Source of the DNA: Thauera terpenica 58Eu
Lineage (GTDB): Bacteria; Pseudomonadota; Gammaproteobacteria; Burkholderiales; Rhodocyclaceae
Reading direction: 5' to 3'
Length of the DNA stretch: 64,000 nucleotides
Assembly (NCBI RefSeq): GCF_000443165.1
Contig: NZ_ATJV01000059.1
Location: 124,001 to 188,000, forward strand
The notes under the pieces were generated by a model. It saw nothing but the letters and a program-made list of their open reading frames with translations. It searched no databases and was not told the origin of the DNA. The position numbers and the translations under genes were made by a program. This document shows, piece after piece, positions 1 to 64,000 of the stretch (position 1 is its first letter; every line of letters begins with the position of its first letter).

Positions 1-15
1 CATGCTCCTCATCCC

Positions 16-81
16 TCACGCTCGGGCGATGGCGCCCAAGGCCATAAAAAAACTCCGCACCCTGCGTCCGCGTGTGCTCAT
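16..81 (-). CDS. 21-aa ORF overlapping the ctaD stop
   Basis: A 21-codon frame whose ATG overlaps the TGA of ctaD (ATGA), so it could be translated by coupling. The product is short and basic (MSTRGRRVRSFF...). It lies where many betaproteobacteria carry a small oxidase-assembly peptide gene before ctaG, but I do not recognise the sequence and it has no membrane segment. A further ATG at positions 3-1 runs off the window edge and may be the real next gene. Could be chance. Confidence 0.25.
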   Translation of the reverse strand: MSTRGRRVRSFFMALGAIARA

Positions 82-1655
82 CTGAGCACCGGCGCTTCTT
101 CGAAGGTGTGATGCGGGGCCGGCGACGGCACCGTCCATTCCAGCCCTTCCGCCCCTTCCCAGGAGCGCGCGGCGGCGCGCTCGCCGCCACGGATGCACTT
201 GATCACCGCGACCAGGAAGATCAGCTGCGACAAGCCGAAGCCAAAGGCCCCGATCGAGATCAGCGCGTTGAAATCGGCGAACTGCAGCGCATAGTCGGGA
301 ATGCGGCGCGGCATGCCGGCAAGGCCGAGGAAGTGCATGGGGAAGAAGGTGATGTTGAAAAACACCAGCGAACACCAGAAGTGCAACTTGCCAAGAAACT
401 CGCTCGGCATGTGGCCGGTCCATTTCGGCAGCCAGTAGTAGGCACCGGCAAACAGGGCGAACAGCGACCCGGCCACCAGCACATAGTGGAAGTGCGCCAC
501 CACGTAATAGGTGTCCTGCACCTGGATGTCGATTGGTGCGATGGCGCAGATGAGTCCGGTGAAGCCCCCGATCGTGAACACGAAGATGAAGCCGACCGCC
601 CACAGCATCGGGGTTTCGAAACTCAGCGAACCCCGCCACATGGTCGCCACCCAGTTGAACACCTTCACCCCGGTGGGCACCGCGATCAGCATGGTGGCGT
701 ACATGAAGAAGAGCTGGCCTGCCGCCGGCATGCCGGTGGCGAACATGTGGTGCGCCCACACCGCGAAGGACAGGATGGCGATCGCGGCCACCGCGTACAC
801 CATCGACGCATAGCCGAACAGCGGCTTGCGTGCGAAGGCGGGAATGATCTGGCTGACGATGCCGAACGCCGGCAGGATCATGATGTAGACCTCGGGATGA
901 CCGAAGAACCAGAAGATGTGCTGGTACATCACCGGATCGCCACCGCCGGCGGCGTTGAAGAAGCTGGTGCCGAAGTGGCGATCGGTGAGGATCATCGTCA
1001 CCGCCCCGGCCAGCACCGGCATCACCGCAATCAGCAAGTAGGCGGTGATCAGCCAGGTCCAGCAGAACATGGGCATCTTCATCATCGTCATGCCGGGCGC
1101 GCGCATGTTGAGCACGGTGACGACGATGTTGATCGCGCCCATGATCGAGCTGATGCCCATGATGTGGATGGCAAAGATGGCCAGATCCATGCCCATGCCC
1201 ATCTGCACCGACAGCGGCGCATACATCGTCCACCCTGCGGCGGCGGCACCCCCCGGCACGAAAAAGGAGCCCAGGAGCAGGATCGCAGCCGGCGGCAACA
1301 GCCAGAAGCTCCAGTTGTTCATGCGCGCAAACGCCATGTCGCTGGCGCCGATCATGAGCGGGATCATCCAGTTCGCGAAGCCGACGAAGGCCGGCATGAT
1401 GGCGCCGAACACCATCACCAGCCCGTGCATGGTGGTGAGCTGATTGAAGAACTCGGGCTGCACCACCTGCAGGCCGGGTTGAAAGAGTTCGGCCCTTATC
1501 GTCAGCGCCATCACCCCCCCGGACAGGAACATGAAGAAGCTGAAGAACATGTACAGCGTGCCGATGTCCTTGTGGTTGGTCGTCGTGATCCAGCGCATCA
1601 GGCCGCTCTGGCCATGTTGATGCCCCTGGAGCTGATCATGTGTGACGGCGGCCAT
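78..1655 (-). CDS. ctaD: Cytochrome c oxidase subunit I (aa3-type)
   Basis: Catalytic haem-copper subunit of the inner-membrane aa3 oxidase; reduces O2 to water and pumps protons. The 525-aa product is a full-length multi-span protein. Visible ligands are His77 (low-spin haem), His253 and Tyr257 in GHPEVY (CuB and the His-Tyr cross-link), His302-His303 (CuB), and His388/His390 in HFH (haem a3/haem a). Lys331 in AVPTGVK fits the K-channel, and Asp106/Asn113 the D-channel entry, which makes it an A1-type enzyme. The start at 1655 follows a GGAGG ribosome site; an upstream in-frame codon adds 11 unconserved residues. It lies 148 bp after ctaC on the same strand. Confidence 0.97.
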   Translation of the reverse strand: MAAVTHDQLQGHQHGQSGLMRWITTTNHKDIGTLYMFFSFFMFLSGGVMALTIRAELFQPGLQVVQPEFFNQLTTMHGLVMVFGAIMPAFVGFANWMIPLMIGASDMAFARMNNWSFWLLPPAAILLLGSFFVPGGAAAAGWTMYAPLSVQMGMGMDLAIFAIHIMGISSIMGAINIVVTVLNMRAPGMTMMKMPMFCWTWLITAYLLIAVMPVLAGAVTMILTDRHFGTSFFNAAGGGDPVMYQHIFWFFGHPEVYIMILPAFGIVSQIIPAFARKPLFGYASMVYAVAAIAILSFAVWAHHMFATGMPAAGQLFFMYATMLIAVPTGVKVFNWVATMWRGSLSFETPMLWAVGFIFVFTIGGFTGLICAIAPIDIQVQDTYYVVAHFHYVLVAGSLFALFAGAYYWLPKWTGHMPSEFLGKLHFWCSLVFFNITFFPMHFLGLAGMPRRIPDYALQFADFNALISIGAFGFGLSQLIFLVAVIKCIRGGERAAARSWEGAEGLEWTVPSPAPHHTFEEAPVLR

Positions 1656-1764
1656 GCGGGGTCCTCCTGTCGAACAGCGACAAAACAACTACGAGAGACA
1701 ACTTTTCCAACACCAAGCTCGAGGCACGAGAGCAGTCACGGCACATCAATCCTGGCGCACCGCT

Positions 1765-1780
1765 CGGGGTGCACACCCCG
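1765..1780 (-). other. Hairpin in the ctaC-ctaD spacer
   Basis: CGGGGT-GCAC-ACCCCG forms a 6-bp GC-rich stem with a four-base loop, about 24 bp after the ctaC stop. There is no T-tract, so it may be an mRNA stability or processing element rather than a terminator. Confidence 0.35.
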
Positions 1781-1803
1781 CCATGCGCAAGCTGTCAATG
1801 GAC

Positions 1804-2715
1804 TCAGGTCTTGCCGTCAGCCACGGCGGCCACATTGAGGCCAACGTCGAGCCCACGTGCTCCGACTCCAGCCGGCGCACCGTCCTCGGGCGTCACACTG
1901 ACTGCAGCGGCTGTCCCGGCGGACATCCCAGCCTGCTGCTCGGCAACCCACTGCGCATACCTCTCGGCAGACACCACGTGCACCTCGATCGGCATGAAGC
2001 CATGGTCACGGCCGCACAGCTCGGCGCAGTTGCCACGAAACACCCCTTCCTTCTCGGCGAGGAACCAGGCGTCGCGGATGAAGCCGGGGATGGCGTCCTG
2101 CTTGACGCCGAAGGCGGGCACCCACCATGAATGGATGACGTCATTCGCGGTCAGCAGCATGCGCACCTTCTTGCCCACGGGGACGACCAGGGGCTTGTCC
2201 ACTTCCAGCAGATAGGCCTCGCCCTTGGGCGCACCCCCTTCGATCTGATCGCGCGGCGTCGACATGCTGGAGAAGAAACGTACGCCTTCACCTTCGCCCT
2301 GCAGGTAGTCGTAGCCCCACTTCCACTGATAACCGGTCGCCTTGACGGTGATGTCGGGGTTGGAGGTGTCCTTCATGTCGATCACGGTGCGGGTGGCGGG
2401 CCAGGCCATGCCGAGCAGAATCAGGATGGGGATGATGGTCCACGCGATCTCCACCACCGTGTTCTCATGGAAATGCGCCGCAACCGCACCCTTGGATTTG
2501 CGGTGATTGAACACCGCCCAGAACATCACCCCGAATACGCCAATGAAGATGACCAGGCAGATCACCATCAACCAGGTGTGCATGTCGTTGATCTGCTGCG
2601 CGATGCTGGTGACCGGTGTCTGCAGGTTGTAGCGCGCTGGCGCGTCCTGGGCGAACGCTGGCGCGACAGCACCAAGGGCTGGCAGGAAACTCGCGATGCG
2701 ACTGACATGTCCCAT
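1804..2715 (-). CDS. ctaC: Cytochrome c oxidase subunit II
   Basis: Binuclear CuA electron-entry subunit of the aa3 oxidase, 303 aa. It has an export signal ending near FAQDAP (about residue 23), two membrane spans (about 47-70 and 87-108) and a periplasmic cupredoxin domain. CuA ligands are all present: His195, Cys230, Glu232, Cys234, His238 and Met241 in CAELCGRDHGFM. A 40-residue Ala/Gly-rich tail follows the fold. The ATG at 2715 is preferred over the in-frame GTG at 2721 because it has a GAGGG site at good distance. First gene of the ctaC-ctaD unit; an FNR-type box overlaps its putative promoter. Confidence 0.96.
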   Translation of the reverse strand: MGHVSRIASFLPALGAVAPAFAQDAPARYNLQTPVTSIAQQINDMHTWLMVICLVIFIGVFGVMFWAVFNHRKSKGAVAAHFHENTVVEIAWTIIPILILLGMAWPATRTVIDMKDTSNPDITVKATGYQWKWGYDYLQGEGEGVRFFSSMSTPRDQIEGGAPKGEAYLLEVDKPLVVPVGKKVRMLLTANDVIHSWWVPAFGVKQDAIPGFIRDAWFLAEKEGVFRGNCAELCGRDHGFMPIEVHVVSAERYAQWVAEQQAGMSAGTAAAVSVTPEDGAPAGVGARGLDVGLNVAAVADGKT

Positions 2716-2794
2716 GAGCACCCTCTACGCGTTGTGGTTTTGGCAAGCCAGATTGATGGTGCCATAGCAAAAAACGCACTAGCAACACGGGATT

Positions 2795-2808
2795 TTGATA
2801 AATGTCAA
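2795..2808 (-). promoter_or_regulatory. FNR/Anr/Dnr-like box over the ctaC -35
   Basis: TTGAT-AAAT-GTCAA matches the FNR-family consensus TTGAT-N4-ATCAA at all but one base. Read on the ctaC strand it begins TTGACA, a perfect -35 hexamer about 90 bp upstream of the start codon. The -10 is less clear (a TTGCTA-like hexamer at 17 bp spacing). This placement would favour repression of the aa3 oxidase when oxygen falls; the direction of control is inferred. Confidence 0.6.
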
Positions 2809-2975
2809 TATATTGCGGCGCAATACCTGATAAGTGCCGCATCAAACATGCGTTCGCTGGCCATGTTCGGGGTTTTCCCATGGGCTCGATTTCGGCAATG
2901 CAGCACAAAAATCGAAAATCAACGCGGCTCAAGCCACGCTCGCCCGCAACGCCCACCACCGTGGCGGGATTGCTC

Positions 2976-3422
2976 TCAGCTTGAGCCAGCGGACAACCTG
3001 CGTTGCAAGCCCCGCATCAGACTGCCAATCAAGGGCAGGTGGGCATACAGCTCTTCGGCCGGATCCCAGTAATCGCGGTGCAGCACCACCTTGCCGCCGG
3101 CATCGAAACGCAGATGACTCACGCCAGCTACGACAAGGTCGCGCCCGCGCAGCCTGAGGTGAAAGTTCCACCCCAGCATGGCCTGATCACCATCGACGAT
3201 GCGCGTAGTGACAGCGAAGCGCGGTCCATCAACGCTTGCGAACATGTGTTCGAAAATGCCGCGAATGGCGACCACACCCAGGACTTCGTTGAACGGATCC
3301 TTGAAGCGCGCCTCGGCCGCATACAGTGCGTCGAGCTCATGCAGCGTGGCGGGGGACAGCGCCTCAAAGAAATCGGCGAGGCGATCCACGGCCTTCGCTG
3401 TGCTCACAGCGTGCAGGTTCAT
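2976..3422 (-). CDS. SnoaL/NTF2-like protein
   Basis: 148-aa single-domain protein of the NTF2-like/SnoaL superfamily, a cone-shaped alpha+beta fold used for small-molecule binding or isomerisation. The pattern FFEALSP...LYAAEARFKDPFNEV...FEHMF with a C-terminal HRDYWDPAEELYAHLP is typical of the nuclear-transport-factor-2 family copies found in folE2/cfa/SDR gene clusters. Its start lies 8 bp downstream of the SDR stop, so it is probably the last gene of that operon. The substrate is unknown. Confidence 0.8.
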   Translation of the reverse strand: MNLHAVSTAKAVDRLADFFEALSPATLHELDALYAAEARFKDPFNEVLGVVAIRGIFEHMFASVDGPRFAVTTRIVDGDQAMLGWNFHLRLRGRDLVVAGVSHLRFDAGGKVVLHRDYWDPAEELYAHLPLIGSLMRGLQRRLSAGSS

Positions 3423-3430
3423 CGCTGCCT

Positions 3431-4219
3431 CTACAGCCCGGTCAGGCGCCGGATGAGCGGGAAATACCAGCGCCGCGGCAGCCATTGCAAGAGCTTGAGC
3501 ACGCGCGTGAAGCGACGCGGAAAATGGATCTCGAAGTCGCCGCGGGCGAAGCCGGCGATGATCTCCTGCGCGGCCTCCTCGGCGCTGATCAGCGCCGGCA
3601 TGTGAAAGTCGTTCCGTGCCGTGAGCGGAGTAAGCACGAAACCGGGGTCGATCAGGTACACACCCAAGCCCTTGGGCGAGAGGTCGAGATGCAAGGTCTC
3701 GGCAAAGTTGATCAGTGCCGCCTTGCTCGGTCCATACACGCTGGCCTTGGGCAGGCCGCCGTAGCCCGCGACACTGCCCACGAGCGCGATTGCGCCCTGT
3801 CCTCTTTGCATCAGGTGCGGAATCACCGCCGCCGCGCCGACCATGGCCCCGAACACATTGGTGTCCAGAGTTTCGCGGATCAGCGTGGACTCCAGCTCCC
3901 AGGCGCGCAGCGGGCGATAAGTGCCGGCGCACAACACCAGCAGGTCGATGCCGCCCCAGTGGGCAAGCAGCGTGTCACGCGCACGGGCAAAGTCTTCCGG
4001 CCGGGTGACGTCCATAGCCGCAAGCACGGTATCGATGCCGCAATCGAGTGCGACCGCCTCCAGCCCGCTACGACTGCGCGCCGACAAGCCCAGCCGCGCC
4101 CCCCGCGCCGCCAAGGCCCGCGCCAGCGCCGCGCCTATGCCCGACGAAGCCCCCACCACCCATACGCGCTTTCCCTGCCAGTCGCGGATAGGTGGATTGA
4201 GCGGCGCCAGCCAGGCCAT
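3431..4219 (-). CDS. SDR-family NAD(P)-dependent oxidoreductase
   Basis: Short-chain dehydrogenase/reductase with a Rossmann fold. The nucleotide motif GASSGIG is near residue 20, LCAG follows beta-4, and the catalytic Ser and YGPSK (YxxxK) are present. A basic, tryptophan-rich C-terminal tail (FPRRFTRVLKLLQWLPRRWYFPLI) suggests peripheral membrane contact. I place the start at 4219, behind an AGGTGGGG-like site; an in-frame ATG at 4267 adds 16 residues but has no ribosome site. It sits between the cfa-like gene and the SnoaL-like gene, a grouping seen in lipid-modification clusters. Substrate not predictable. Confidence 0.88.
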   Translation of the reverse strand: MAWLAPLNPPIRDWQGKRVWVVGASSGIGAALARALAARGARLGLSARSRSGLEAVALDCGIDTVLAAMDVTRPEDFARARDTLLAHWGGIDLLVLCAGTYRPLRAWELESTLIRETLDTNVFGAMVGAAAVIPHLMQRGQGAIALVGSVAGYGGLPKASVYGPSKAALINFAETLHLDLSPKGLGVYLIDPGFVLTPLTARNDFHMPALISAEEAAQEIIAGFARGDFEIHFPRRFTRVLKLLQWLPRRWYFPLIRRLTGL

Positions 4220-4330
4220 CACCCGCCCCACCTGTAGAAGGACGGCGACAAGCCCAAGGCCTCGCATGCAAGGAAATCAGATGCGGGGCTGCGAGTCATG
4301 CTCATTCATGGTCATTACAGACGCCTGCGC

Positions 4331-5563
4331 TCATGACGCTGCTTCCAGATGGGCAAACACATAGTGATGCACGTCGATATCGCCACTCACGAAGCCGGCT
4401 TCGCAATACGACAGATAAAAGCGCCACGTGCGACGGAAGCGTTCGTCAAAGCCCTGCGCCTTCACCGCGGGCCACTGCGCCTCGAAGCGCTCATGCCAGT
4501 GCGCCAGGGTGCGTGCGTAATCTTTGCCGAAGGCGAAGTCGCCTACCACCTCAAAGCCGGCCTGACGTGCGCGCAGCTCCACAGCACCGGGGCTGGGCAA
4601 CATGCCGCCGGGGAAGATGTGGCGCTGAATGAAGTCGGTGCCGCGGCGATAACGCGCGAACAAGGCATCGGCGACGGTGATCGACTGCACCACGCAGCGC
4701 CCCGAGGGCTTCAGGCGTGCTGACAGCTGGGCGAAATAGGTCGGCCAGAAGCGCTCACCGACGGCCTCGATCATCTCGATCGACACCACGTGGTCGTACT
4801 GCCCGCGCACATCACGGTAATCGCACAGCTCGAAATCCACCTGCTCGCCATAGCCGCCTTTTTCGGCGCGCGCGCGTGCAAAGGCGAGTTGCGACGGCGA
4901 CAGCGTGATGCCCAGCACCCGACACCCAAACTCGGTCGCCGCCACCTCGGCAAAACCACCCCAGCCGCAGCCGATCTCAAGAATGGTCTGACCCGGTTTC
5001 ACATCGAGCTGGCCGAGAATGCGGCGATATTTACGCAACTGCCCATCCCGCAAGGGCTCCCCGGCCGATGCGAACATTGCAGCCGAGTATGTCATCGACG
5101 GATCGAGCCAGAGCGCATAGAAGTCGTTGCCCAGATCGTAGTGGGCTTCGATGTTGCGGCGCGAGCCGCTGCGCGTGTTGGCGCGCAGCAGATGGGTGAC
5201 GCGATGGCCGATCATGCTCAAAAGACGACCATGGATGGCTTGACCGATACGCTCACGATTGCGCGACAGCAGCGTGAGCAGCCCCGTGAGATCGTCGGTA
5301 TCCCAGTGCTCATCCATGAAGCTTTCGCCAAATCCGATGTCACCGCGCGCCAGGGCTTCGTCGAACATCGCAAGCTCGCGCACACGCAGATGCGCGACCA
5401 AAGGCCCATGACCGGCGCGCAGGTGCTCGCCTCCCGGCAGTTCGATTGCCAACGCCCCACCCTCGAGCCCGTCGAGCAACTCCAGCACCATGCGGGTGGC
5501 GCGTGGCAGACGCGACCGCTTTATGCTGGCGACAGGCTGCAGAACGTGTTCCGGTGCATTCAT
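4331..5563 (-). CDS. cfa: Cyclopropane-fatty-acyl-phospholipid synthase-family methyltransferase
   Basis: SAM-dependent methyltransferase acting on unsaturated acyl chains of membrane phospholipids, 410 aa. The N-terminal lipid-binding region is followed by the methyltransferase domain with SAM motif LEIGCGWGGFAE, the family motif HYDLGNDFY, and SIEMIEAVGERFWP. Cfa synthases and the methylases of methyl-branched/furan fatty acid synthesis share this fold, and the sequence alone does not separate them. The neighbouring FAD oxidoreductase and DUF1365 protein favour a multi-step modification over plain cyclopropanation. The start at 5563 overlaps the DUF1365 stop (ATGA) and has a GAGGAG site. 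Confidence 0.93.
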   Translation of the reverse strand: MNAPEHVLQPVASIKRSRLPRATRMVLELLDGLEGGALAIELPGGEHLRAGHGPLVAHLRVRELAMFDEALARGDIGFGESFMDEHWDTDDLTGLLTLLSRNRERIGQAIHGRLLSMIGHRVTHLLRANTRSGSRRNIEAHYDLGNDFYALWLDPSMTYSAAMFASAGEPLRDGQLRKYRRILGQLDVKPGQTILEIGCGWGGFAEVAATEFGCRVLGITLSPSQLAFARARAEKGGYGEQVDFELCDYRDVRGQYDHVVSIEMIEAVGERFWPTYFAQLSARLKPSGRCVVQSITVADALFARYRRGTDFIQRHIFPGGMLPSPGAVELRARQAGFEVVGDFAFGKDYARTLAHWHERFEAQWPAVKAQGFDERFRRTWRFYLSYCEAGFVSGDIDVHHYVFAHLEAAS

Positions 5564-6375
5564 CGGGAGGTCTCCTCTTGCGGCGGCAGGGGTTTGCGAT
5601 GAAAGCGCACCCGCCGCATGGCCAGGCGTAAGGCCTGCCAATGGATACGGGCGATCACGCCCAGGGTCATGAAAGGTTGGCGCAGCAACCAGCGCCGCAT
5701 CGCGTGCCCATCGAGCACCTCGGCACGCCCGCCGATCCGGGTGGAGAGCTGCAACACCCCCTCATCCCAGAGGTCGATCTGCACCGCGTGCACACGGCCA
5801 CGGCGCTCGAAGCGAAAACGGTATTCACCGCTGAGCGGGAAGAAGGGTGAGACGTGAAAGACCTTGCGTGCGCGCAACGCATCGCCAGACTCGATGGCGC
5901 GCACATCAGCGTGATGCACCAGGTAATTGTGGCGCTCGCCAAAGGTGTTATTCACCTGCGCCAGCACCACGCGCAAAGCGCCGCTGGCGTCGTGACAGAA
6001 CCAGAAACTCACCGGGTTGAACACATAGCCGAACACGCGTGGCATGGTCTGCAACACCACCTCACCGTCGCACACTGCGCGCAGCCCGTAGGTATCCAGG
6101 ACGCGCTGCAGCCAGGGCAGGAGCGCCGAGCCATCACGCGCACCGTGGTCACGCCGCCGAAAGCTGAAAAAATTGGCGCGCTCGATGCCCAGCAGAGGCA
6201 CCTTGAGATCATCGATGCGGGACAGCGGCAGGCGCAGGAAAGCGCAGGGATAGACAAAACGGTTGTTGGCGACGGTGTGGCGCTCATGCATCACCGCCCC
6301 GAAGCACACCGCAGGCTGCAGATGGGCTGCGCCTGCGGCCGCATCTGCACCGAGCGCGGCAGGCGTCTTGCTCAC
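5560..6375 (-). CDS. DUF1365 domain protein
   Basis: 271-aa DUF1365-family protein. Characteristic blocks are FVYPCAFLRLPL, FFSFRRRDHG, GYVFNPVSFWFCHD and FGERHNYLVHH. The biochemical role of the family is not settled; it is almost always coded beside an FAD amine-oxidase-like protein and a Cfa-like methyltransferase, as here, with 4-bp overlaps on both sides (stop with cfa, start with the FAD oxidoreductase). Expression is therefore probably translationally coupled. In photosynthetic alphaproteobacteria the equivalent cluster is linked to singlet-oxygen defence, which is known family context and not shown here. Confidence 0.9.
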   Translation of the reverse strand: MSKTPAALGADAAAGAAHLQPAVCFGAVMHERHTVANNRFVYPCAFLRLPLSRIDDLKVPLLGIERANFFSFRRRDHGARDGSALLPWLQRVLDTYGLRAVCDGEVVLQTMPRVFGYVFNPVSFWFCHDASGALRVVLAQVNNTFGERHNYLVHHADVRAIESGDALRARKVFHVSPFFPLSGEYRFRFERRGRVHAVQIDLWDEGVLQLSTRIGGRAEVLDGHAMRRWLLRQPFMTLGVIARIHWQALRLAMRRVRFHRKPLPPQEETSR

Positions 6376-7712
6376 GCTGCCTGCTCCACGCGGGCGACAC
6401 GGGGCTGCGCCTCACGCCAGGGGACTTTGACGCCCATCGACTCCACCACCGCAAGCGCCGAACGCAGCCCGTCCTCGTGGAAGCCAAAGCCGGTCCAGGC
6501 GCCGGCGAACCAGGTGTGGTTGAGCCCTTGCAGGCGCGGCAGATGCTCCTGCGCCTTGATCGCGGTTTCGTCAAACACCGGATGGGCGTAGTGGATGCGT
6601 TTGATCAGGTGCTCGGCAGCAGGCTCCCTGAACGGATTCAGTGACACCACCACCGGCACATCGAAAGGCAGTGGCTGCAGGCGATTGATCAGATAGCTCA
6701 CCGCCACCGGGCGGGTGTCAGGCGCGCCCACACCCGCCATGTAATTCCACGCCGACCACACTTTGCGACGCGTCGGCAACAGGCTGGGGTCGGTGTGCAG
6801 CACTGCGGTGTTGTTCTGATAGCGCACCGCGCTCAGCAGCTTGTGCTCTGCGGCGGTGGCGCCATCACTGAGAATGCGTAGCGCCTGGTCGCTATGACAG
6901 GCAAGGACGATGCGGTCGAAATGCTCAAGCCCATGGCGCGTGCCCACCCACACCCCATCGACGTCCCGCCGCACCATCGTCACCGCTGAATCGAGGCGCA
7001 GATCTTCAAGTTTTTCCACCATCTTGCGCACATAGCTGCGCCCGCCGTTCTTCACCGTCATCCACTGCGGCCGATCGAAGATCTGCAACAAGCCGTGGTT
7101 GTGGCAGAAGCGCACGAAGGTGGCGAGCGGGTAATCGAGCATGGTCTGCGTCGGGCAGGACCAGATCGCGGCGGCCATCGGCAGCAGATACCAGTCACGG
7201 AAGGACGCGCTGTAATCCTCCAGCGCCAGATAGTCACCAAGCGACAGCGCCGGCATCTCATCGTCTCGGGACAGGCGTGTGGTGTCACGATTGAAGCGCA
7301 TGATGTCGCTCAGCATGCGCAGAAAAGCCGGGCGCACAAGGTTGCGCGGCTGCGCGAACACGCTGGCAAGGTCAGTGCCGGACCACTCGATATCGTGTTC
7401 GGCGAGGCTGACGCCAAAGCTCATCTCACTGTCGACCGCTTCGACTCCGAGCTCTGCAAACAGCGCAATCAGGTTTGGGTAGGTGCGCCGGTTGAACACG
7501 AGAAAGCCGGTATCCACCGGATGCGTGACCCCCTCCAGCGAGACGTCGACCGTGTGGGTGTGCCCCCCTGCCGCAGTGCCCGCCTCGAACAAGGTGACCT
7601 GCGCATGCTCGGTGAGCAGCCATGCCGTGGACAAACCCGCTATGCCACCGCCGACCACAGCCACGCGCGGCTTGCCGGTGCCTGAGTTTCGGCCGATTTC
7701 ACCTCTGTCCAT
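6372..7712 (-). CDS. FAD-dependent amine-oxidase-type oxidoreductase
   Basis: 446-aa flavoprotein. The N-terminal dinucleotide motif VVGGGIAGLSTAW spans about residues 19-31, and the C-terminal FAD motif is WFAGAWTGFGFHEDGLRSAL. It resembles the NAD(P)/FAD proteins (phytoene-desaturase-like fold) that accompany Cfa and DUF1365, and may desaturate or oxidise methylated acyl chains. The start at 7712 lies only 4 bp after the folE2 stop, and its stop overlaps the next start by 4 bp. Longer upstream in-frame starts would run into folE2 and are not conserved-looking. Confidence 0.88.
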   Translation of the reverse strand: MDRGEIGRNSGTGKPRVAVVGGGIAGLSTAWLLTEHAQVTLFEAGTAAGGHTHTVDVSLEGVTHPVDTGFLVFNRRTYPNLIALFAELGVEAVDSEMSFGVSLAEHDIEWSGTDLASVFAQPRNLVRPAFLRMLSDIMRFNRDTTRLSRDDEMPALSLGDYLALEDYSASFRDWYLLPMAAAIWSCPTQTMLDYPLATFVRFCHNHGLLQIFDRPQWMTVKNGGRSYVRKMVEKLEDLRLDSAVTMVRRDVDGVWVGTRHGLEHFDRIVLACHSDQALRILSDGATAAEHKLLSAVRYQNNTAVLHTDPSLLPTRRKVWSAWNYMAGVGAPDTRPVAVSYLINRLQPLPFDVPVVVSLNPFREPAAEHLIKRIHYAHPVFDETAIKAQEHLPRLQGLNHTWFAGAWTGFGFHEDGLRSALAVVESMGVKVPWREAQPRVARVEQAA

Positions 7713-7716
7713 GGTC

Positions 7717-8523
7717 TTACTGCGCAAGGTTCTCGCCTTCGATGAAGGCGTATGCGGAATGGTTGTGAATGGACTCGAAGTTCTCCGAGGCCACCGACCA
7801 CGCCGCCACCCGCGGCTCCGCACCCAGACGCAGCGCGATGTCACGCACCAGGTCTTCGACGAACTTGGGATTGTCGTAGGCGCGCTCGGTCACCCACTTT
7901 TCGTCGGCGCGCTTGAGCAGGCCGAACACCTCACACGAGGCTTCTTCCTCGGCAATGCGCAGCAGCTCGTCGAGCTCCATGTCGGCGCGCAGGCGCACAT
8001 CGAGCGTGATGTGTGAGCGCTGGTTGTGCGCACCGTAGGCGGAGATCTTCTTCGAACATGGGCACAAGCTGGTCACCGGCACCACCACCTGCAAGCGGGT
8101 ATGCACGCTGCCGCCCTCGGTTTGCTCGACAATCACGGTGGCGTCCATGTCGAGCAGACTGGCGACGCCTGAAACCGGCGCCTGCTTGCGCACGAACCAC
8201 GGAAAGCGCGCCTCGATGCGCCCACTGCTGGCCTCAAGGCGCTGCAGCATGTCGGCGAACAGGCCGCGCACACCGGCGAGATCAAGCGCTTCGTGTTGCG
8301 CCTCGAGCAACTCCACAAAGCGCGACATGTGCGTGCCCTTCTGATCCGCCGCCAGACCTACCGTCATCTCGATGGTCGCCACCGTGTGCTGCACCGTCCC
8401 ACCCGCGGCAGCGATCGCCAAGGGGTAGCGCAGGCCACGGACGCCGACACGCTGGATGGGCAGCGCGCGGTGATCGGCACTGGCCTGAACGTCAGGAAGG
8501 AAGAACTTGTCGGGGGCGTTCAT
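7717..8523 (-). CDS. folE2: GTP cyclohydrolase FolE2 (type IB)
   Basis: Converts GTP to 7,8-dihydroneopterin triphosphate for folate/pterin synthesis; the FolE2 type works with metals other than zinc. The 268-aa product shows Cys154 and Cys156 in TSLCPCSK, His65 in GTHMSRF, and the C-terminal [11 protein letters not shown] block. Its ATG overlaps the stop of a small upstream ORF (ATGA), so it is the second gene of the operon whose promoter carries the TTTGTCC-type palindromes. Placing a folate enzyme at the head of a lipid-modification operon is odd, but folate is the antenna precursor of photolyases, which would suit light control. Confidence 0.95.
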
Positions 8524-8750
8524 TTGCGCACCTCCTGCGCCGCCAGACGTGAGGCAGGAATCAGATCAGCGCGATGGACAAACAGCATCAGATCCAGCGC
8601 CGCGAGTTCCGCGCTTGCGGACGAGAGCGCAGGCGCAGCTTGCGTGCGCGGAGCAGAAAACGGTGCCGCCGCCAGGGCAAGGGGCGCGAGCACGGCGGCG
8701 AGGGCAAGCATGGCTGCCGGCAGCAGCAGGTAGCGGTCTTTGGTTTTCAT
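8520..8750 (-). CDS. Small exported/membrane protein, operon leader
   Basis: 76-aa protein beginning [20 protein letters not shown], with a strong signal peptide or N-terminal anchor (about residues 7-30), a short Ala/Pro/Ser linker and a C-terminal amphipathic stretch ([20 protein letters not shown]). I do not recognise the family. The ATG at 8750 has an AGGAC ribosome site that lies inside an operator palindrome, and its stop overlaps the folE2 start. It is the first translated gene of the folE2-cfa operon. An upstream in-frame TTG would translate the palindrome and is rejected. Confidence 0.6.
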
Positions 8751-8751
8751 T

Positions 8752-8768
8752 TTTTGTCCTGGACAAAA
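8752..8768. promoter_or_regulatory. Operator palindrome O1
   Basis: TTTTGTCC-T-GGACAAAA is a perfect 8+1+8 palindrome directly upstream of the small-ORF start, covering its ribosome-binding site. Each arm contains TGGACA/TGTCCA, which fits a TnnACA half-site as described for CarH-type regulators. Its centre (8760) is 63 bp from the centre of O2. Confidence 0.75.
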
Positions 8769-8785
8769 CAAGGAAGTGATTGAAC

Positions 8786-8812
8786 ATTATGCTAACGATC
8801 ACCACCTGTCAA
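8786..8812 (-). promoter_or_regulatory. Promoter of the folE2-cfa operon
   Basis: Read on the minus strand: a perfect TTGACA (8812-8807) and CATAAT (8791-8786), 15 bp apart, or TAATGT at 17 bp. It is bracketed by the palindromes O2 (just upstream of -35) and O1 (just downstream of the likely start site). The predicted leader is about 30 nt. Confidence 0.6.
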
Positions 8813-8815
8813 TTC

Positions 8816-8830
8816 TTTGTCCTGGACATT
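8816..8830. promoter_or_regulatory. Operator palindrome O2
   Basis: TTTGTCC-T-GGACATT has the core TGTCC-T-GGACA palindromic, the same motif as O1. It abuts the -35 of the folE2 operon and overlaps the 5' end of the Na/Pi transporter frame. Confidence 0.7.
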
Positions 8831-10604
8831 TTTACGAGCTTCCCGGAAGCCTCAAACGGCATTACGCTCTCCGGCTATTGACCCGCCTCGGAGCGCTGCC
8901 CTGGAACCGCTTGCCCCCACCACTTTCGAACTGATCTCGGCGCTCGCCGGGGGCATCGGCCTGTTCCTGATCGGCATGCACATGATGACCGAGGGCTTGA
9001 AACTGGCCGCCGGCCACGCCCTGGAAGGTCTGCTCGAACGCGGCACTGCCACCGCGCCCCGCGGTCTTGCCGCAGGCATGCTGATCACCGCGCTGATGCA
9101 GTCCTCCACCGCCATCACCGTCGCCAGCATCGGCTTCGTCAACACCGGCCTGCTGCCGATGAGCAATGCCTTGTGGGTGCTCTTCGGCTCCAACGTCGGC
9201 ACGACGATGAACACCTGGCTGATTGCCACTCTGGGCCTGGGCCTGAAGATCGACATCTTCGCCATGCCCTTCGTCGGCCTCGGTGCCTTCCTGATGCTCG
9301 GTGGCCGCACCCTGCGTGCGCGCGCACTCGGACAGGCGCTGGCGGGCTTCGGCGTGTTCTTCCTCGGCATCGACGGCCTCAAGAACGGTTTTCCGGCCCT
9401 GAGCAGCCTGGGCACGCTGCAGGATTTCATCGCCCCCGGTCTCACCGGCTGGCTCATCCTGATCGGCATCGGCACCCTGCTCAGGGTGCTGATGCAGGCC
9501 TCGGGCGCGATCATCGCGATCGTCATCGCCGCCGCCCAGAGCGGCCTGATGACGGTGGAGGCGGCCTGCGCGGTGCTGATCGGCACCAATATCGGCTCCA
9601 TCTCCACCGCCATCCTGTCGGCCATCGGCGCCACGCCCAATGCGCGCCGGCTCGCCGCAGCACATGTGATCTTCAACCTTGTGACCGGCGCGGTGGCGCT
9701 GCTGCTCCTGCCCGTGCTCATCGGCCTGCTCGGCTGGCTGGATGCCAACCTGAAAGAGCCACCGATACCGGCCTTGATGATTGCCCTCTTCCATACCGTG
9801 TTCAATCTGGTCGGCGTGATGCTGATGGTGCCGCTGGCGCCGGGCATGCTGCGCCTGCTCGAGAAGCGCTTTCTCAGCCGCAGCGAAGAGCTCGCCCGTC
9901 CGCACTACCTCGACGCCAACTCGCTCGCCATTCCCGACCTCGCGCTCCATGCCTTGCGCATGGAGCTCGGACGCACACAGGGCTTCGCACTCGCGGCACT
10001 CGCCGCACTCAGCCGCCTGCCCATGGACGGCGCCACGCTGGCGCGCGAGAGCGCGGCACTGCAGGCGCTGGCGCCTGCGATCGGCAACTACGCACGCCAG
10101 CTGAGCGCTGCCAGCCTGCCGCAAGCGCTGGTCGAAGCCCTCGCCCACAGCTTGCGCACGCTGCAGTACCAGGAGAGCGCCATCGTTGCCGTGCGCGAGG
10201 CAGCCGCGCTGACCGCCGCGCTGGGGCACAGCGCCGGCCCGGATTACGCCGCCGCCGTCGAGCGCTTCCGCCAGGCGGTGGCCGCCCTGGCCGTTGCAGC
10301 CAACCCCGACCTTGAGGGCTTCAGCCCACAAGCCGTGGAGCAACGCCTGGAAGAAGCCGAAGGCGAATACCAGGCGCTGAAGGAAGCGCTCCTGCTCGCC
10401 GGCGCACATGCACGCCTGGACATCCGCACCATGCAGAACTGGCTGCGTCTTGCCAGCCTGGAGCGCCGCGCGACCGAGCAGGCGGCCAAGGCCGCCCGCA
10501 TGATCGCCGCCCTGGAAAGCAGGAGCTCAGCGCAGGAACTCGCCCGCGTGGTCAGGGACATCACTGAAGACCAGAGCGGCACAGACCGCGACGCCGACCA
10601 CTGA
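8817..10604 (+). CDS. Na/Pi cotransporter family protein
   Basis: Sodium/phosphate symporter family (PNaS), 595 aa if begun at the TTG at 8817. The inverted-repeat transporter core shows FELISALAGGIGLFLIGMHMMTEGLKLAAG, ALMQSSTAITV (QSS motif), GSNVGTTMNTWL and, in the second half, QASGAIIAIV and GTNIGSISTAIL. A C-terminal PhoU-like helical domain covers about residues 370-590. No ATG or GTG precedes the first span: candidates are the TTG at 8817 inside operator O2, or a CTG at 8901 preceded by GGAG. The start is therefore uncertain and the N-terminal 28 residues may not be real. It reads divergently from the folE2 operon. Confidence 0.88.
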   Translation: MSWTFLRASRKPQTALRSPAIDPPRSAALEPLAPTTFELISALAGGIGLFLIGMHMMTEGLKLAAGHALEGLLERGTATAPRGLAAGMLITALMQSSTAITVASIGFVNTGLLPMSNALWVLFGSNVGTTMNTWLIATLGLGLKIDIFAMPFVGLGAFLMLGGRTLRARALGQALAGFGVFFLGIDGLKNGFPALSSLGTLQDFIAPGLTGWLILIGIGTLLRVLMQASGAIIAIVIAAAQSGLMTVEAACAVLIGTNIGSISTAILSAIGATPNARRLAAAHVIFNLVTGAVALLLLPVLIGLLGWLDANLKEPPIPALMIALFHTVFNLVGVMLMVPLAPGMLRLLEKRFLSRSEELARPHYLDANSLAIPDLALHALRMELGRTQGFALAALAALSRLPMDGATLARESAALQALAPAIGNYARQLSAASLPQALVEALAHSLRTLQYQESAIVAVREAAALTAALGHSAGPDYAAAVERFRQAVAALAVAANPDLEGFSPQAVEQRLEEAEGEYQALKEALLLAGAHARLDIRTMQNWLRLASLERRATEQAAKAARMIAALESRSSAQELARVVRDITEDQSGTDRDADH

Positions 10605-10608
10605 AGCC

Positions 10609-10654
10609 CCTGAGGTGCGGCACGCGCGCCCTGCGCACCGGACCCGACCTCAGG
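10609..10654. terminator. Inverted repeat between convergent genes
   Basis: CCTGAGGT (10609-10616) pairs with ACCTCAGG (10647-10654) around a GC-rich inner stem (GGTGCG/CGCACC), in the spacer between the Na/Pi gene and the regulator gene. There is no T-tract; it may still stop or protect both transcripts. Confidence 0.4.
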
Positions 10655-10681
10655 CCGGCACACGCGTAGGCACACGCACGC

Positions 10682-11611
10682 TCAAGCAGACTGCGAGGGG
10701 TGCGCGTCGCGCCACTCCTGCAAGGCAAGGAGGCTGTCCTCCAGGCCCTCAACCACGCGCACGCCATCGAGGCGCTTGTGCCGGTTGTGTACGGCTCCAC
10801 CACCGGCCCAGAGCGCGACATGCGCCGGCAGACTGGCCCTCAGCTCCAGCAGGTCGTCCACCACCTGACGCGCCGGATAGGCGCTGCTGAAGGACAGCGC
10901 GACCACATCGAACGCTCCCGCGAGCGCGGCAGCGCGTATGTCGGCGAGCGGGGTACGCGTGCCCAGTGAAGTGCAGGCTGCGCCCTCGGGCACCAGCATC
11001 GCCTCCGCCATCAGCAGTCCGAGCACATGCAACTCGTCCGGCAAGGTGGTGAGCAAGATCCGCGGCCGGCCGTCGCCGCCCGCCTGCGCGCCGATCGCCG
11101 CGCGAAGCAGGTTCTGCACTTGCTCGGTGAAAAGGTGCTCATCCGCAACGAGCAGTTCCCCCCGCATCCAGGCCTCGCCCACCTCAGCCGCCAGCGGCGC
11201 CAGGGTGTCCACCACAAAGCGTTGCAGGCCCTGCTTCATCAGCGCACGCCGCAAGCCCGCAGCCAGTTCTGCAGCGCGGTGCAGGCAAACGCACTGCAGC
11301 AGCGTCGCATCGTGCTCCGGCGCCTGGGGGTCCACACTCTCATTGCGCAAGGTCTCGACGAGATCCGCAAGCTCTTCGGCCGTGGCCGCAACAATGCGTG
11401 CCGGGCGGTGCCCAGCGTCGAGCAGACGCCGGATCAGGCGCAAGCGGTCGAGCTGGTCCTGCGGGTAGAGGCGCTCACCATTGGCGTTGCGTGCCGGAGC
11501 GGGAAAACCATAGCGGCGCTCCCACACCCGCAGCGTGTCCTTGGACAAACCGGTGTCGCGCTCGACAGCGGCGATGGAAAAGACAGCTTGTTCGTGGGAG
11601 AGGGTGTTCAT
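10682..11611 (-). CDS. MerR-type, B12-binding photoreceptor regulator (CarH/LitR-like)
   Basis: 309-aa regulator. N-terminal MerR winged helix (FSIAAVERDTGLSKDTLRVWERRYGFP), then a four-helix bundle, then a cobalamin-binding Rossmann domain. Key residues of AdoB12-dependent CarH are present at matching spacing: Trp148, Glu158 and His159 (WX9EH), and lower-ligand His195 in ELHVLGL. These correspond to W131/E141/H142/H177 in Thermus CarH with an offset of 17-18. Such proteins repress as AdoB12-bound tetramers in the dark and release DNA in light. A near-palindrome of the folE2-promoter type lies at its own promoter, implying autoregulation. The ATG at 11611 is chosen because the MerR domain begins just after it; no clear ribosome site is seen. 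Confidence 0.9.
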   Translation of the reverse strand: MNTLSHEQAVFSIAAVERDTGLSKDTLRVWERRYGFPAPARNANGERLYPQDQLDRLRLIRRLLDAGHRPARIVAATAEELADLVETLRNESVDPQAPEHDATLLQCVCLHRAAELAAGLRRALMKQGLQRFVVDTLAPLAAEVGEAWMRGELLVADEHLFTEQVQNLLRAAIGAQAGGDGRPRILLTTLPDELHVLGLLMAEAMLVPEGAACTSLGTRTPLADIRAAALAGAFDVVALSFSSAYPARQVVDDLLELRASLPAHVALWAGGGAVHNRHKRLDGVRVVEGLEDSLLALQEWRDAHPSQSA

Positions 11612-11688
11612 CACGGGCGAAGAGCAGGTTGGAAAGGCAAATGCACAACAGCGGGAGATGCGCATACAAGCCGGGCATGCTAGGCCTC

Positions 11689-11694
11689 AGTGTA
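11689..11694 (-). promoter_or_regulatory. -10 box of the regulator gene
   Basis: TACACT on the minus strand, immediately downstream of operator O3, about 78 bp before the start codon. The -35 is not clear. Confidence 0.4.
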
Positions 11695-11697
11695 TTT

Positions 11698-11712
11698 TTT
11701 GTCCACGACAAA
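11698..11712. promoter_or_regulatory. Operator near-palindrome O3
   Basis: TTTGTCC-A-CGACAAA is the same motif as O1 and O2 with one mismatched base pair. It occupies the space just upstream of the -10 of the regulator gene, where a bound repressor would block its own promoter. Confidence 0.65.
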
Positions 11713-11894
11713 CGCGATCAAAATCGAAAAGCCACTCAGCCCTTCCTGCACCATGACAGCAAGCTCCAACCGCCCCCTTGAATGCCAGGGGCCAGACCGG
11801 CGACGATGACACGCCCAAGCAGATGGACGGCGGCGGCGAGCACGGCATCGCCAGCCCTCGCATCATCGCGCACCGGCTCGAGCTCATTGCTGCC

Positions 11895-13694
11895 TCAAGC
11901 CGGGCCCGGCGGCGGCGGTGCGATCTCAGTCTGCGCCGCGGTGGCCGACAACTCCTCTTCCAGCAGGGCCGCAAGCTCCTCGTGGGCCTCCTTGGCCGAC
12001 TGGATGAGTTGGCTTTCGTCGTGATACAGGGCCTGCTCCCGTTTGAGCAGCTCGTGGTCATGGATTGCGAACCGGTCCACGATCTGGCGCGCCGAGGCCG
12101 GTGACTTGCCGAGCGCCTCGAAGATCATGCACGTCATGTCCAGGCTGGACTTGAAGGTCTCGCGCATCAACAACACCACGCCCAGGTCCATCAAGCGGTA
12201 AGCGTGGAAGCGGTCGCGCGCCCTGGCCACGACCTGCACCTGCGGGAAATGCTTGCGCACGAGTTCGGCGCAGCGCAAGGAGGTCTCGATGTCGTCGATC
12301 GCCAGCACGAAGATCTTCGCCTCGCCGACGCGGGCGGCGTCCAGCACCGCGAGGTGGGCTGCGTTGCCGTAATAGGCATTGATGCCGAAGCGGCGCATGG
12401 TATCGACCTCTTCCCGGTTCTTGTCCAGTGCGGTGAAGCGGACACCTCGCAGCCGCAACACCCGGCCGATGATCTGCCCGACGCGACCGAAACCGGCGAT
12501 CACCACGGTGCTGGCCTCATGCGGCATCTCATCGGCCTGGGGCTCGGGCTGCGCCGCAGCCTCCTTCGCATTGATGCGGTCGCCCACAATGAGCAGCAGG
12601 GGGGCGATCGCCATCGACAAGGCCACCGCCAGCACCAGTTGCTCGATAACGTCGGTGGGCAGGATGGCGCTCTTGCGCGCAACGCCGAAAAGCACGAAGG
12701 CGAACTCGCCACATTGCGCCAGCGCCAGCGCCTGCATGCGCGACACCTTGGCACTGGCTCCCACCAGCCGGCGCAGAGCGTAGAGGCCGAAGCCCTTGAT
12801 CGCAACCAGGCCGACGGTGAGCCCCATGACCTCGATCGGGTGCTCGAGGATCATGCCGAGATTGATCCCCATACCGACGGCGATGAAGAAAAAACCCATC
12901 AGCAGGCCCTGGAACGGGGCGATGGAGCCTTCGAGCTCGTGGCGGAAATCGGAGTCGGACAACAGCACGCCGGCAACGAAGGCCCCGAGCGACATCGACA
13001 GCCCGCTCGCCTCCAGCAGCAGTGCCAGGCCCAAGGCGGTGGCGAGCGCGGCGGCGGTGAACATCTCGCGGCTGTCGATGCGGCTGACATGGCGAAAGAC
13101 GATGTCGAGCACCGGCCGGCCGATCACCACCACCACCGCCAGCACGGCCAGCCCGATCACCGGCGACACGCCTTCATCGGCGGATTTCGCCCCCAGCAGC
13201 GGCAACAGCGCCAGCAGCGGGATCACCATCAGGTCCTGGAAGAGCAGGATGGCAAAGGTCTCGCGCCCATAGCGGCTGTGCAGTTCGCGGCGCTCGGCCA
13301 GGGTCGGCAACACGAAGGCGGTGGACGACAGCGCCAGCGCCAGACCGGCGAGGATCGCCTCCGCCCAGCCCAGGCCGAGCAGGCGCGCGGCACCGATCAG
13401 CAGCGCACCGACACCGAAGAACTGCAGCCCGCCCAGGCCGATCACCGGCTTGCGCAGCGCCCACAGGCGCGAGGGCTGCAGCTCCAGGCCGATGATGAAG
13501 AGCAGCAACACCACCCCGAGCTCGGCGGTGTGGAGCAGGTTCGCGGGATCGTGGACCACGCGCAGGCCCCAGGGCCCGATCAGCACCCCGGCGGCGAGAT
13601 AGCCGAGCACCGTGCCGAGGCCGGCACGCTTGAAGAACGGCACCAGAAAGACGGCCACGACGAGCAGCGCGGCGAAGGTTGCAACGGATTGCAT
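11895..13694 (-). CDS. CPA2-family cation:proton antiporter with TrkA-N domain (KefB/KefC type)
   Basis: 599-aa monovalent cation:H+ antiporter-2 protein. It has about 12 membrane spans with LFIIGLELQP, ALSSTAFVLPTL and FQDLMVIPLL motifs, and a cytosolic RCK/TrkA-N domain from about residue 400 (VIAGFGRVGQIIGRVL nucleotide-binding loop). This is the architecture of glutathione-gated K+ efflux systems. There is no adjacent KefF/KefG ancillary gene, so glutathione gating is unproven. A charged Glu-rich tail ends in a polyproline PPPPGPA. Transcribed alone on the minus strand. Confidence 0.92.
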   Translation of the reverse strand: MQSVATFAALLVVAVFLVPFFKRAGLGTVLGYLAAGVLIGPWGLRVVHDPANLLHTAELGVVLLLFIIGLELQPSRLWALRKPVIGLGGLQFFGVGALLIGAARLLGLGWAEAILAGLALALSSTAFVLPTLAERRELHSRYGRETFAILLFQDLMVIPLLALLPLLGAKSADEGVSPVIGLAVLAVVVVIGRPVLDIVFRHVSRIDSREMFTAAALATALGLALLLEASGLSMSLGAFVAGVLLSDSDFRHELEGSIAPFQGLLMGFFFIAVGMGINLGMILEHPIEVMGLTVGLVAIKGFGLYALRRLVGASAKVSRMQALALAQCGEFAFVLFGVARKSAILPTDVIEQLVLAVALSMAIAPLLLIVGDRINAKEAAAQPEPQADEMPHEASTVVIAGFGRVGQIIGRVLRLRGVRFTALDKNREEVDTMRRFGINAYYGNAAHLAVLDAARVGEAKIFVLAIDDIETSLRCAELVRKHFPQVQVVARARDRFHAYRLMDLGVVLLMRETFKSSLDMTCMIFEALGKSPASARQIVDRFAIHDHELLKREQALYHDESQLIQSAKEAHEELAALLEEELSATAAQTEIAPPPPGPA

Positions 13695-13894
13695 TGGATG
13701 TGGATTCAGTCAATGAGCGCAGAGCGCGAGGCTGCCTCGAATGGTCCGAGGCCTTCAGTGAATTCTGCAGCGCCAGTATGAGCGCGATTGAGTTCGATTC
13801 AATTTCTCTGACGACCAGAGGCGCTCCCCGACGCCATCACCCCGAACCCGGCTCAAATCGCCCTCAGACACCCGCGACTTCAGCCCGACCGGCG

Positions 13895-13993
13895 TCAGAG
13901 CGCCTGAACCGCAGCATTCTTACGATACACCAGGCGCTGCAGCTTGTAGCAGGCCGCCATCATGGTGAGCGCGAGCTTCGCCCGCGCTTGACC
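13895..13993 (-). pseudogene. Transposase C-terminal remnant (IS5-like)
   Basis: The minus strand reads ...ARAKLALTMMAACYKLQRL..., ending in a stop at 13895. This looks like the final helix of IS5-group transposases (RAKxxLxLxxxAYNLKRLV type). Upstream of about 13993 the frame loses the similarity and has no start, so only some 32 codons survive. It is evidence of an old insertion beside recQ. Identification is by eye. Confidence 0.5.
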
Positions 13994-14032
13994 GAGGCAC
14001 CCCGAGGTCTTCGGCCAAGCGCCCTTAGCCGC

Positions 14033-14038
14033 TACAAT
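14033..14038 (+). promoter_or_regulatory. -10 box of recQ
   Basis: TACAAT lies 7 nt before the ATG at 14046, which predicts transcription starting at or next to that ATG, i.e. a leaderless mRNA. The -35 region is poor. Confidence 0.5.
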
Positions 14039-14045
14039 GCGCGCC

Positions 14046-15869
14046 ATGCATACTGCGTTCGCGCCCCCTGCCGCACTTCACACCCTCCAGCACGTGTTCG
14101 GCTATCCCGCGTTCCGCGGCGAGCAGCAGACCATCGTCGAGCACCTGACGAACGGCGGCGACGCCCTGGTGTTGATGCCTACCGGTGGCGGCAAGTCGCT
14201 GTGCTTCCAGATCCCGGCCCTGCTGCGCGAAGGCACGGCCATCGTGGTGTCGCCATTGATCGCGCTCATGCAGGATCAGGTCAGCGCCCTGGTCGAGGCT
14301 GGCGTCAAAGCTGCTTTCCTCAATTCCAGCCAGGGTGTGGACACCGCGCGTGCGGTCGAGCGCGCGCTCTACGCCGGCGAACTCGACCTGCTCTACGTGG
14401 CCCCCGAGCGCCTGATGACGCCGCGCTTTCTGGACCAGCTCGATCACCTGCGCGACACCAATCGGCTGAGCCTGTTCGCCATCGACGAGGCGCACTGCGT
14501 GTCGCAATGGGGTCACGACTTCCGTCCCGAATACCTGCAGCTGTCCATCCTGCCCGAGCGCTACCCCAACATCCCGCGCATCGCCCTCACCGCCACCGCC
14601 GACCGCCAGACCCGCGAGGAAATCGCCCAGCGCCTGAACCTGCAGCACGCGCGGCGTTTCGTGTCGAGCTTCGACCGCCCCAACATCCGCTACACCATCG
14701 TGGACAAGGACGACCCGCGCCGCCAGCTGCTGCACTTCATCCGTGAGGAATGCCCGGCCGAGGCCGGCATCGTGTACTGCCTGTCACGGCGCAAGGTCGA
14801 GGAAACCGCCGCCTGGCTGCAGGAACAAGGTCTCAACGCCCTGCCCTACCACGCCGGCATGACGCAGGAGATTCGCGCCGAGCACCAGACCCGCTTCCTG
14901 CGCGAAGACGGGCTGATCATGGTGGCAACGATCGCCTTCGGCATGGGCATCGACAAACCGGACGTGCGTTTCGTCGCCCACCTCGACCTGCCGCGCTCGA
15001 TCGAGGGCTACTACCAGGAAACCGGCCGCGCCGGCCGTGACAGCCTGCCAGCGCAGGCCTGGATGGCCTGGGGTGCGCAGGACGTGGTGCAGCAGCGCCG
15101 CATGATCGACGAGTCCGAAGCCAGCGAAGAGTTCAAGCGCCTGGCCCGCAACCGCCTGGAGGTGCTGGTCGGCCTGGTCGAGGCCACCACCTGCCGGCGC
15201 CAGCACCTGCTCGCCTACTTTGGCGAGGCGTCGACGCCCTGCGGCAACTGCGACAACTGCCTCCACCCGCCCCAGACCTGGGACGCGACCGAGGCCGCGC
15301 GCAAGGCGCTGTCCTGCGTCTATCGCACCGGCCAACGCTATGGCGCGGGCCATCTGATCGACGTGCTGCGCGGCGAAGTCACCGCCAAGGTGATCGAGCG
15401 TGGCCACCAGGACATCACCACCTTCGGCATCGGCAACGAGCTCGACGAAAAGCGCTGGCGCACGGTGTTCCGCCAGCTGGTGGCGCGCGAGCTGGTCGCG
15501 GTGGACCACGAACGCTACAACGCCCTGCGCCTGACCGACGCCGCTCGCCCCGTGCTGCGCGGCGAAGCCGGGTTTCACCTGAGGGTGGAGCGCGAGCGCA
15601 GCCGCGCGAAACGACGCGGCACGCCCCAGCTCGAGATTCCAGCAGGCATCCCGACCACGCTCTTCGATCGCCTGCGCGCCTGGCGCTTCGCCACCGCCAA
15701 GGAACGCAACGTTCCCGCCTACGTGGTGTTCCAGGATGCCACCCTGCGCGAGATCGCCATCGCCCGCCCGCACACCCAGGCCGAACTCGGCAGCATCAGC
15801 GGCATCGGCGACCGCAAGCTCGAGGCCTACGGCGCAGCCATTCTTGCCATCGTCGCCGAAACACGCTGA
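14046..15869 (+). CDS. recQ: ATP-dependent DNA helicase RecQ
   Basis: 3'-5' superfamily-2 helicase for recombination and replication-fork repair, 607 aa. Walker A is MPTGGGKS (Lys50), the DEAH box is at 147-150 (IDEAHC), and motif VI is [11 protein letters not shown]. The RecQ-Ct zinc site is TTCRR...CGNCDNC, and the C-terminal HRDC domain ends the protein ([23 protein letters not shown]...). I use the ATG at 14046 and not the one at 14037, because the latter is part of or directly behind the TACAAT -10 box. No ribosome site precedes either. Confidence 0.95.
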
Positions 15870-16017
15870 CCCTCTCCCCAGCCCCTTGCAGCGTCAGGCC
15901 AGAGCAGTCACTCGCCACGCCCCCAGGCAAGGCAATGAGAGCCTGAGCAGGCGCACTAAATCACAGGGGCAAAGCACGGGCAGCGGTGTAGTTCCGGCAA
16001 CTCACGGCCAAGGCCCC

Positions 16018-16030
16018 GAATCACTGATTC
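16018..16030. promoter_or_regulatory. Palindrome ahead of the TonB receptor gene
   Basis: GAATCA-C-TGATTC is a perfect 13-bp palindrome ending 10 bp before the receptor ATG. It follows a leader (15980-16016) able to fold into nested hairpins: a GGGGC/GCCCC outer stem around a GTG-AGTT/AACT-CAC inner stem. It may be an operator or a structure masking the start; no ribosome site is visible. Confidence 0.35.
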
Positions 16031-16040
16031 GTCCGCATCG

Positions 16041-18107
16041 ATGACAATGCCCCTGGTACGCACGCTTATTTCGATTGTCCTGACCATCGCCGCGCAGTCT
16101 GGAGCCATTGCGGCCAGGAACAGCGTCGACGGCGCAGCTGACCCGGACTTTTTCGACCTGAGTCTCGAACAACTCATGGACGTGGTCGTCACCTCGGTGT
16201 CCAAGCGCGAGCAATTGCTGTCGAACACTGCGGCCGCCGTGCATGTGATCACGGCCGAGGATATTCGCCGCAGCGGTGCGACCAACCTGCCCGAGGCCCT
16301 GCGCCTTGCGCCGGGCGTGCACGTCGCGCAATTCAGCAACAACCGCTGGAGCGTGTCGATTCGGGGTTTCGGCGGACGCTATGCGAACAAACTGCTGGTG
16401 CTGCAGGACGGGCGCAGCCTGTATACGCCGCTGTACTCGGGGGTGTTCTGGGAGTTTCAGGACATCCCGCTCGAGACCATCGAGCGCATCGAGATCGTAC
16501 GCGGCCCGGGCGCATCGATCTGGGGCGCAAACGCCGTCAACGGTGTCATCAACATCATTACCCGCAGCGCCCGCGGAGCGCCGGATGGCCAGCTTGCCAT
16601 GAGCGCCGGTGACAGCCTGCGCGGCAGCCTGTTCGCCAGTCGCAGCCTGGAAGTGGCCCCCGACACCCATCTCGAGGTGCACGCCAAGTCACAGTACGTC
16701 ACCCCCTCGTCCGCACTCGGCAATGACAAGGCGCGCGACTTCTGGCGCACCCGCCAGGCCGGCTTCCGCCTGGACCGCAGCGCGGACGATGACACTTTCC
16801 GCCTGCAGGGCTCGGTACGCAACAGCGCGGCCGGCGACGAGCTGACTCAAGGGACACCCGGCGTCGATCCCGTTCCGCTCGGCTACACCTCTTCTGCCGA
16901 CACCGCCTATGTCCTCGGGCGCTGGGAGCACCTGGATGCAAACGGCACAACGCACGCGCTGCAATCCTACTTCGAACACACCGAGCTCGACATCGGCATC
17001 GCCAGCGAACAACGCCACACCCTCGACATCGAATACCAGCAGCAACGCAGCCTCGGCAGCCAACACCAGGTGGTGTGGGGTGCGGGCTGGCGCTACAGCG
17101 AAGACCGTGTGCGTGGCGCCGCGCCCTACTCCCTGATCAAGGGCGAACGCGACCGGACCAATCTTTTCAGCCTGTTTGTACAGGACGAGATCACGCTCGT
17201 GCCCGAACGCTGGACCCTGACCCTGGGCAGCCGGCTCGAACATCACGACTACTCGGACCTCACGTTCCAGCCCAACGCGCGTCTGTTATTCACGCCTGAC
17301 ACACGGCACAGCCTGTGGGCCGCGGTGGCGCGGGCGGCGCGCACACCATCACGTGGCGAACGCTCGGTGACCGCGAGGCTGCCCGCACAGCAACAGGAAA
17401 TTCAGTTTCCCGGGGCACCCGGACCGAGCCCGATCCATGTCATTCCCTACATCACCGGCAGCACTGACTTCAGAACCGAGGAACTCGACGCCCTGGACCT
17501 GGGCTGGCGTACAAGCTGGAACCGCAACTTCAGCACCGAGCTCGCCGCCTACCATTACCGTTACGACCACCTGCGCGCAACGATCCCCGGCACACAACTC
17601 ATCCCCAGCGGCATACGCCCGGATGTGTTCTTGCTGCCGTCGATGCTGACCAACGCACTCAGCCCTCCCAACCGTGCACGATCCACCGGCCTGGAGCTGA
17701 GTGCGGACTGGCACGTGACACCGAACTGGCGCCTGCAGTCGTCCTACAGCGTGATGCACCTGCGGCTACCCGAGCCTTCGCGACCGTCCGAGTTCAGCGA
17801 AAACTCACCGGAACGGATGTTCTCCCTGCGCTCCGCCTTCAAACCCACAGCAAAGCTGCAGTGGGATGTGTGGCTGCGCCACACCAGCGCGACCAACACC
17901 TTCTTCATCGCTCCGCGGCAGCGCATCCCTGCTCACTGGGCTGTAGACATGCGGCTTGCGTGGCAGCCGAACAAGACGGTAGAGCTCGCGCTGGTCGGCC
18001 AGAACCTCTTCGACTCGCGCCACCTCGAGACCATCATGGAGCCGCTTGAATCACCCCTGACCGAGGTCGAGCGCAGCGTATACCTGCGCGCAGATTTCCG
18101 TTTCTGA
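16041..18107 (+). CDS. TonB-dependent outer-membrane receptor
   Basis: 688-aa TonB-dependent receptor. An N-terminal signal region is followed by a plug domain (about 50-165: VTSVSKREQLLSNTAAAVHVITAEDI, APGVHVAQFSNNRWSVSIRGF, IERIEIVRGPGASIWGANAVNGVINIIT) and a 22-strand barrel ending in the typical aromatic C-terminus YLRADFRF. The SLEQLMDVVVTSVSKRE opening is typical of receptors paired with YfiR-like and GGDEF/EAL proteins. The substrate is unknown; it may sense rather than import. First gene of a four-gene signalling operon, 6 bp before yfiR. Confidence 0.92.
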   Translation: MTMPLVRTLISIVLTIAAQSGAIAARNSVDGAADPDFFDLSLEQLMDVVVTSVSKREQLLSNTAAAVHVITAEDIRRSGATNLPEALRLAPGVHVAQFSNNRWSVSIRGFGGRYANKLLVLQDGRSLYTPLYSGVFWEFQDIPLETIERIEIVRGPGASIWGANAVNGVINIITRSARGAPDGQLAMSAGDSLRGSLFASRSLEVAPDTHLEVHAKSQYVTPSSALGNDKARDFWRTRQAGFRLDRSADDDTFRLQGSVRNSAAGDELTQGTPGVDPVPLGYTSSADTAYVLGRWEHLDANGTTHALQSYFEHTELDIGIASEQRHTLDIEYQQQRSLGSQHQVVWGAGWRYSEDRVRGAAPYSLIKGERDRTNLFSLFVQDEITLVPERWTLTLGSRLEHHDYSDLTFQPNARLLFTPDTRHSLWAAVARAARTPSRGERSVTARLPAQQQEIQFPGAPGPSPIHVIPYITGSTDFRTEELDALDLGWRTSWNRNFSTELAAYHYRYDHLRATIPGTQLIPSGIRPDVFLLPSMLTNALSPPNRARSTGLELSADWHVTPNWRLQSSYSVMHLRLPEPSRPSEFSENSPERMFSLRSAFKPTAKLQWDVWLRHTSATNTFFIAPRQRIPAHWAVDMRLAWQPNKTVELALVGQNLFDSRHLETIMEPLESPLTEVERSVYLRADFRF

Positions 18108-18113
18108 CGCGCC

Positions 18114-18680
18114 ATGCCGCTGCCCCGCCTGCCCTCCCGCTACTTCGCGCGCGCCCGATTCGTCGTTGTCGTGTCGACCGGATTGACGCTGGCTACGCTG
18201 CCCGCGTCCGCCGTCGAGCCACCTGAGAGCGCTCAGGTAAAGGCCGCGTTCGTCTTCAACTTCTTCAAGTTTGTCGAATGGCCTGCGCAGGCAAAAAGCC
18301 AGACTCCCCGCGGCATCGGCCTGTGCGTCATCGGCAATCGCCCGCTGGATGGAAATCTGAGCCTGCTCGCGGGCCGCAAGGTGGGCACACGGGTGATCGA
18401 CGTCATCCACAACCCTTCACCCGCCAGCGCCAGTCCTTGTGACCTAGCCTACATCGCGGATCTGGACTCAAGCTTTCTCAGGGACCTCCGGCGCGTGGCG
18501 CCGGGCACTCCCACCCTGACCGTCAGTGACCAGCGCGGCTTCATCGATGAAGGCGGCATGATCGAATTGCGCATCATCGACGGCAAGGTGCGTTTCGACA
18601 TCAACTTGCTCGTAGCCCGTGCCGCAAACCTCCAGCTCAGCAGCCAATTGCTGAAACTGGCCAACCGGGTGGTGCAGTGA
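18114..18680 (+). CDS. YfiR-family periplasmic protein
   Basis: 188-aa YfiR/HmsC-like (DUF4154) protein with an N-terminal signal (cleavage near ASAVEPP). The family core is visible: [28 protein letters not shown] and the C-terminal [37 protein letters not shown]. In pseudomonads YfiR is a periplasmic repressor of the diguanylate cyclase YfiN. Here the partner is more likely the next gene, a membrane sensor kinase, with which it overlaps by 4 bp (GTGA). Confidence 0.9.
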
Positions 18681-21076
18681 AGCTCGCCTTCCCCGACTTT
18701 CGCGACCAGCCCCTGGCTCGCAAGCTGACGCTGATCCTGGCGGGCACCTCCGCTGCAGTCATCCTGATCACCACGCTGATCTTCTCCACAAGCGGCCTGT
18801 ACAGAGTCTACAACGACGCACACAACCGCCTGGCCACCCTGGTGCAGATGACCAGCCAGAACAGCCAGGCAGCACTGAGCTTTGGCGATGCGCGTGCGGC
18901 ACAAGCCACCCTCGACGCGCTTGGCGCGGAACCCAGCGTGCACCGCGCCCTGCTCAGAACAGCCGACACTGCCCCCCTGGCCGAATACAGACGTCCCGAC
19001 GAAGGCAGCGGCCGGTCGTTCGGGACGCTGGTCTACATCATCGAGCACACCCTGCCATCACGGCTCCTTCTGGCGCGGCCGGTCACGGTCGCGGGCGAGC
19101 ACGTGGGCGAACTCGAGATCGAAGTGAGGCTCACCGAGACCTGGATCAAGTTCGGCTTCGAAATGCTGCTCATCAACCTGCTGGCCGTCTGTGCGGCATC
19201 GATCGCGGTGGTCCTCGGCCTGCGCATGAAGGATCAGATCACCTCTCCGCTCGCGGACCTTGCGCGTGCGGCGAGCGATGTGGTCACGCAACAGCGCTAC
19301 GACGTCCGGGTAGCCAAGGCGGGCAACGACGAAGTCGGCGCACTGGTTGACGAGTTCAACCGCATGCTGGGCGAGATCGAGGCGCGCGACCTTGCACTGC
19401 AGAACCACCGTGACAATCTGGAGCGCGAGGTCGAAGAGCGCACTGCCGAGCTACGCCATGCCAAGGAGGCTGCCGAGGCCGCGAACCAGGCAAAGTCACA
19501 CTTTCTCGCCACCATGAGCCACGAAATCCGCACGCCGATGAACGGCGTGCTGGGCATGACCGAGTTGCTGCTCGCCTCGGCGCTTGACGAAGACCAGACG
19601 CGCAAGGCCCATGCCGCCCTGGAATCGGGCAGAAACCTGATGACCATCCTCAACGACATGCTCGACTTCTCCAAGATCGAAGCCGGTCACATGGAGCTCG
19701 AGTCGATACCGCTCGAGCTCGCGCGCCTGGTGGATGAGGTCATCGCGCTAGCCTCACCCGCCGCACAGGGAAAGGGGCTCAAGCTCGTGTCCAGTCTGTC
19801 AGCCGAGCTTCCCAGGTGCGTACGCGGCGACCCCACGCGCTTGCGCCAGGTGCTCAACAACTTGATCAACAATGCCATCAAGTTTACTGACACGGGCACG
19901 GTCGGCATTGCCGTGTCCGCCCGCCCCAGCGCGACACGAAACAGCGTGCAGTTGTGCTTCGAGGTGCATGATACGGGCATCGGGTTCGACCCGAACACGC
20001 TGCCACGGCTGTTCGAGAGGTTCTCGCAGGCCGACAGCACCACGACGCGACGTTTTGGCGGAACAGGCCTGGGCCTGGCGATCGTCCGCCGCCTGATTGA
20101 GCTCATGGGCGGCAGCATCCAGGTTGAGAGCGCTCTGGGCGAGGGCTCGACGTTCCGCATCGAGTTGCCCACCACACTGGAAAGCATGAGCACACCCGAC
20201 ACTCCGCCGCCGCTTGCGAAGCTCGACCAGCCCCCCGAGGACTGGCGAGGCCTACGCATCCTGGTGGTCGAAGACAACCCGGTCAATCAGATTCTGGCGC
20301 TCGAACAACTGCAGCGACTCGGATGCAGCGTGCATCTTTGCGCTAACGGTGCCCAGGCGATCGAGACCTGTCGTGCAGCCCGCTTCGACCTGATCCTGAT
20401 GGATTGCCAGATGCCGGTCATGGACGGCTTCGAAGCGACGCGCCGGATCATCGCCGAGCACGGCGGTGCCGCCCCGTGCCCGATCGTGGCGATGACGGCA
20501 AACGCGATGCGGGGTGACCGCGAGTCGTGCCTGGGTGCGGGCATGGTGGATTTTCTCGCCAAACCTTATCGCAGTACCGACCTCATCGCGATGCTGACAC
20601 GCTGGCTGCGGTCGCCAATGACAAGCCAAGTCGCACCTGCGCCGCTCGATACGGCGTCCACGGTCGGGGCGATGGACGAGGCGACGCAAAGGAGCACCCT
20701 GCCCCCCATCCTCGACACCGAGGTTCTCGTCGCGCTGGCCAACCAGCACTCAGGTGGCAAGGCGCTGCTCACGCGCGTCGCATCGGTGTTCAAGAATGAA
20801 GCGGGCAAACAGCTGGAGTCGCTGCAGCGGGCCTGGACAACGGGCGACATCAACACTGCTGCGCGCGCGGCCCACACCCTCAAGTCAAGCAGCGCGACGC
20901 TGGGCGCAATGCGGCTCTCGGCACATTGCCACAAGATCGAGAGCGCCCTGCGCGCGGGCGAGCACACGCATGTCGAGCGCTGGACCAATGAGGCGAGCGC
21001 CACCTGCGAGGACACCCTGCGCGCCCTTGATGAGGCTCTGGCCCACATGAACGGAAAGACAGACCAACATGCGTGA
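18677..21076 (+). CDS. Hybrid sensor histidine kinase (CHASE8-HAMP-HisKA-HATPase-REC-Hpt)
   Basis: 799-aa inner-membrane hybrid kinase. Order of domains: TM1 (about 17-37), periplasmic CHASE8-like sensor (about 40-155), TM2, HAMP, coiled coil, HisKA with His282 in [11 protein letters not shown], HATPase ([26 protein letters not shown]), REC with Asp576 in [13 protein letters not shown], and Hpt with His733 in [14 protein letters not shown]. It has a complete internal phosphorelay. CHASE8 sensors commonly pair with YfiR-type proteins. The GTG start overlaps the yfiR stop, and the 3' end overlaps the next gene by 8 bp, so phosphotransfer from Hpt to that gene's REC domain is likely. Confidence 0.93.
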
Positions 21077-23174
21077 GCAGACCCGAGTCCTGATCGTCGA
21101 CGACGACGCCGTCACCCTGATGCTGGTGGCCAACGCGATGTCAGACGCCGGCCATGAAGCCCTGGAGGCCGACAGTGGCGAGGCGGCGATCGCGCTGCTG
21201 AAGGAATGCCTGCCTGACATCATCTTGCTCGACCTGCAGATGCCGGGCATGGGTGGGCTCGCCTTCTGCCGCTGGCTGCGCGCACAAGCCCTGCTGTCCA
21301 CCCTGCCCGTGCTGGTGATGACAGGGCTGGACAACAGCGCAACGATAGAGAGCGCATTCGACGCGGGGGCCTCGGACTTCATCGCCAAGCCCTTCAATTT
21401 CAGCATCCTCTCCCACCGTGTCCGCTTCCTGCTGCGCGCACGCACAAATCTCCTCGCGCTGGAGCGCAGTCGCCGCAATCTGGCCGACGCCCAGGTCATC
21501 GCCCGCCTCGGCAGTTGGGAACTGGACCGTGCATCGGGTGAGGCGATATGCTCGGATCAGCTTTTCAAGGTGCTCGACCGCGATCCCGCCAACACCGAAC
21601 CGACCATCGCAAACTTCATCGCCGGCGTCCATCCGGCCGAAAGGCCGGGTCTGAAGGCTGCGATCGAAGCGGCTGTCTCACAACAACAGCCACTCGAGCA
21701 CATCTTCCGCTTCGTGGCCCGCAATGGCCAGCCGCGCTGGATTCACCTGCGCGTCAGGTTCGACTACGATGACTCGGGCCGGGCCGTGCGCTCGCATGGA
21801 ACGGTGCAGGACATTACCGAACAGCGCGGCATTGAGGCACGCATCGACTATCTGACCCGGCACGACTCAAGCACCGGCCTGCCCAACCGCAGCAATTTCC
21901 TGCAGCGTCTTGGCGCCAGCCTTGCCCTGCCGCCAAGCCATGGCAACATCGCCACGCTGCACCTTGCCCTCGACCGCTACCACCTGATCAGTGACAGCCT
22001 CGGGCCTGAAGCGGTGGACATGATCCTGCGCCAGGCCTCGCAACGCCTGTTGCGCTGCGTCAGAGACAGCGAACCCACCGCCTTCGGACCACCCGAAAGA
22101 CACGCAGGCACCGTGCTGGCACGCTGGGGCGGTGACGAGTTCATCCTGATGATGCCGGGCCAGTCCGGCCCTCAGGATGCCATACGTCTTGCCCGCGTCA
22201 TGCTGGAGAAACTGCGTCGCCCGTTTCGCATTGGCGAACACGAGATCAAGCTCGACGCCCATATCGGTGTCGCCATGTCCCCCATCGACGGTAGCACCGC
22301 GTCAGCACTCACCCACGCCAGTAGCGTGGCGACAAACCACGCCCGCAACACCCGCATGGCAGAGCCGCAATTCTATTCAGCCGAACTCAACGCCGACGCC
22401 CGCCTGCGTCTCCGGCTTGAGCGCGACCTGCGCCAGGCACTCAGCGCCGAGGGTGGTGACGAACTCATCCTGCATTACCAGCCCCAGTTCGATCACCATG
22501 GCCGCATTCATGCCGCAGAAGCGCTCCTCCGCTGGCAACACCCCACCCTCGGACTGCTTCCGCCCGGTCAATTCATCCCTCTTGCGGAGGAAAGCGGACT
22601 CATCATCGTGCTCGGGATATGGGTGATTCGTACCGTCTGCCGTCAGCTACGCCAATGGTCCGAAGCCGGGCTGCAAAACGTCACCATCGCAATCAACCTC
22701 GCCAGCCCCCACTTTCTCGACCCCGGGCTGCTGCCCCTGCTCGACGAGGTAACGCAAGCCAACGGAATTGACCCCCGCCAGATCGAACTCGAGCTCACCG
22801 AAAGCATGGTGATGGAAGACTCCGACCTGGTGCGCAACACCCTCGCCCGCATCCACGAACGAGGTTTTCTGCTCTCTATCGATGACTTCGGCACAGGCTT
22901 TTCGTCCCTGCGCCACCTCAGCTTCCTGCCACTCGATACGCTGAAGATCGATCGCAGCTTCATCCAGAACATGCTGGAGGGGCCGCGTCAGGCGGCGGTG
23001 GTGCGCGGCATCATCGCGCTCGCCAAGAGTCTCGGCCTGCAGGTCGTGGCCGAAGGCGTGGAAACACAGGAGCAGGCAAGCGCGGTAAGGCATGAGGGCT
23101 GCGACCTGATGCAGGGCTTTCTCCATGCCCGGCCCATGCCGGCAGAGACCTTCGCGCTACGGCTGAAGGACTGA
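21069..23174 (+). CDS. Response regulator with PAS, degenerate GGDEF and EAL domains
   Basis: 701-aa cytosolic c-di-GMP enzyme. REC (1-125, acceptor Asp in [13 protein letters not shown]), PAS (about 135-245), GGDEF (about 250-415), EAL (about 425-695). GGDEF keeps the signature RWGGDEF, but the substrate/metal block reads [19 protein letters not shown], so the Mg-binding Asp is Ala and the guanine-contact Asn is Ser; no RxxD I-site precedes it. EAL keeps EALLRW, the Asn of [25 protein letters not shown] and AEGVET. The likely net activity is phosphodiesterase under phosphorelay control. Last gene of the operon. Confidence 0.92.
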
Positions 23175-23211
23175 GCCCTGGGCACAGCGCGCTGCGCTCG
23201 GGAGCTGTCGC

Positions 23212-24261
23212 TCAGCGCATGAAGCGCTCCTCGGCGATGGCATCGGCCACCTCGCCGGTCGGACGCGCCTCCTTGCGTGCGCGCGCGAAGATCTCCAGCA
23301 GATTGTCGTGGATGCCTTCGATGTGCGCGATCAATGCGGCGCGCTCGAAGCCGATGCGTTCATGATAGACATCGATGATGCCACCCGCGTTGATCACGTA
23401 GTCGGGCGCATACAGGATGTCGCGCTTCATCAAGGCCACGCCGTGACGTGGCTCGGCAAGCTGATTGTTGGCCGCGCCGGCGACGATGGCGGCCTTGAGC
23501 TGGGGGATGGTCGTGTCATTGAGGACGGCGCCCAGCGCGCAGGGCGCAAAGACGTCGACATCGAGGCCGAAGATCTCATCCGGCGCGACCACGGTGGCGC
23601 CCAGCTCCTTGCCGGCCTGAAGCAAGGGTTCGCGGTGGATGTCGGTGATCCACAGCTGGGCTCCGGCCGCCTTCAGCTGGCGAGCCAGGTCAAGGCCGAC
23701 ATTGCCCACGCCCTGTACGGCGACGCGCAGACCCGCGAGCGAGTCGCGCCCGAGCTTCTCCTGCACCGCAGCCTTGATGCCGACGAAAACGCCATAAGCG
23801 GTGGCAGGCGACGGGTCACCGCTGCGCGTGCCCTGATCCGACGGCTTGTCCACGATGCCTGCAACATGAGAGGTGAGCTGCGCCATGATCTTCATGTCGG
23901 CGACGCTGGTGCCGGAATCCTCGGCGGCGATGTAGCGCCCGTTCAACTGCTCGAGCGCGCGTGCAAAGGCGGCGAGCAGTTCGGGCGTCTTGTGCGTACG
24001 CGGGTTGCCGATGATGACGGACTTGCCGCCGCCGAGCTTCAGCCTGGCCATCGCCGACTTGTAGGTCATGCCGCGCGACAGGCGGAGCACGTCGCGGATT
24101 GCTTCGTCCTCGCTGGCGTAGGGCCACATGCGGCAGCCCCCGAGCGCGGGGCCCAGATTGGAGTTGTGGATGGCGATGATCGCCTTCAGTCCGCTCTTGT
24201 CATCGCTGACGAAGACGACCTGCTCGTGGTCGGCGAAGTCGCTCAGGGAAAATACGGCCAT
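23212..24261 (-). CDS. Leu/Phe/Val-type amino acid dehydrogenase
   Basis: 349-aa NAD-dependent dehydrogenase of the Glu/Leu/Phe/Val family; oxidatively deaminates branched-chain or aromatic amino acids to 2-oxo acids. Catalytic lysines are visible in MTYKSAMA (Lys68) and LGGGKSVI (Lys80). The NAD loop is GVGNVG at 184-189, and the [10 protein letters not shown] block is of leucine-dehydrogenase type. The start at 24261 follows AAGGAG; longer in-frame starts give an Arg-rich unconserved extension. It lies 115 bp downstream of the fused ferredoxin oxidoreductase, which would take its 2-oxo acid product. Confidence 0.92.
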
Positions 24262-24376
24262 GCTGTGTCTCCTTCCTTGTGGGAACGTGGGGGTTTGTCG
24301 CCTTCCGGCGCCGCTCCTGGCAGCGCTGGAAGGGCAACGGGGATGATGCGCAATGGGGTAAGCAAGGGCATGAGGC

Positions 24377-27300
24377 TCAGCCCGGGATGATCGCGATCGT
24401 CGTGCGCGCCTTGGTCGCCAGCGCCGCACTCGGCGCACGGCGCTGGCGGAGATCCTCGAGCAGGCTCGCCTGGCGCTTGCGAGCGCTGGCAAGATAGCGC
24501 TCGCGGACGTGGCCGAAGCCGCGGATCTGCTCGGGAATCGCAGCCAGTTCGATCGCTGCCTCGTGGCTGGCCGGGTCGAGATGGGCCAGGATCTCGTCGA
24601 CGATGCGCTCGTAGTCGGCGATCAGCTCGCGGTCGAGCTTGCGATCATGGCTGCGGGCAAAGGGATCAAGTACCGAGCCGCGCAGGTGGCGGAACTTCGT
24701 CAGCACGCGCATCGCCTTCAGCATCCACGGGCCGTATTCCTTCTTCTGCAACTCGCCGCTGTGCACATCCCTGTCAGCCAGGGCCGGTGGCGCGAGGTGG
24801 AAGACGAGCTTGTAGGCGCCCTCGAACTGCTCCTCGACGCGCTTCAGGAAGTCGCTGTCGGTATACAGCCGTGCCACCTCGTACTCGTCCTTGTAGGCGA
24901 GCAGCTTATGGTAGCCGCGTGCCACCGCCTCGGTGAGCAGGGTGATTCCAGGAGCGAGCTTCGCTTCAGCCGCCCGCACGCGCTCGACCAGCCTGGCGTA
25001 GCGCTCGGCGTAGGCTGCGTCCTGGTAGTCGGTGAGTTGGGCCTTGCGGCGCGCGATGAGCTCATCGACGCTGGTCGACAACTTGTGGTGTTCCGGCGTG
25101 CCGAACTGGGGCCTGGCCGCCTCGACGACCCCTTTCAGGTCCACTGCGGCACGGCGGCCCCACAGCAAGGCGGCCTTGTTGGCCTCGATCGCAGTGCCAT
25201 TGATCTCGATCGCACGCTCGATGGCCTGCCGCGACAGTGGCACCAGGCCGCGCTGCCAGGCGTAGCCGAGCATGAACAGGTTGGTGGCGATCGAGTCGCC
25301 GAGCAGCTCGGTGGCGAGCTCGGTGGCGTCGAGGAACTCGGCACACTCAGCGCCCACCGCGTCCACGATCTGCGCCTCCATCGCCCGCGCCGGGAACTGC
25401 GGATCCGGGCTGGCACCCACGTCGCCGCTGCGCGCCTGGGCGGCGAAGCCGCGCACGAACTCGCTGGTGTTGCTCTGGGCGCGATTGATGACGACGCGGG
25501 TGAGACCTTTCTGCATCTTGGCCAGCGACTCGTCGCTGGCGGCCACCACCAGGTCGCAGCCGATCACCGCATTGGCTTCACCGGCGGCAACCCGGGCGGC
25601 GTGGAGCTGCTCGGGGCGGTCGGCGATGCGCACGTGCGACCACACTGCGCCCCCCTTCTGCGCCAGACCGGCCATGTCCAGCACCGAGATGCCCTTGCCT
25701 TCCAGGTGTGCTGCCATGCCCAGCAGGGCGCCGATGGTGACCACACCGGTACCGCCGACGCCAGTGATGAGGATGCCCCAGGGCGCAGCGGTGTCGGGCA
25801 GCTGTGGCTCGGGCAGTGCAGCAGCAAGCTGGTCAGGTGCGCTCGCTCCGCTGGCCTTGCCCTTCCTCAGCTTGCCGCCCTCGACGGTGACGAAACTCGG
25901 GCAGAAGCCGTTCACGCAGGAGTAATCCTTGTTGCATGAGGACTGGTCGATGAAGCGCTTGCGACCGAACTCGGTGTCGACCGACGCCACCGACATGCAG
26001 TTCGATTTTTCGCTGCAGTCGCCACAGCCTTCGCACACCAGGTCGTTGATGACGACGCGCTTGGCAGGGTCGGGAAACTTGCCGCGCTTGCGGCGGCGGC
26101 GCTTCTCCGCGGCGCAGGTCTGGTCGTAAATGATCGCAGTCACCGACGGCGTCGTGCGCAGCTCGCGCTGCACCGCGTCGAGCTCGTCACGGTGGCGCAC
26201 CGGCACACCGTGCGGTAGATCGGCCGGACCGTAGGCGCGCGACGTGCCGTCGTTGACCACGACCACGGTGCCAACGCCTTCGGCGAGCAATTGACGGGCG
26301 ATGATAGGCACCGACAGGGCGCCGTCGTGCGGCTGGCCTCCGGTCATGGCCACCGCGTCGTTGTAGAGGATCTTGTAGGTGATGTTCACCTTGGCCGCCA
26401 CCGCCGCGCGGATGGCGAGGATGCCCGAGTGCATGTAGGTGCCGTCGCCGAGATTGGCGAACACATGGGGCGTGCGGGTGAAGGGGGCCTGGCCCACCCA
26501 GGGCACGCCCTCGCCGCCCATCTGACAGAAAGTCTGGGTGTGCTCGGGCGACAACCAGGTCGCCATGTAGTGGCAACCGATACCGGCGATGGCGCGCGAA
26601 CCTTCCGGCACCTTGGTCGACGTATTGTGCGGACAGCCCGAGCAGTAGTGCGGCACGCGCTCGATCGACAGCCGTGGTCTGGCGAGCGCGGCTTCCTTGG
26701 CCTCGATGAAGGCAAGCCGCGCCTTGATGCGCTCGGAGGTGTGGAAGCGCGCGATGCGGCCGGCGATCGCACGCGCAATCATCGCCGGAGTGAGCTCGCC
26801 GGCCGCAGGCAGCAGCCATTCGCCATGCGGCATCCTGGACCCGTTTTCAGCGGGTAAGGCCCACTCGCCCTTCTCATCGAACTTGCCGATGACGCGCGGA
26901 CGTACCGCCTCCTTCCAGTTGTAGAGCTCTTCCTTCAGCTGATACTCGAGGAACTGACGCTTCTCCTCGATGACCAGAACCTCCTCCAGCCCGTCGGCGA
27001 ACTGCCGCACGCCTTCGGCCTCGAGCGGCCACACCATGCCGACCTTGTACACACGCAGGCCGATCGCCGAGGCGGTGGCTTCATCGATGCCGAGGTCGTC
27101 GAGCGCCTGGCGCACGTCGAGATAGCTCTTGCCGCTGGTGATGATGCCAAGCCGGGCAGTGGAGCTGTCGATCACCGTGCGGTTGAGCCTGTTCACACGG
27201 CAATAGGCGAGTGCGGCGTACAGCTTGTGGTGCAGCAGGCGCTTTTCCTGCACCAGCGGCGGATCGGGCCAGCGCAGGTTGAGGCCATCGGCCGGTAGCG

Positions 27301-27994
27301 GGAAGTCCTCCGCCGACGGGATCACGGTCTCCACCCGGAACGGATCGACCTCCACCGAGGAGGAGGTCTCCACCGTATCGGTCAGCGCCTTGAACGCCAC
27401 CCAGCAGCCCGAATAGCGCGACAGCGCGAAGCCGTGCACACCATATTCCAGGTACTCCTGGATGCCGGCAGGCGCCAGTACCGGCATCATCAGGGCCTTG
27501 AAGACGTGCTCGGTCTGGTGCGGCAAGGTCGAGGACTTGGCTGCATGGTCATCGCCGGCGATCACCAGCACACCTCCATGCTTCGAGGTGCCGGCGGCAT
27601 TGGCATGACGCAGCACGTCGCCGCTGCGGTCCACACCCGGCCCCTTGCCATACCAGATCGAGAACACGCCGTCGTAGTTGGCCTTGGGGTCGAGCTCGAG
27701 TTGCTGCGTGCCCCACACCGCGGTTGCGGCAAGGTCTTCGTTGAGGCCGGGCTGAAAGCGGATCTGCATGGGCTCGAGGAATTTCTTCGCCTTCCAGAAC
27801 TCCTGGTCGACGTTGCCCAGCGGCGAGCCGCGATAGCCGGTGACGAAGCCGGCCGTATTCAGGCCGGCCGCTTCGTCTCGCAGCTTCTGGATCATGGGCA
27901 GGCGCACCAGGGCCTGGATGCCGGTCATCCAGGCGCGACCCGTCTTGAGGGTGTATTTGTCGTCGAGGCTGACGTTGTGCAAGGTGTTCGACAT
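24377..27994 (-). CDS. Indolepyruvate ferredoxin oxidoreductase, fused alpha-gamma type
   Basis: 1205-aa thiamine-diphosphate, Fe-S enzyme that decarboxylates 2-oxo acids (aryl or branched) to acyl-CoA, passing electrons to ferredoxin. The N-terminal pyrimidine-binding half ([34 protein letters not shown]) is followed by the TPP half ([39 protein letters not shown]), a cysteine-rich cluster ([14 protein letters not shown]...[15 protein letters not shown]), then the gamma domain ([18 protein letters not shown]). It is a single chain instead of separate IorA/IorB. The start at 27994 precedes [20 protein letters not shown]; longer frames are unsupported. Confidence 0.93.
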
Positions 27995-28375
27995 GGTGGT
28001 GTGAACTGCCACCTGCCACCCCGTTGTCGCGGTTGGCGCCAAGGGGTCGCAAGCCGGCGTTGTCTCCTTCAGTGATGGGTTTGCTTGGGCGTCCGGGGCG
28101 GCGGACAACGGTTCGCATGCTACGGAGCACGAGGGGAAAATTTTTCCTTTTTGACGGCCTCCACGACCAACATAAGAAAAACTATTTCGCACATCACGAT
28201 TACTATTCACCGCGTCCGACGGAAGCCATCCGCTACCCGGCACCATAAGAACAGGGGCGATCAAGCCCGCAGTCGAAACCATGCCCGAGCCGCACAAACG
28301 CCGAGGGCACAGCTAAACTGCCCGCTTTTTTGTTCCGCCGCGCCACGAGCGCAGATACAGAACGAGGAGACTACC
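27995..28375. other. 381-bp divergent spacer
   Basis: Separates the ferredoxin oxidoreductase (minus) from the amino-acid transporter unit (plus). It contains an AT-rich block with a GGAAAA-T-TTTTCC palindrome (28135-28147), followed by T5GACGG and other A/T runs, the kind of tract Lrp/AsnC proteins bind. A TAAACT -10-like hexamer near 28313 points toward the transporter. No gene is seen. Confidence 0.55.
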
Positions 28376-28450
28376 GTGATCCAAACCGCCACCTCCGGCC
28401 TGCCGCGACACCCGGCCTGCGCCTTCCCTACCCCATGCAAGGGGCGATGA
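28376..28450 (+). CDS. 24-aa possible leader peptide before the transporter
   Basis: GTG-initiated frame behind a good GAGGAG site (28363-28368). It encodes a 24-residue Pro/Cys-containing peptide (...LPRHPACAFPTPCKGR) and ends in TGA one base before the transporter ATG (TGACATG). The spacing suggests translational coupling. It is not hydrophobic, so it is not the usual MetS-type small transporter subunit. Could be chance, but the strong ribosome site needs an explanation, since the transporter itself has none. Confidence 0.4.
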   Translation: MIQTATSGLPRHPACAFPTPCKGR

Positions 28451-28451
28451 C

Positions 28452-29792
28452 ATGAGCGCCACCACGCATGCCCAATGGTCTTCGCGGATGGGCTTCGTCC
28501 TTGCCGCGACCGGCTCGGCCGTCGGCCTTGGCAACATCTGGAAGTTCCCCTACATGGTGGGCCAGAGCGGCGGCGCCGCCTTCGTGCTGGTATACCTTGT
28601 GTGCATCGCCCTGATCGGGGTGCCCATCCTGGTGGCTGAATGGATGATAGGCCGGCGCGGCCAGAAGAACCCGATCAACACCATGGCGCAGCTGGCACGT
28701 GAGCACGGCCATCATCGCAGTTGGGCCTTGGTGGGGGGCATCGGCGTGCTCGCCGCCTTTCTCATCCTGTCCTTCTATTCGGTGATCGGCGGCTGGTCAC
28801 TGGCCTATGTGCGAGACGCACTGACAGGCTCATTCACCGGGCTTGACAAGGGCGCCATCGGTGCCGCCTTCGAGGGCTTCCTCGCCCGGCCGCTGGAACT
28901 GTTCGGCTGGCACTCGCTGTTCATGGCATTGACGATCGCGATCGTGGCGATGGGGGTCTCGAAGGGGCTGGAGCGGGGCTCCAAGCTGCTGATGCCGGCG
29001 CTGGGCCTGATCCTGATCGTGCTCGTCGGCTATGGTGCGACCACCGGCAGCTTCGGTGCGGCTGCGAGCTATCTGTTCAATCCCGACTGGAGCAAGCTCG
29101 ACGGCACCGTGCTGCTCGCCGCACTCGGCCATGCCTTCTTCACCCTGTCACTGGGCATGGGGATCATGATGGCCTACGGTTCTTATCTGGGCGAAGAGGT
29201 GAACCTGCTGCGCGCCGCGCGCACCGTGGTCCTGATGGATACGATCTTTGCCCTGTGTGCCGGCATGGCCATCTTCCCTATCGTGTTCGCCAACGGTCTG
29301 GACCCCGCCGCCGGCCCGGGCCTGGTGTTCGTGACCTTGCCGCTCGCCTTCGGCAACATCAGCGGCGGACTGGTGCTGGGCACCCTGTTCTTCCTGCTGC
29401 TGAGCTTCGCTGCACTGACCTCGTCGATCTCGCTGCTGGAGCCGGTGGTGGAGTTGCTGGAGGAGCGCACGGCGCTCACCCGCGTCGGCGCGACCCTGGT
29501 CGCAGGCGTGACGATCTGGGCGCTGGGCATCTCCGCGCTGCTGTCCTTCAACCTGTGGAGTGAGGTCAAGCTAGCGGGGCTGAACATCTTCGACCTGCTC
29601 GACTACCTCACCAGCAAGTTCATGCTACCGCTGGCCGGCCTGGGTGCAATCGTGTTTGCCGCCTGGAAGCTGGAGCAGACGAGCGTGAAGCGGGAGCTGC
29701 GCCTGGGCGACACCGGCTTTGCGATCTGGACCCTGCTGTCACGCTATATCGCCCCCATCGGGGTGCTGTACGTGTTCTGGAACAACCTGTAG
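28452..29792 (+). CDS. Sodium-dependent NSS-family amino acid transporter
   Basis: 446-aa neurotransmitter:sodium symporter (SNF/LeuT-type) protein with about 11-12 spans. The Na+/substrate site of TM1 is visible in MGFVLAATGSAVGLGNIWKF, with a second block PYMVGQSGGAAFVLVYL. TM6-TM8 carry ALGHAFFTLSLGMGIMMAYGSY and SFAALTSSISLLEPVVE. Probably imports hydrophobic amino acids, given the Leu-type dehydrogenase, 2-oxo acid oxidoreductase and Lrp regulator on either side. It starts one base after a short upstream ORF and lacks its own clear ribosome site. Confidence 0.94.
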   Translation: MSATTHAQWSSRMGFVLAATGSAVGLGNIWKFPYMVGQSGGAAFVLVYLVCIALIGVPILVAEWMIGRRGQKNPINTMAQLAREHGHHRSWALVGGIGVLAAFLILSFYSVIGGWSLAYVRDALTGSFTGLDKGAIGAAFEGFLARPLELFGWHSLFMALTIAIVAMGVSKGLERGSKLLMPALGLILIVLVGYGATTGSFGAAASYLFNPDWSKLDGTVLLAALGHAFFTLSLGMGIMMAYGSYLGEEVNLLRAARTVVLMDTIFALCAGMAIFPIVFANGLDPAAGPGLVFVTLPLAFGNISGGLVLGTLFFLLLSFAALTSSISLLEPVVELLEERTALTRVGATLVAGVTIWALGISALLSFNLWSEVKLAGLNIFDLLDYLTSKFMLPLAGLGAIVFAAWKLEQTSVKRELRLGDTGFAIWTLLSRYIAPIGVLYVFWNNL

Positions 29793-29794
29793 GC

Positions 29795-29833
29795 GGGCCG
29801 TCGGCCCTCGTCGGCCAGTGTGCCGGACGGCCC
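29795..29833. terminator. Inverted repeat between transporter and Lrp genes
   Basis: GGGCCGTC (29795-29802) pairs with GACGGCCC (29826-29833) across a 23-nt loop, in the short convergent spacer. No T-run; a weak bidirectional terminator candidate. Confidence 0.45.
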
Positions 29834-29840
29834 TGTCCGC

Positions 29841-30299
29841 TCACAGCGGCAGAGCCGTTTCGTTCTTTATCTCACGCAACGCCACCGCGGAATGGGTGAC
29901 GTCGATCTCGGGAATCTTGAGCAGAAAGTCGTGCATGAACACCGACAGCGCCTCGAGGTTCGGCAGGTAGAGCTTGAGCAGGCAATCGGTCTCGCCCAAC
30001 ACCTCGTAGCACTCCACGACCTGCTCACAGCCCTTGACCTCGCGTTCGAAGCGCTCGAGCACGTCGGCGCCGTGCCGCTTCAGCTTCACCCGCACCCATA
30101 CACAGGTGCCGAGCCCGACCTTATGCCGATCGACGAGTGCCACGTAGCCGCGGATGACGCCCGCCTCCTCCATTTCGCGTACACGTCGCCAGCACGGCGT
30201 CGCGGACATGCCGACCCTCTCGGACAGGACCTGAGTGCTGAGCGTCGAGTCCTTCTGCAGCAAGTTCAGGATGGTGCGCTGGACCGGGTCGAGTTTCAT
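29841..30299 (-). CDS. Lrp/AsnC-family transcriptional regulator
   Basis: 152-aa regulator: N-terminal winged helix (LDPVQRTILNLLQKDSTLSTQVLSERVGMSATPCWRRVREMEEAGVI) and C-terminal RAM/AsnC ligand-binding domain (VWVRVKLKRHG...VVECYEVLGETDCLLKLYLPNLEAL). Convergent with the NSS transporter. It is the obvious candidate to control the transporter, dehydrogenase and ferredoxin oxidoreductase in response to leucine or aromatic amino acids; that link is inferred from position only. Confidence 0.93.
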   Translation of the reverse strand: MKLDPVQRTILNLLQKDSTLSTQVLSERVGMSATPCWRRVREMEEAGVIRGYVALVDRHKVGLGTCVWVRVKLKRHGADVLERFEREVKGCEQVVECYEVLGETDCLLKLYLPNLEALSVFMHDFLLKIPEIDVTHSAVALREIKNETALPL

Positions 30300-30425
30300 G
30301 TCTCCCGCCTTCTGTGGCTACGGCGTGATGTCTTGTCATTGCCAGGGCCAGCTCCTTGCGGGAGCCTCCCCGGCGACCACCACCCTGGCGGTCACCGCCC
30401 GCAAGGCGGCGGCCGCGAGGCAGGC

Positions 30426-30770
30426 TTACAGCACCTTCAGCAGTTCGACTTCAAAGGTCAGGGTGGCATTGGGCGGGATCACGCCACCGGCACCACGGGC
30501 ACCATAGCCGAGCTCGGGCGGGATGGTCAGCTTGCGCTTGCCGCCTTCCTGCATGCCTTGCACGCCTTCATCCCAGCCACGGATGACATGACCCGCACCC
30601 AGAGGGAAGTTGAAGGGGTCATTGCGGTCCTTTGAGGAGTCGAACTTCGTGCCATCGGTCAGCCAGCCGGTGTAATGCACCGACACCATCCTGCCCTTGA
30701 CGGCGATTTCGCCGCTGCCAACTTCGATTTCGTCGATCACGAGGCCGTTGGCCGGGGTGCTCTGGGTCAT
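30426..30770 (-). CDS. FKBP-type peptidyl-prolyl isomerase
   Basis: 114-aa single-domain FKBP that accelerates cis-trans isomerisation of X-Pro bonds. Fold landmarks: [67 protein letters not shown]. Active-site aromatic residues (Tyr of HYTG, Phe of TKFDSS, Trp of RGWDEG) are all kept. No signal peptide, so cytosolic. Lies 50 bp downstream of msrA on the same strand. Confidence 0.94.
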
Positions 30771-30820
30771 GCGTTTCTCCTGCGAGGGGTAAGGAAGCGA
30801 AAAAGGTAAGGCAGTGGATT

Positions 30821-31387
30821 CTACCTGTCGTCGCGGCGGCGAAGCTCGCCAAAGCGGGCGTGGAACTTCGCCACCTTGGGTGCGACCACATACTGGCAGT
30901 AGGGCTGATTACTGTTGTGCGTGTAATAGTCGTGGTGCTCGGCCTCGGCTGGCCAGAAGGTGGGAGCAGGCTCGACCTGGGTAACGATGGGCGCGGGAAA
31001 GACCCCCGACGCACCCATCTCCTTGATCAGCGCCCGTGCGCTCTCCAGTTGGGCCGCGCTGGTGGCAAAGATCACCGAGCGATACTGTGAGCCGACATCA
31101 TTGCCCTGGCGGTCAGGCGTGGTCGGATCGTGAATGGTGAAGAAGATCTCCAGCAGGGCACGATAGCTCACCACTGCCGGATCGAAGTCGATCTTCACCA
31201 CCTCGGCATGGCCGCTGGCGCCCGAGCACACCTGGCGGTAGCTCGGGAACTCGAGCGCGCCGCCACAATAACCGGACTTGACGGCGTGCACGCCCTCGAC
31301 GCGCAGGAAAACAGCCTCCAGGCACCAGAAGCAGCCGCCGCCCAGAATGGCGCTTTCAAGTGCAGGGCTCAGCTTTGTGTCAGTCAT
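30821..31387 (-). CDS. msrA: Peptide-methionine (S)-S-oxide reductase MsrA
   Basis: Repairs methionine-S-sulfoxide in proteins, 188 aa. Catalytic Cys19 lies in GGCFWC. The conserved blocks [42 protein letters not shown]-type (here starting IDFDPAV) and EHHDYYTHN are present. A resolving cysteine is seen in the C-terminal [13 protein letters not shown]. The start at 31387 is preceded by GGAG; longer frames add an unconserved extension. No fused MsrB domain. Confidence 0.95.
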
Positions 31388-31462
31388 CACGATGGCGCTC
31401 CGTTTTTGTCTGTCCGAACCTGATGACCCCGGCACCCCACATTCATTCCCCACTATCCGCAC

Positions 31463-34400
31463 TCAGCGCCAGGAAAAGCTGTACTGGAGATCGAGCGCGT
31501 TGTCGGTGCCGCCACGCGCAATCAGCGACAGCCGACGCGACAACTGGTAGCTGAGCTTGACCAGGGTCTCTGCGCCACCGAGGCTTTGCTCGAAGGACAG
31601 AAACAGGTCGGTGTCCAGACGCTTGCCCACGCTCAGCACCTGGCTGCTTACCGACGGGCCATTGGAGATCGTCGAACCCCCGCCGACCACACGACTGGAG
31701 GCGCTGCGCGAGCTGCTGTTGAGCTCACCCTGACCGATCGAGAAGCTGTCAAAGCCCAGGCTGCGCGACAGTTCATCGGTCATACCCCCACCTGGACCGC
31801 CCAGCAAGGCCTGGGCCGCGGGCAACAACAGACCAAGGTCAGCGCCCGCGCCTGCGTCCGGGGCGCGGCCAAGCACGATCCAGGACAGCTTTTCTGGGTC
31901 AGGAACCTTGGGTTCGGAAACCAATCGCACTTGCGGTCTCTTTGCGCTGCCGCTGACGCTGACGCCGGCCTCCACCGGCAAGCCCTTGCGCAAGGCGACG
32001 ATATTGAGCCCGGGGGCATCGAGCGAGCCCTGGAAATTCACCACCCCGCGCTCGATGCTCAGGCTCTGTCCATAGCCACGGTAGCTGCCGCCGACAGTGG
32101 CTATCGTTCCCACCGCCGACAAGGGGTGTTCAGGGCGCAGCCGCAGCTTCAACTCACCGGCCAGCCGGGTCTCTAGACCCATCGCCGACAGATAGAGCGC
32201 GTCACCCAGGCTCACGCTCACATCGGCGGAGACGGCAAACGCGCCGCCTGGCGCCTGTTCACGGCCCAGCACGACGACATCGTCCGACAGGCTGGGGGCC
32301 AGCGTTTCGGCAAACTCGATATAACCGGCGTCGGCACGAAAATCGGCATTGAGCGCCAGCGAGCTCCAGGTGCTGCGCGCGGAGCCTTCGCCCGACAGGA
32401 TCATCCAGCGGTCTTCGCGCTGCAGCAGCGGCAGGCGCTCGGCGCGGAAGCTGAAGTCCCCCGCGCCACTATCGAGCCAGACTTCACCGCTGGCCGTGAG
32501 CTGGCCGGGCGTGGCGGTCAGGCTGTCGAAAGGAATGCGAGCTTCGCGCGGACGTACACGATTGGGCGACACGAAGGCCAGGCGTTCGAGGCGTACACGA
32601 TCGTGATCGAAGCTGACACGAAACTCGCCCCCCGACAGGATCAGACCCTGGTCCACGAGCGCCACCTGCAGCGCCTCCCCGGTAAGCTGACCGGAGGCAA
32701 GTGGCGCTTCCAGGGTGCCGCCAAGGCTGACGCGACCGTGCAGGCTGCCAGCGGTTTCGACGTTCTCGCGCAGCAGGCGGCCGAGCCAGGTGATGGAAGG
32801 CATGTCGAGCGTCGCCGCACCCAGCAGCGCGCTATCGGCAGGCAATGACCACATGCCGCCAACCCCTCGCCGTGCACGCACACTGGCGTTGGCGTGCACC
32901 CTGCCAAACTCGCTGCCGCGCGCATCTACAGTGAGCGTGAGCCGATCACCGCGTGCATTCACCACCGCCTCCAGCGCCTCGAGGCCGAGCCGGGTGCGGA
33001 TTTCGCCCTCCAGCGTGAGATCACCCGACTCGCGAAACACACGCAACTGCCCGTCCAGGGTTTCACCCACGCTGATATCCCACTCGGCCCCCAGCATCAA
33101 TTGATCTGGCGCGCGCCGAGCCTGTGCATTGGCGGGGCGTTCGCGACCACTGCCCGCAGCAAGGCCCAGACCGGTCAGGGATCCACGCACGACGCTGCGC
33201 TGCGGCGACCAGGTGGTTTCCTGCAGCTGCACCCGGCCCTGCTCCTCCACCACGATTTCGGCCACGCCCAGACTGACGGCGGACGGCGACAACGCAAGCC
33301 GCGCCGGCGCCTGCAGGCGTGCGCCCACACGCCCCGCCGTTTCCAGCGCCAGCACCTCGCCCAGCCAGCGCGGGCCGGTGTTGCGCGCACTGACCTGCGC
33401 GCTACCGTCCAGCAGCCCGCCCTGCAGACGCAGGCTCAGGCTGTCGGCAAGTTCGTCGCGCGCCGGGGTGAGGAGATCAAGCACAACCTCATGACGCGCG
33501 CGAGTGCCGGACGCCGATACGCGTGCACTCACAAGCCAGTCGGGCAGCGCGACGCCATCGGCGTCCTTGCCCATGGGTCCCAGTCCGGACAGACCGACGG
33601 CGAGCTGGAATGGACCATCGGCACCAGCGTCGAGGCGCGCGACACCGTTGAGCCCGAGCACACGCACGCTGCCCGGCAGGCGCAGCGCCTCGCCAAAAAA
33701 CTGCAACTCACCGGTCGGCGCGTCCAAGGTCCCGCTCAGCTGACCACTGGCCCCGGCGCGGCCGCCCAGCTCATGTCCGAGCGCGGCAAGATGCGGCGCA
33801 TCGAGCGCCAGGTGCAAGACATCGCCTCTTGCCCCCCATGCGCCCTCGGCGCTGAGGGTGTTGCCGGCGAGCTGCAGGGCAAGCTTCAGCGCGGGCAGGC
33901 GTTCGCCCTCTAGCCGCACGCGGCCCTCGCCAGCGAGCGCGAGACCTTCGATGCGGCTGTCGGGAATGCGAAAGTCGAGCTCCAAAGCGGAGGGCAAACC
34001 GGTCGCGGGGAGCTCACCGCTCGCGTCCACATCGAGGTTCAGGCTGGCCTGCGGTGCGGCGGGCAGCAAGGCGCGCGGATCGACGTTGCGCAGCCTGGCA
34101 TGCACGGACAGGCGCCGCGTAGCCGCGCCCCCGGGCTCGCCAGCAATCGGCGCCTGCGCGGCCTCGGCGCCCTTGCTGGCAACGGCATCCGGGCCGGGCT
34201 CGGTGCCGACTGCAGTGCCGGGCTGAGCCGGGCCATCCGTCATCAGCTCCACGCGCGCATCGACCCGTGCCGCACCGAGCTTGAGTGCAAGCACGGCCTG
34301 CTGACGCTGCGCGTCGGCCTCGGCGTCGATGCGACCGCCAAGGCTCTGGCGCGGCAGACGCTTGTCGAGGGCATGGGTGTCGATGCCGACGAGCTCGAGC

Positions 34401-35776
34401 GCAGCGACAAGCTGGCCGATGTCGCTACCGGCCACCGCCTCCGCCCCCTTCGCCTCTACCGCAGCGTCGATCGCGCCTTCTGCAGCAGGCAGCGGCGGGC
34501 GCCAGGCGAGCTGGCCGCCAATGCGACCGTCGCCGGGCAGGCGGATGTCGAGTTCGTGCACGCCGATCGAATCCGTGCGCCAGTCGAGCCGGCCAGAGAA
34601 GGCGAGGACCGGAAGGCCGCCCTCGTCGACCGCCGCCGGTTTCTGGTTGAGGATACGAAACGGCCCTGCCAGCACATTGCTGCCATCCGCCGCAGCGGCA
34701 AGCTCGGCCTCAATCGACAGCGCCGCAGTCGGCAGGCCCTCGACGAAAGCCGCCGGGTCGACTTCGCCGGCCTCGAGCTTGAGCGCACGCAGCGGCTGAT
34801 CAGCAAAGGGGGCGACATCGAGCACAGCGTGCGCTTCAAGCCCATCAGAGAAGGCGTGGGCGTCAATATGCGGATTGAGCACGGTTTCCGAGGCGGTGAA
34901 GCGCGCTTCCAAAGGCCGCCCCTCCAGCTCGCCATCGAAACGGCCGCTGGCGGCAAGGGCGAAGGGGGTGATGCCTTCAACGCGCGCCTCCACGCTGGCG
35001 CGACCCTGGGCCACGCTCAAGCCCAGTTCGCGCAGACTATGACTGCGGCCGTCGCTGTCAAAGGCAGCACGCAGATCGGAGAACCAGAACACTTCTGCGG
35101 CGGCGCGCTCGACCATCTGCTCGGCGGCATCAGCGCTGCCCTCCGCCACGCCTGCTGCCTCATCGGGCCTGGCTGCGATGTCGGCAATCACCGCCGCGCC
35201 CGCGGACGCATCCGCAAGCGCTGCCGACCCGGATTCTGCGGCCGATGGCAGCAGCGGCTCAGGAGCCCAGGGGTGGAGCGTGAAGCGCCCCACTTCGAGC
35301 TCACTGACTTCGAGCGCAAGCGGCAGCTCGAGGCGATCGGGCAGCACCAGCGGCGCGGCAGGCTCGTCGGTGGGGCGCTGGGCGAAGTCGATACGGGCGA
35401 CGGCGAGACGTTCGATGAGCAGGCGCGGTTCGAGCAGCGCCTCGGGCTGCCATAGCAGCTCCACCGCCTCGAGCTCGAGGCGCAGCTCGGCATCGTGATA
35501 GCGCACCCGGTCTGCCCGTAGCGGCCCGAGCAAACGCCCCTGCGCACCCTCCACCTGCAGCGCGCCGTCAGTCGCGCGTGTGCCCAGCGCAATCGCGGCC
35601 TCCAGCCCTGAGCGTGTCCCCAGCAGCCAGGCGAGGCTGCCGAGCACGAGGCAGAGCATCAGCACCAGCGCGAGCAGGAGCCTGAGCCCCAGGCCCCGGC
35701 CGCGCCTGGCCAAAGACGACTGAGGGCGGGGTGCAGGCCCAGAGGGTGGCGGGCTCGAGGCCTGTTGCGCGCTCAT
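31463..35776 (-). CDS. tamB: Translocation/assembly module protein TamB
   Basis: 1437-aa AsmA-like bridge protein of the TamAB/lipid-transport system. One N-terminal inner-membrane anchor (about residues 28-52), a very long beta-rich periplasmic groove, and the C-terminal DUF490/TamB domain (ALYLSAMGLETRLAGELKLRLRP, GTIATVGGSYRGYGQSLSIERGVVNFQGSLDAPGLNIVALR) ending LQYSFSWR. It spans the periplasm to move phospholipids and help outer-membrane protein insertion. tamA is not adjacent: the upstream neighbour is trpC, only 45 bp away, so tamB may be read through from the trp operon. Confidence 0.92.
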   Translation of the reverse strand: MSAQQASSPPPSGPAPRPQSSLARRGRGLGLRLLLALVLMLCLVLGSLAWLLGTRSGLEAAIALGTRATDGALQVEGAQGRLLGPLRADRVRYHDAELRLELEAVELLWQPEALLEPRLLIERLAVARIDFAQRPTDEPAAPLVLPDRLELPLALEVSELEVGRFTLHPWAPEPLLPSAAESGSAALADASAGAAVIADIAARPDEAAGVAEGSADAAEQMVERAAAEVFWFSDLRAAFDSDGRSHSLRELGLSVAQGRASVEARVEGITPFALAASGRFDGELEGRPLEARFTASETVLNPHIDAHAFSDGLEAHAVLDVAPFADQPLRALKLEAGEVDPAAFVEGLPTAALSIEAELAAAADGSNVLAGPFRILNQKPAAVDEGGLPVLAFSGRLDWRTDSIGVHELDIRLPGDGRIGGQLAWRPPLPAAEGAIDAAVEAKGAEAVAGSDIGQLVAALELVGIDTHALDKRLPRQSLGGRIDAEADAQRQQAVLALKLGAARVDARVELMTDGPAQPGTAVGTEPGPDAVASKGAEAAQAPIAGEPGGAATRRLSVHARLRNVDPRALLPAAPQASLNLDVDASGELPATGLPSALELDFRIPDSRIEGLALAGEGRVRLEGERLPALKLALQLAGNTLSAEGAWGARGDVLHLALDAPHLAALGHELGGRAGASGQLSGTLDAPTGELQFFGEALRLPGSVRVLGLNGVARLDAGADGPFQLAVGLSGLGPMGKDADGVALPDWLVSARVSASGTRARHEVVLDLLTPARDELADSLSLRLQGGLLDGSAQVSARNTGPRWLGEVLALETAGRVGARLQAPARLALSPSAVSLGVAEIVVEEQGRVQLQETTWSPQRSVVRGSLTGLGLAAGSGRERPANAQARRAPDQLMLGAEWDISVGETLDGQLRVFRESGDLTLEGEIRTRLGLEALEAVVNARGDRLTLTVDARGSEFGRVHANASVRARRGVGGMWSLPADSALLGAATLDMPSITWLGRLLRENVETAGSLHGRVSLGGTLEAPLASGQLTGEALQVALVDQGLILSGGEFRVSFDHDRVRLERLAFVSPNRVRPREARIPFDSLTATPGQLTASGEVWLDSGAGDFSFRAERLPLLQREDRWMILSGEGSARSTWSSLALNADFRADAGYIEFAETLAPSLSDDVVVLGREQAPGGAFAVSADVSVSLGDALYLSAMGLETRLAGELKLRLRPEHPLSAVGTIATVGGSYRGYGQSLSIERGVVNFQGSLDAPGLNIVALRKGLPVEAGVSVSGSAKRPQVRLVSEPKVPDPEKLSWIVLGRAPDAGAGADLGLLLPAAQALLGGPGGGMTDELSRSLGFDSFSIGQGELNSSSRSASSRVVGGGSTISNGPSVSSQVLSVGKRLDTDLFLSFEQSLGGAETLVKLSYQLSRRLSLIARGGTDNALDLQYSFSWR

Positions 35777-35821
35777 TGAGGGCTCAACCGCGCGCGCTCA
35801 GGCGCGAGCTCTTGCGCGCCT

Positions 35822-36619
35822 TCAGCCGAACAGCGCACGCAGGCCTTCACCAGGTTCATCCACACGCATGAAGGCTTCGCCAACGAGGAAGGTCTGCACC
35901 CCATGCTCACGCATCAAGGCCACATCCTGCGCCCCGAGGATGCCTGACTCGGTGACGACGATGCGCCCCGCCCCGGCGCTGGCGAGGCGCGGCAGCAGGT
36001 CGAGCGTGGTCTGCAGCGAGACCTCGAAAGTACGCAGATTGCGGTTGTTGATGCCGATCAGCGGCGTGTGCAGCTGCAGCGCGCGCTCGAGTTCGTCAGC
36101 GTCATGGACCTCGACCAGCACCGCCATGCCGAGCGCGAAGGCGGTCTGTTCCATGTCACGCATCTGCGCGCTGTCAAGGCAGGCGGCGATGAGCAAAATG
36201 GCATCCGCGCCCATCGCGCGCGCTTCGAACACCTGATAGCTGTCGACCAGAAAGTCCTTGCGCAGCACCGGCAGGCTGCAGGCGCCGCGGGCGGCCTGCA
36301 GGTATTCGGGCGCGCCCTGGAAGAACTGGCGGTCGGTCAGCACCGACAGGCAGGCCGCGCCCGCACGCTCGTAGGAGCGGGCGATATCGGCTGGATGAAA
36401 ATCGGCCCGGATCACGCCCTTGGACGGGCTGGCCTTCTTGATCTCGGCGATCACCGCCGGCCGCCCTGCGCCATGGCAGGCGCGGATCGCGGCGACGAAA
36501 TCACGTGCGCCAGGCTGGGCTTCGGCTTCGCGACGGACGCTGGCCAGTGATTGCTCCGCCCGCGCGGCGGCGACCTCCTCGACCTTGACCGCACAGATCC
36601 TGTTGAGGATATCGCTCAT
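35822..36619 (-). CDS. trpC: Indole-3-glycerol phosphate synthase
   Basis: Closes the pyrrole ring of CdRP to form indole-3-glycerol phosphate in tryptophan synthesis, 265 aa. The (beta/alpha)8 barrel shows [70 protein letters not shown] and VTESGI. Monofunctional, with no TrpF fusion. The start overlaps the trpD stop by 4 bp; it closes the trpEGDC operon. Confidence 0.97.
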
Positions 36620-37665
36620 TGCGCGCTCCGGAACTGCTGCGTGAAACGCACGAACTCGTCCAGCCGGGCGCGGGCCGCACCACTGGCGACGACTTCGCGT
36701 GCGCGCGCGATGCCGTCGCCGATCGAATCGACCAGATTGGCGGCGTACAGCGCCACGCCCGCGTTGAACACGACGATGTCGCGCGGCGGACCAGGCTGAT
36801 TGTCGAGCACCCCGAGCAGCATCGTGCGCGACTCGATGGCGTCTTCCACACGCAGGTTGCGGCTGCTGGCCATCGGGATGTCGAAGTCTTCAGGATGAAT
36901 CTCGTACTCGCTGACCTGACCGTTCTTGAGCTCACCGACCAGGGTGGCACCCCCCAGGCTGACCTCGTCCATGCCATCCAGCCCATGCACGACGAGCACG
37001 TGATTGGCGCCAAGACGCTGCATGACGCGCGCCTGGATGCCGACCAGGTCGGGGTGGAACACACCCATCAGGGTATTGGGGGCACTGGCCGGATTGGTGA
37101 GCGGGCCGAGGATGTTGAACAGGGTACGCACCCCCATCTCGCGGCGCACGGCGGCGACATTTTTCATCGCGCTGTGGTGCGCCGGGGCATACATGAAACC
37201 GATGCCGGTAGCCTCGATGCACTCGGCCACCTGCGCTGGCGTCAGATCGAGATTGACGCCAAGCGCCTCGATCACATCGGCAGCACCCGACCTGGACGAC
37301 ACCCCGCGCCCGCCGTGCTTGGCTACCCGCGCACCGGCTGCAGCGGCAACGAAGATGGTGGTGGTGGAAATGTTGAAGGTGTTGGCGCCATCGCCGCCGG
37401 TGCCGACGACATCGAGGAAGTGCTCGTGCGGCGGCGCGACCTCAACCTTGGTCGACATCTCGCGCATCACGGTGGCCGCGGCGGTGATCTCGCTGATGGT
37501 CTCCTTCTTCACGCGCAGGCCGGTGAGGATGGCGGCGCTCATGACCGGCGACACCTCGCCCGCCATGATCTGGCGCATCAGCGACAGCATCTCGTCAAAG
37601 AAGATCTCGCGGTGCTCGATCGTGCGTTGCAGGGCTTGCTGGGGAGTGATCGTGGTATGCATCAT
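36616..37665 (-). CDS. trpD: Anthranilate phosphoribosyltransferase
   Basis: Transfers phosphoribose from PRPP to anthranilate, 349 aa. Family marks: [17 protein letters not shown] (PRPP loop), [21 protein letters not shown], and the anthranilate-site run [18 protein letters not shown]. Two adjacent ATGs (37665 and 37662) are equally possible starts. Follows trpG by 11 bp and overlaps trpC by 4 bp. Confidence 0.97.
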
Positions 37666-37676
37666 GTTTTCATGCC

Positions 37677-38264
37677 TCAGGTGGCGGCGGGCAGGTGCGC
37701 ACCACGGTCGAGAAAGTTGCGCAGCAGGTCATGGCCATGTTCGGTGAGGATCGATTCGGGGTGAAACTGCACGCCCTCGATGTCCAGCGTCTTGTGGCGC
37801 ACGCCCATGATCTCGCCGTCCTCGGTCCAGGCGGTGATCTGCAGACAGTCAGGCAGGCTGGCACGTTCAATCGCCAGCGAGTGGTAGCGCGTGCACGTGA
37901 GCGGATTGGGCAGACCGCGGAAGACGCCGACGTCGATGTGCTGCACCGGCGAGGTCTTGCCGTGCATGAGCTTTTGCGCATGCACGATGCGCCCGCCAAA
38001 GGCCGCAGCGATACTCTGGTGGCCGAGGCAGACGCCGAGAATGGGAAGCTTGCCGGCGAAGGCCTTGATCGCCGCCACCGACACCCCCGCCTCGGCCGGC
38101 GAGCACGGCCCGGGGGAGATGACGAGCTGCGCGGGGTGCAGGGCCTCGATCTGCTCGAGGGTGATTTCATCATTGCGAAACACCTTCACCTGCGCACCCA
38201 GCTCGCCGAAATATTGCACGAGGTTGTAGGTGAAGCTGTCGTAGTTGTCGATCATCAGCAGCAT
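37677..38264 (-). CDS. trpG: Anthranilate synthase component II (glutamine amidotransferase)
   Basis: Supplies ammonia from glutamine to TrpE, 195 aa. Class-I amidotransferase triad: the Cys of [11 protein letters not shown], and the His and Glu of [30 protein letters not shown] marks the N-terminus. The start at 38264 is behind GAGGGG and lies 10 bp from the trpE stop. Such TrpG proteins can also serve p-aminobenzoate synthesis as PabA, and no separate pabA is visible in the window. Confidence 0.96.
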
Positions 38265-38274
38265 GTCGCGCCCC

Positions 38275-39750
38275 TCATTGCTCCACGGTGTCCAGGCCGC
38301 CTTCGGCCATCTCGGCGGCACGCAGCATTGCACGCGCCTTGCTCTGGGTTTCCTGCCATTCAGCATCGGGGTCGGAGTCGGCGACGATGCCGGCGCCGGC
38401 CTGGACGTGGATCTGTCCATCCTTGATGACCGCAGTGCGGATGGCGATGGCGAGGTCCATGTCGCCATGGAAGCCGAGATAGCCCACCGCGCCGGCATAG
38501 ATGCCACGCTTGACCGGCTCGAGCTCGTCGATGATTTCCATCGCCCTCACCTTGGGCGCACCCGACACGGTGCCTGCAGGAAAGGTGGCGCGCAGCACGG
38601 CGAGCGCATTGAGGCCTTCCTTGAGCTTGCCTTCGACGTTGGAGACGATGTGCATCACGTGCGAGTAGCGCTCGATGTTGAAGCGCTCGGTGACCTTGAC
38701 GGTGCCGGTCTGCGACACCCGGCCGGCGTCGTTGCGACCAAGATCGAGCAGCTGCACGTGCTCGGCGATCTCCTTGGCGTCGGCCAGCAATTCGTGTTCG
38801 AGCGCGACATCCTCGGCCACGGTGGCGCCGCGCTTGCGCGTGCCGGCGATCGGGCGCACGGTGACGAGCTCATCCTCGAGCCGGGTGAGGATCTCGGGCG
38901 AGGCACCGACGACGTGGAAGTCCTCGAGGTTGAAGTAGAACATGTAGGGCGAGGGGTTGAGCGAGCGGATCGCGCGGTAGAGCGCGAGCGGGCTGGCCGC
39001 GAAAGGCTTGCTCATGCGCTGCGACAGCACCACCTGCATGACGTCGCCATCGACGATGTACTGCTTGGCGCGGCGCACCGCATCCTTGAAGGCATCCTCG
39101 CCGAAGCTCGACACCGCGGGTGCGGACGCGCCACTGCACTCCGCGGGCACCTGCACCGGCGCGCGCAGGCGTGCGAGCAAGTCGCGCAGACGGCGCTGGG
39201 CGCGCTTGAACGCGCCCGGCACCTCGGGTTCGGCATACACGACCAGAGTGAGCTTGCCGCTGAGATTGTCGACGATGGCGACCTCCTCCGAGAGCAGCAG
39301 CAGGATGTCGGGCGTGCCGATGGGGTCGGCCTTTTCCGTCTTCGCCAGCCGCGGTTCAACGTAGCGCACGGTGTCGTAGGCGAAGCAGCCCACCAGGCCA
39401 CCGGCAAAGCGTGGCAGGTGCTCGCGCGGCGGCACCTTGATGCGGTTCATGAACTCGGCGACGAAGTTGAGCGGGTCGCCGTAGTCGCGGCGTTCGACCA
39501 GGCGATTGCCGGTGAGCAGCAGCGCCGAGCGCCCATAGACTTCAATGCGCGTCGGCGAAGCCAGGCCAATGAAGGAATAACGCCCGAAGCGCTCACCTCC
39601 CTGCACCGATTCGAGCAGATAGGTGTAGGGCTCGTTGGCGAGCTTCAGGTAGATGGAGAGCGGTGTGTCGAGATCGGCAAAGGTCTCGAGCGTGACCGGG
39701 ATGCGGTTGTAGCCCTCGGCGGCGAGGGCATTGAATTCTTGTTCGAGCAT
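38275..39750 (-). CDS. trpE: Anthranilate synthase component I
   Basis: Converts chorismate to anthranilate, first step of tryptophan synthesis, 491 aa. The N-terminal regulatory domain has YLLES, the Trp feedback-binding motif. The C-terminal chorismate-binding domain has [65 protein letters not shown] and [13 protein letters not shown]. It lies 97 nt downstream of a Trp-containing leader peptide, so attenuation is likely on top of feedback inhibition. Confidence 0.97.
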
Positions 39751-39799
39751 GAGAGCTCCACGTGGAACGATACGAGCGGGGGGTGCTGCAGCGGGCGAG

Positions 39800-39823
39800 C
39801 GAGGTGTGCGCCTGAGCGTACAC
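39800..39823 (-). promoter_or_regulatory. Hairpin downstream of the trp leader peptide
   Basis: On the minus strand GGTGT-A-CGC-TCAG-GCG-C-ACACC folds into a stable hairpin within the 97 nt between the leader stop and trpE. It is the best candidate for the attenuator stem. It has no obvious U-run, so the terminator assignment is tentative. Further stems (CCAGC/GCTGG and TGGCC/GGCCA) lie across the leader's 3' end. Confidence 0.35.
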
Positions 39824-39847
39824 CGAGCCTGCCGGGGGAGGTCGCGT

Positions 39848-39937
39848 TCAGTGGCCCAAAGGCCAGCGCCAACCGCCCAGCGAGGCTGGCTGGACGGCAG
39901 AGGCGGCGGCGAGGAAGCGATCCCGAGGTGCGAGCAT
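39848..39937 (-). CDS. trpL: trp leader peptide
   Basis: 29-residue frame starting MLAPRDRF and ending ...[11 protein letters not shown]. It carries two Trp codons separated by one Arg codon, 4-7 codons before the stop, in a peptide located 97 nt upstream of trpE; in E. coli trpL the geometry is similar. Trp is rare, so W-R-W here is a strong sign of ribosome-stalling attenuation. The Trp codons sit inside predicted competing stems. An adjacent upstream GTG could also start it; the ribosome site is weak. Confidence 0.65.
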
Positions 39938-40001
39938 CACGATGTCGATCTGTAGTGGAGTGTGTGGCCTGGTCTGTGTCGCGTGGAGCGTCCGGGCCAG
40001 G

Positions 40002-40017
40002 CCCGCAGCTATGCGGG
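40002..40017 (-). terminator. Hairpin over the gph stop codon
   Basis: CCCGCA-TAGC-TGCGGG (minus strand) contains the gph TAG in its loop. No T-tract follows. It may partly separate rpe-gph transcription from trpE, whose leader begins some 65 bp further on. Confidence 0.4.
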
Positions 40018-40695
40018 AGCAATGTAATCCAGCACCTGAAGCGCTTCGGATAGTAGCCCATCGCATTCAATGGTGTCCACCGCCGCCCCTTCGCTATAAC
40101 CGTAGCTCACCAGCAGCACCGCCATGCCTGCGCCCTGGGCGGAGAGCGCGTCATTGGCGGAGTCGCCGACCATGAACGCCTCGCCGGGGGTGACACCCAG
40201 ACGCTCGCACGCCAGCAAGACCATCGCCGGATCCGGCTTCCTCACCGGCAGCGTATCGCCACTGACCACGGTGTCGAAATACACCGCAAGCCCGGTGCGC
40301 TCGAGCAGCGGCAAGGTGAAGGCCTCGGGCTTGTTGGTGACGACGGCGAGCCCGATGTTGCGCCCACGCAAGGCCTGCAAGGTGTCCACAACACCCGGGT
40401 AAATCGTGGTGCGCAGGCCGTTGACGCGCTCGTAGTGGCGCCTGAACACACTGATCGCGGCTTCAACCACAGCCTCGGCCGGCACCTCCTGCGCGCGCTC
40501 GGTCAGGCAGCGCTCAACGAGCTTGGGCAAGCCCTTGCCGACGAAGCTATGGATCTCGTGCTGAGACCGCAGCGGTCGGCCAAGCTCGGCCAGCATCAGG
40601 TTGGCGGCGTCGGCGAGATCGGCGATGGTGTCGAGCAAGGTGCCGTCGAGATCGAACAGCACCGCACGGGGGGAGAAGCGCGGGGCTGTGCTCAT
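40009..40695 (-). CDS. gph: Phosphoglycolate phosphatase
   Basis: HAD-superfamily hydrolase, 228 aa, removing phosphate from 2-phosphoglycolate. HAD motifs: [11 protein letters not shown] (nucleophile Asp), VVTNKPE (motif II Thr), KPDPAM (motif III Lys) and [16 protein letters not shown] (motif IV). Overlaps the rpe stop by 4 bp. The rpe-gph-trpE order is widespread in Proteobacteria, which supports the specific name over a generic HAD call. Confidence 0.95.
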
Positions 40696-41387
40696 GCGGC
40701 CACCGTGGCGAGCTCGGCACGCAGGGCGGCGATGATGGAATCGTAGCGGTTCGCGTCCTCGGCCCTGCCTGCGCCAAACACGGCCGAGCCCGCAACAAAG
40801 GTGTCCGCCCCGGCGCGGGCAATCTCGGCGATGTTGTCGGTCTTCACCCCACCGTCGATCTCGAGCAGGATGCGACGCCCGCTGCGGGCCGCGTACGCGT
40901 CGAGTTTCGCACGTGCGGCGCGCAGCTTGTTGAGCGTCTCCGGGATGAACTTCTGCCCGCCAAAACCGGGGTTCACACTCATCAGCAAGACCACGTCGAG
41001 CTTGTCCATGACGTGGTCCAGGTGATGCAGCGGCGTGGCCGGATTGAACACCAGGCCGGCCTGGCAGCCCGCGTCGCGAATCAGGCCCAGACTGCGGTCG
41101 ACGTGCTCGGAGGCCTCGGGGTGAAAGGTGATGACATTGGCGCCAGCCTTGGCGAAATCAGGGATGATGCGATCGACCGGCTTCACCATCAGATGCACGT
41201 CGATGGGCGCCGTCGTGTGCGGGCGGATCGCATCACACACCAAAGGGCCGATGGTGAGATTGGGCACGTAATGGTTGTCCATCACGTCGAAATGAATCCA
41301 GTCGGCGCCGGCGGCGATCACGTTGCGTACTTCTTCGCCGAGACGGGCGAAATCGGCAGACAGCAGACTGGGGGCGATGCGGTACAT
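40692..41387 (-). CDS. rpe: Ribulose-phosphate 3-epimerase
   Basis: Interconverts ribulose-5-P and xylulose-5-P, 231-aa metal-dependent TIM barrel. Landmarks: [64 protein letters not shown] and [12 protein letters not shown], which include the metal His and Asp residues. The start at 41387 (MYRIAPSLL) is conserved; longer in-frame starts are not. Heads the rpe-gph-trp group. Confidence 0.96.
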
Positions 41388-41467
41388 GAGGCTCTCCGGC
41401 AAGGGTTTCAGGCCGGATTCTAACCGCGCGCCGCGCCTTCGCGGACGCAGCACGTCCTCACTGCCGC

Positions 41468-43837
41468 TCAGCGCACGCAGACCTTGCGCACCTGCTTCAT
41501 GTCGGTGATGCCCATGAGCACCTTTTCCATCCCGTCCTGACGCAAGGTGCGCATGCCTTCGGACAGGGCTTGTCCGAACACCTGGCTAACGCGTCCGCGC
41601 TCCTGAACCAGGCGCTTGATCGCATCCGAACCCAGCATCAATTCATGCAAGCCCACCCGACCACGATAACCCTGGGTGCAGTCCTTGCAGCCGACTGCGC
41701 GCTTCAGGCTGAAGCGGCCATCGTCGCCGGCGAAGCTCTGGCGCCAGCGCGTGAGGATCTCAGCACGTGCAGCGACCGGGTCAGCCTGAAACTGCGGGGT
41801 CAGGTGGAGGTCTTCACAATACTCGTCAAGCATCCTGCCGATCTCGTCATCGTCGGGCTCATAGGCCTCGCAACACTTGCTGCACAGACGCTTGGCCAGA
41901 CGCTGGGCGAGCACGCCAATCAAGGCATCGGCAAAGTTGAATGGGTCCATGCCCATGTCGAGCAGGCGCACGACTGATTCAGGTGCGCTGTTGGTGTGCA
42001 AAGTGGAAAAGACCAGGTGACCGGTCAGGGACGCCTCGATGCTCACCGCCACCGTTTCCTGGTCGCGCATCTCACCCACCATGATGACGTCCGGGTCGGC
42101 ACGGAGGAAGGCGCGCATCATGGTGGCGAAATCGATCCCGGCCTTGCGATTGACCTGCACTTGGCGCAGACCCTTCTGGGTGATTTCAACCGGGTCCTCG
42201 ACCGTCCAGATCTTGGTCTCCGGCGTGTTGATGTAGTTCAGGATGGAGTGCAGCGTAGTGGTCTTGCCCGCGCCCGTCGGGCCGCACACGAAGAAGATGC
42301 CGTAAGGCTTGGTGACGGCCTGCTGGAGACGCTCGAGGTTGAAGGGCAGCAGGCCAAGTTCAGTGATCGGCAGCGGCTCGTTGTTGGGGAGCAGACGCAT
42401 CACGACGTCTTCGAGCCCGCCCTGTGTGGGCAGGGTGGCGACGCGCAGCTCGACATCGAGCGGGGCGAACTTGCGGAACTTGATCTTGCCGTCCTGCGGC
42501 TTGCGGCGCTCGGAGATGTCAAGGTCACACATGACCTTGATGCGCGTGACCAGCGGGCTGCGGTAGCTTGCCGGCACCTCGATGTAGGGCACCAGCGAGC
42601 CGTCCTTGCGAAAGCGGACCAGCGTCTTCTCCCGTCCTGGCCGGGGTTCGATGTGGATGTCGGACGCGCCTTGGCGATAAGCGTCCACAATGATCTTGTT
42701 GACCAGCTTCACCAGCTCATTGTCGGCGGCCGCGGTGACGTCGTCCTTCAGCCCCCCACCCTCGTCCTCGTCCTCACCCAGGCCAAACAGCAGGTCACCC
42801 ACCGAGGCGTCATCCAGTGAGCTGTCGAAGAATTTTTCGACCGTGAGTTCGAACTCACGTGCCGAGGTCACACGATAGCTCAGTCGCTTTTTCTGCAACA
42901 CGTTCTGCACCGTGCCGGCGCTGCGAACCTGCTCGGGGTCGATGCACAGCACCACCACACCCTCGGCGGTTTCCTCGTAGGGCAGCCATTTGGATTGCTC
43001 AACATAGTCGCGCTTGATGTTGCGCAGCAGATCCATCGGCCTGATGTGGTTGTCGCGGAAGGGCTGATAGGGGACGCCAAAGTAGCGTGCCGCCGCTTCG
43101 CCCAGTTCGACCGCGGTGAGGCCCAGCCCATCCACGAGAATGGACTCGGTACTGAGGTCGCCGCTGCGTGCTTCACGAATGGCCTGACGCAACTCTTCTG
43201 CAGTGATGCGACCATCGGCCACCAGCGCGTCAAAACGTGAGCGCAAGCGTGCGGGTTGGCGGCTGTGACGTGCAAGGGCAACGCCGAGCGTCTGCGTAAG
43301 CCCGAGCAGGCCCTCTTCGGCGACCTTCGAGAACGCTTCGCCATTGACGGTGTTGATCAACTGGATGACGCCGATGATGCGCCCGCCATCCGGATCGCGA
43401 ATCGGCGCCACCAGCATCTGCCGCGAACGAAAGCCGCTGTTGAGGTCCACTTCGCGCTGAAAATGAAGCGTCGGCGAGATCGCGCGCAACTCCGCCTCGT
43501 CATAGACGTCGCGGACATTGACCGGCGCGCCGGTCTTGGCGACATACCCGGCAATGCTGCTGTCCGACACCGGCAAGCGGATGCTCTGCACCGTGTTGAG
43601 TCCGGTCTTGACGCGGGTGACGATGGCCCCATCCTTTTCGGCCAGCGTGTAGATCGTCAGGCGCTCGGCCTCGAACAGGGCGCACAGCTCAGCCGACAGT
43701 TCAAGAATGATCTCGTCGGCATCATTGCTTGAATGGATGCGGTTGGTGGCAAGCTGCAAACCCTTGAAGAAAGCCAGGCGGCGCGCCACCGGACTGAGCT
43801 GCTGTGTTTTCTCGAGCGTCATGTTGGGCGTTGTCAT
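41468..43837 (-). CDS. GspE/PilB-family ATPase with N-terminal GAF domain
   Basis: 789-aa secretion/pilus-type ATPase. An N-terminal GAF domain covers about residues 25-190. A MshEN-like region (about 205-335; [28 protein letters not shown]), a type often binding c-di-GMP, follows. The T2SSE motor has an Asp-rich block [11 protein letters not shown], Walker [11 protein letters not shown] (Lys525), Walker [12 protein letters not shown] and a tetracysteine zinc site (CSKC...CKDC). No gsp or pil structural genes lie nearby. It follows a phosphodiesterase-like and an FHA gene on the same strand, so it may be a regulatory or orphan motor. Confidence 0.9.
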
Positions 43838-43916
43838 CTCGGTGTCTTCAGCCCTTGCCGAAGGGCTGACGTGGGTCGTTTCACGCTGCGGCCGGCCATG
43901 AGCCCCGCTCTTGCGC

Positions 43917-44684
43917 TCAAAAATTCAACACATCACCCTGCATGAGGCGACGTGGGCTGAGCGGCGACAAAGCCGCCTCGATCTGCGCCATGATACGCTG
44001 CTCGATACCGGGCTTGAGATGGGTGACATGTACTGCTGGGTGCACGCTGAGCGCCCCCAGAAACTCGAGCAGCATGCCTGAACACATGTGCCGCGAGGCC
44101 AGCGCAAGGCCTTGATGCTCGTCTGCAAAAGCTGACTCGACGATCAGATGGCGCAAGTCCGGCAACGCGTTGATGGCCGCGATCAGTTCTGAACAATAGG
44201 CGGTGTCGCCGGAGAAAACCAGCTTTCCCTCACCGCTGTCCAGACAGTAGGCCACGCTCGGCACCGTATGCTGAGCCGGCAACGCCGTGATGCTGCGCGT
44301 GCCCAGGCACGTCGTTTCGTTCACTTTCATGGGCTGAAAGCGCATGAAGGGATGGTGCCGGTCAGGGATGGACGAAAAGTCCGGCCAGACAAGCCAGTTG
44401 AAGACGTGCGAATGCAGGATTCGAATCGTCTCCGGCGTGGCGTGCACGGTGAGCGGCACGGTGCGCAGATTGCACACTGCGTCGATGAGCAGCGGCAGCG
44501 AAGCAATATGATCAAGATGGGCGTGGGTGAGAAAGACATGATCAATCTTGAGCAGAGCGTCCAGGGGCAGATCCCCAACCCCGGTCCCGCAGTCGATGAG
44601 CACATCATCGTCCACGAGAAAAGAGGTGGTGCGCGTCTGCACCCCTCCAATGCCTCCACTGCAACCCAGCACCGTCAGCTTCAT
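43917..44684 (-). CDS. Metallo-beta-lactamase-fold protein, cyclic-nucleotide phosphodiesterase-like
   Basis: 255-aa MBL-fold hydrolase with the metal motif LTHAHLDH and a later VFSGDTAYC and VTHLKP. The opening MKLTVLGCSGGIGG and the long insert around NWLVWPDF resemble class II 3',5'-cAMP phosphodiesterases. It could equally be another MBL hydrolase. The start is the ATG at 44684; an upstream in-frame TTG adds five residues. Lies between the FHA gene and the GAF-GspE gene, all on one strand. Confidence 0.8.
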   Translation of the reverse strand: MKLTVLGCSGGIGGVQTRTTSFLVDDDVLIDCGTGVGDLPLDALLKIDHVFLTHAHLDHIASLPLLIDAVCNLRTVPLTVHATPETIRILHSHVFNWLVWPDFSSIPDRHHPFMRFQPMKVNETTCLGTRSITALPAQHTVPSVAYCLDSGEGKLVFSGDTAYCSELIAAINALPDLRHLIVESAFADEHQGLALASRHMCSGMLLEFLGALSVHPAVHVTHLKPGIEQRIMAQIEAALSPLSPRRLMQGDVLNF

Positions 44685-44819
44685 GACCGATCGCGGCAAG
44701 GCCCCTCGTGAGCCCTGAGCCGCTACGCTTCCCCGTTTTGTGTGTGCGAGGACCTTAGCACCGTGCCCGCAACGCGGGTAGGCAAAAAGTCACAGGCCGC
44801 ATGCTGCCCGCGCCAAGCG

Positions 44820-45548
44820 TCAAGACCTGAGGAAAAACTCCATCTTCACGCCGGCCAGGTCAATGATGTCGTGATCTTTCAGCAGATGCGCCTGGGCGCC
44901 GATGGCGACACCATTGACGAGCGGAAACGATGCGCCCTCAACGTGGGTAATGAAGTAGCCGTGCGGACGACGCGTGATCACCGCGACCTGCCGGCCTGGC
45001 TTGCCAAGGGTGGTGAGCGATTTTGTGAGCTCGAGTTCGCGCCCGCTGTTGGTGCCGCTCAGGACCTGGATGATGCCGACGCGGCCAGCCTTGGCTGCTC
45101 CTGCCTGCTGCGAGCGCTCCAGTGCACCCGCAGCAAGAATCTGCGTTGCAGTGGGCGCATTTGCAGGACCGTCATCGGCGTCGGAGGTGGTCGGCGACAG
45201 GGCGAAAGGCTTGATCGAGACGGTATCGATCATGTCGGACGCCGCCTTCCCGGGCTGCACCGCTTCCACGATGTACTTGATGCGATACTTGCCCAGCTCG
45301 ATTGCGTCGTTGTGCTGCAACACGTGCTTCTTCACGGGCTGACCATTCACATAGGTACCGTTGGTGCTGTTCTGGTCCTCGAGAAACGCGTCATTGAGAA
45401 TGCAGGTGATCACCGCATGCTGGCCGCTGATCGCGAGGTTGTCGATCTGTATGTCGTTGTTCGGCTTGCGCCCTATGGAGGTGCGCTCCTTGTTGAGCTC
45501 GATCTCCTTGAGGACGAGCCCATCCATACTGAGGATCAACTTCGGCAT
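44820..45548 (-). CDS. Protein with two FHA domains
   Basis: 242-aa forkhead-associated protein that reads phosphothreonine. The first FHA (about 3-95) is canonical: TSIGRKPNNDIQI, ISGQHAVI, DQNSTNGTYVNGQPV. After an Ala/Thr linker a second domain (about 155-240) keeps the fold (TLGKPGRQVAVITRRPHGYFI...LVNGVAI...DIIDLAGVKMEF) but lacks the SxxH and N contacts, so it probably does not bind phosphopeptides. There is no kinase gene in the window. Faces away from sucD across a strong terminator. Confidence 0.9.
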   Translation of the reverse strand: MPKLILSMDGLVLKEIELNKERTSIGRKPNNDIQIDNLAISGQHAVITCILNDAFLEDQNSTNGTYVNGQPVKKHVLQHNDAIELGKYRIKYIVEAVQPGKAASDMIDTVSIKPFALSPTTSDADDGPANAPTATQILAAGALERSQQAGAAKAGRVGIIQVLSGTNSGRELELTKSLTTLGKPGRQVAVITRRPHGYFITHVEGASFPLVNGVAIGAQAHLLKDHDIIDLAGVKMEFFLRS

Positions 45549-45634
45549 TGCCTGTACCCGTTGTGATGTTTGCGTCCACAGCCCTGCGGACTTCGTGGAT
45601 CATTCTAACGCGCGCCAAAGCCGTAGGGCACATA

Positions 45635-45665
45635 CGAAAAAAGCGCCGGGCAAGCCGGCGCTTTT
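45635..45665 (-). terminator. Rho-independent terminator of sucCD
   Basis: AAAAGCGCCGG-CTTGC-CCGGCGCTTTT (minus strand) is an 11-bp perfect stem with a five-base loop followed by a T6 run, 27 bp after the sucD stop. The clearest terminator in the window. Confidence 0.93.
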
Positions 45666-45691
45666 CGGATGTCGCGAGCGACGCGCGAATT

Positions 45692-46585
45692 TCAGAGCAT
45701 GGCCTTGAGCAGCTTGGCCATTTCCGACGGGTTACGCGTCACGGTGAAGCCGCATTCTTCCATGATGGCGAGCTTGGCGTCAGCCGTATCGGCACCACCG
45801 GAGATGAGCGCACCCGCATGGCCCATGCGCTTGCCAGCGGGCGCAGTCACGCCTGCGATGAAGCCAACGATCGGCTTCTTCATGTTGGCCTTGCACCACT
45901 GCGCGGCTTCAGCCTCATCCGGACCGCCGATCTCGCCGATCATGATCACCGCGTCGGTGTCAGGATCGTCGTTGAACATGCGCATGATGTCGATGTGCTT
46001 GAGACCGTTGATCGGGTCGCCGCCGATGCCGACCGCGGAAGACTGGCCCAGACCGATTTCGGTCAGTTGCGCCACCGCCTCATAGGTCAGCGTGCCGGAA
46101 CGCGACACCACACCGATGCGACCCTTCCTGTGGATGTGGCCAGGCATGATGCCGATCTTGATCTCGTCGGGCGTGATCAGGCCGGGGCAGTTGGGGCCGA
46201 GCAGCAGGGTTTCCTTGCCGCCGTTGGCAACCTTCTGCTTCATCTTGTTGCGCACGATCAGCATGTCGCGGACGGGAATGCCCTCGGTGATGCAGATCGC
46301 CAGATCGAGGTCGGCTTCGCAGGCTTCCCAGATCGCGGCGGCCGCGCCGGCGGGCGGCACATAGATGACCGACACGGTGGCACCGGTTTCAGCCGCAGCG
46401 TCCTTCACCGAGCCGAAGATGGGGATGCCGAAAATCTGTTCACCGGCTTTCTTCGGATTCACGCCGGCGACGAAGCAATTCTTGCCGTTGGCGTATTCCT
46501 GGCACTTCTCGGTGTGGAACTGACCGGTCTTGCCGGTGATGCCCTGGGTGATGACCTTGGTATCTTTGTTGATCAGGATGGACAT
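45692..46585 (-). CDS. sucD: Succinyl-CoA synthetase, alpha subunit
   Basis: TCA-cycle enzyme forming succinate and ATP/GTP from succinyl-CoA, 297 aa. CoA-binding Rossmann domain (VITQGITGKTGQFHTEKC) and phospho-histidine loop (MIGEIGGPDEAEAAQW, with the active His in GHAGALISGG). Starts 11 bp after sucC; operon closed by a strong terminator. Confidence 0.97.
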   Translation of the reverse strand: MSILINKDTKVITQGITGKTGQFHTEKCQEYANGKNCFVAGVNPKKAGEQIFGIPIFGSVKDAAAETGATVSVIYVPPAGAAAAIWEACEADLDLAICITEGIPVRDMLIVRNKMKQKVANGGKETLLLGPNCPGLITPDEIKIGIMPGHIHRKGRIGVVSRSGTLTYEAVAQLTEIGLGQSSAVGIGGDPINGLKHIDIMRMFNDDPDTDAVIMIGEIGGPDEAEAAQWCKANMKKPIVGFIAGVTAPAGKRMGHAGALISGGADTADAKLAIMEECGFTVTRNPSEMAKLLKAML

Positions 46586-46596
46586 TCAGACTCTCC

Positions 46597-47757
46597 TTAC
46601 TTGACCGCAGCGACGATCTTGGTCGCGGCATCCGCCATGGTGTCGGCGGTGATGATCGGCAGACCCGACTCGGCAAGGATCTTCTTGCCAAGGTCTTCGT
46701 TGGTGCCCTTCATGCGCACCACGAGCGGGACGGAGAGATGCACTTCCTTGGCGGCCGCAACCACGCCTTCGGCGATGGTGTCGCAGCGCATGATGCCGCC
46801 GAAGATATTGACCAGGATGCCCTTGACCTTGGAGTTCTTGAGCATGATCTTGAAGGCTTCGGTGACCTTCTCGGTGGTCGCGCCGCCGCCAACGTCGAGG
46901 AAGTTGGCCGGCTCTGCGCCGAACAGCTTGATCGTGTCCATGGTGGCCATCGCCAGACCGGCGCCATTGACCAGGCAGCCGATGTTGCCATCAAGGCTGA
47001 TGTAGGCCAGATCGAACTTGGAGGCCTCGATCTCGTCCGCATCCTCCTCGTCGAGGTCGCGGAACTCGACGATCTCAGGGTGACGGTAGAGTGCGTTGGC
47101 GTCGAAGTTGAACTTGGCGTCCAGCGCCTTGATGTTGCCGTTGCCTTCGAGGATGAGCGGGTTGATTTCCGCCAGCGAAGCATCGGTCTCCATGTAGCAG
47201 GTGTACAGCCGCTTGAGCGCGTCGATCGCCATGGCGACCGAGGCCTCAGGCACGCCAATGCCACGCGCCAGGTTCTCGGCCTGAGCGTCGGTCAGGCCGA
47301 CCAGCGGGTCAACGAATTCCTTGAGGATCTTCTCGGGCGTGCTGTGCGCAACTTCCTCGATGTCCATGCCACCTTCGGAAGAGGCCATCATGGCGACCGA
47401 CTGCGTACCCCGGTCGGTCAGCGCAGCGACGTAGTATTCCTTCTGGATGTCGGCACCTTCCTCGATCAGCAGCCGGCGCACCTTCTGGCCTTCGGGCCCG
47501 GTCTGGTGCGTGACAAGCTGCATGCCGAGGATGTCGCTGGCGTACTGGCGCACTTCGTCAATGGAGCGGGCCACTTTCACGCCGCCGCCCTTACCGCGGC
47601 CGCCGGCGTGAATCTGGGCCTTCACCACCCACACCTTGCCGCCAAGCTCTTCCGCTGCCTTGACCGCCTCATCAACGGAGAAGCAGGGAATACCGCGCGG
47701 TGTGACGACGCCGTACTTCCTCAGTAGTTCTTTTGCCTGATACTCATGAATCTTCAT
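46597..47757 (-). CDS. sucC: Succinyl-CoA synthetase, beta subunit
   Basis: ATP-grasp subunit, 386 aa, the usual length. [17 protein letters not shown] opens the protein; [20 protein letters not shown] is the nucleotide-binding loop; [14 protein letters not shown] and [15 protein letters not shown] follow. The start at 47757 matches the conserved N-terminus. Transcription probably starts about 180 bp upstream at a TATAAT, giving a long leader that contains a 17-bp palindrome. Confidence 0.97.
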
Positions 47758-47875
47758 GGTTGCCCTTCGATCGAAGTCACGACGGCATGCCCGTCGCAAA
47801 CAGGTTGATGGCATGCTTCGGGGCGTGCAGCCCCACGACAGGCGTCGTCTCCCTCGACCGCCACCCACCGCACCT

Positions 47876-47892
47876 GACCAGCGACGCTGGTC
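47876..47892. promoter_or_regulatory. 17-bp palindrome in the sucC leader
   Basis: GACCAGCG-A-CGCTGGTC is a perfect 8+1+8 palindrome about 50 bp downstream of the putative sucC -10. It could be an operator or an RNA hairpin. Confidence 0.45.
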
Positions 47893-47942
47893 TGACTTTA
47901 CGGCATGCACGCTGAAGTACGTGGTTACCGTAAGACCCCATA

Positions 47943-47948
47943 ATTATA
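47943..47948 (-). promoter_or_regulatory. -10 box of sucCD
   Basis: Perfect TATAAT on the minus strand, in GGTTATAATTATGG. No good -35 lies at 16-18 bp, which suggests an activated promoter. About 186 bp from the sucC start codon. Confidence 0.5.
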
Positions 47949-47989
47949 ACCAGTTTTGCGCAGTGCACCGTACCTGCATCCCGCGCGCT

Positions 47990-48544
47990 TCAGCCCAGCC
48001 CGTCCACCTTGCGATACCACTTGGGGTAGTAGCGGCGCACCGCCTCCGCCGAGCTTTCGAGGGCATGACAACGATCGAGCTGAAAAGGCTTCTCGCGGGT
48101 GTCCTCATTGTCCCGACGCAATGAGGCCACGGTCTGGATGGCCGCCGTGGGAAGCGAGGCAAGCAACTCGGTCAGGTGTGTACATCCGCGTACATCAGCG
48201 AACATCTCCCCGACCGTACGCCGGAAGCCACGTACCAGATTGAGCCCGACCAGACGCGCATAGGCTGGGCCAATGGTGTCGCAATACCCGGGATAAGGCA
48301 CGCCATCCGAGCACGCGAAAGCCTCAGTGATATTGAAGTCCCCATCGAAGGCGAGCCTGATGCGCATCAGGTGTACAGGGACGCCGGCGGGACGCAACCC
48401 GGACGCAATGGGATAGTCGATATCCTTGACGTCGGTCAGCGAGGCGTCGATCTCGTAGCGACCATCTTCGCGCAGGAAACCCTCAAGCTCGATGCGTCTG
48501 CCATGCAGGCGCCGGCGGGGCAAGGCAGGTTCTGGTAACGGCAT
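47990..48544 (-). CDS. DUF2889 family protein
   Basis: 184-aa protein of the DUF2889 family, uncharacterised. Visible features: MPLPEPALPRRRLHGRRIELEGFLREDGRYEIDASLTDVKD at the start (in positions 1-41), a central VHLMRIRLAFDGDFNI, and a conserved C-terminal GCTHLTELL...TAAIQTV block with Cys and His. No signal or membrane segment. The start at 48544 is chosen at the conserved MPLPEP; longer frames are unsupported. Transcribed away from fimV; function unknown. Confidence 0.82.
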   Translation of the reverse strand: MPLPEPALPRRRLHGRRIELEGFLREDGRYEIDASLTDVKDIDYPIASGLRPAGVPVHLMRIRLAFDGDFNITEAFACSDGVPYPGYCDTIGPAYARLVGLNLVRGFRRTVGEMFADVRGCTHLTELLASLPTAAIQTVASLRRDNEDTREKPFQLDRCHALESSAEAVRRYYPKWYRKVDGLG

Positions 48545-48790
48545 CGTCTTTTGGCGTACGCAGGCGTATGGGGAAGCAGATCTTAACCGATCCTGATTGT
48601 GGCGGACATGGATGTCGCCGCACATCACAGCGCTCAGCTTCACACTTCGCGCCACTCACCCCGGCGGAGTGCTCAATACATCACGACAGCATGAAATCAC
48701 CTCGCGGATGCTGTTACAGTCGCTGGAACCGTGCCAGAGAGTCTGTTAAAAGTGCTCCTTTCGACGAACCCACCGCCGGACGCGCGGAGA

Positions 48791-50410
48791 ATGAGAAAAA
48801 CTCGGATCCCCTTTGCAGCGGCGCTGGCTTTGGCTGCCCTCTCCGTCCCCTCTCCCGCGAGTGCCAACACACTCGGAGAGGTGCTGTCCGTGTCGGCGCT
48901 CGGCGCCCCCTTCCGTGCCGAAATCCGTTTGCTCGGGGACAGCAGCACAGCCTCGGCCGACTGTCTCCGCCTGGGCGCTGCCGGAGAACGCAGGGACGGT
49001 CCGCCCTGGCTGACGCAGGCCAGCGTGCGCGTGACGGACAAGCCATCGCCTCGCCTCATCGTCAGCGGCGCACAGGCTGTGCACGAGCCCACGCTGAAGC
49101 TCGCGATCGAAGACCTCTGCGCGAATCGACTGCGGCGCGAATACACCCTGCTGTTGTCTCATCCTGAAGCAGGCCTCGCTGCCCTGGCCTCTGCCCAGGA
49201 CAATCAGCATCAAGGCCTGAGTGCACTCGAGGACGCCCCCGACAAGCGCCCCGCGTCGAAGTCAGACCGTTTGACTGCGGCCGATGATGGCGCCGCGAAA
49301 GCAGTCGCAGCGACCGCGGCAGGCAGCAGCACGACAGCAGATGCGGCCAGCTTGCGTAGACTCACGGTGGCGATCGATCGCAGCATCGCCGCGGAGATGG
49401 AGTTATTGGCACGAATCCGGGATCTTGAGGAAGCCCGCGTCCGTGTCGAGGCTCGCATCCAGGCGCTCGGCTCAGTGCTGGAAGCCGCTGCATCCAGCAC
49501 GAACGACTCCGTCGTGCCGCCACCAGACGCTGCGTCGAGCACCCGCCCGCCTGCGCAGACCGGCACTACGCCCACTGCCACGGCCGATATCGACACCGAC
49601 TCCGATACGACCGACTCCCATACGAATACCGAGTTCAACGATCGCTACCTGCTCATCGGCCTTGTCCTGGGCGTGCTGCTGCTGGCGCTCATGCTGCGCC
49701 GCCGCACGAAACAGAGCCCCTCTCCACGCTCAACCCGAGCGCCGGCGCCGACGACCCTGCACGCCCCTGCTGCTGCCAACAGCACCCCAGAGATTTCCAG
49801 CAAGGACAAGCTGAGCCAGCCTGCCGCGACGAGCCCCGCGGTGGTCGAGGGCACGGTGGACTGGAGTCTTCCCGACGTCCCGGCGAGCACACCAAAAGCC
49901 GATTACGGCTCCCCTGTCGAGCAGGCCGAGGAACATCAGTCTGCGGTCGAACTCGCAGACATCATGATGAGCTTCGGCCGACTGCATGGGGCCGCAGACA
50001 CGCTTGCCGAATTCATCCAGAGCAATCCCAAACAGGCGGTGACGCCCTGGCTGAAGCTGCTTGAGGTCTATCGCGCTGCAGGACTGCGCGCGGAATTCGA
50101 TGCCATGGCAAAGGAGTTCAACAAGACCTTCAACGTCATCACCGTCACTTGGGACAACTACGACGACCTGCGCATGAATGCAGTGTCGGTGGAGCACATG
50201 CCGCACATCATCGCGTATATCGAGCAGAACTGGCGCACGCGCGAATGCCAGGTCTATCTGCAGCGCCTGCTGCGTGATAATCGCGCTGGCACACGCATGG
50301 GCTTTCCCTTCAGCGTCATTGACGACATCCTGATGTTGTCTGCCGTACTGGAAGAAGAACTCGGCCCGGCCCTGCCGCCAGCGGGCACCGCCCGTGCCCG
50401 CACTGAATGA
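48791..50410 (+). CDS. FimV/HubP-like polar protein
   Basis: 539-aa inner-membrane protein of the FimV family, which organises cell poles and type IV pili. Signal peptide MRKTRIPFAAALALAALSVP-type, then the FimV N-terminal domain (TLGEVLSVSALGAPFRAEIRL), a coiled coil (about 205-245), a Thr/Asp-rich linker, one TM span (YLLIGLVLGVLLLALML, about 302-318), and a cytoplasmic C-terminal domain with TPR-like helices (VELADIMMSFGRLHGAADTLAEFI). No recognisable LysM domain, and it is shorter than typical FimV. The start at 48791 is set by the signal peptide; an upstream GTG (48731) is less likely. Confidence 0.82.
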   Translation: MRKTRIPFAAALALAALSVPSPASANTLGEVLSVSALGAPFRAEIRLLGDSSTASADCLRLGAAGERRDGPPWLTQASVRVTDKPSPRLIVSGAQAVHEPTLKLAIEDLCANRLRREYTLLLSHPEAGLAALASAQDNQHQGLSALEDAPDKRPASKSDRLTAADDGAAKAVAATAAGSSTTADAASLRRLTVAIDRSIAAEMELLARIRDLEEARVRVEARIQALGSVLEAAASSTNDSVVPPPDAASSTRPPAQTGTTPTATADIDTDSDTTDSHTNTEFNDRYLLIGLVLGVLLLALMLRRRTKQSPSPRSTRAPAPTTLHAPAAANSTPEISSKDKLSQPAATSPAVVEGTVDWSLPDVPASTPKADYGSPVEQAEEHQSAVELADIMMSFGRLHGAADTLAEFIQSNPKQAVTPWLKLLEVYRAAGLRAEFDAMAKEFNKTFNVITVTWDNYDDLRMNAVSVEHMPHIIAYIEQNWRTRECQVYLQRLLRDNRAGTRMGFPFSVIDDILMLSAVLEEELGPALPPAGTARARTE

Positions 50411-50419
50411 CGACAGGCC

Positions 50420-51169
50420 TCAGACCGGATTGGGCAGATCGACGAAATCCGCTTTGAGGCCAAACTCGGTCTCGAGATAGGCGGCAATCGCGAGCGCGCC
50501 GTAGCGCTCGGTGGCGTGATGGCCAGCAGCGATATAGGGGATGCCGGTTTCGCGCGCAAGGTGCACCGTCGGCTCGGAAATCTCCCCCGACACGAACACG
50601 TCCGCCCCCGTGGCAATGGCCTGCTCGAAGTAAGCCTGCGCACCGCCGGTGCACCACGCGACCCGACGCACGACGCGCGCGCCATCGCCCACCAGCAAGG
50701 GCTCACGCCCCAGCCTCGCCGCCAGCGAGCGGGCGATCTGCGCCGCTGTCCCGTGCGCCTGTGCGGGGCGACCGAACCAGCCCAGCTCCTGCTCCGCGAA
50801 CCGTCCTTCGGCGCACCAGCCCATCAGCTTGCCAAGCTGGGCGTTGTTGCCATGGTGCGCATGTGCGTCCAGCGGCAGGTGGTAGGCAAGCAGGCTGATG
50901 TCATTGGCCAGCAGGCTCTTCAGGCGCTGGCGGCGAATGCCATTGATGCGGCCATCCTCACCTTTCCAGAAGTATCCGTGATGAACGAACACGGCGTCAT
51001 AGCCACCGCATACCGCCAGGTCGAGCAGCGCCTGGCTGGCCGTCACCCCGCATAGAACCCGTACGACTTCGGGCCGACCTTCCACTTGCAAACCGTTTGG
51101 GCAATAATCCTTGAAGCGCGAAGCCTCGAGCATTGCGTCCAGATGCGCGACAAGCTCGACAAGTTGCAT
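50420..51169 (-). CDS. NIF3-like dinuclear metal-centre protein
   Basis: 249-aa NIF3/YbgI-family protein forming a hexameric toroid with a two-metal site. Metal ligands appear in VFVHHGYFW, LAYHLPLDAH and the C-terminal AAGHHATERYGALAIA. The fold is sometimes annotated as GTP cyclohydrolase I-like, but the molecular function is open. Divergent from the DegS/DegQ-type protease gene 74 bp away, a frequent pairing in betaproteobacteria. Confidence 0.93.
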   Translation of the reverse strand: MQLVELVAHLDAMLEASRFKDYCPNGLQVEGRPEVVRVLCGVTASQALLDLAVCGGYDAVFVHHGYFWKGEDGRINGIRRQRLKSLLANDISLLAYHLPLDAHAHHGNNAQLGKLMGWCAEGRFAEQELGWFGRPAQAHGTAAQIARSLAARLGREPLLVGDGARVVRRVAWCTGGAQAYFEQAIATGADVFVSGEISEPTVHLARETGIPYIAAGHHATERYGALAIAAYLETEFGLKADFVDLPNPV

Positions 51170-51243
51170 GCGACCTCCCTTCCAGTCCCGGTCCGGCCGG
51201 CGACGCTGTTCACCAGGCTCAACCGCCTTTCGAGTCCACCATT

Positions 51244-52404
51244 ATGCGCCGTCTGTGGCTCATCTTTGCCCAGGCTGTGACGATCAGCCTCGCTGCGCTG
51301 TTCGTGCTCAGCACCCTCAAGCCGGGTTGGCTGCGCGAATCTGCGCCCGCAGCCGTCGTGGCAATACTCGAAGCGCCGGCCGGCAATGGCAGCCCCGCGC
51401 CGGCGGCCGGCTCCTACTCGGCGGCTGCGCAGCGCTCCATGCCCGCGGTCGTTCATATCTTCACCAGCATGACCGGCGCCAGCCCGAATCATCCCCTGCA
51501 AGATGATCCGGTGTTTCGTCATTTCTTTGGAGAACGTCCTGACAACGGAGGCAGTCAGCGCCAGGCCGGGCTGGGCTCCGGGGTCATCGTCAGCCCGGAT
51601 GGATACGTCGTCACCAACAACCATGTAATCGAGATCGCCGACCAGATCGAGATCGCGCTCAATGACGGGCGCAAACTCAGCGCGCACATGATAGGGCGCG
51701 ATCCGGAAACGGATCTGGCCGTACTCAAGATCGACACCGACGCACAACTACCGGTGATCACCCTCGCCGGTGGCGACGCCCTGACCGTGGGTGACGTGGT
51801 GCTGGCGATAGGCAACCCTTTCGGGGTCGGGCAGACGGTGACCATGGGCATTGTATCGGCGCTCGGGCGCAGCCAGCTGGGCATCAACACATTCGAGAAT
51901 TACATCCAGACCGACGCCGCAATCAACCCGGGGAACTCCGGCGGCGCGCTGGTGGACAGCGCGGGGACCCTGGTGGGCATCAACACCGCGATCTATTCGC
52001 GCTCAGGCGGCTCACTGGGCATCGGCTTCGCAATCCCGGTGTCGATCGTGCGCAATGTGCTCGAGCAGATCGTGAGCACCGGCGAGGTCACGCGCGGCTG
52101 GGTGGGCGTGGAAATCCAGGACATCACGCCGGAACTGGCGCAGTCCTTCGGCCTGCGCGACACCCGCGGCGCCTTGATTGCAGGCGTGCTGCGCGCGAGC
52201 CCTGCCGAGCGCGCAGGCATCCTGCCGGGAGACGTGCTGATCGCGGTGAAGGGTGAGCCTGTACGCGACCCGCGCGCGATGCTCGACATGGTCGCGGCCC
52301 TGCCACCTGGGCACAAGGCGGAGTTTCGCGTTGTACGCGGCGAGTCCGAGCTCGACTTGAATGTCGAGGTCGGACGCCGCCCGACTCCGGCCGCCAAGCG
52401 TTGA
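51244..52404 (+). CDS. S1C-family periplasmic serine protease (DegS/DegQ type)
   Basis: 386-aa HtrA-family protease anchored by an N-terminal span (about 5-24). Catalytic triad: His127 in TNNHVIE, Asp157 in ETDLAVLKID, Ser232 in INPGNSGGAL. A single PDZ domain covers about residues 275-378. One anchor and one PDZ favour a DegS/AlgW-like site-1 protease, possibly cleaving an anti-sigma factor, over DegP with two PDZs. No rpoE/rseA genes are in the window. The start at 51244 gives the membrane anchor directly at the N-terminus. Confidence 0.92.
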   Translation: MRRLWLIFAQAVTISLAALFVLSTLKPGWLRESAPAAVVAILEAPAGNGSPAPAAGSYSAAAQRSMPAVVHIFTSMTGASPNHPLQDDPVFRHFFGERPDNGGSQRQAGLGSGVIVSPDGYVVTNNHVIEIADQIEIALNDGRKLSAHMIGRDPETDLAVLKIDTDAQLPVITLAGGDALTVGDVVLAIGNPFGVGQTVTMGIVSALGRSQLGINTFENYIQTDAAINPGNSGGALVDSAGTLVGINTAIYSRSGGSLGIGFAIPVSIVRNVLEQIVSTGEVTRGWVGVEIQDITPELAQSFGLRDTRGALIAGVLRASPAERAGILPGDVLIAVKGEPVRDPRAMLDMVAALPPGHKAEFRVVRGESELDLNVEVGRRPTPAAKR

Positions 52405-52453
52405 ACCTGCCCTCGTCTGGCGCTCGTTGCTCCAGCGCGCAAGTCCTGAATGC

Positions 52454-53269
52454 TCAGCGCTTGTCGCCGCCTTCGCCGGCTTCGATGCGGTCAAGCTCGC
52501 TGTCCATGTCCTCGATCGAAGGTGCCGCATAGGCGGGCTCTGCCGCGCTCGGCGCGGTCTTCGTCATCCAGTTGGCAAGGACGATGCCGAGCTCGTACAG
52601 CAGGCACATGGGCACCGCCAGCATCAGCTGGGAGATGACGTCAGGCGGCGTCACGATCGCGGCAATGACAAAGGCGCCAACGATCACGTAGGGGCGCGCG
52701 GCGCGCAGCTTCGCCACGTCGACGATGCCCGCCTTGGTGAGCAGGATCACGGCCACCGGGACTTCGAAAGTGATGCCGAACGCGAGGAACATCGACATTA
52801 CAAAGGACAGGTATTGCTCGATGTCTGGCGCGGGGGTGATGCTCTTCGGGGCGAATTCGGCAATGAACTTGAACACCATGCCGAACACGAAGAAATAGCA
52901 GAACGCCATGCCGATCATGAACAGCAGGGAACTGCCCGCGACCAAGGGCAGGGCGAGGCGCTTCTCGTGAGAGTAGAGCCCGGGTGCGATGAAGGCCCAC
53001 ACCTGGTAGAGCACCCAGGGCAAGGACAGCACGAAGGCGACCATCATGGTCACCTTGACCGGTACGAAGAAGGGCGTCACCACGCCGGTGGCAATCATCT
53101 GCGTGCCGGCCGGCAAGGTGTCCATCATCGGCTTGGCAAGGATGTCGTAAATATCGCCTGCCCACGGCATCAGGCAGACGAAAACAACCACCACCACGAG
53201 CAGCGCACGAATCAGACGGTCGCGCAGTTCGATGAGGTGGGAGATGAAGGTTTCCTGTTGAGTGCTCAT
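52454..53269 (-). CDS. tatC: Sec-independent translocase subunit TatC
   Basis: Six-span receptor subunit of the twin-arginine translocase, 271 aa. TFISHLIELRDRLIRALL is the conserved N-terminus; FVPVKVTMMVAFVLSLPWVLYQVWAFIAPGLYSHEK holds the signal-peptide-contacting loop, and RPYVIVGAFVIAAIVTPPDVISQ follows. The acidic C-terminal tail is longer than in E. coli. Overlaps the tatB stop by 4 bp. Confidence 0.96.
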   Translation of the reverse strand: MSTQQETFISHLIELRDRLIRALLVVVVVFVCLMPWAGDIYDILAKPMMDTLPAGTQMIATGVVTPFFVPVKVTMMVAFVLSLPWVLYQVWAFIAPGLYSHEKRLALPLVAGSSLLFMIGMAFCYFFVFGMVFKFIAEFAPKSITPAPDIEQYLSFVMSMFLAFGITFEVPVAVILLTKAGIVDVAKLRAARPYVIVGAFVIAAIVTPPDVISQLMLAVPMCLLYELGIVLANWMTKTAPSAAEPAYAAPSIEDMDSELDRIEAGEGGDKR

Positions 53270-53787
53270 GTTGCGCTCTTGTCGGCCACGTCGACGGCGC
53301 CGGGGAGCTGACGGCTGACGGCATCAAGCCCGGGTTTGACTTCGACTGCGGCAGCCTGCTCGGGAAGGGCTGAGCTCACCGCCGACCGAGCGAGAAGCTG
53401 CGAGGCTGGGACCGCGCTCACAGCCGGGGTGGGGGCCGGGGTGGGCGCTGCAGCATCGGGCGCAGCCACATCGGACGTAGTGGTGTCAGGGAGGGCAGAG
53501 CGCACTTCGTCCGCTGTGCGGTGCATCTCGCTCTCGAGGTTGGCCGCGTTCGACCGTACCGCGCTCTCGAGCTCCTGCGCCTGCTGCTTGACCTGCTGCT
53601 GCAGCGCCTTCAGCTCCTCGAGTTGCATCTCACGCTGAATGTCGGATTTCACATCCGACACATAACGCTGGACCCGCCCAAGCAGAAGACCCGCCGTGCG
53701 CGCGACCTTGGGCAAGCGCTCAGGGCCGACCACCACGAGCATCACCACACCAATCAAGATGAGTTCAGAAAAACCGAAGTCGAACAT
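53266..53787 (-). CDS. tatB: Sec-independent translocase subunit TatB
   Basis: 173-aa single-span protein: MFDFGFSELILIGVVMLVVVGPERLPKVARTAG carries the membrane helix, the GPERLP hinge and the amphipathic helix. A coiled coil follows (about 45-90), then a long Ala/Pro/Thr-rich tail. Separated from tatA by 110 bp containing two hairpins, unlike the tight tatB-tatC junction. Confidence 0.94.
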   Translation of the reverse strand: MFDFGFSELILIGVVMLVVVGPERLPKVARTAGLLLGRVQRYVSDVKSDIQREMQLEELKALQQQVKQQAQELESAVRSNAANLESEMHRTADEVRSALPDTTTSDVAAPDAAAPTPAPTPAVSAVPASQLLARSAVSSALPEQAAAVEVKPGLDAVSRQLPGAVDVADKSAT

Positions 53788-53821
53788 GTTTCGCCGCTAG
53801 ATATGCCCGCACGCCATGCCC

Positions 53822-53838
53822 GCACGCTGCGAGCGTGC
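53822..53838 (-). other. Hairpin upstream of tatB
   Basis: GCACGCT-CGC-AGCGTGC (minus strand) is a 7-bp perfect stem with a 3-nt loop, the second of two hairpins in the tatA-tatB spacer. Confidence 0.5.
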
Positions 53839-53853
53839 AGCATGAAAACGAAA

Positions 53854-53875
53854 GGGCGCTCCTTTCAGGGCGCCC
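53854..53875 (-). terminator. Partial terminator between tatA and tatB
   Basis: GGGCGC/GCGCCC stem with a 10-nt loop, followed on the minus strand by TTTCGTTTTC, 22 bp after the tatA stop. It could end a fraction of transcripts after tatA, giving excess TatA over TatB and TatC. Confidence 0.55.
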
Positions 53876-53897
53876 CCTCTCCATCAAGAGGCAAGCT

Positions 53898-54128
53898 TCA
53901 GGAAACCGTCTTGTCGACTTTTTCCCGTGCCTCGCCGTCAATTGTCTGCCTGCCGGAGATCGTCTGCTGCGAAGCGTCAACAGAAGCGTCGCCCTCCTTC
54001 ATGCCATCCTTGAAACCCTTCACTGCGCCACCCAGGTCCGAGCCCATGTTGCGCAGCTTCTTCGTGCCGAACACCAACAGGACAATGACCAGCACGATGA
54101 GCCAGTGCCAGATGCTGAATGAACCCAT
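53898..54128 (-). CDS. tatA: Sec-independent translocase subunit TatA
   Basis: 76-aa pore-forming subunit: [43 protein letters not shown] has the TM helix, FGTKKL hinge and amphipathic helix with the conserved FK. The C-terminal tail is short and polar. 10 bp after the HIT gene. Confidence 0.95.
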
Positions 54129-54138
54129 ACCGCTCTCC

Positions 54139-54486
54139 TTAATGCTTCAACATGGGCGGCAGGGGATGCGGGCCGCCCACAACGTGAAGGTGCAGATGAT
54201 ACACCTCCTGCAAACCGACTCTTCCGGTGTTCACGATGGTGCGAAAACCGTCCGTACACCCTTGTTCGCGGGCGATGCGGGCCGCCGTCACCATCAGACG
54301 CCCCATCGCTGCCTCATGTTCCGCAGTCAGCTGTGCCATCGAGTCCACGTGCACCTTGGGAACGATCAGCACATGAACCGGTGCAACAGGGTTGATGTCA
54401 TGAAAAGCGAAGACGTGCTCGTCTTCAAAGACCTTCTTCGACGGGATCTCGCCGCGAACGATACGACAGAAGATGCACTCGCTCAT
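54139..54486 (-). CDS. HIT-family nucleotide-binding protein (HinT type)
   Basis: 115-aa histidine-triad hydrolase with the active motif HLHLHVVGG and N-terminal [19 protein letters not shown]. HinT proteins hydrolyse adenosine phosphoramidates. It sits between hisE and tatA, an arrangement common in betaproteobacteria, and belongs to the his-tat transcription unit; no direct role in histidine synthesis is known. Confidence 0.94.
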
Positions 54487-54495
54487 TGCGCCCCC

Positions 54496-54819
54496 TCAAG
54501 CCGTACGCGACTTTTTCTCGTCGATGCCCGAGACACCTTCGCGCCGACGAAACTCCGCCAGCACGTCTTCAACCGACAAGCCATGATGTGCGACCAGAAT
54601 CAGCGAATGAAACCACAGATCGGTCACTTCCCGGACAATCTGCAAACGGTCATTGTCCTTCGACGCCATGATGGTTTCAGCCGCCTCCTCGGCAACTTTC
54701 TTGCAGATGGCGTCAGTACCCTTCGCATACAGACTGGAAACATAGGAAGAATCAGGGTCAGCCTGCTTGCGCGCGACCAGGGTATCGGACACGCGGCGCA
54801 ACACTTCGATATCGATCAC
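54496..54819 (-). CDS. hisE: Phosphoribosyl-ATP pyrophosphohydrolase
   Basis: 107-aa MazG-like all-helical enzyme hydrolysing PR-ATP to PR-AMP, step 2 of histidine synthesis. [18 protein letters not shown] holds the metal-binding acidic cluster; [19 protein letters not shown] follows. Separate from HisI, which it overlaps by 4 bp. Confidence 0.96.
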
Positions 54820-55211
54820 TTGTAGATCTCCTGCGGGTCTTTCAAAACGGGTTCGACGGCCTCCCAGCGGCCATCGGCGAAATACCTCTGGAAGAAGCAG
54901 CTGTGACGGCCAGTGTGGCAGGCGATGCCGCCCACCTGCTCGATCTTCAACAGCACCACGTCGTTGTCGCAGTCGATGCGCAGCTCAAGCACCTTCTGTA
55001 CATGGCCGGACTCCTCGCCCTTGTGCCACAGCTTGCGCCGCGAACGTGACCAGTACACCGCTTCACCTGTCTCGGCCGTGCGCTGCAGGGCCTCACGATT
55101 CATCCACGCAAACATCAACACGTCACCAGTGCACGCTTCCTGCGCAATCACCGGCACCAGACCGTGCTCATCCCACTTGATCTCATTGAGCCAGTTCACA
55201 CTCGCACTCAC
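54816..55211 (-). CDS. hisI: Phosphoribosyl-AMP cyclohydrolase
   Basis: 131-aa zinc enzyme opening the adenine ring of [41 protein letters not shown], the Asp cluster [11 protein letters not shown], and the zinc Cys residues in [10 protein letters not shown] are all seen. Monofunctional; 4-bp overlaps with hisF and hisE. Confidence 0.96.
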
Positions 55212-55966
55212 AGCCTCACCTCGATCCCACGTGCCCGCATCAACTCCTTGGCCTCGCGCACCGTATGCTGACCGAAATGGAAGATGCTCGCCGCCAGCAC
55301 CGCATCGGCACGCCCCTCGGAGACGCCCTCGACGAGATGCTCCAGGCTCCCCACGCCACCACTGGCGATCACCGGGATACGCACCGCGTCCGACACCGCA
55401 CGCGTGAGCGCCAGATCGAAACCACTTTTTGTTCCGTCCCTGTCCATGCTCGTGAGCAGGATCTCACCCGCTCCCAGCGCTTCGACCTTGATTGCCCACT
55501 CAATGGCGTCCAGTCCGGTGTTCTTGCGCCCGCCGTGGGTAAAGACTTCCCACTTCCCCGCGCCGGTCTGCTTCGCATCGATGGCCACCACAACGCACTG
55601 GTTACCGACCTTGCTCGAGACATCGTGCACCAGCTGTGGGTTGTTCACCGCTGCGGTATTCATGCTCACCTTGTCCGCGCCGGCGTTGAGCAGCCGACGC
55701 ACGTCATCGACCACGCGCACGCCGCCGCCGACGGTGAGCGGGATGAACACCTGCTCGGCAACCTGCTCGACAATGTGCAGGATGATGTCGCGATCATCGG
55801 AGCTCGCCGTGATATCGAGAAAGGTAAGCTCGTCCGCGCCCTGTTCATCGTAGAGGCGGGCGATCGCGACCGGGTCACCCGCATCGCGCAGGTCAACGAA
55901 ATTGACGCCCTTGACCACGCGCCCAGCGCTTACGTCCAGACAGGGAATGATGCGTTTGGCGAGCAT
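55208..55966 (-). CDS. hisF: Imidazole glycerol phosphate synthase, cyclase subunit
   Basis: 252-aa barrel that condenses PRFAR with ammonia from HisH. Catalytic Asp residues lie in [17 protein letters not shown] and [46 protein letters not shown] is the phosphate-binding half. The start at 55966 ([11 protein letters not shown]) is the conserved one. Confidence 0.97.
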
Positions 55967-55988
55967 CAGCGGGGTCCGGTAGAGAAGG

Positions 55989-56738
55989 TCATGCGGAGCG
56001 CTCCCCGAGCTCGTCCGCGCGCTTCTGCGCGGCGGCAAAGTCGAGCGTACCCTCGTAGATGGCGCGCCCGGTGATCGCCCCCATGATGCCTTCGTCCTCG
56101 ACTGCGCACAGCGCGTCAATGTCGCGCAGGTCGGTGATGCCACCGCTGGCAATCACCGGGATGCGCAGCGCGCGCGCGAGGCGAACGGTGGCTTCGATGT
56201 TGACCCCCGACAGCATGCCGTCGCGGCCGATGTCGGTATAAATGACTGATTCGACGCCGTAATCCTCGAACTTCTTCGCCAGGTCGACAACATCATGGCC
56301 GGTGAGCTTGGACCAGCCGTCCACCGCCACCTTGCCATCCTTCGCGTCCAGACCGACGATGATGTGCCCGGGAAAGGCACTGCAGGCATCGTGCAGAAAG
56401 CCCGGATTCTTCACCGCCGCCGTGCCGATGATGACGAAACTGATGCCGTTGTCGAGGTACTTTTCGATGGTATCCAGGTCGCGGATTCCGCCTCCCAGTT
56501 GCACCGGAACATCGTCGCCGACTTCGTCGGTAATGGCGCGTATGGCAGCACCGTTCTTGGGCTTGCCCGCAAAGGCACCGTTGAGATCCACCAGGTGGAG
56601 GCGGCGGGCGCCGGCGTCGAGCCAGTGCCGTGCCATGGCACCGGGGTCTTCGGAAAACACCGTGGCGTCGTCCATTTCGCCTTGCTTCAGGCGAACACAG
56701 TGACCGTCCTTGAGGTCGATTGCAGGAATGAGCAGCAT
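55989..56738 (-). CDS. hisA: ProFAR isomerase
   Basis: 249-aa barrel isomerase, step 4 of histidine synthesis. [18 protein letters not shown] has the catalytic Asp; [34 protein letters not shown] is the first phosphate loop; [18 protein letters not shown] carries the second Asp; [13 protein letters not shown] is the other phosphate loop. No TrpF motif suggests a PriA-like dual role. Confidence 0.97.
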
Positions 56739-56782
56739 ACCGGGATCTGAAATGGAGTGAGTCTGGAGGATGGGACCGGCGC

Positions 56783-57421
56783 TCAGGGCTGCCAGCGGAT
56801 GAAGTTCGCCAGCAACCGAAGACCGGCTGCTGCGCTCTTTTCAGGGTGAAACTGGACTGCGAAGATGTTAGCCCGCGCTACCGCGCTGGTAAAGCGCACA
56901 CCGTAATCGGTCTTGGCTGCACTCAAGCTGTCGTCGGCCGGCGCAACGAAGTAACTATGCACGAAGTAGAAGCGCTCGCCATCGGCGATGCCGTCCCACA
57001 GCGGGTGCGCTCCACCTTGCCAGACTTCATTCCAGCCCATGTGCGGCACCTTGAGATGACTGCCGTCAGCGGCGCGCATCTGCGCATCGGGAAAGCGCAG
57101 CACCTCACCTGCAAGGATGGCGAGGCAGGACACATCGCCTTCTGCGCTATGCTCGAACAGCATTTGCTGACCGATGCAGATCCCCAGGAAAGGCTTGCTC
57201 GCCGCCGCATCCAGCACCGCAGGACGCAGACCACGGGCGTCGAGCTCACGCATGCAATCGGGCATCGCGCCCTGGCCCGGAAAAACCACGCGCTCGGCCG
57301 CGGCAACACGCGCCGGATCCGAGGTAATGAAAACTTCGTGACCGGGCGCCACATGCTCGATCGCCTTCGCGACCGAGCGCAGGTTGCCCATGCCGTAATC
57401 GATGATGGCCACAGTGGTCAT
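56783..57421 (-). CDS. hisH: Imidazole glycerol phosphate synthase, glutaminase subunit
   Basis: 212-aa class-I amidotransferase partner of HisF. Nucleophile Cys in [15 protein letters not shown], His/Glu in [25 protein letters not shown] at the N-terminus and [11 protein letters not shown] oxyanion loop. Lies 58 bp downstream of hisB. Confidence 0.97.
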
Positions 57422-57479
57422 CGGCTTGACTCGCTCTTGAACATGACGGCGCCTGCTTCACACCGCAAAGCGCACTCGC

Positions 57480-58067
57480 TCAGAGTGCACCCTTGGTGGA
57501 AGGGATCGTGCCGGCAGCACGCTCATCAGGCTCGGCCGCCATGCGCACGGCACGGGCAAAGGCCTTGAACACGGACTCACACTGGTGATGGGCATTCTCG
57601 CCGCGCAGGTTGTCGATATGCACGGTGACACCGGCATGATTGACGAAGCCCTGGAAGAACTCACGCGCGAGGTCGACATCGAAATTGCCGATGCGCGCGC
57701 GGGTGTAATCGACGAAGTAGTGCAGACCCGGACGGCCGGAGAAGTCCACCACCACACGGGTCAGCGCTTCATCGAGCGGGACGTAGGCGTGACCGTAACG
57801 TCGCAGCCCCTTCTTGTCGCCAATGGCCTTGGCAAAGGCCTGTCCGAGCGTGATGCCGACATCTTCGACGGTATGATGATCGTCTATGTAGGTATCGCCT
57901 TCACAGCGGATATCGAGGTCAATCAGCCCATGGCGGACGATCTGGTCGAGCATATGGTCAAAAAAAGCAACGCCGGTGTCGAGCGTTCCCTTTCCCGTGC
58001 CATCGAGGTCGATGCGTACGGATATCTTGGTTTCAAGTGTGTTGCGAGTGACTTCGGCTTGCCGCAT
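57480..58067 (-). CDS. hisB: Imidazoleglycerol-phosphate dehydratase
   Basis: 195-aa monofunctional dehydratase (no HisN phosphatase domain). Metal-binding repeats [56 protein letters not shown] and [17 protein letters not shown]. First gene of the hisBHAFIE-HIT-tat unit; a 7-bp inverted repeat overlaps its likely transcription start. Confidence 0.97.
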
Positions 58068-58079
58068 GGCTGGCTACTG

Positions 58080-58103
58080 GCTCAAGAGTTGCAGGACTTG
58101 AGC
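58080..58103. promoter_or_regulatory. Inverted repeat at the hisB promoter
   Basis: GCTCAAG-N10-CTTGAGC directly follows a TATCAT -10 (58109-58104, minus strand), so the repeat covers the predicted hisB transcription start in the hisB/hisC divergent spacer. A candidate operator. Confidence 0.4.
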
Positions 58104-58219
58104 ATGATAACATCGCCCGACAAAATGACTGCAGCGCGCGGCCTGCCGCGCAACACCTCCCGGCATCACACCGCCGCGCTGCACCGATTCGCCCCCGAAA
58201 CCCCTACAGCAGACAGAAC

Positions 58220-59293
58220 ATGAGCCGCTACTGGAGCGCCGTCGTCCACGGCCTGACCCCTTACGTTCCCGGCGAACAGCCCAAACTCGACGACCTGGTC
58301 AAGCTCAACACCAACGAGCACCCCTACGGACCGTCGCCAAAGGCGCTGGAGGCGATCCGCGCCGCCACCAGCGACGCACTGCGCCTCTATCCCGACCCCA
58401 ACGCCGATGCGCTGAAGGCAGCGCTCGCCAAACGCCACGGGCTGCAAACAAAGCAGATCTTCGTCGGCAACGGCTCGGACGAAGTGCTGGCTCACACCTT
58501 CATGGCCTTGCTGAAGCAGGACAGGCCGCTGTGGTTTCCCGACATCACTTACAGCTTTTACCCGGTGTATTGCGGGCTGTACGGCATCGAGCAGCGCACG
58601 ATCCCGCTCGCGGACGACTTCTCCATCAAGGTCGAGGACTACCTGCCTCAAGGCAGCGAACGCCCGGGCGCGATCATCTTCGCCAACCCCAACGCCCCGA
58701 CCGGCCGCCTGCTGCCGCTGCAAGCCGTTGAACGCATTGTCGCTGCCAACCAGGATGGGGTGGTGGTGGTCGATGAGGCCTATGTGGATTTTGGCGGCGA
58801 GAGCGCGATCAGCCTGATCGATCGCTATCCGAACCTGCTGGTGGTGCACACTTTCTCCAAGAGCCGCTCGCTCGCCGGCCTGCGCGTGGGGTTCGCCGCT
58901 GGCCATGCCGACCTCATCGACGCCCTGGAGCGGGTGAAGGACAGCTTCAATTCCTACCCGCTCGACCGCCTGGCGATCGCCGGCGCGGTGGCCTCGGTCG
59001 AGGACGAGGCCTTCTTCCAGGAGAGTTGCAACAAGGTGATCGCAACACGCGAGACCCTGGTCAAGGAGATGCAGGCGCTGGGTTTTGAGGTCCTGCCCTC
59101 GGCAGCGAATTTCATCTTCGCTCGCCACCCCGAGCGCGACGGCGCGGAATTGACCGCCGAACTGCGCAAGCGCGCGATCATCGTGCGCCACTTCAAGGCG
59201 CCGCGCATCGATCAGTTCATGCGCATCACGATAGGCACGGACGCGCAGTGCGCACTGCTTGTCGGTGCGCTGAAGGACATTCTCGGGCAGTGA
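58220..59293 (+). CDS. hisC: Histidinol-phosphate aminotransferase
   Basis: 357-aa PLP enzyme, step 7 of histidine synthesis. [19 protein letters not shown] at the N-terminus; [33 protein letters not shown] lysine in [20 protein letters not shown]-terminal [12 protein letters not shown]. It lies on the plus strand while every other his gene here is on the minus strand, between hisD and hisB, so it must use its own promoter in the 152-bp hisB-hisC spacer. Full length, with no decay. Confidence 0.96.
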
Positions 59294-59361
59294 AGGAGCG
59301 AGGATGGACAGGACCTTGCAGAAAGGCCTGCACCGTCCCCCAGAACTGGCTCCCAAGTCAG

Positions 59362-59461
59362 CCCGAGGCGGCCGTGGCATCCCTGGCGCAGACGAGGACT
59401 GTCTGAGCCCGCAGGGCGAGTTCCGCAGCCTGCAGAAGGGATGCCACGGCCGCCTCGGGCG
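59362..59461. repeat. 23-bp perfect inverted repeat with 54-nt loop
   Basis: Left arm 59362-59384 begins CCCGAGGCGGCCGTGGCAT; right arm 59439-59461 is its exact reverse complement, ending GGCCGCCTCGGG. The loop contains one copy of the ~50-bp GAGGACTGTCTGAGC...GAGTTCCGCAGCC element. As RNA it would be a very strong hairpin and could terminate hisC and hisD transcripts. Confidence 0.85.
59383..59436 (+). repeat. ~50-bp element, copy A
   Basis: Contains CGAGGACTGTCTGAGC and GCGAGTTCCGCAGCCTG, separated by a variable CCGCAG. The same element lies inverted at 59580-59633. Confidence 0.75.
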
Positions 59462-59579
59462 GAGCGCAAGCCACCGCGCGGCGCCCTCTTGTCAAAGCCC
59501 CTGCCCAATACAACAAACAATACGCAGCCAAAAAGAAACAAAAGCCTTCGATTCGCCGGCGCTGCGCAGGGTATTCGTT

Positions 59580-59633
59580 GCAGGCTGCGGAACTCGCTCG
59601 CTTTGCTCGCTCAGACAGTCCTCGCCTGCGCCA
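59580..59633 (-). repeat. ~50-bp element, copy B (inverted)
   Basis: On the minus strand it reads GGCGCAGGCGAGGACTGTCT and then GAGTTCCGCAGCCTG, with a longer GAGCAAAGCGA middle. Matches copy A outside that middle. Confidence 0.75.
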
Positions 59634-59647
59634 CGAACACCCTGCAC

Positions 59648-59713
59648 ATCACCGGCTTGGTCGGTGCAGGTGCGAACCGCATCACCGGCTTGGCCGGTGC
59701 AGGTGCGAACATC
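59648..59713. repeat. 33-bp tandem repeat, two copies
   Basis: Two adjacent 33-bp units (59648-59680 and 59681-59713) sharing ATCACCGGCTTGG and CGGTGCAGGTGCGAAC with one Y difference. Each contains a CACCGGC-TTG-GYCGGTG hairpin, perfect in unit 2. Not CRISPR: no spacers, only two units. Confidence 0.85.
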
Positions 59714-59774
59714 GGGGCGCGACTGCACGAGGTCAAAGCCAGGCCCGGACCCAGGCCCGCGCTCACCCATCCCG

Positions 59775-61082
59775 TCAGTCCTTGAGCCGCATCTCCGCGG
59801 AGCGCGCGTGGGCCTGCAAGCCCTCGCCGTGGGCGAGGATGGACGCCACCTTGCCCAGATGCTGGGCGCCGGCCTGCGAAATGTTGATGATGCTGGTGCG
59901 CTTCTGGAAGTCGTAGGTGCCCAGCGGCGACGAGAAGCGTGCGCTGCGCATCGTCGGCAGCACGTGGTTCGGCCCGGCGCAGTAATCGCCCAGCGCCTCC
60001 ACCGCCCAATGACCCACAAAGATCGCACCGGCATGACGGATGTGATCAATCCAGGCCTCGGCATCCTCCAAAGCCAGCTCCAGATGCTCGGGCGCGATGC
60101 GGTTGGCGATGGTGCAGGCCTGCTCCAGACTATCGACGTGGATCAACGCCCCCCGGTTCGCCAGCGACTTCGCGATCGTCTCGCGGCGCGGCATGGTCGG
60201 CAGCAGGCGGTCGATTGCGGCGTGCACCGCATCAATGAAACCCGCGTCAGTGCACAGCAGGATGGACTGCGCCAGTTCGTCATGCTCGGCCTGAGCGAAC
60301 ATATCCATCGCCACCCACTCGGCGTGGCCGGAACCATCCGAGATGATCAGGACCTCGGACGGACCCGCCACCATGTCGATGCCGACCGTACCGAAGACGC
60401 GGCGTTTGGCCTCGGCCACGTAGGCATTGCCCGGGCCGACGATCTTGTCCACCTGAGGAATGGTCTGCGTGCCGTAAGCAAGCGCGCCCACCGCCTGTGC
60501 CCCACCGATGGTGAACACCCTATCCACACCGGTGATCGCCGCGGCGGCCAGCACCAGCGCATTTTTCTCCCCACCCGGCGTAGGCACCACCATGATCAGC
60601 TCGCCAACCCCTGCCACCTTGGCCGGGATCGCATTCATCAGCACCGAACTCGGATAGGATGCCCGCCCGCCCGGCACATACAGACCGACGCGATCGAGCG
60701 CCGTCACCTTCTGCCCCAACCGGGTGCCGTCGGCCTCGGCAAACTCCCAGGACTCCAGCTTCTGGCGCTCGTGATAGGCCCGCACCCGTTCGGCGGCGAC
60801 CATCAGCGCCTCACGCTGCACCAATGGCAAGCTGTCCAGCGCAGAGTGCAGCTCCGCCTGCGGCAGTTCGAGCTGCGCCATCGATGCAACATCAAGCCCG
60901 TCGAAGCGCCGTGTGTACTCGACCACCGCAACATCACCCGTGGATCGCACCGCACGGAGGATTTCGCTGACCGCCGCGTCGATGCGCTCGTCGGCCTCGG
61001 AGGCGAAGGCCAACAGGGCGTCGAGCGTGCTCATGAATTCGGGCGCACGCGCATCAAGGCGGCGGATGGGCGTCTGGCTCAT
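59775..61082 (-). CDS. hisD: Histidinol dehydrogenase
   Basis: 435-aa zinc, NAD-dependent four-electron oxidase giving histidine from histidinol. Landmarks: [71 protein letters not shown], and the active-site His-rich IAPEHLEL and [27 protein letters not shown]. Follows hisG by 10 bp. Confidence 0.97.
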
Positions 61083-61092
61083 GGGCAGCTCC

Positions 61093-61737
61093 TCAGGGTT
61101 TGACCGCGCCGGCGAAAGCGTCGAGCACCGGCTGCAAGAGCTCGCGCTTGAGCTTGAGCGAGGCCTGGTTGACGATCAAGCGTGCGCTGATCGGCATGAT
61201 GTCCTCAACCTCTTCCAGGTTGTTGGCACGCAAGGTGCCCCCGGTCGACACCAGATCGACGATCGCATCCGCCAGCCCGACCAGCGGCGCCAGCTCCATC
61301 GAGCCGTACAGCTTGATCAGATCGGCGTGCATGCCCTTGCCGGCAAAATGCGCCTTGGCAGCGTTGATGTATTTGGTGGCGATACGGATGCGCCCGCCCG
61401 GCCGCGTCGCCGCAGCGTAGTCGAAACCCTTTTGCACAGCCACGCACAGTCGACAGGCGGCAATGTTGAGATCGAGCGGCTGGTACAGACCTGCGCCGCC
61501 ATGTTCGAGCAACACATCCTTGCCAGCGATGCCGATGTCGGCCGCGCCGTACTGCACGTAAGTGGGCGTGTCGGTGGCACGCACGATGACCAAGCGCACA
61601 TCGGGCCGATTGGTGCCGATGATGAGCTTGCGCGATGATTCGGGGTTGTCGGTGGGGACGATGCCGGCCGCCGCCAGCAGCGGCAGCGTCTCTTCAAAGA
61701 TGCGCCCCTTGGAGAGGGCAAGCGTGATGCTGGACAC
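61093..61737 (-). CDS. hisG: ATP phosphoribosyltransferase, short form
   Basis: First enzyme of histidine synthesis, 214 aa. [52 protein letters not shown] (PRPP side), and [20 protein letters not shown]. It lacks the C-terminal regulatory domain, so it is the HisGS type that needs HisZ for activity and feedback; hisZ is not in the window. The start is the GTG at 61737, directly before [10 protein letters not shown]; a TACAAT -10 lies at 61772-61767. Confidence 0.96.
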
Positions 61738-61766
61738 GGCGAAAAACCTTGTTCGTTCGGGATGAC

Positions 61767-61772
61767 ATTGTA
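61767..61772 (-). promoter_or_regulatory. -10 box of hisG
   Basis: TACAAT on the minus strand, about 30 bp before the GTG start, with a GGTTAACA block near the -35 position. Confidence 0.5.
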
Positions 61773-61887
61773 ACCCGGCGCCGCTTCTGTTAACCTTCAG
61801 AGGACGGGCTGAATCGCAGGTGGCGGTTCGGCCTTTTCTTTTGTCGTGGCGCTCCGCCGACACGCCTACTGCGCAGGAATTCGCAAC

Positions 61888-62295
61888 ATGAAACCGTCGA
61901 TCATCGTCTCCAGCAACGACCTCGAGCGCCTCGAGGGCCTCCTCACCCTGCCCCCGTTCCGCAGCCGCAGCGATCTCGACGGACTGCGCGCAGAACTGGA
62001 GCGCGCCGATGTGCGCGAGCCGCAGGACATGCCCGCTGATGTCATCACCATGAACAGCCGCGCCCGCTTTCTCGAGGTCGGTACGGGACGCGAATACGAG
62101 CTCACCCTCGCCTATCCGAAGGACGCGAATGCCGAAGCTCAGCGCGTATCGATCTTCTCGCCGGCCGGCAGCGCCCTGCTCGGCTTGACGGCTGGCCAGT
62201 CCATCGACTGGAGCACGGGCGAAGGCAAGGCGCTGCACCTGAAGGTACTGGAAGTCACCTGGCAGCCTGAAGCGAACGATCAGTTCGACCTCTGA
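61888..62295 (+). CDS. rnk: Rnk-type nucleoside diphosphate kinase regulator / GreA-fold protein
   Basis: 135-aa protein with a C-terminal GreA/GreB FKBP-like domain ([57 protein letters not shown]) and a short N-terminal helical arm. It binds RNA polymerase near the secondary channel and was named for restoring NDP kinase levels. The start at 61888 (MKPSIIVSS) matches the family; an upstream frame start is not conserved. Divergent from hisG. Confidence 0.9.
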
Positions 62296-62302
62296 GCCCA
62301 CC

Positions 62303-62318
62303 CCCGCACACGTGCGGG
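62303..62318. terminator. Hairpin downstream of rnk
   Basis: CCCGCA-CACG-TGCGGG, 8 bp after the rnk stop. GC-rich stem without a T-run. Confidence 0.5.
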
Positions 62319-62346
62319 CGCACCCAGGTGATCACAGCAGGCAAGA

Positions 62347-62366
62347 ACGCGCCCTCACGGGCGCGT
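62347..62366. terminator. Hairpin downstream of murA
   Basis: ACGCGCCC-TCAC-GGGCGCGT, a perfect 8-bp stem in the convergent rnk-murA spacer, 8 bp past the murA stop. Likely ends murA transcripts; no long T-run. Confidence 0.55.
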
Positions 62367-62373
62367 CCGTCGT

Positions 62374-63889
<1,516 letters not shown>

Positions 63890-63900
63890 GATTCAATCCT

Positions 63901-64000
63901 TTACGACCGCAGCTTGTAGCCTCGCGCAAGCATGGCGAGGGTGAGCGCCGCGAGGCACACAAAACAGGCGGACACCACGCCCAGCGACAGCCAGGGAGAA
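63901..64000 (-). CDS. ABC-2-type transporter permease, C-terminal end (partial)
   Basis: Only the last 32 codons are in the window: ...SLGVVSACFVCLAALTLAML..., ending in GYKLRS and a TAA at 63901. A final hydrophobic helix followed by a short basic tail (RGYKLRS) is typical of ABC-2 permeases of the YadH type found just upstream of bolA-murA. The 5' part lies beyond the window edge. Confidence 0.75.
   Translation of the reverse strand, partial: SPWLSLGVVSACFVCLAALTLAMLARGYKLRS

What the first reader, a model, noticed from the sequence alone, without database searches (positions are those of the whole stretch)
8752..11712. Candidate B12/light-controlled regulon: CarH/LitR-like regulator with three matching operators
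The MerR-type regulator keeps Trp148, Glu158-His159 (WX9EH) and His195 (ExHxxGL), the AdoB12 photoreceptor set of CarH, at nearly the same spacing. The same palindrome (TTTGTCC-N-GGACAAA) occurs three times: O1 and O2 flank a perfect TTGACA promoter of the folE2-cfa operon, with centres 63 bp apart (six helical turns, same DNA face), and O3 sits on the regulator's own promoter. That geometry fits a tetramer binding both sites, possibly by looping, with autoregulation. The output (folE2, lipid methyltransferase, FAD oxidoreductase, SDR) suggests membrane-lipid remodelling and folate supply in light.
Basis: partly seen in the sequence, partly recalled or inferred. Interest (0 to 1): 0.78.

Follow-up and report, generated by a model that had tools for sequence, protein, structure and literature searches.

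The report
Light-switch regulator with paired DNA sites
A Thauera-like bacterium carries a probable vitamin-B12 light sensor that appears to keep a set of sun-protection genes off in the dark by gripping the DNA on both sides of their start signal, with a spacing between the two grips that is kept almost to the base across many genera.

Summary
The regulator (10682-11611, minus) has the CarH fold and keeps W131/E141/H142/H177. Across 80 loci from 79 other genomes of its family plus the window, palindromes TTTGTCCNGGACAAA pair at 62-64 bp (48 pairs) or 73-75 bp (20), never at 65-72. Between them lies a sigma-70 promoter, mostly site-3-TTGACA-17-(-10)-16-site (38 of 70) or with exactly 11 bp more before -35 (15 of 70); the rest of the DNA between has diverged. 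Exact palindromes occur in 44 of 80 genomes with the regulator and 0 of 119 without. Of 20 exact sites elsewhere, 5 adjoin photolyase genes. In two genomes of another family the pair precedes a carotenoid cluster. The window's operon is the likely furan-fatty-acid set ufaD-ufaO-ufaM plus folE2. Best reading: a CarH-type B12 repressor whose oligomer holds both sites in the dark. Departures from CarH: palindromic paired operators and no His132 in 80 of 80 aligned rows. AdoB12 binding and light response are inferred, not shown. New variant of a known kind.

The parts
10682..11611 (-). CarH/LitR-like regulator: MerR HTH + four-helix B12-binding_2 + Rossmann B12-binding domain (alternative upstream start at 11665)
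   Evidence: Pfam; PDB by sequence; model pLDDT 91.1; Foldseek rank 1 = Thermus CarH 5c8e; residues
8753..8767 (.). Operator O1, TTTGTCCTGGACAAA, 16 bp downstream of -10
8816..8830 (.). Operator O2, TTTGTCCTGGACATT, 3 bp upstream of -35, 63 bp from O1
8807..8812 (-). -35 TTGACA of the operon promoter
8784..8789 (-). -10 TAATGT, 17-bp spacer
11698..11712 (.). Operator O3 (TTTGTCGTGGACAAA on the minus strand) over the regulator's own promoter
11700..11705 (-). Probable regulator -35 TGGACA inside O3
   Evidence: read by eye; same arrangement in the 3 other same-genus loci
11677..11682 (-). Probable regulator -10 TAGCAT
   Evidence: read by eye
8520..8750 (-). 76-aa small protein, hydrophobic N-terminus and C-terminal LMLFVHR; first gene of the operon
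   Evidence: no Pfam or NCBIfam hit
7717..8523 (-). folE2, type I GTP cyclohydrolase
   Evidence: PF02649 E 4e-89; NCBIfam above cut-off
6372..7712 (-). FAD-dependent oxidoreductase, UfaD-like (inferred start)
   Evidence: PF01593; order with DUF1365 and CMAS; PMC7380195 passages
5560..6375 (-). DUF1365 protein = UfaO type
   Evidence: PF07103 E 7e-75; PMC7380195 passages
4331..5563 (-). CFA/UfaM-type S-adenosylmethionine lipid methyltransferase (inferred start)
   Evidence: PF02353 E 7e-84; below the NCBIfam Cfa cut-off (274.6 against 400)
3431..4267 (-). Short-chain dehydrogenase
   Evidence: PF00106
2976..3434 (-). SnoaL-like protein (inferred start)
   Evidence: PF12680

Best explanation
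It is a CarH-type, B12-domain repressor of light-protection genes. Shown by sequence: a MerR winged helix on a CarH-type cobalamin fold; palindromic operators whose exact form was found only in genomes with the regulator; a promoter bracketed by two operators at near-fixed, phase-locked spacing; a single operator over the regulator's own likely -35. Inferred: in the dark the protein binds AdoB12, forms a dimer of dimers, and holds O1 and O2 on one face of the DNA, which excludes RNA polymerase from the promoter between them. Light breaks the Co-C bond, the oligomer loosens, and the operon fires: small membrane or secreted protein, folE2, UfaD-UfaO-UfaM furan fatty acids (their role as singlet-oxygen scavengers is recalled), SDR, SnoaL. 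O3 gives negative autoregulation. Because His132 is replaced, release in light should not use the bis-His state of Thermus CarH.
For: Fold and pocket. Operator and regulator co-occur, 44 of 80 against 0 of 119, Fisher p 2e-22. DUF1365 and regulator, 77 of 80 against 7 of 119. Pair spacing 62-64: 48, 73-75: 20, 65-72: 0, 43-57: 0, 76-100: 3; 40 permuted palindromes gave 0 pairs at 30-130. Geometry (up gap, spacer, down gap) in 70 of 80 loci: (3,17,16) 38, (14,17,16) 15, the rest variants. Identity outside -35/-10 is 34% over 20 genera, so the spacing is kept while the sequence is not. Light-linked targets: photolyase-family genes beside 5 of 20 exact sites outside the regulator loci; carotenoid genes behind the same pair in L170/L171. 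Cobalamin adenosyltransferase in 11 of 12 genomes, 9 of the 10 with the regulator, own included. Canonical LOV motif in 0 of 20 genomes, 18 of them with the regulator; no BLUF in the own genome.
Against: No measurement of light, B12 or DNA binding. CarA of Myxococcus keeps a B12 motif yet needs no B12 (PMC8156234 passages). H132A Thermus CarH mostly stays tetrameric in light (PMC10442372 passages). PF02310 scores 32.0 against a cut-off of 32.1 and the CarH equivalog 136.6 against 400. The fold alone is not specific: AppA and methionine synthase also match well, and full-length alignments to CarH have rmsd of about 15-21 in most rows because the two halves sit differently. 10 of 80 loci failed the strict pair+promoter test; only 6 of 14 class-level loci keep a pair. 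BLUF is present in 13 of the 18 regulator-bearing genomes tested. The own genome's photolyase has only a 4-mismatch site. G007 has the regulator but no PF02572 hit.
Confidence: 0.75

Rival explanations
1. B12-independent, CarA-like or class-II-like repressor: the regulator binds the palindromes, but the signal comes from another protein or from redox stress, and the B12 pocket is a relic or structural.
For: His132 absent; CarA keeps its B12 motif without needing B12; class II LitR of Pseudomonas controls an operon with phrB, an SDR, an FAD oxidoreductase and ufaM through a LOV protein; BLUF in 13 of 18 regulator-bearing genomes tested.
Against: W131, E141, H142, E175, H177 and G180 are invariant in 80 of 80 aligned rows (81 rows, one a gap), which a relic would hardly keep; LOV motif in 0 of 20 genomes; no BLUF in 5 of 18 regulator-bearing genomes, the own one among them (G000, G103, G193, G044, G057); CtMerR also lacks the second His and still responds to light (PMC11796333 passages).
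Confidence: 0.18
2. O1 and O2 act independently (a roadblock just after the start of transcription and occlusion beside -35); the constant spacing only reflects where each site must sit relative to the promoter, with no bridging or looping.
For: Promoter spacing is itself fixed at 17 bp in 69 of 70; 14 of the 20 exact sites elsewhere have no second site with at most 3 mismatches within 400 bp, and O3 stands alone.
Against: In the 74-bp class O2 has left the -35 box by 11 bp with no pair at 65-72, and in two genomes of other families the downstream site is 21 bp nearer (42-bp pairs), so steps follow helical turns.
Confidence: 0.3
3. The palindromes belong to another, unlinked transcription factor and the regulator is a bystander.
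For: No binding data.
Against: Exact palindrome absent from all 119 genomes without the regulator, and sites lie beside the regulator in nearly every fetched locus; in the own genus the photolyase site is exact in 3 of 3 other genomes with the regulator and absent in 2 of 2 without.
Confidence: 0.03

Closest known systems
CarH of Thermus thermophilus (class I LitR)
   Same: MerR winged helix plus the same cobalamin fold; W131, E141, H142, H177 kept; the -35 element lies 11 bp from a GGACA half-site, the step of the CarH repeats
   Different: Operators are 15-bp palindromes paired at 63/74 bp around the promoter, not three tandem 11-bp repeats; no His132; targets in the window are furan lipids and folE2, not carotenoids
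Class II LitR (PplR/PmlR) of Pseudomonas
   Same: Controls a light-induced operon with an SDR, an FAD oxidoreductase and UfaM, whose first gene is hypothetical (PMC9758184)
   Different: Class II lacks the C-terminal B12 domain, works with a short LOV protein, and binds TGTACA repeats; here both B12 domains are present and no LOV motif was found
CtMerR of Chloracidobacterium (PMC11796333)
   Same: Cobalamin MerR photoreceptor without the second His (Arg there); same fold (8jbs/8jbt)
   Different: No paired operators in the passages read; its DNA-binding domain differs
CarA of Myxococcus xanthus
   Same: Two dimers bind cooperatively to two inverted repeats near -35 (PMC9304148 section 8)
   Different: ~55-bp operator upstream of and over -35, not bracketing the promoter; B12-independent
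ChrR control of ufaM, ufaD and ufaO in Rhodobacter
   Same: Same enzymes; furan fatty acids rise when ChrR is lost (PMC7380195 passages)
   Different: Sigma/anti-sigma control (recalled; ChrR as anti-sigma factor also in PMC5241685 passages), no CarH

Membership tests
CarH / class I LitR | N-terminal MerR winged helix | tested here: met
   PF13411 57.6 bits against 21.6
CarH / class I LitR | Both cobalamin subdomains (B12-binding_2 and B12-binding) | tested here: met
   PF02607 33 against 23; PF02310 32.0 against 32.1, a hair below its cut-off; the cobalamin half superposes on Thermus CarH domain structures at rmsd 2.1-2.7 over 190-197 residues (3whp 3.5)
CarH / class I LitR | W131, E141, H142, H177 | tested here: met
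   80 of 81 rows, the other a gap row
CarH / class I LitR | His132 as light-state upper ligand (Thermus mechanism) | tested here: not met
   0 of 80 rows; M 32, L 21, E 11 and others; not universal among cobalamin photoreceptors (PMC11796333 passages)
NCBIfam NF052513 CarH equivalog | Score above the curated cut-off of 400 | tested here: not met
   136.6 bits; so it is not filed as a CarH equivalog
CarH / class I LitR | Operator of tandem 11-bp TnnACA direct repeats | tested here: not met
   Palindromes TTTGTCCNGGACAAA; only the right half plus -35 mimics an 11-bp repeat
CarH / class I LitR | AdoB12 binding, dark DNA binding, release by light | not testable with these tools
   needs protein
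Class II LitR | Lacks the C-terminal B12-binding domain | tested here: not met
   domain present
Class II LitR | Short LOV partner | tested here: not met
   recalled LOV motif GRNCRFLQ back-translated, 0 of 20 genomes; a divergent LOV could be missed
Class II LitR | TGTACA direct-repeat operators | not tested
   not searched
BluR/BluF | BLUF anti-repressor in the genome | tested here: not met
   PF04940 absent from the own genome

The most novel reading that the evidence does not exclude
A distinct CarH branch in the Rhodocyclaceae and scattered other families of the class has evolved a promoter clamp: an AdoB12 oligomer that binds two 15-bp palindromes on the same DNA face, one each side of the -35/-10 core, with spacing quantised by helical turns (42, 63, 74, 86 bp), and that is released in light without the bis-His switch. 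It commands a general sunlight regulon (furan fatty acids, photolyase, pterin, glutathione peroxidase, chemoreceptors), not only carotenoids.
Probability: 0.55. Interest if true: 0.75.

Novelty: new variant of a known kind. Interest (0 to 1): 0.63.

Why it matters
It would be a B12-light control of furan-fatty-acid synthesis in bacteria whose light responses I did not find described in the papers searched (open-licence PubMed Central only, so not proof of absence). It gives two direct tests of open questions: how a CarH without His132 lets go in light, and whether a CarH oligomer can bridge two distant palindromes. The near-fixed spacing also offers a compact two-site promoter design for light-controlled expression.

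Tried and rejected
Other own-genome palindromes: six flanks were read; L003 lies in a long open frame, and no light-related gene was recognised by eye in L004, L005, L007, L010 or L011 (not scanned with a family library). LOV and BLUF partners looked for: LOV motif in 0 of 20 genomes; BLUF in 13 of 20 but not in the own genome. Literature: terms LitR, CarH, MerR, TTTGTCC, photolyase, DUF1365, Rhodocyclaceae genera, UfaM listed no paper that by title or abstract start describes this operator or this regulator in Rhodocyclaceae; and 64 more papers matched than were listed, and few of those listed were opened. The Bacillus CarH operator paper is not held; the P. putida PplR paper was not looked up. 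Of 14 class-level loci, 6 show a pair (L156, L157, L159, L161; L165, L167 at 42 bp); L158, L160, L164 and L169 have a single site near the regulator, L166 one weak site elsewhere in the locus, and L162, L163 and L168 none. The third site 158-160 bp downstream of O1, 12 pairs in the histogram, lying in or near the small first ORF, is unexplained.

Rows dropped: one search tested WIN + 79 loci (L044-L122), leaving out L123 (34%-identity paralogue); 10 of 80 had no pair with a promoter passing the strict test (L047, L061, L081, L085, L096, L104, L117, L119, L120, L121; of these L061 and L085 do carry a pair). Pair counts use the window plus 80 loci; one L093 pair at 74 bp has no promoter. One search's small-protein class (35) includes a few weak members (L064, L097, L114, L122). 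Two further paralogue hits (in G071 and G065) were not fetched. The Pfam scan of L136 was dropped and not repeated; L124 was not scanned.
Full report
OBSERVATION. All listed features are present. O1 8753-8767 (0 mismatches), O2 8816-8830 (2) and O3 11698-11712 (1) match TTTGTCCNGGACAAA. Permuted palindromes of the same letters average 0.09 sites at up to 2 mismatches in this window, against 3 real. TTGACA, a 17-bp spacer and TAATGT lie between O2 and O1 on the minus strand. W148, E158-H159 and H195 are there.

THE OPERATORS. 80 of 199 genomes of the family carry the regulator (E at most 1e-20). An exact palindrome occurs in 44 of those 80 and in 0 of the 119 others (Fisher p 2e-22). I fetched 80 loci from the 79 other genomes. 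Pairs of sites (each at most 3 mismatches, sum at most 4) are spaced 62-64 bp in 48 cases and 73-75 bp in 20, with none at 43-57 or 65-72 and three at 76-100. Forty permuted palindromes gave no pair at 30-130 bp, nor did five block shuffles. In 70 of 80 loci a promoter lies between (sites up to 4 mismatches): gaps (O2 to -35, spacer, -10 to O1) are (3,17,16) in 38, (14,17,16) in 15, (4,17,16) in 5, (3,17,15) in 4, (2,17,16) in 2, and six singletons. The main 74-bp class thus differs by 11 bp placed only between O2 and -35. Outside the -35/-10 boxes the DNA between is 34% identical over 20 genera, so the distance is conserved, not the sequence. Beyond the family, 14 of 369 class genomes have a relative (own genome included). 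Of 14 such loci 6 keep a pair: 64 (L156) and 63 bp (L157, L159, L161), and 42 bp in L165 and L167, where by my reading the -10 falls in the downstream site. The steps 42, 63, 74 and (one locus) 86 roughly follow helical turns. The GGACA half of the upstream palindrome is in an 11-bp step with TTGACA, the unit of published CarH repeats (nnnnTnnACAn; PMC9304148 section 8), so the new operator may derive from that plan.

O3. In the window and the three other same-genus regulator loci the palindrome's right half is TGGACA, 17 bp from TA(G/C/A)CAT (read by eye): the operator contains the regulator's likely -35, which fits autorepression.

THE REGULON. The operon encodes a 76-aa small protein, FolE2, an FAD oxidoreductase, DUF1365, a CFA-type methyltransferase, an SDR and a SnoaL protein. 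DUF1365 is the UfaO domain, and UfaM, UfaD and UfaO suffice for furan fatty acids in Rhodobacter (PMC7380195, passages). The order here therefore reads as ufaD-ufaO-ufaM (inference). DUF1365 is in 77 of 80 genomes with the regulator and 7 of 119 without. Twenty exact sites lie outside the fetched regulator loci. Five adjoin photolyase-family genes (L131, L132, L137, L139 by Pfam; L141 by the PF00875 match). Others adjoin FAD amine-oxidoreductases (L130, L133, L140, L143), DUF3429 (L131, L142), chemoreceptors (L129, L134, L138), ALAD (L128), a PAS-LytTR protein (L126) and a FGE-DinB-methyltransferase protein (L127); L135 is the operon promoter on another contig. In the own genus, 3 of 3 other genomes with the regulator have the exact site in the photolyase leader, the window's genome has a 4-mismatch remnant at the same place, and 2 of 2 without the regulator have none. 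In L170/L171 the 63-bp pair precedes lycopene cyclase, polyprenyl synthetase, a CrtI-like desaturase and phytoene synthase (Pfam on L171; sequence), the classical CarH target. Light thus links the branches, though no light experiment exists here.

SENSOR PARTNERS. Cobalamin adenosyltransferase is in 11 of 12 genomes, 9 of the 10 with the regulator, own included. The canonical LOV motif (recalled) is in 0 of 20. BLUF is in 13 of 20, all 13 with the regulator, but not in 5 of the 18 regulator-bearing ones, the own genome among them. A direct B12 sensor is the simplest reading; a CarA-like, B12-independent protein is not excluded.

MECHANISM. Most likely the dark AdoB12 oligomer grips O2 and O1 on one face of the DNA and shuts the promoter between them; light releases it. 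Bridging is inferred from phase-locked spacing.

NOVELTY. CarH-type regulators, their control of carotenoids, and LitR control of ufaM operons are known (PMC9758184: abstract, introduction, first part of results, discussion; PMC9304148: passages and section 8; PMC8156234: passages). The paired palindromic promoter clamp, the His132-less branch with this regulon, and the small first protein were not found in the searches named under Why it matters. I rate it a new variant of a known kind.

Noticed in passing
8520-8750 (minus) and first ORFs of related loci: An undescribed small-protein family (about 65-100 aa, hydrophobic N-terminus, C-terminal L-M-L-F-x-H-R-like motif) is the first gene after O1 in about 35 of 81 loci, a few of them weak; no Pfam or NCBIfam hit for the window's copy.
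   Followed up: partly
8817-10604 (plus): A Na/Pi cotransporter gene sits between regulator and operon in the window, L044 and L049; in 8 other loci (L045, L046, L048, L050, L052, L053, L054, L056) it lies beyond the regulator, so a rearrangement split the divergent pair.
   Followed up: partly
L082, L083, L088, L092, L110, L113, L116 and others: In 13 of 81 loci the first gene after O1 looks like a glutathione peroxidase (Pfam checked on L092 only), as it does in L157 of another family, so the first slot of the operon is swapped among genes.
   Followed up: partly
L046, L048, L050, L052, L055, L058-L060, L062, L063, L066, L070: A third palindrome recurs 158-160 bp downstream of O1, in or near the small first ORF, where it can be read as Phe-Val-Gln-Asp-Lys-like codons; role unknown.
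   Followed up: no
L147 (own genome C42): The photolyase leader keeps a decayed operator (4 mismatches) where genus mates with the regulator have an exact one: possible loss of this control of DNA repair.
   Followed up: yes
L126, L127, L128, L129, L134, L138: Exact palindromes beside a PAS-LytTR protein, a FGE-DinB-methyltransferase (OvoA-like, name recalled), ALAD and three chemoreceptors in single genomes.
   Followed up: no
L131, L132: Beside the photolyase/DUF3429 genes of two same-genus genomes (G067, G150) the exact palindrome has a weaker partner (3 mismatches) 74 bp away, so the pair may extend to unlinked targets.
   Followed up: no
L165, L167: Regulators with W-x9-EH but no ExHxxG motif and 42-bp operator pairs: possibly B12-independent cousins with the same clamp.
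   Followed up: no
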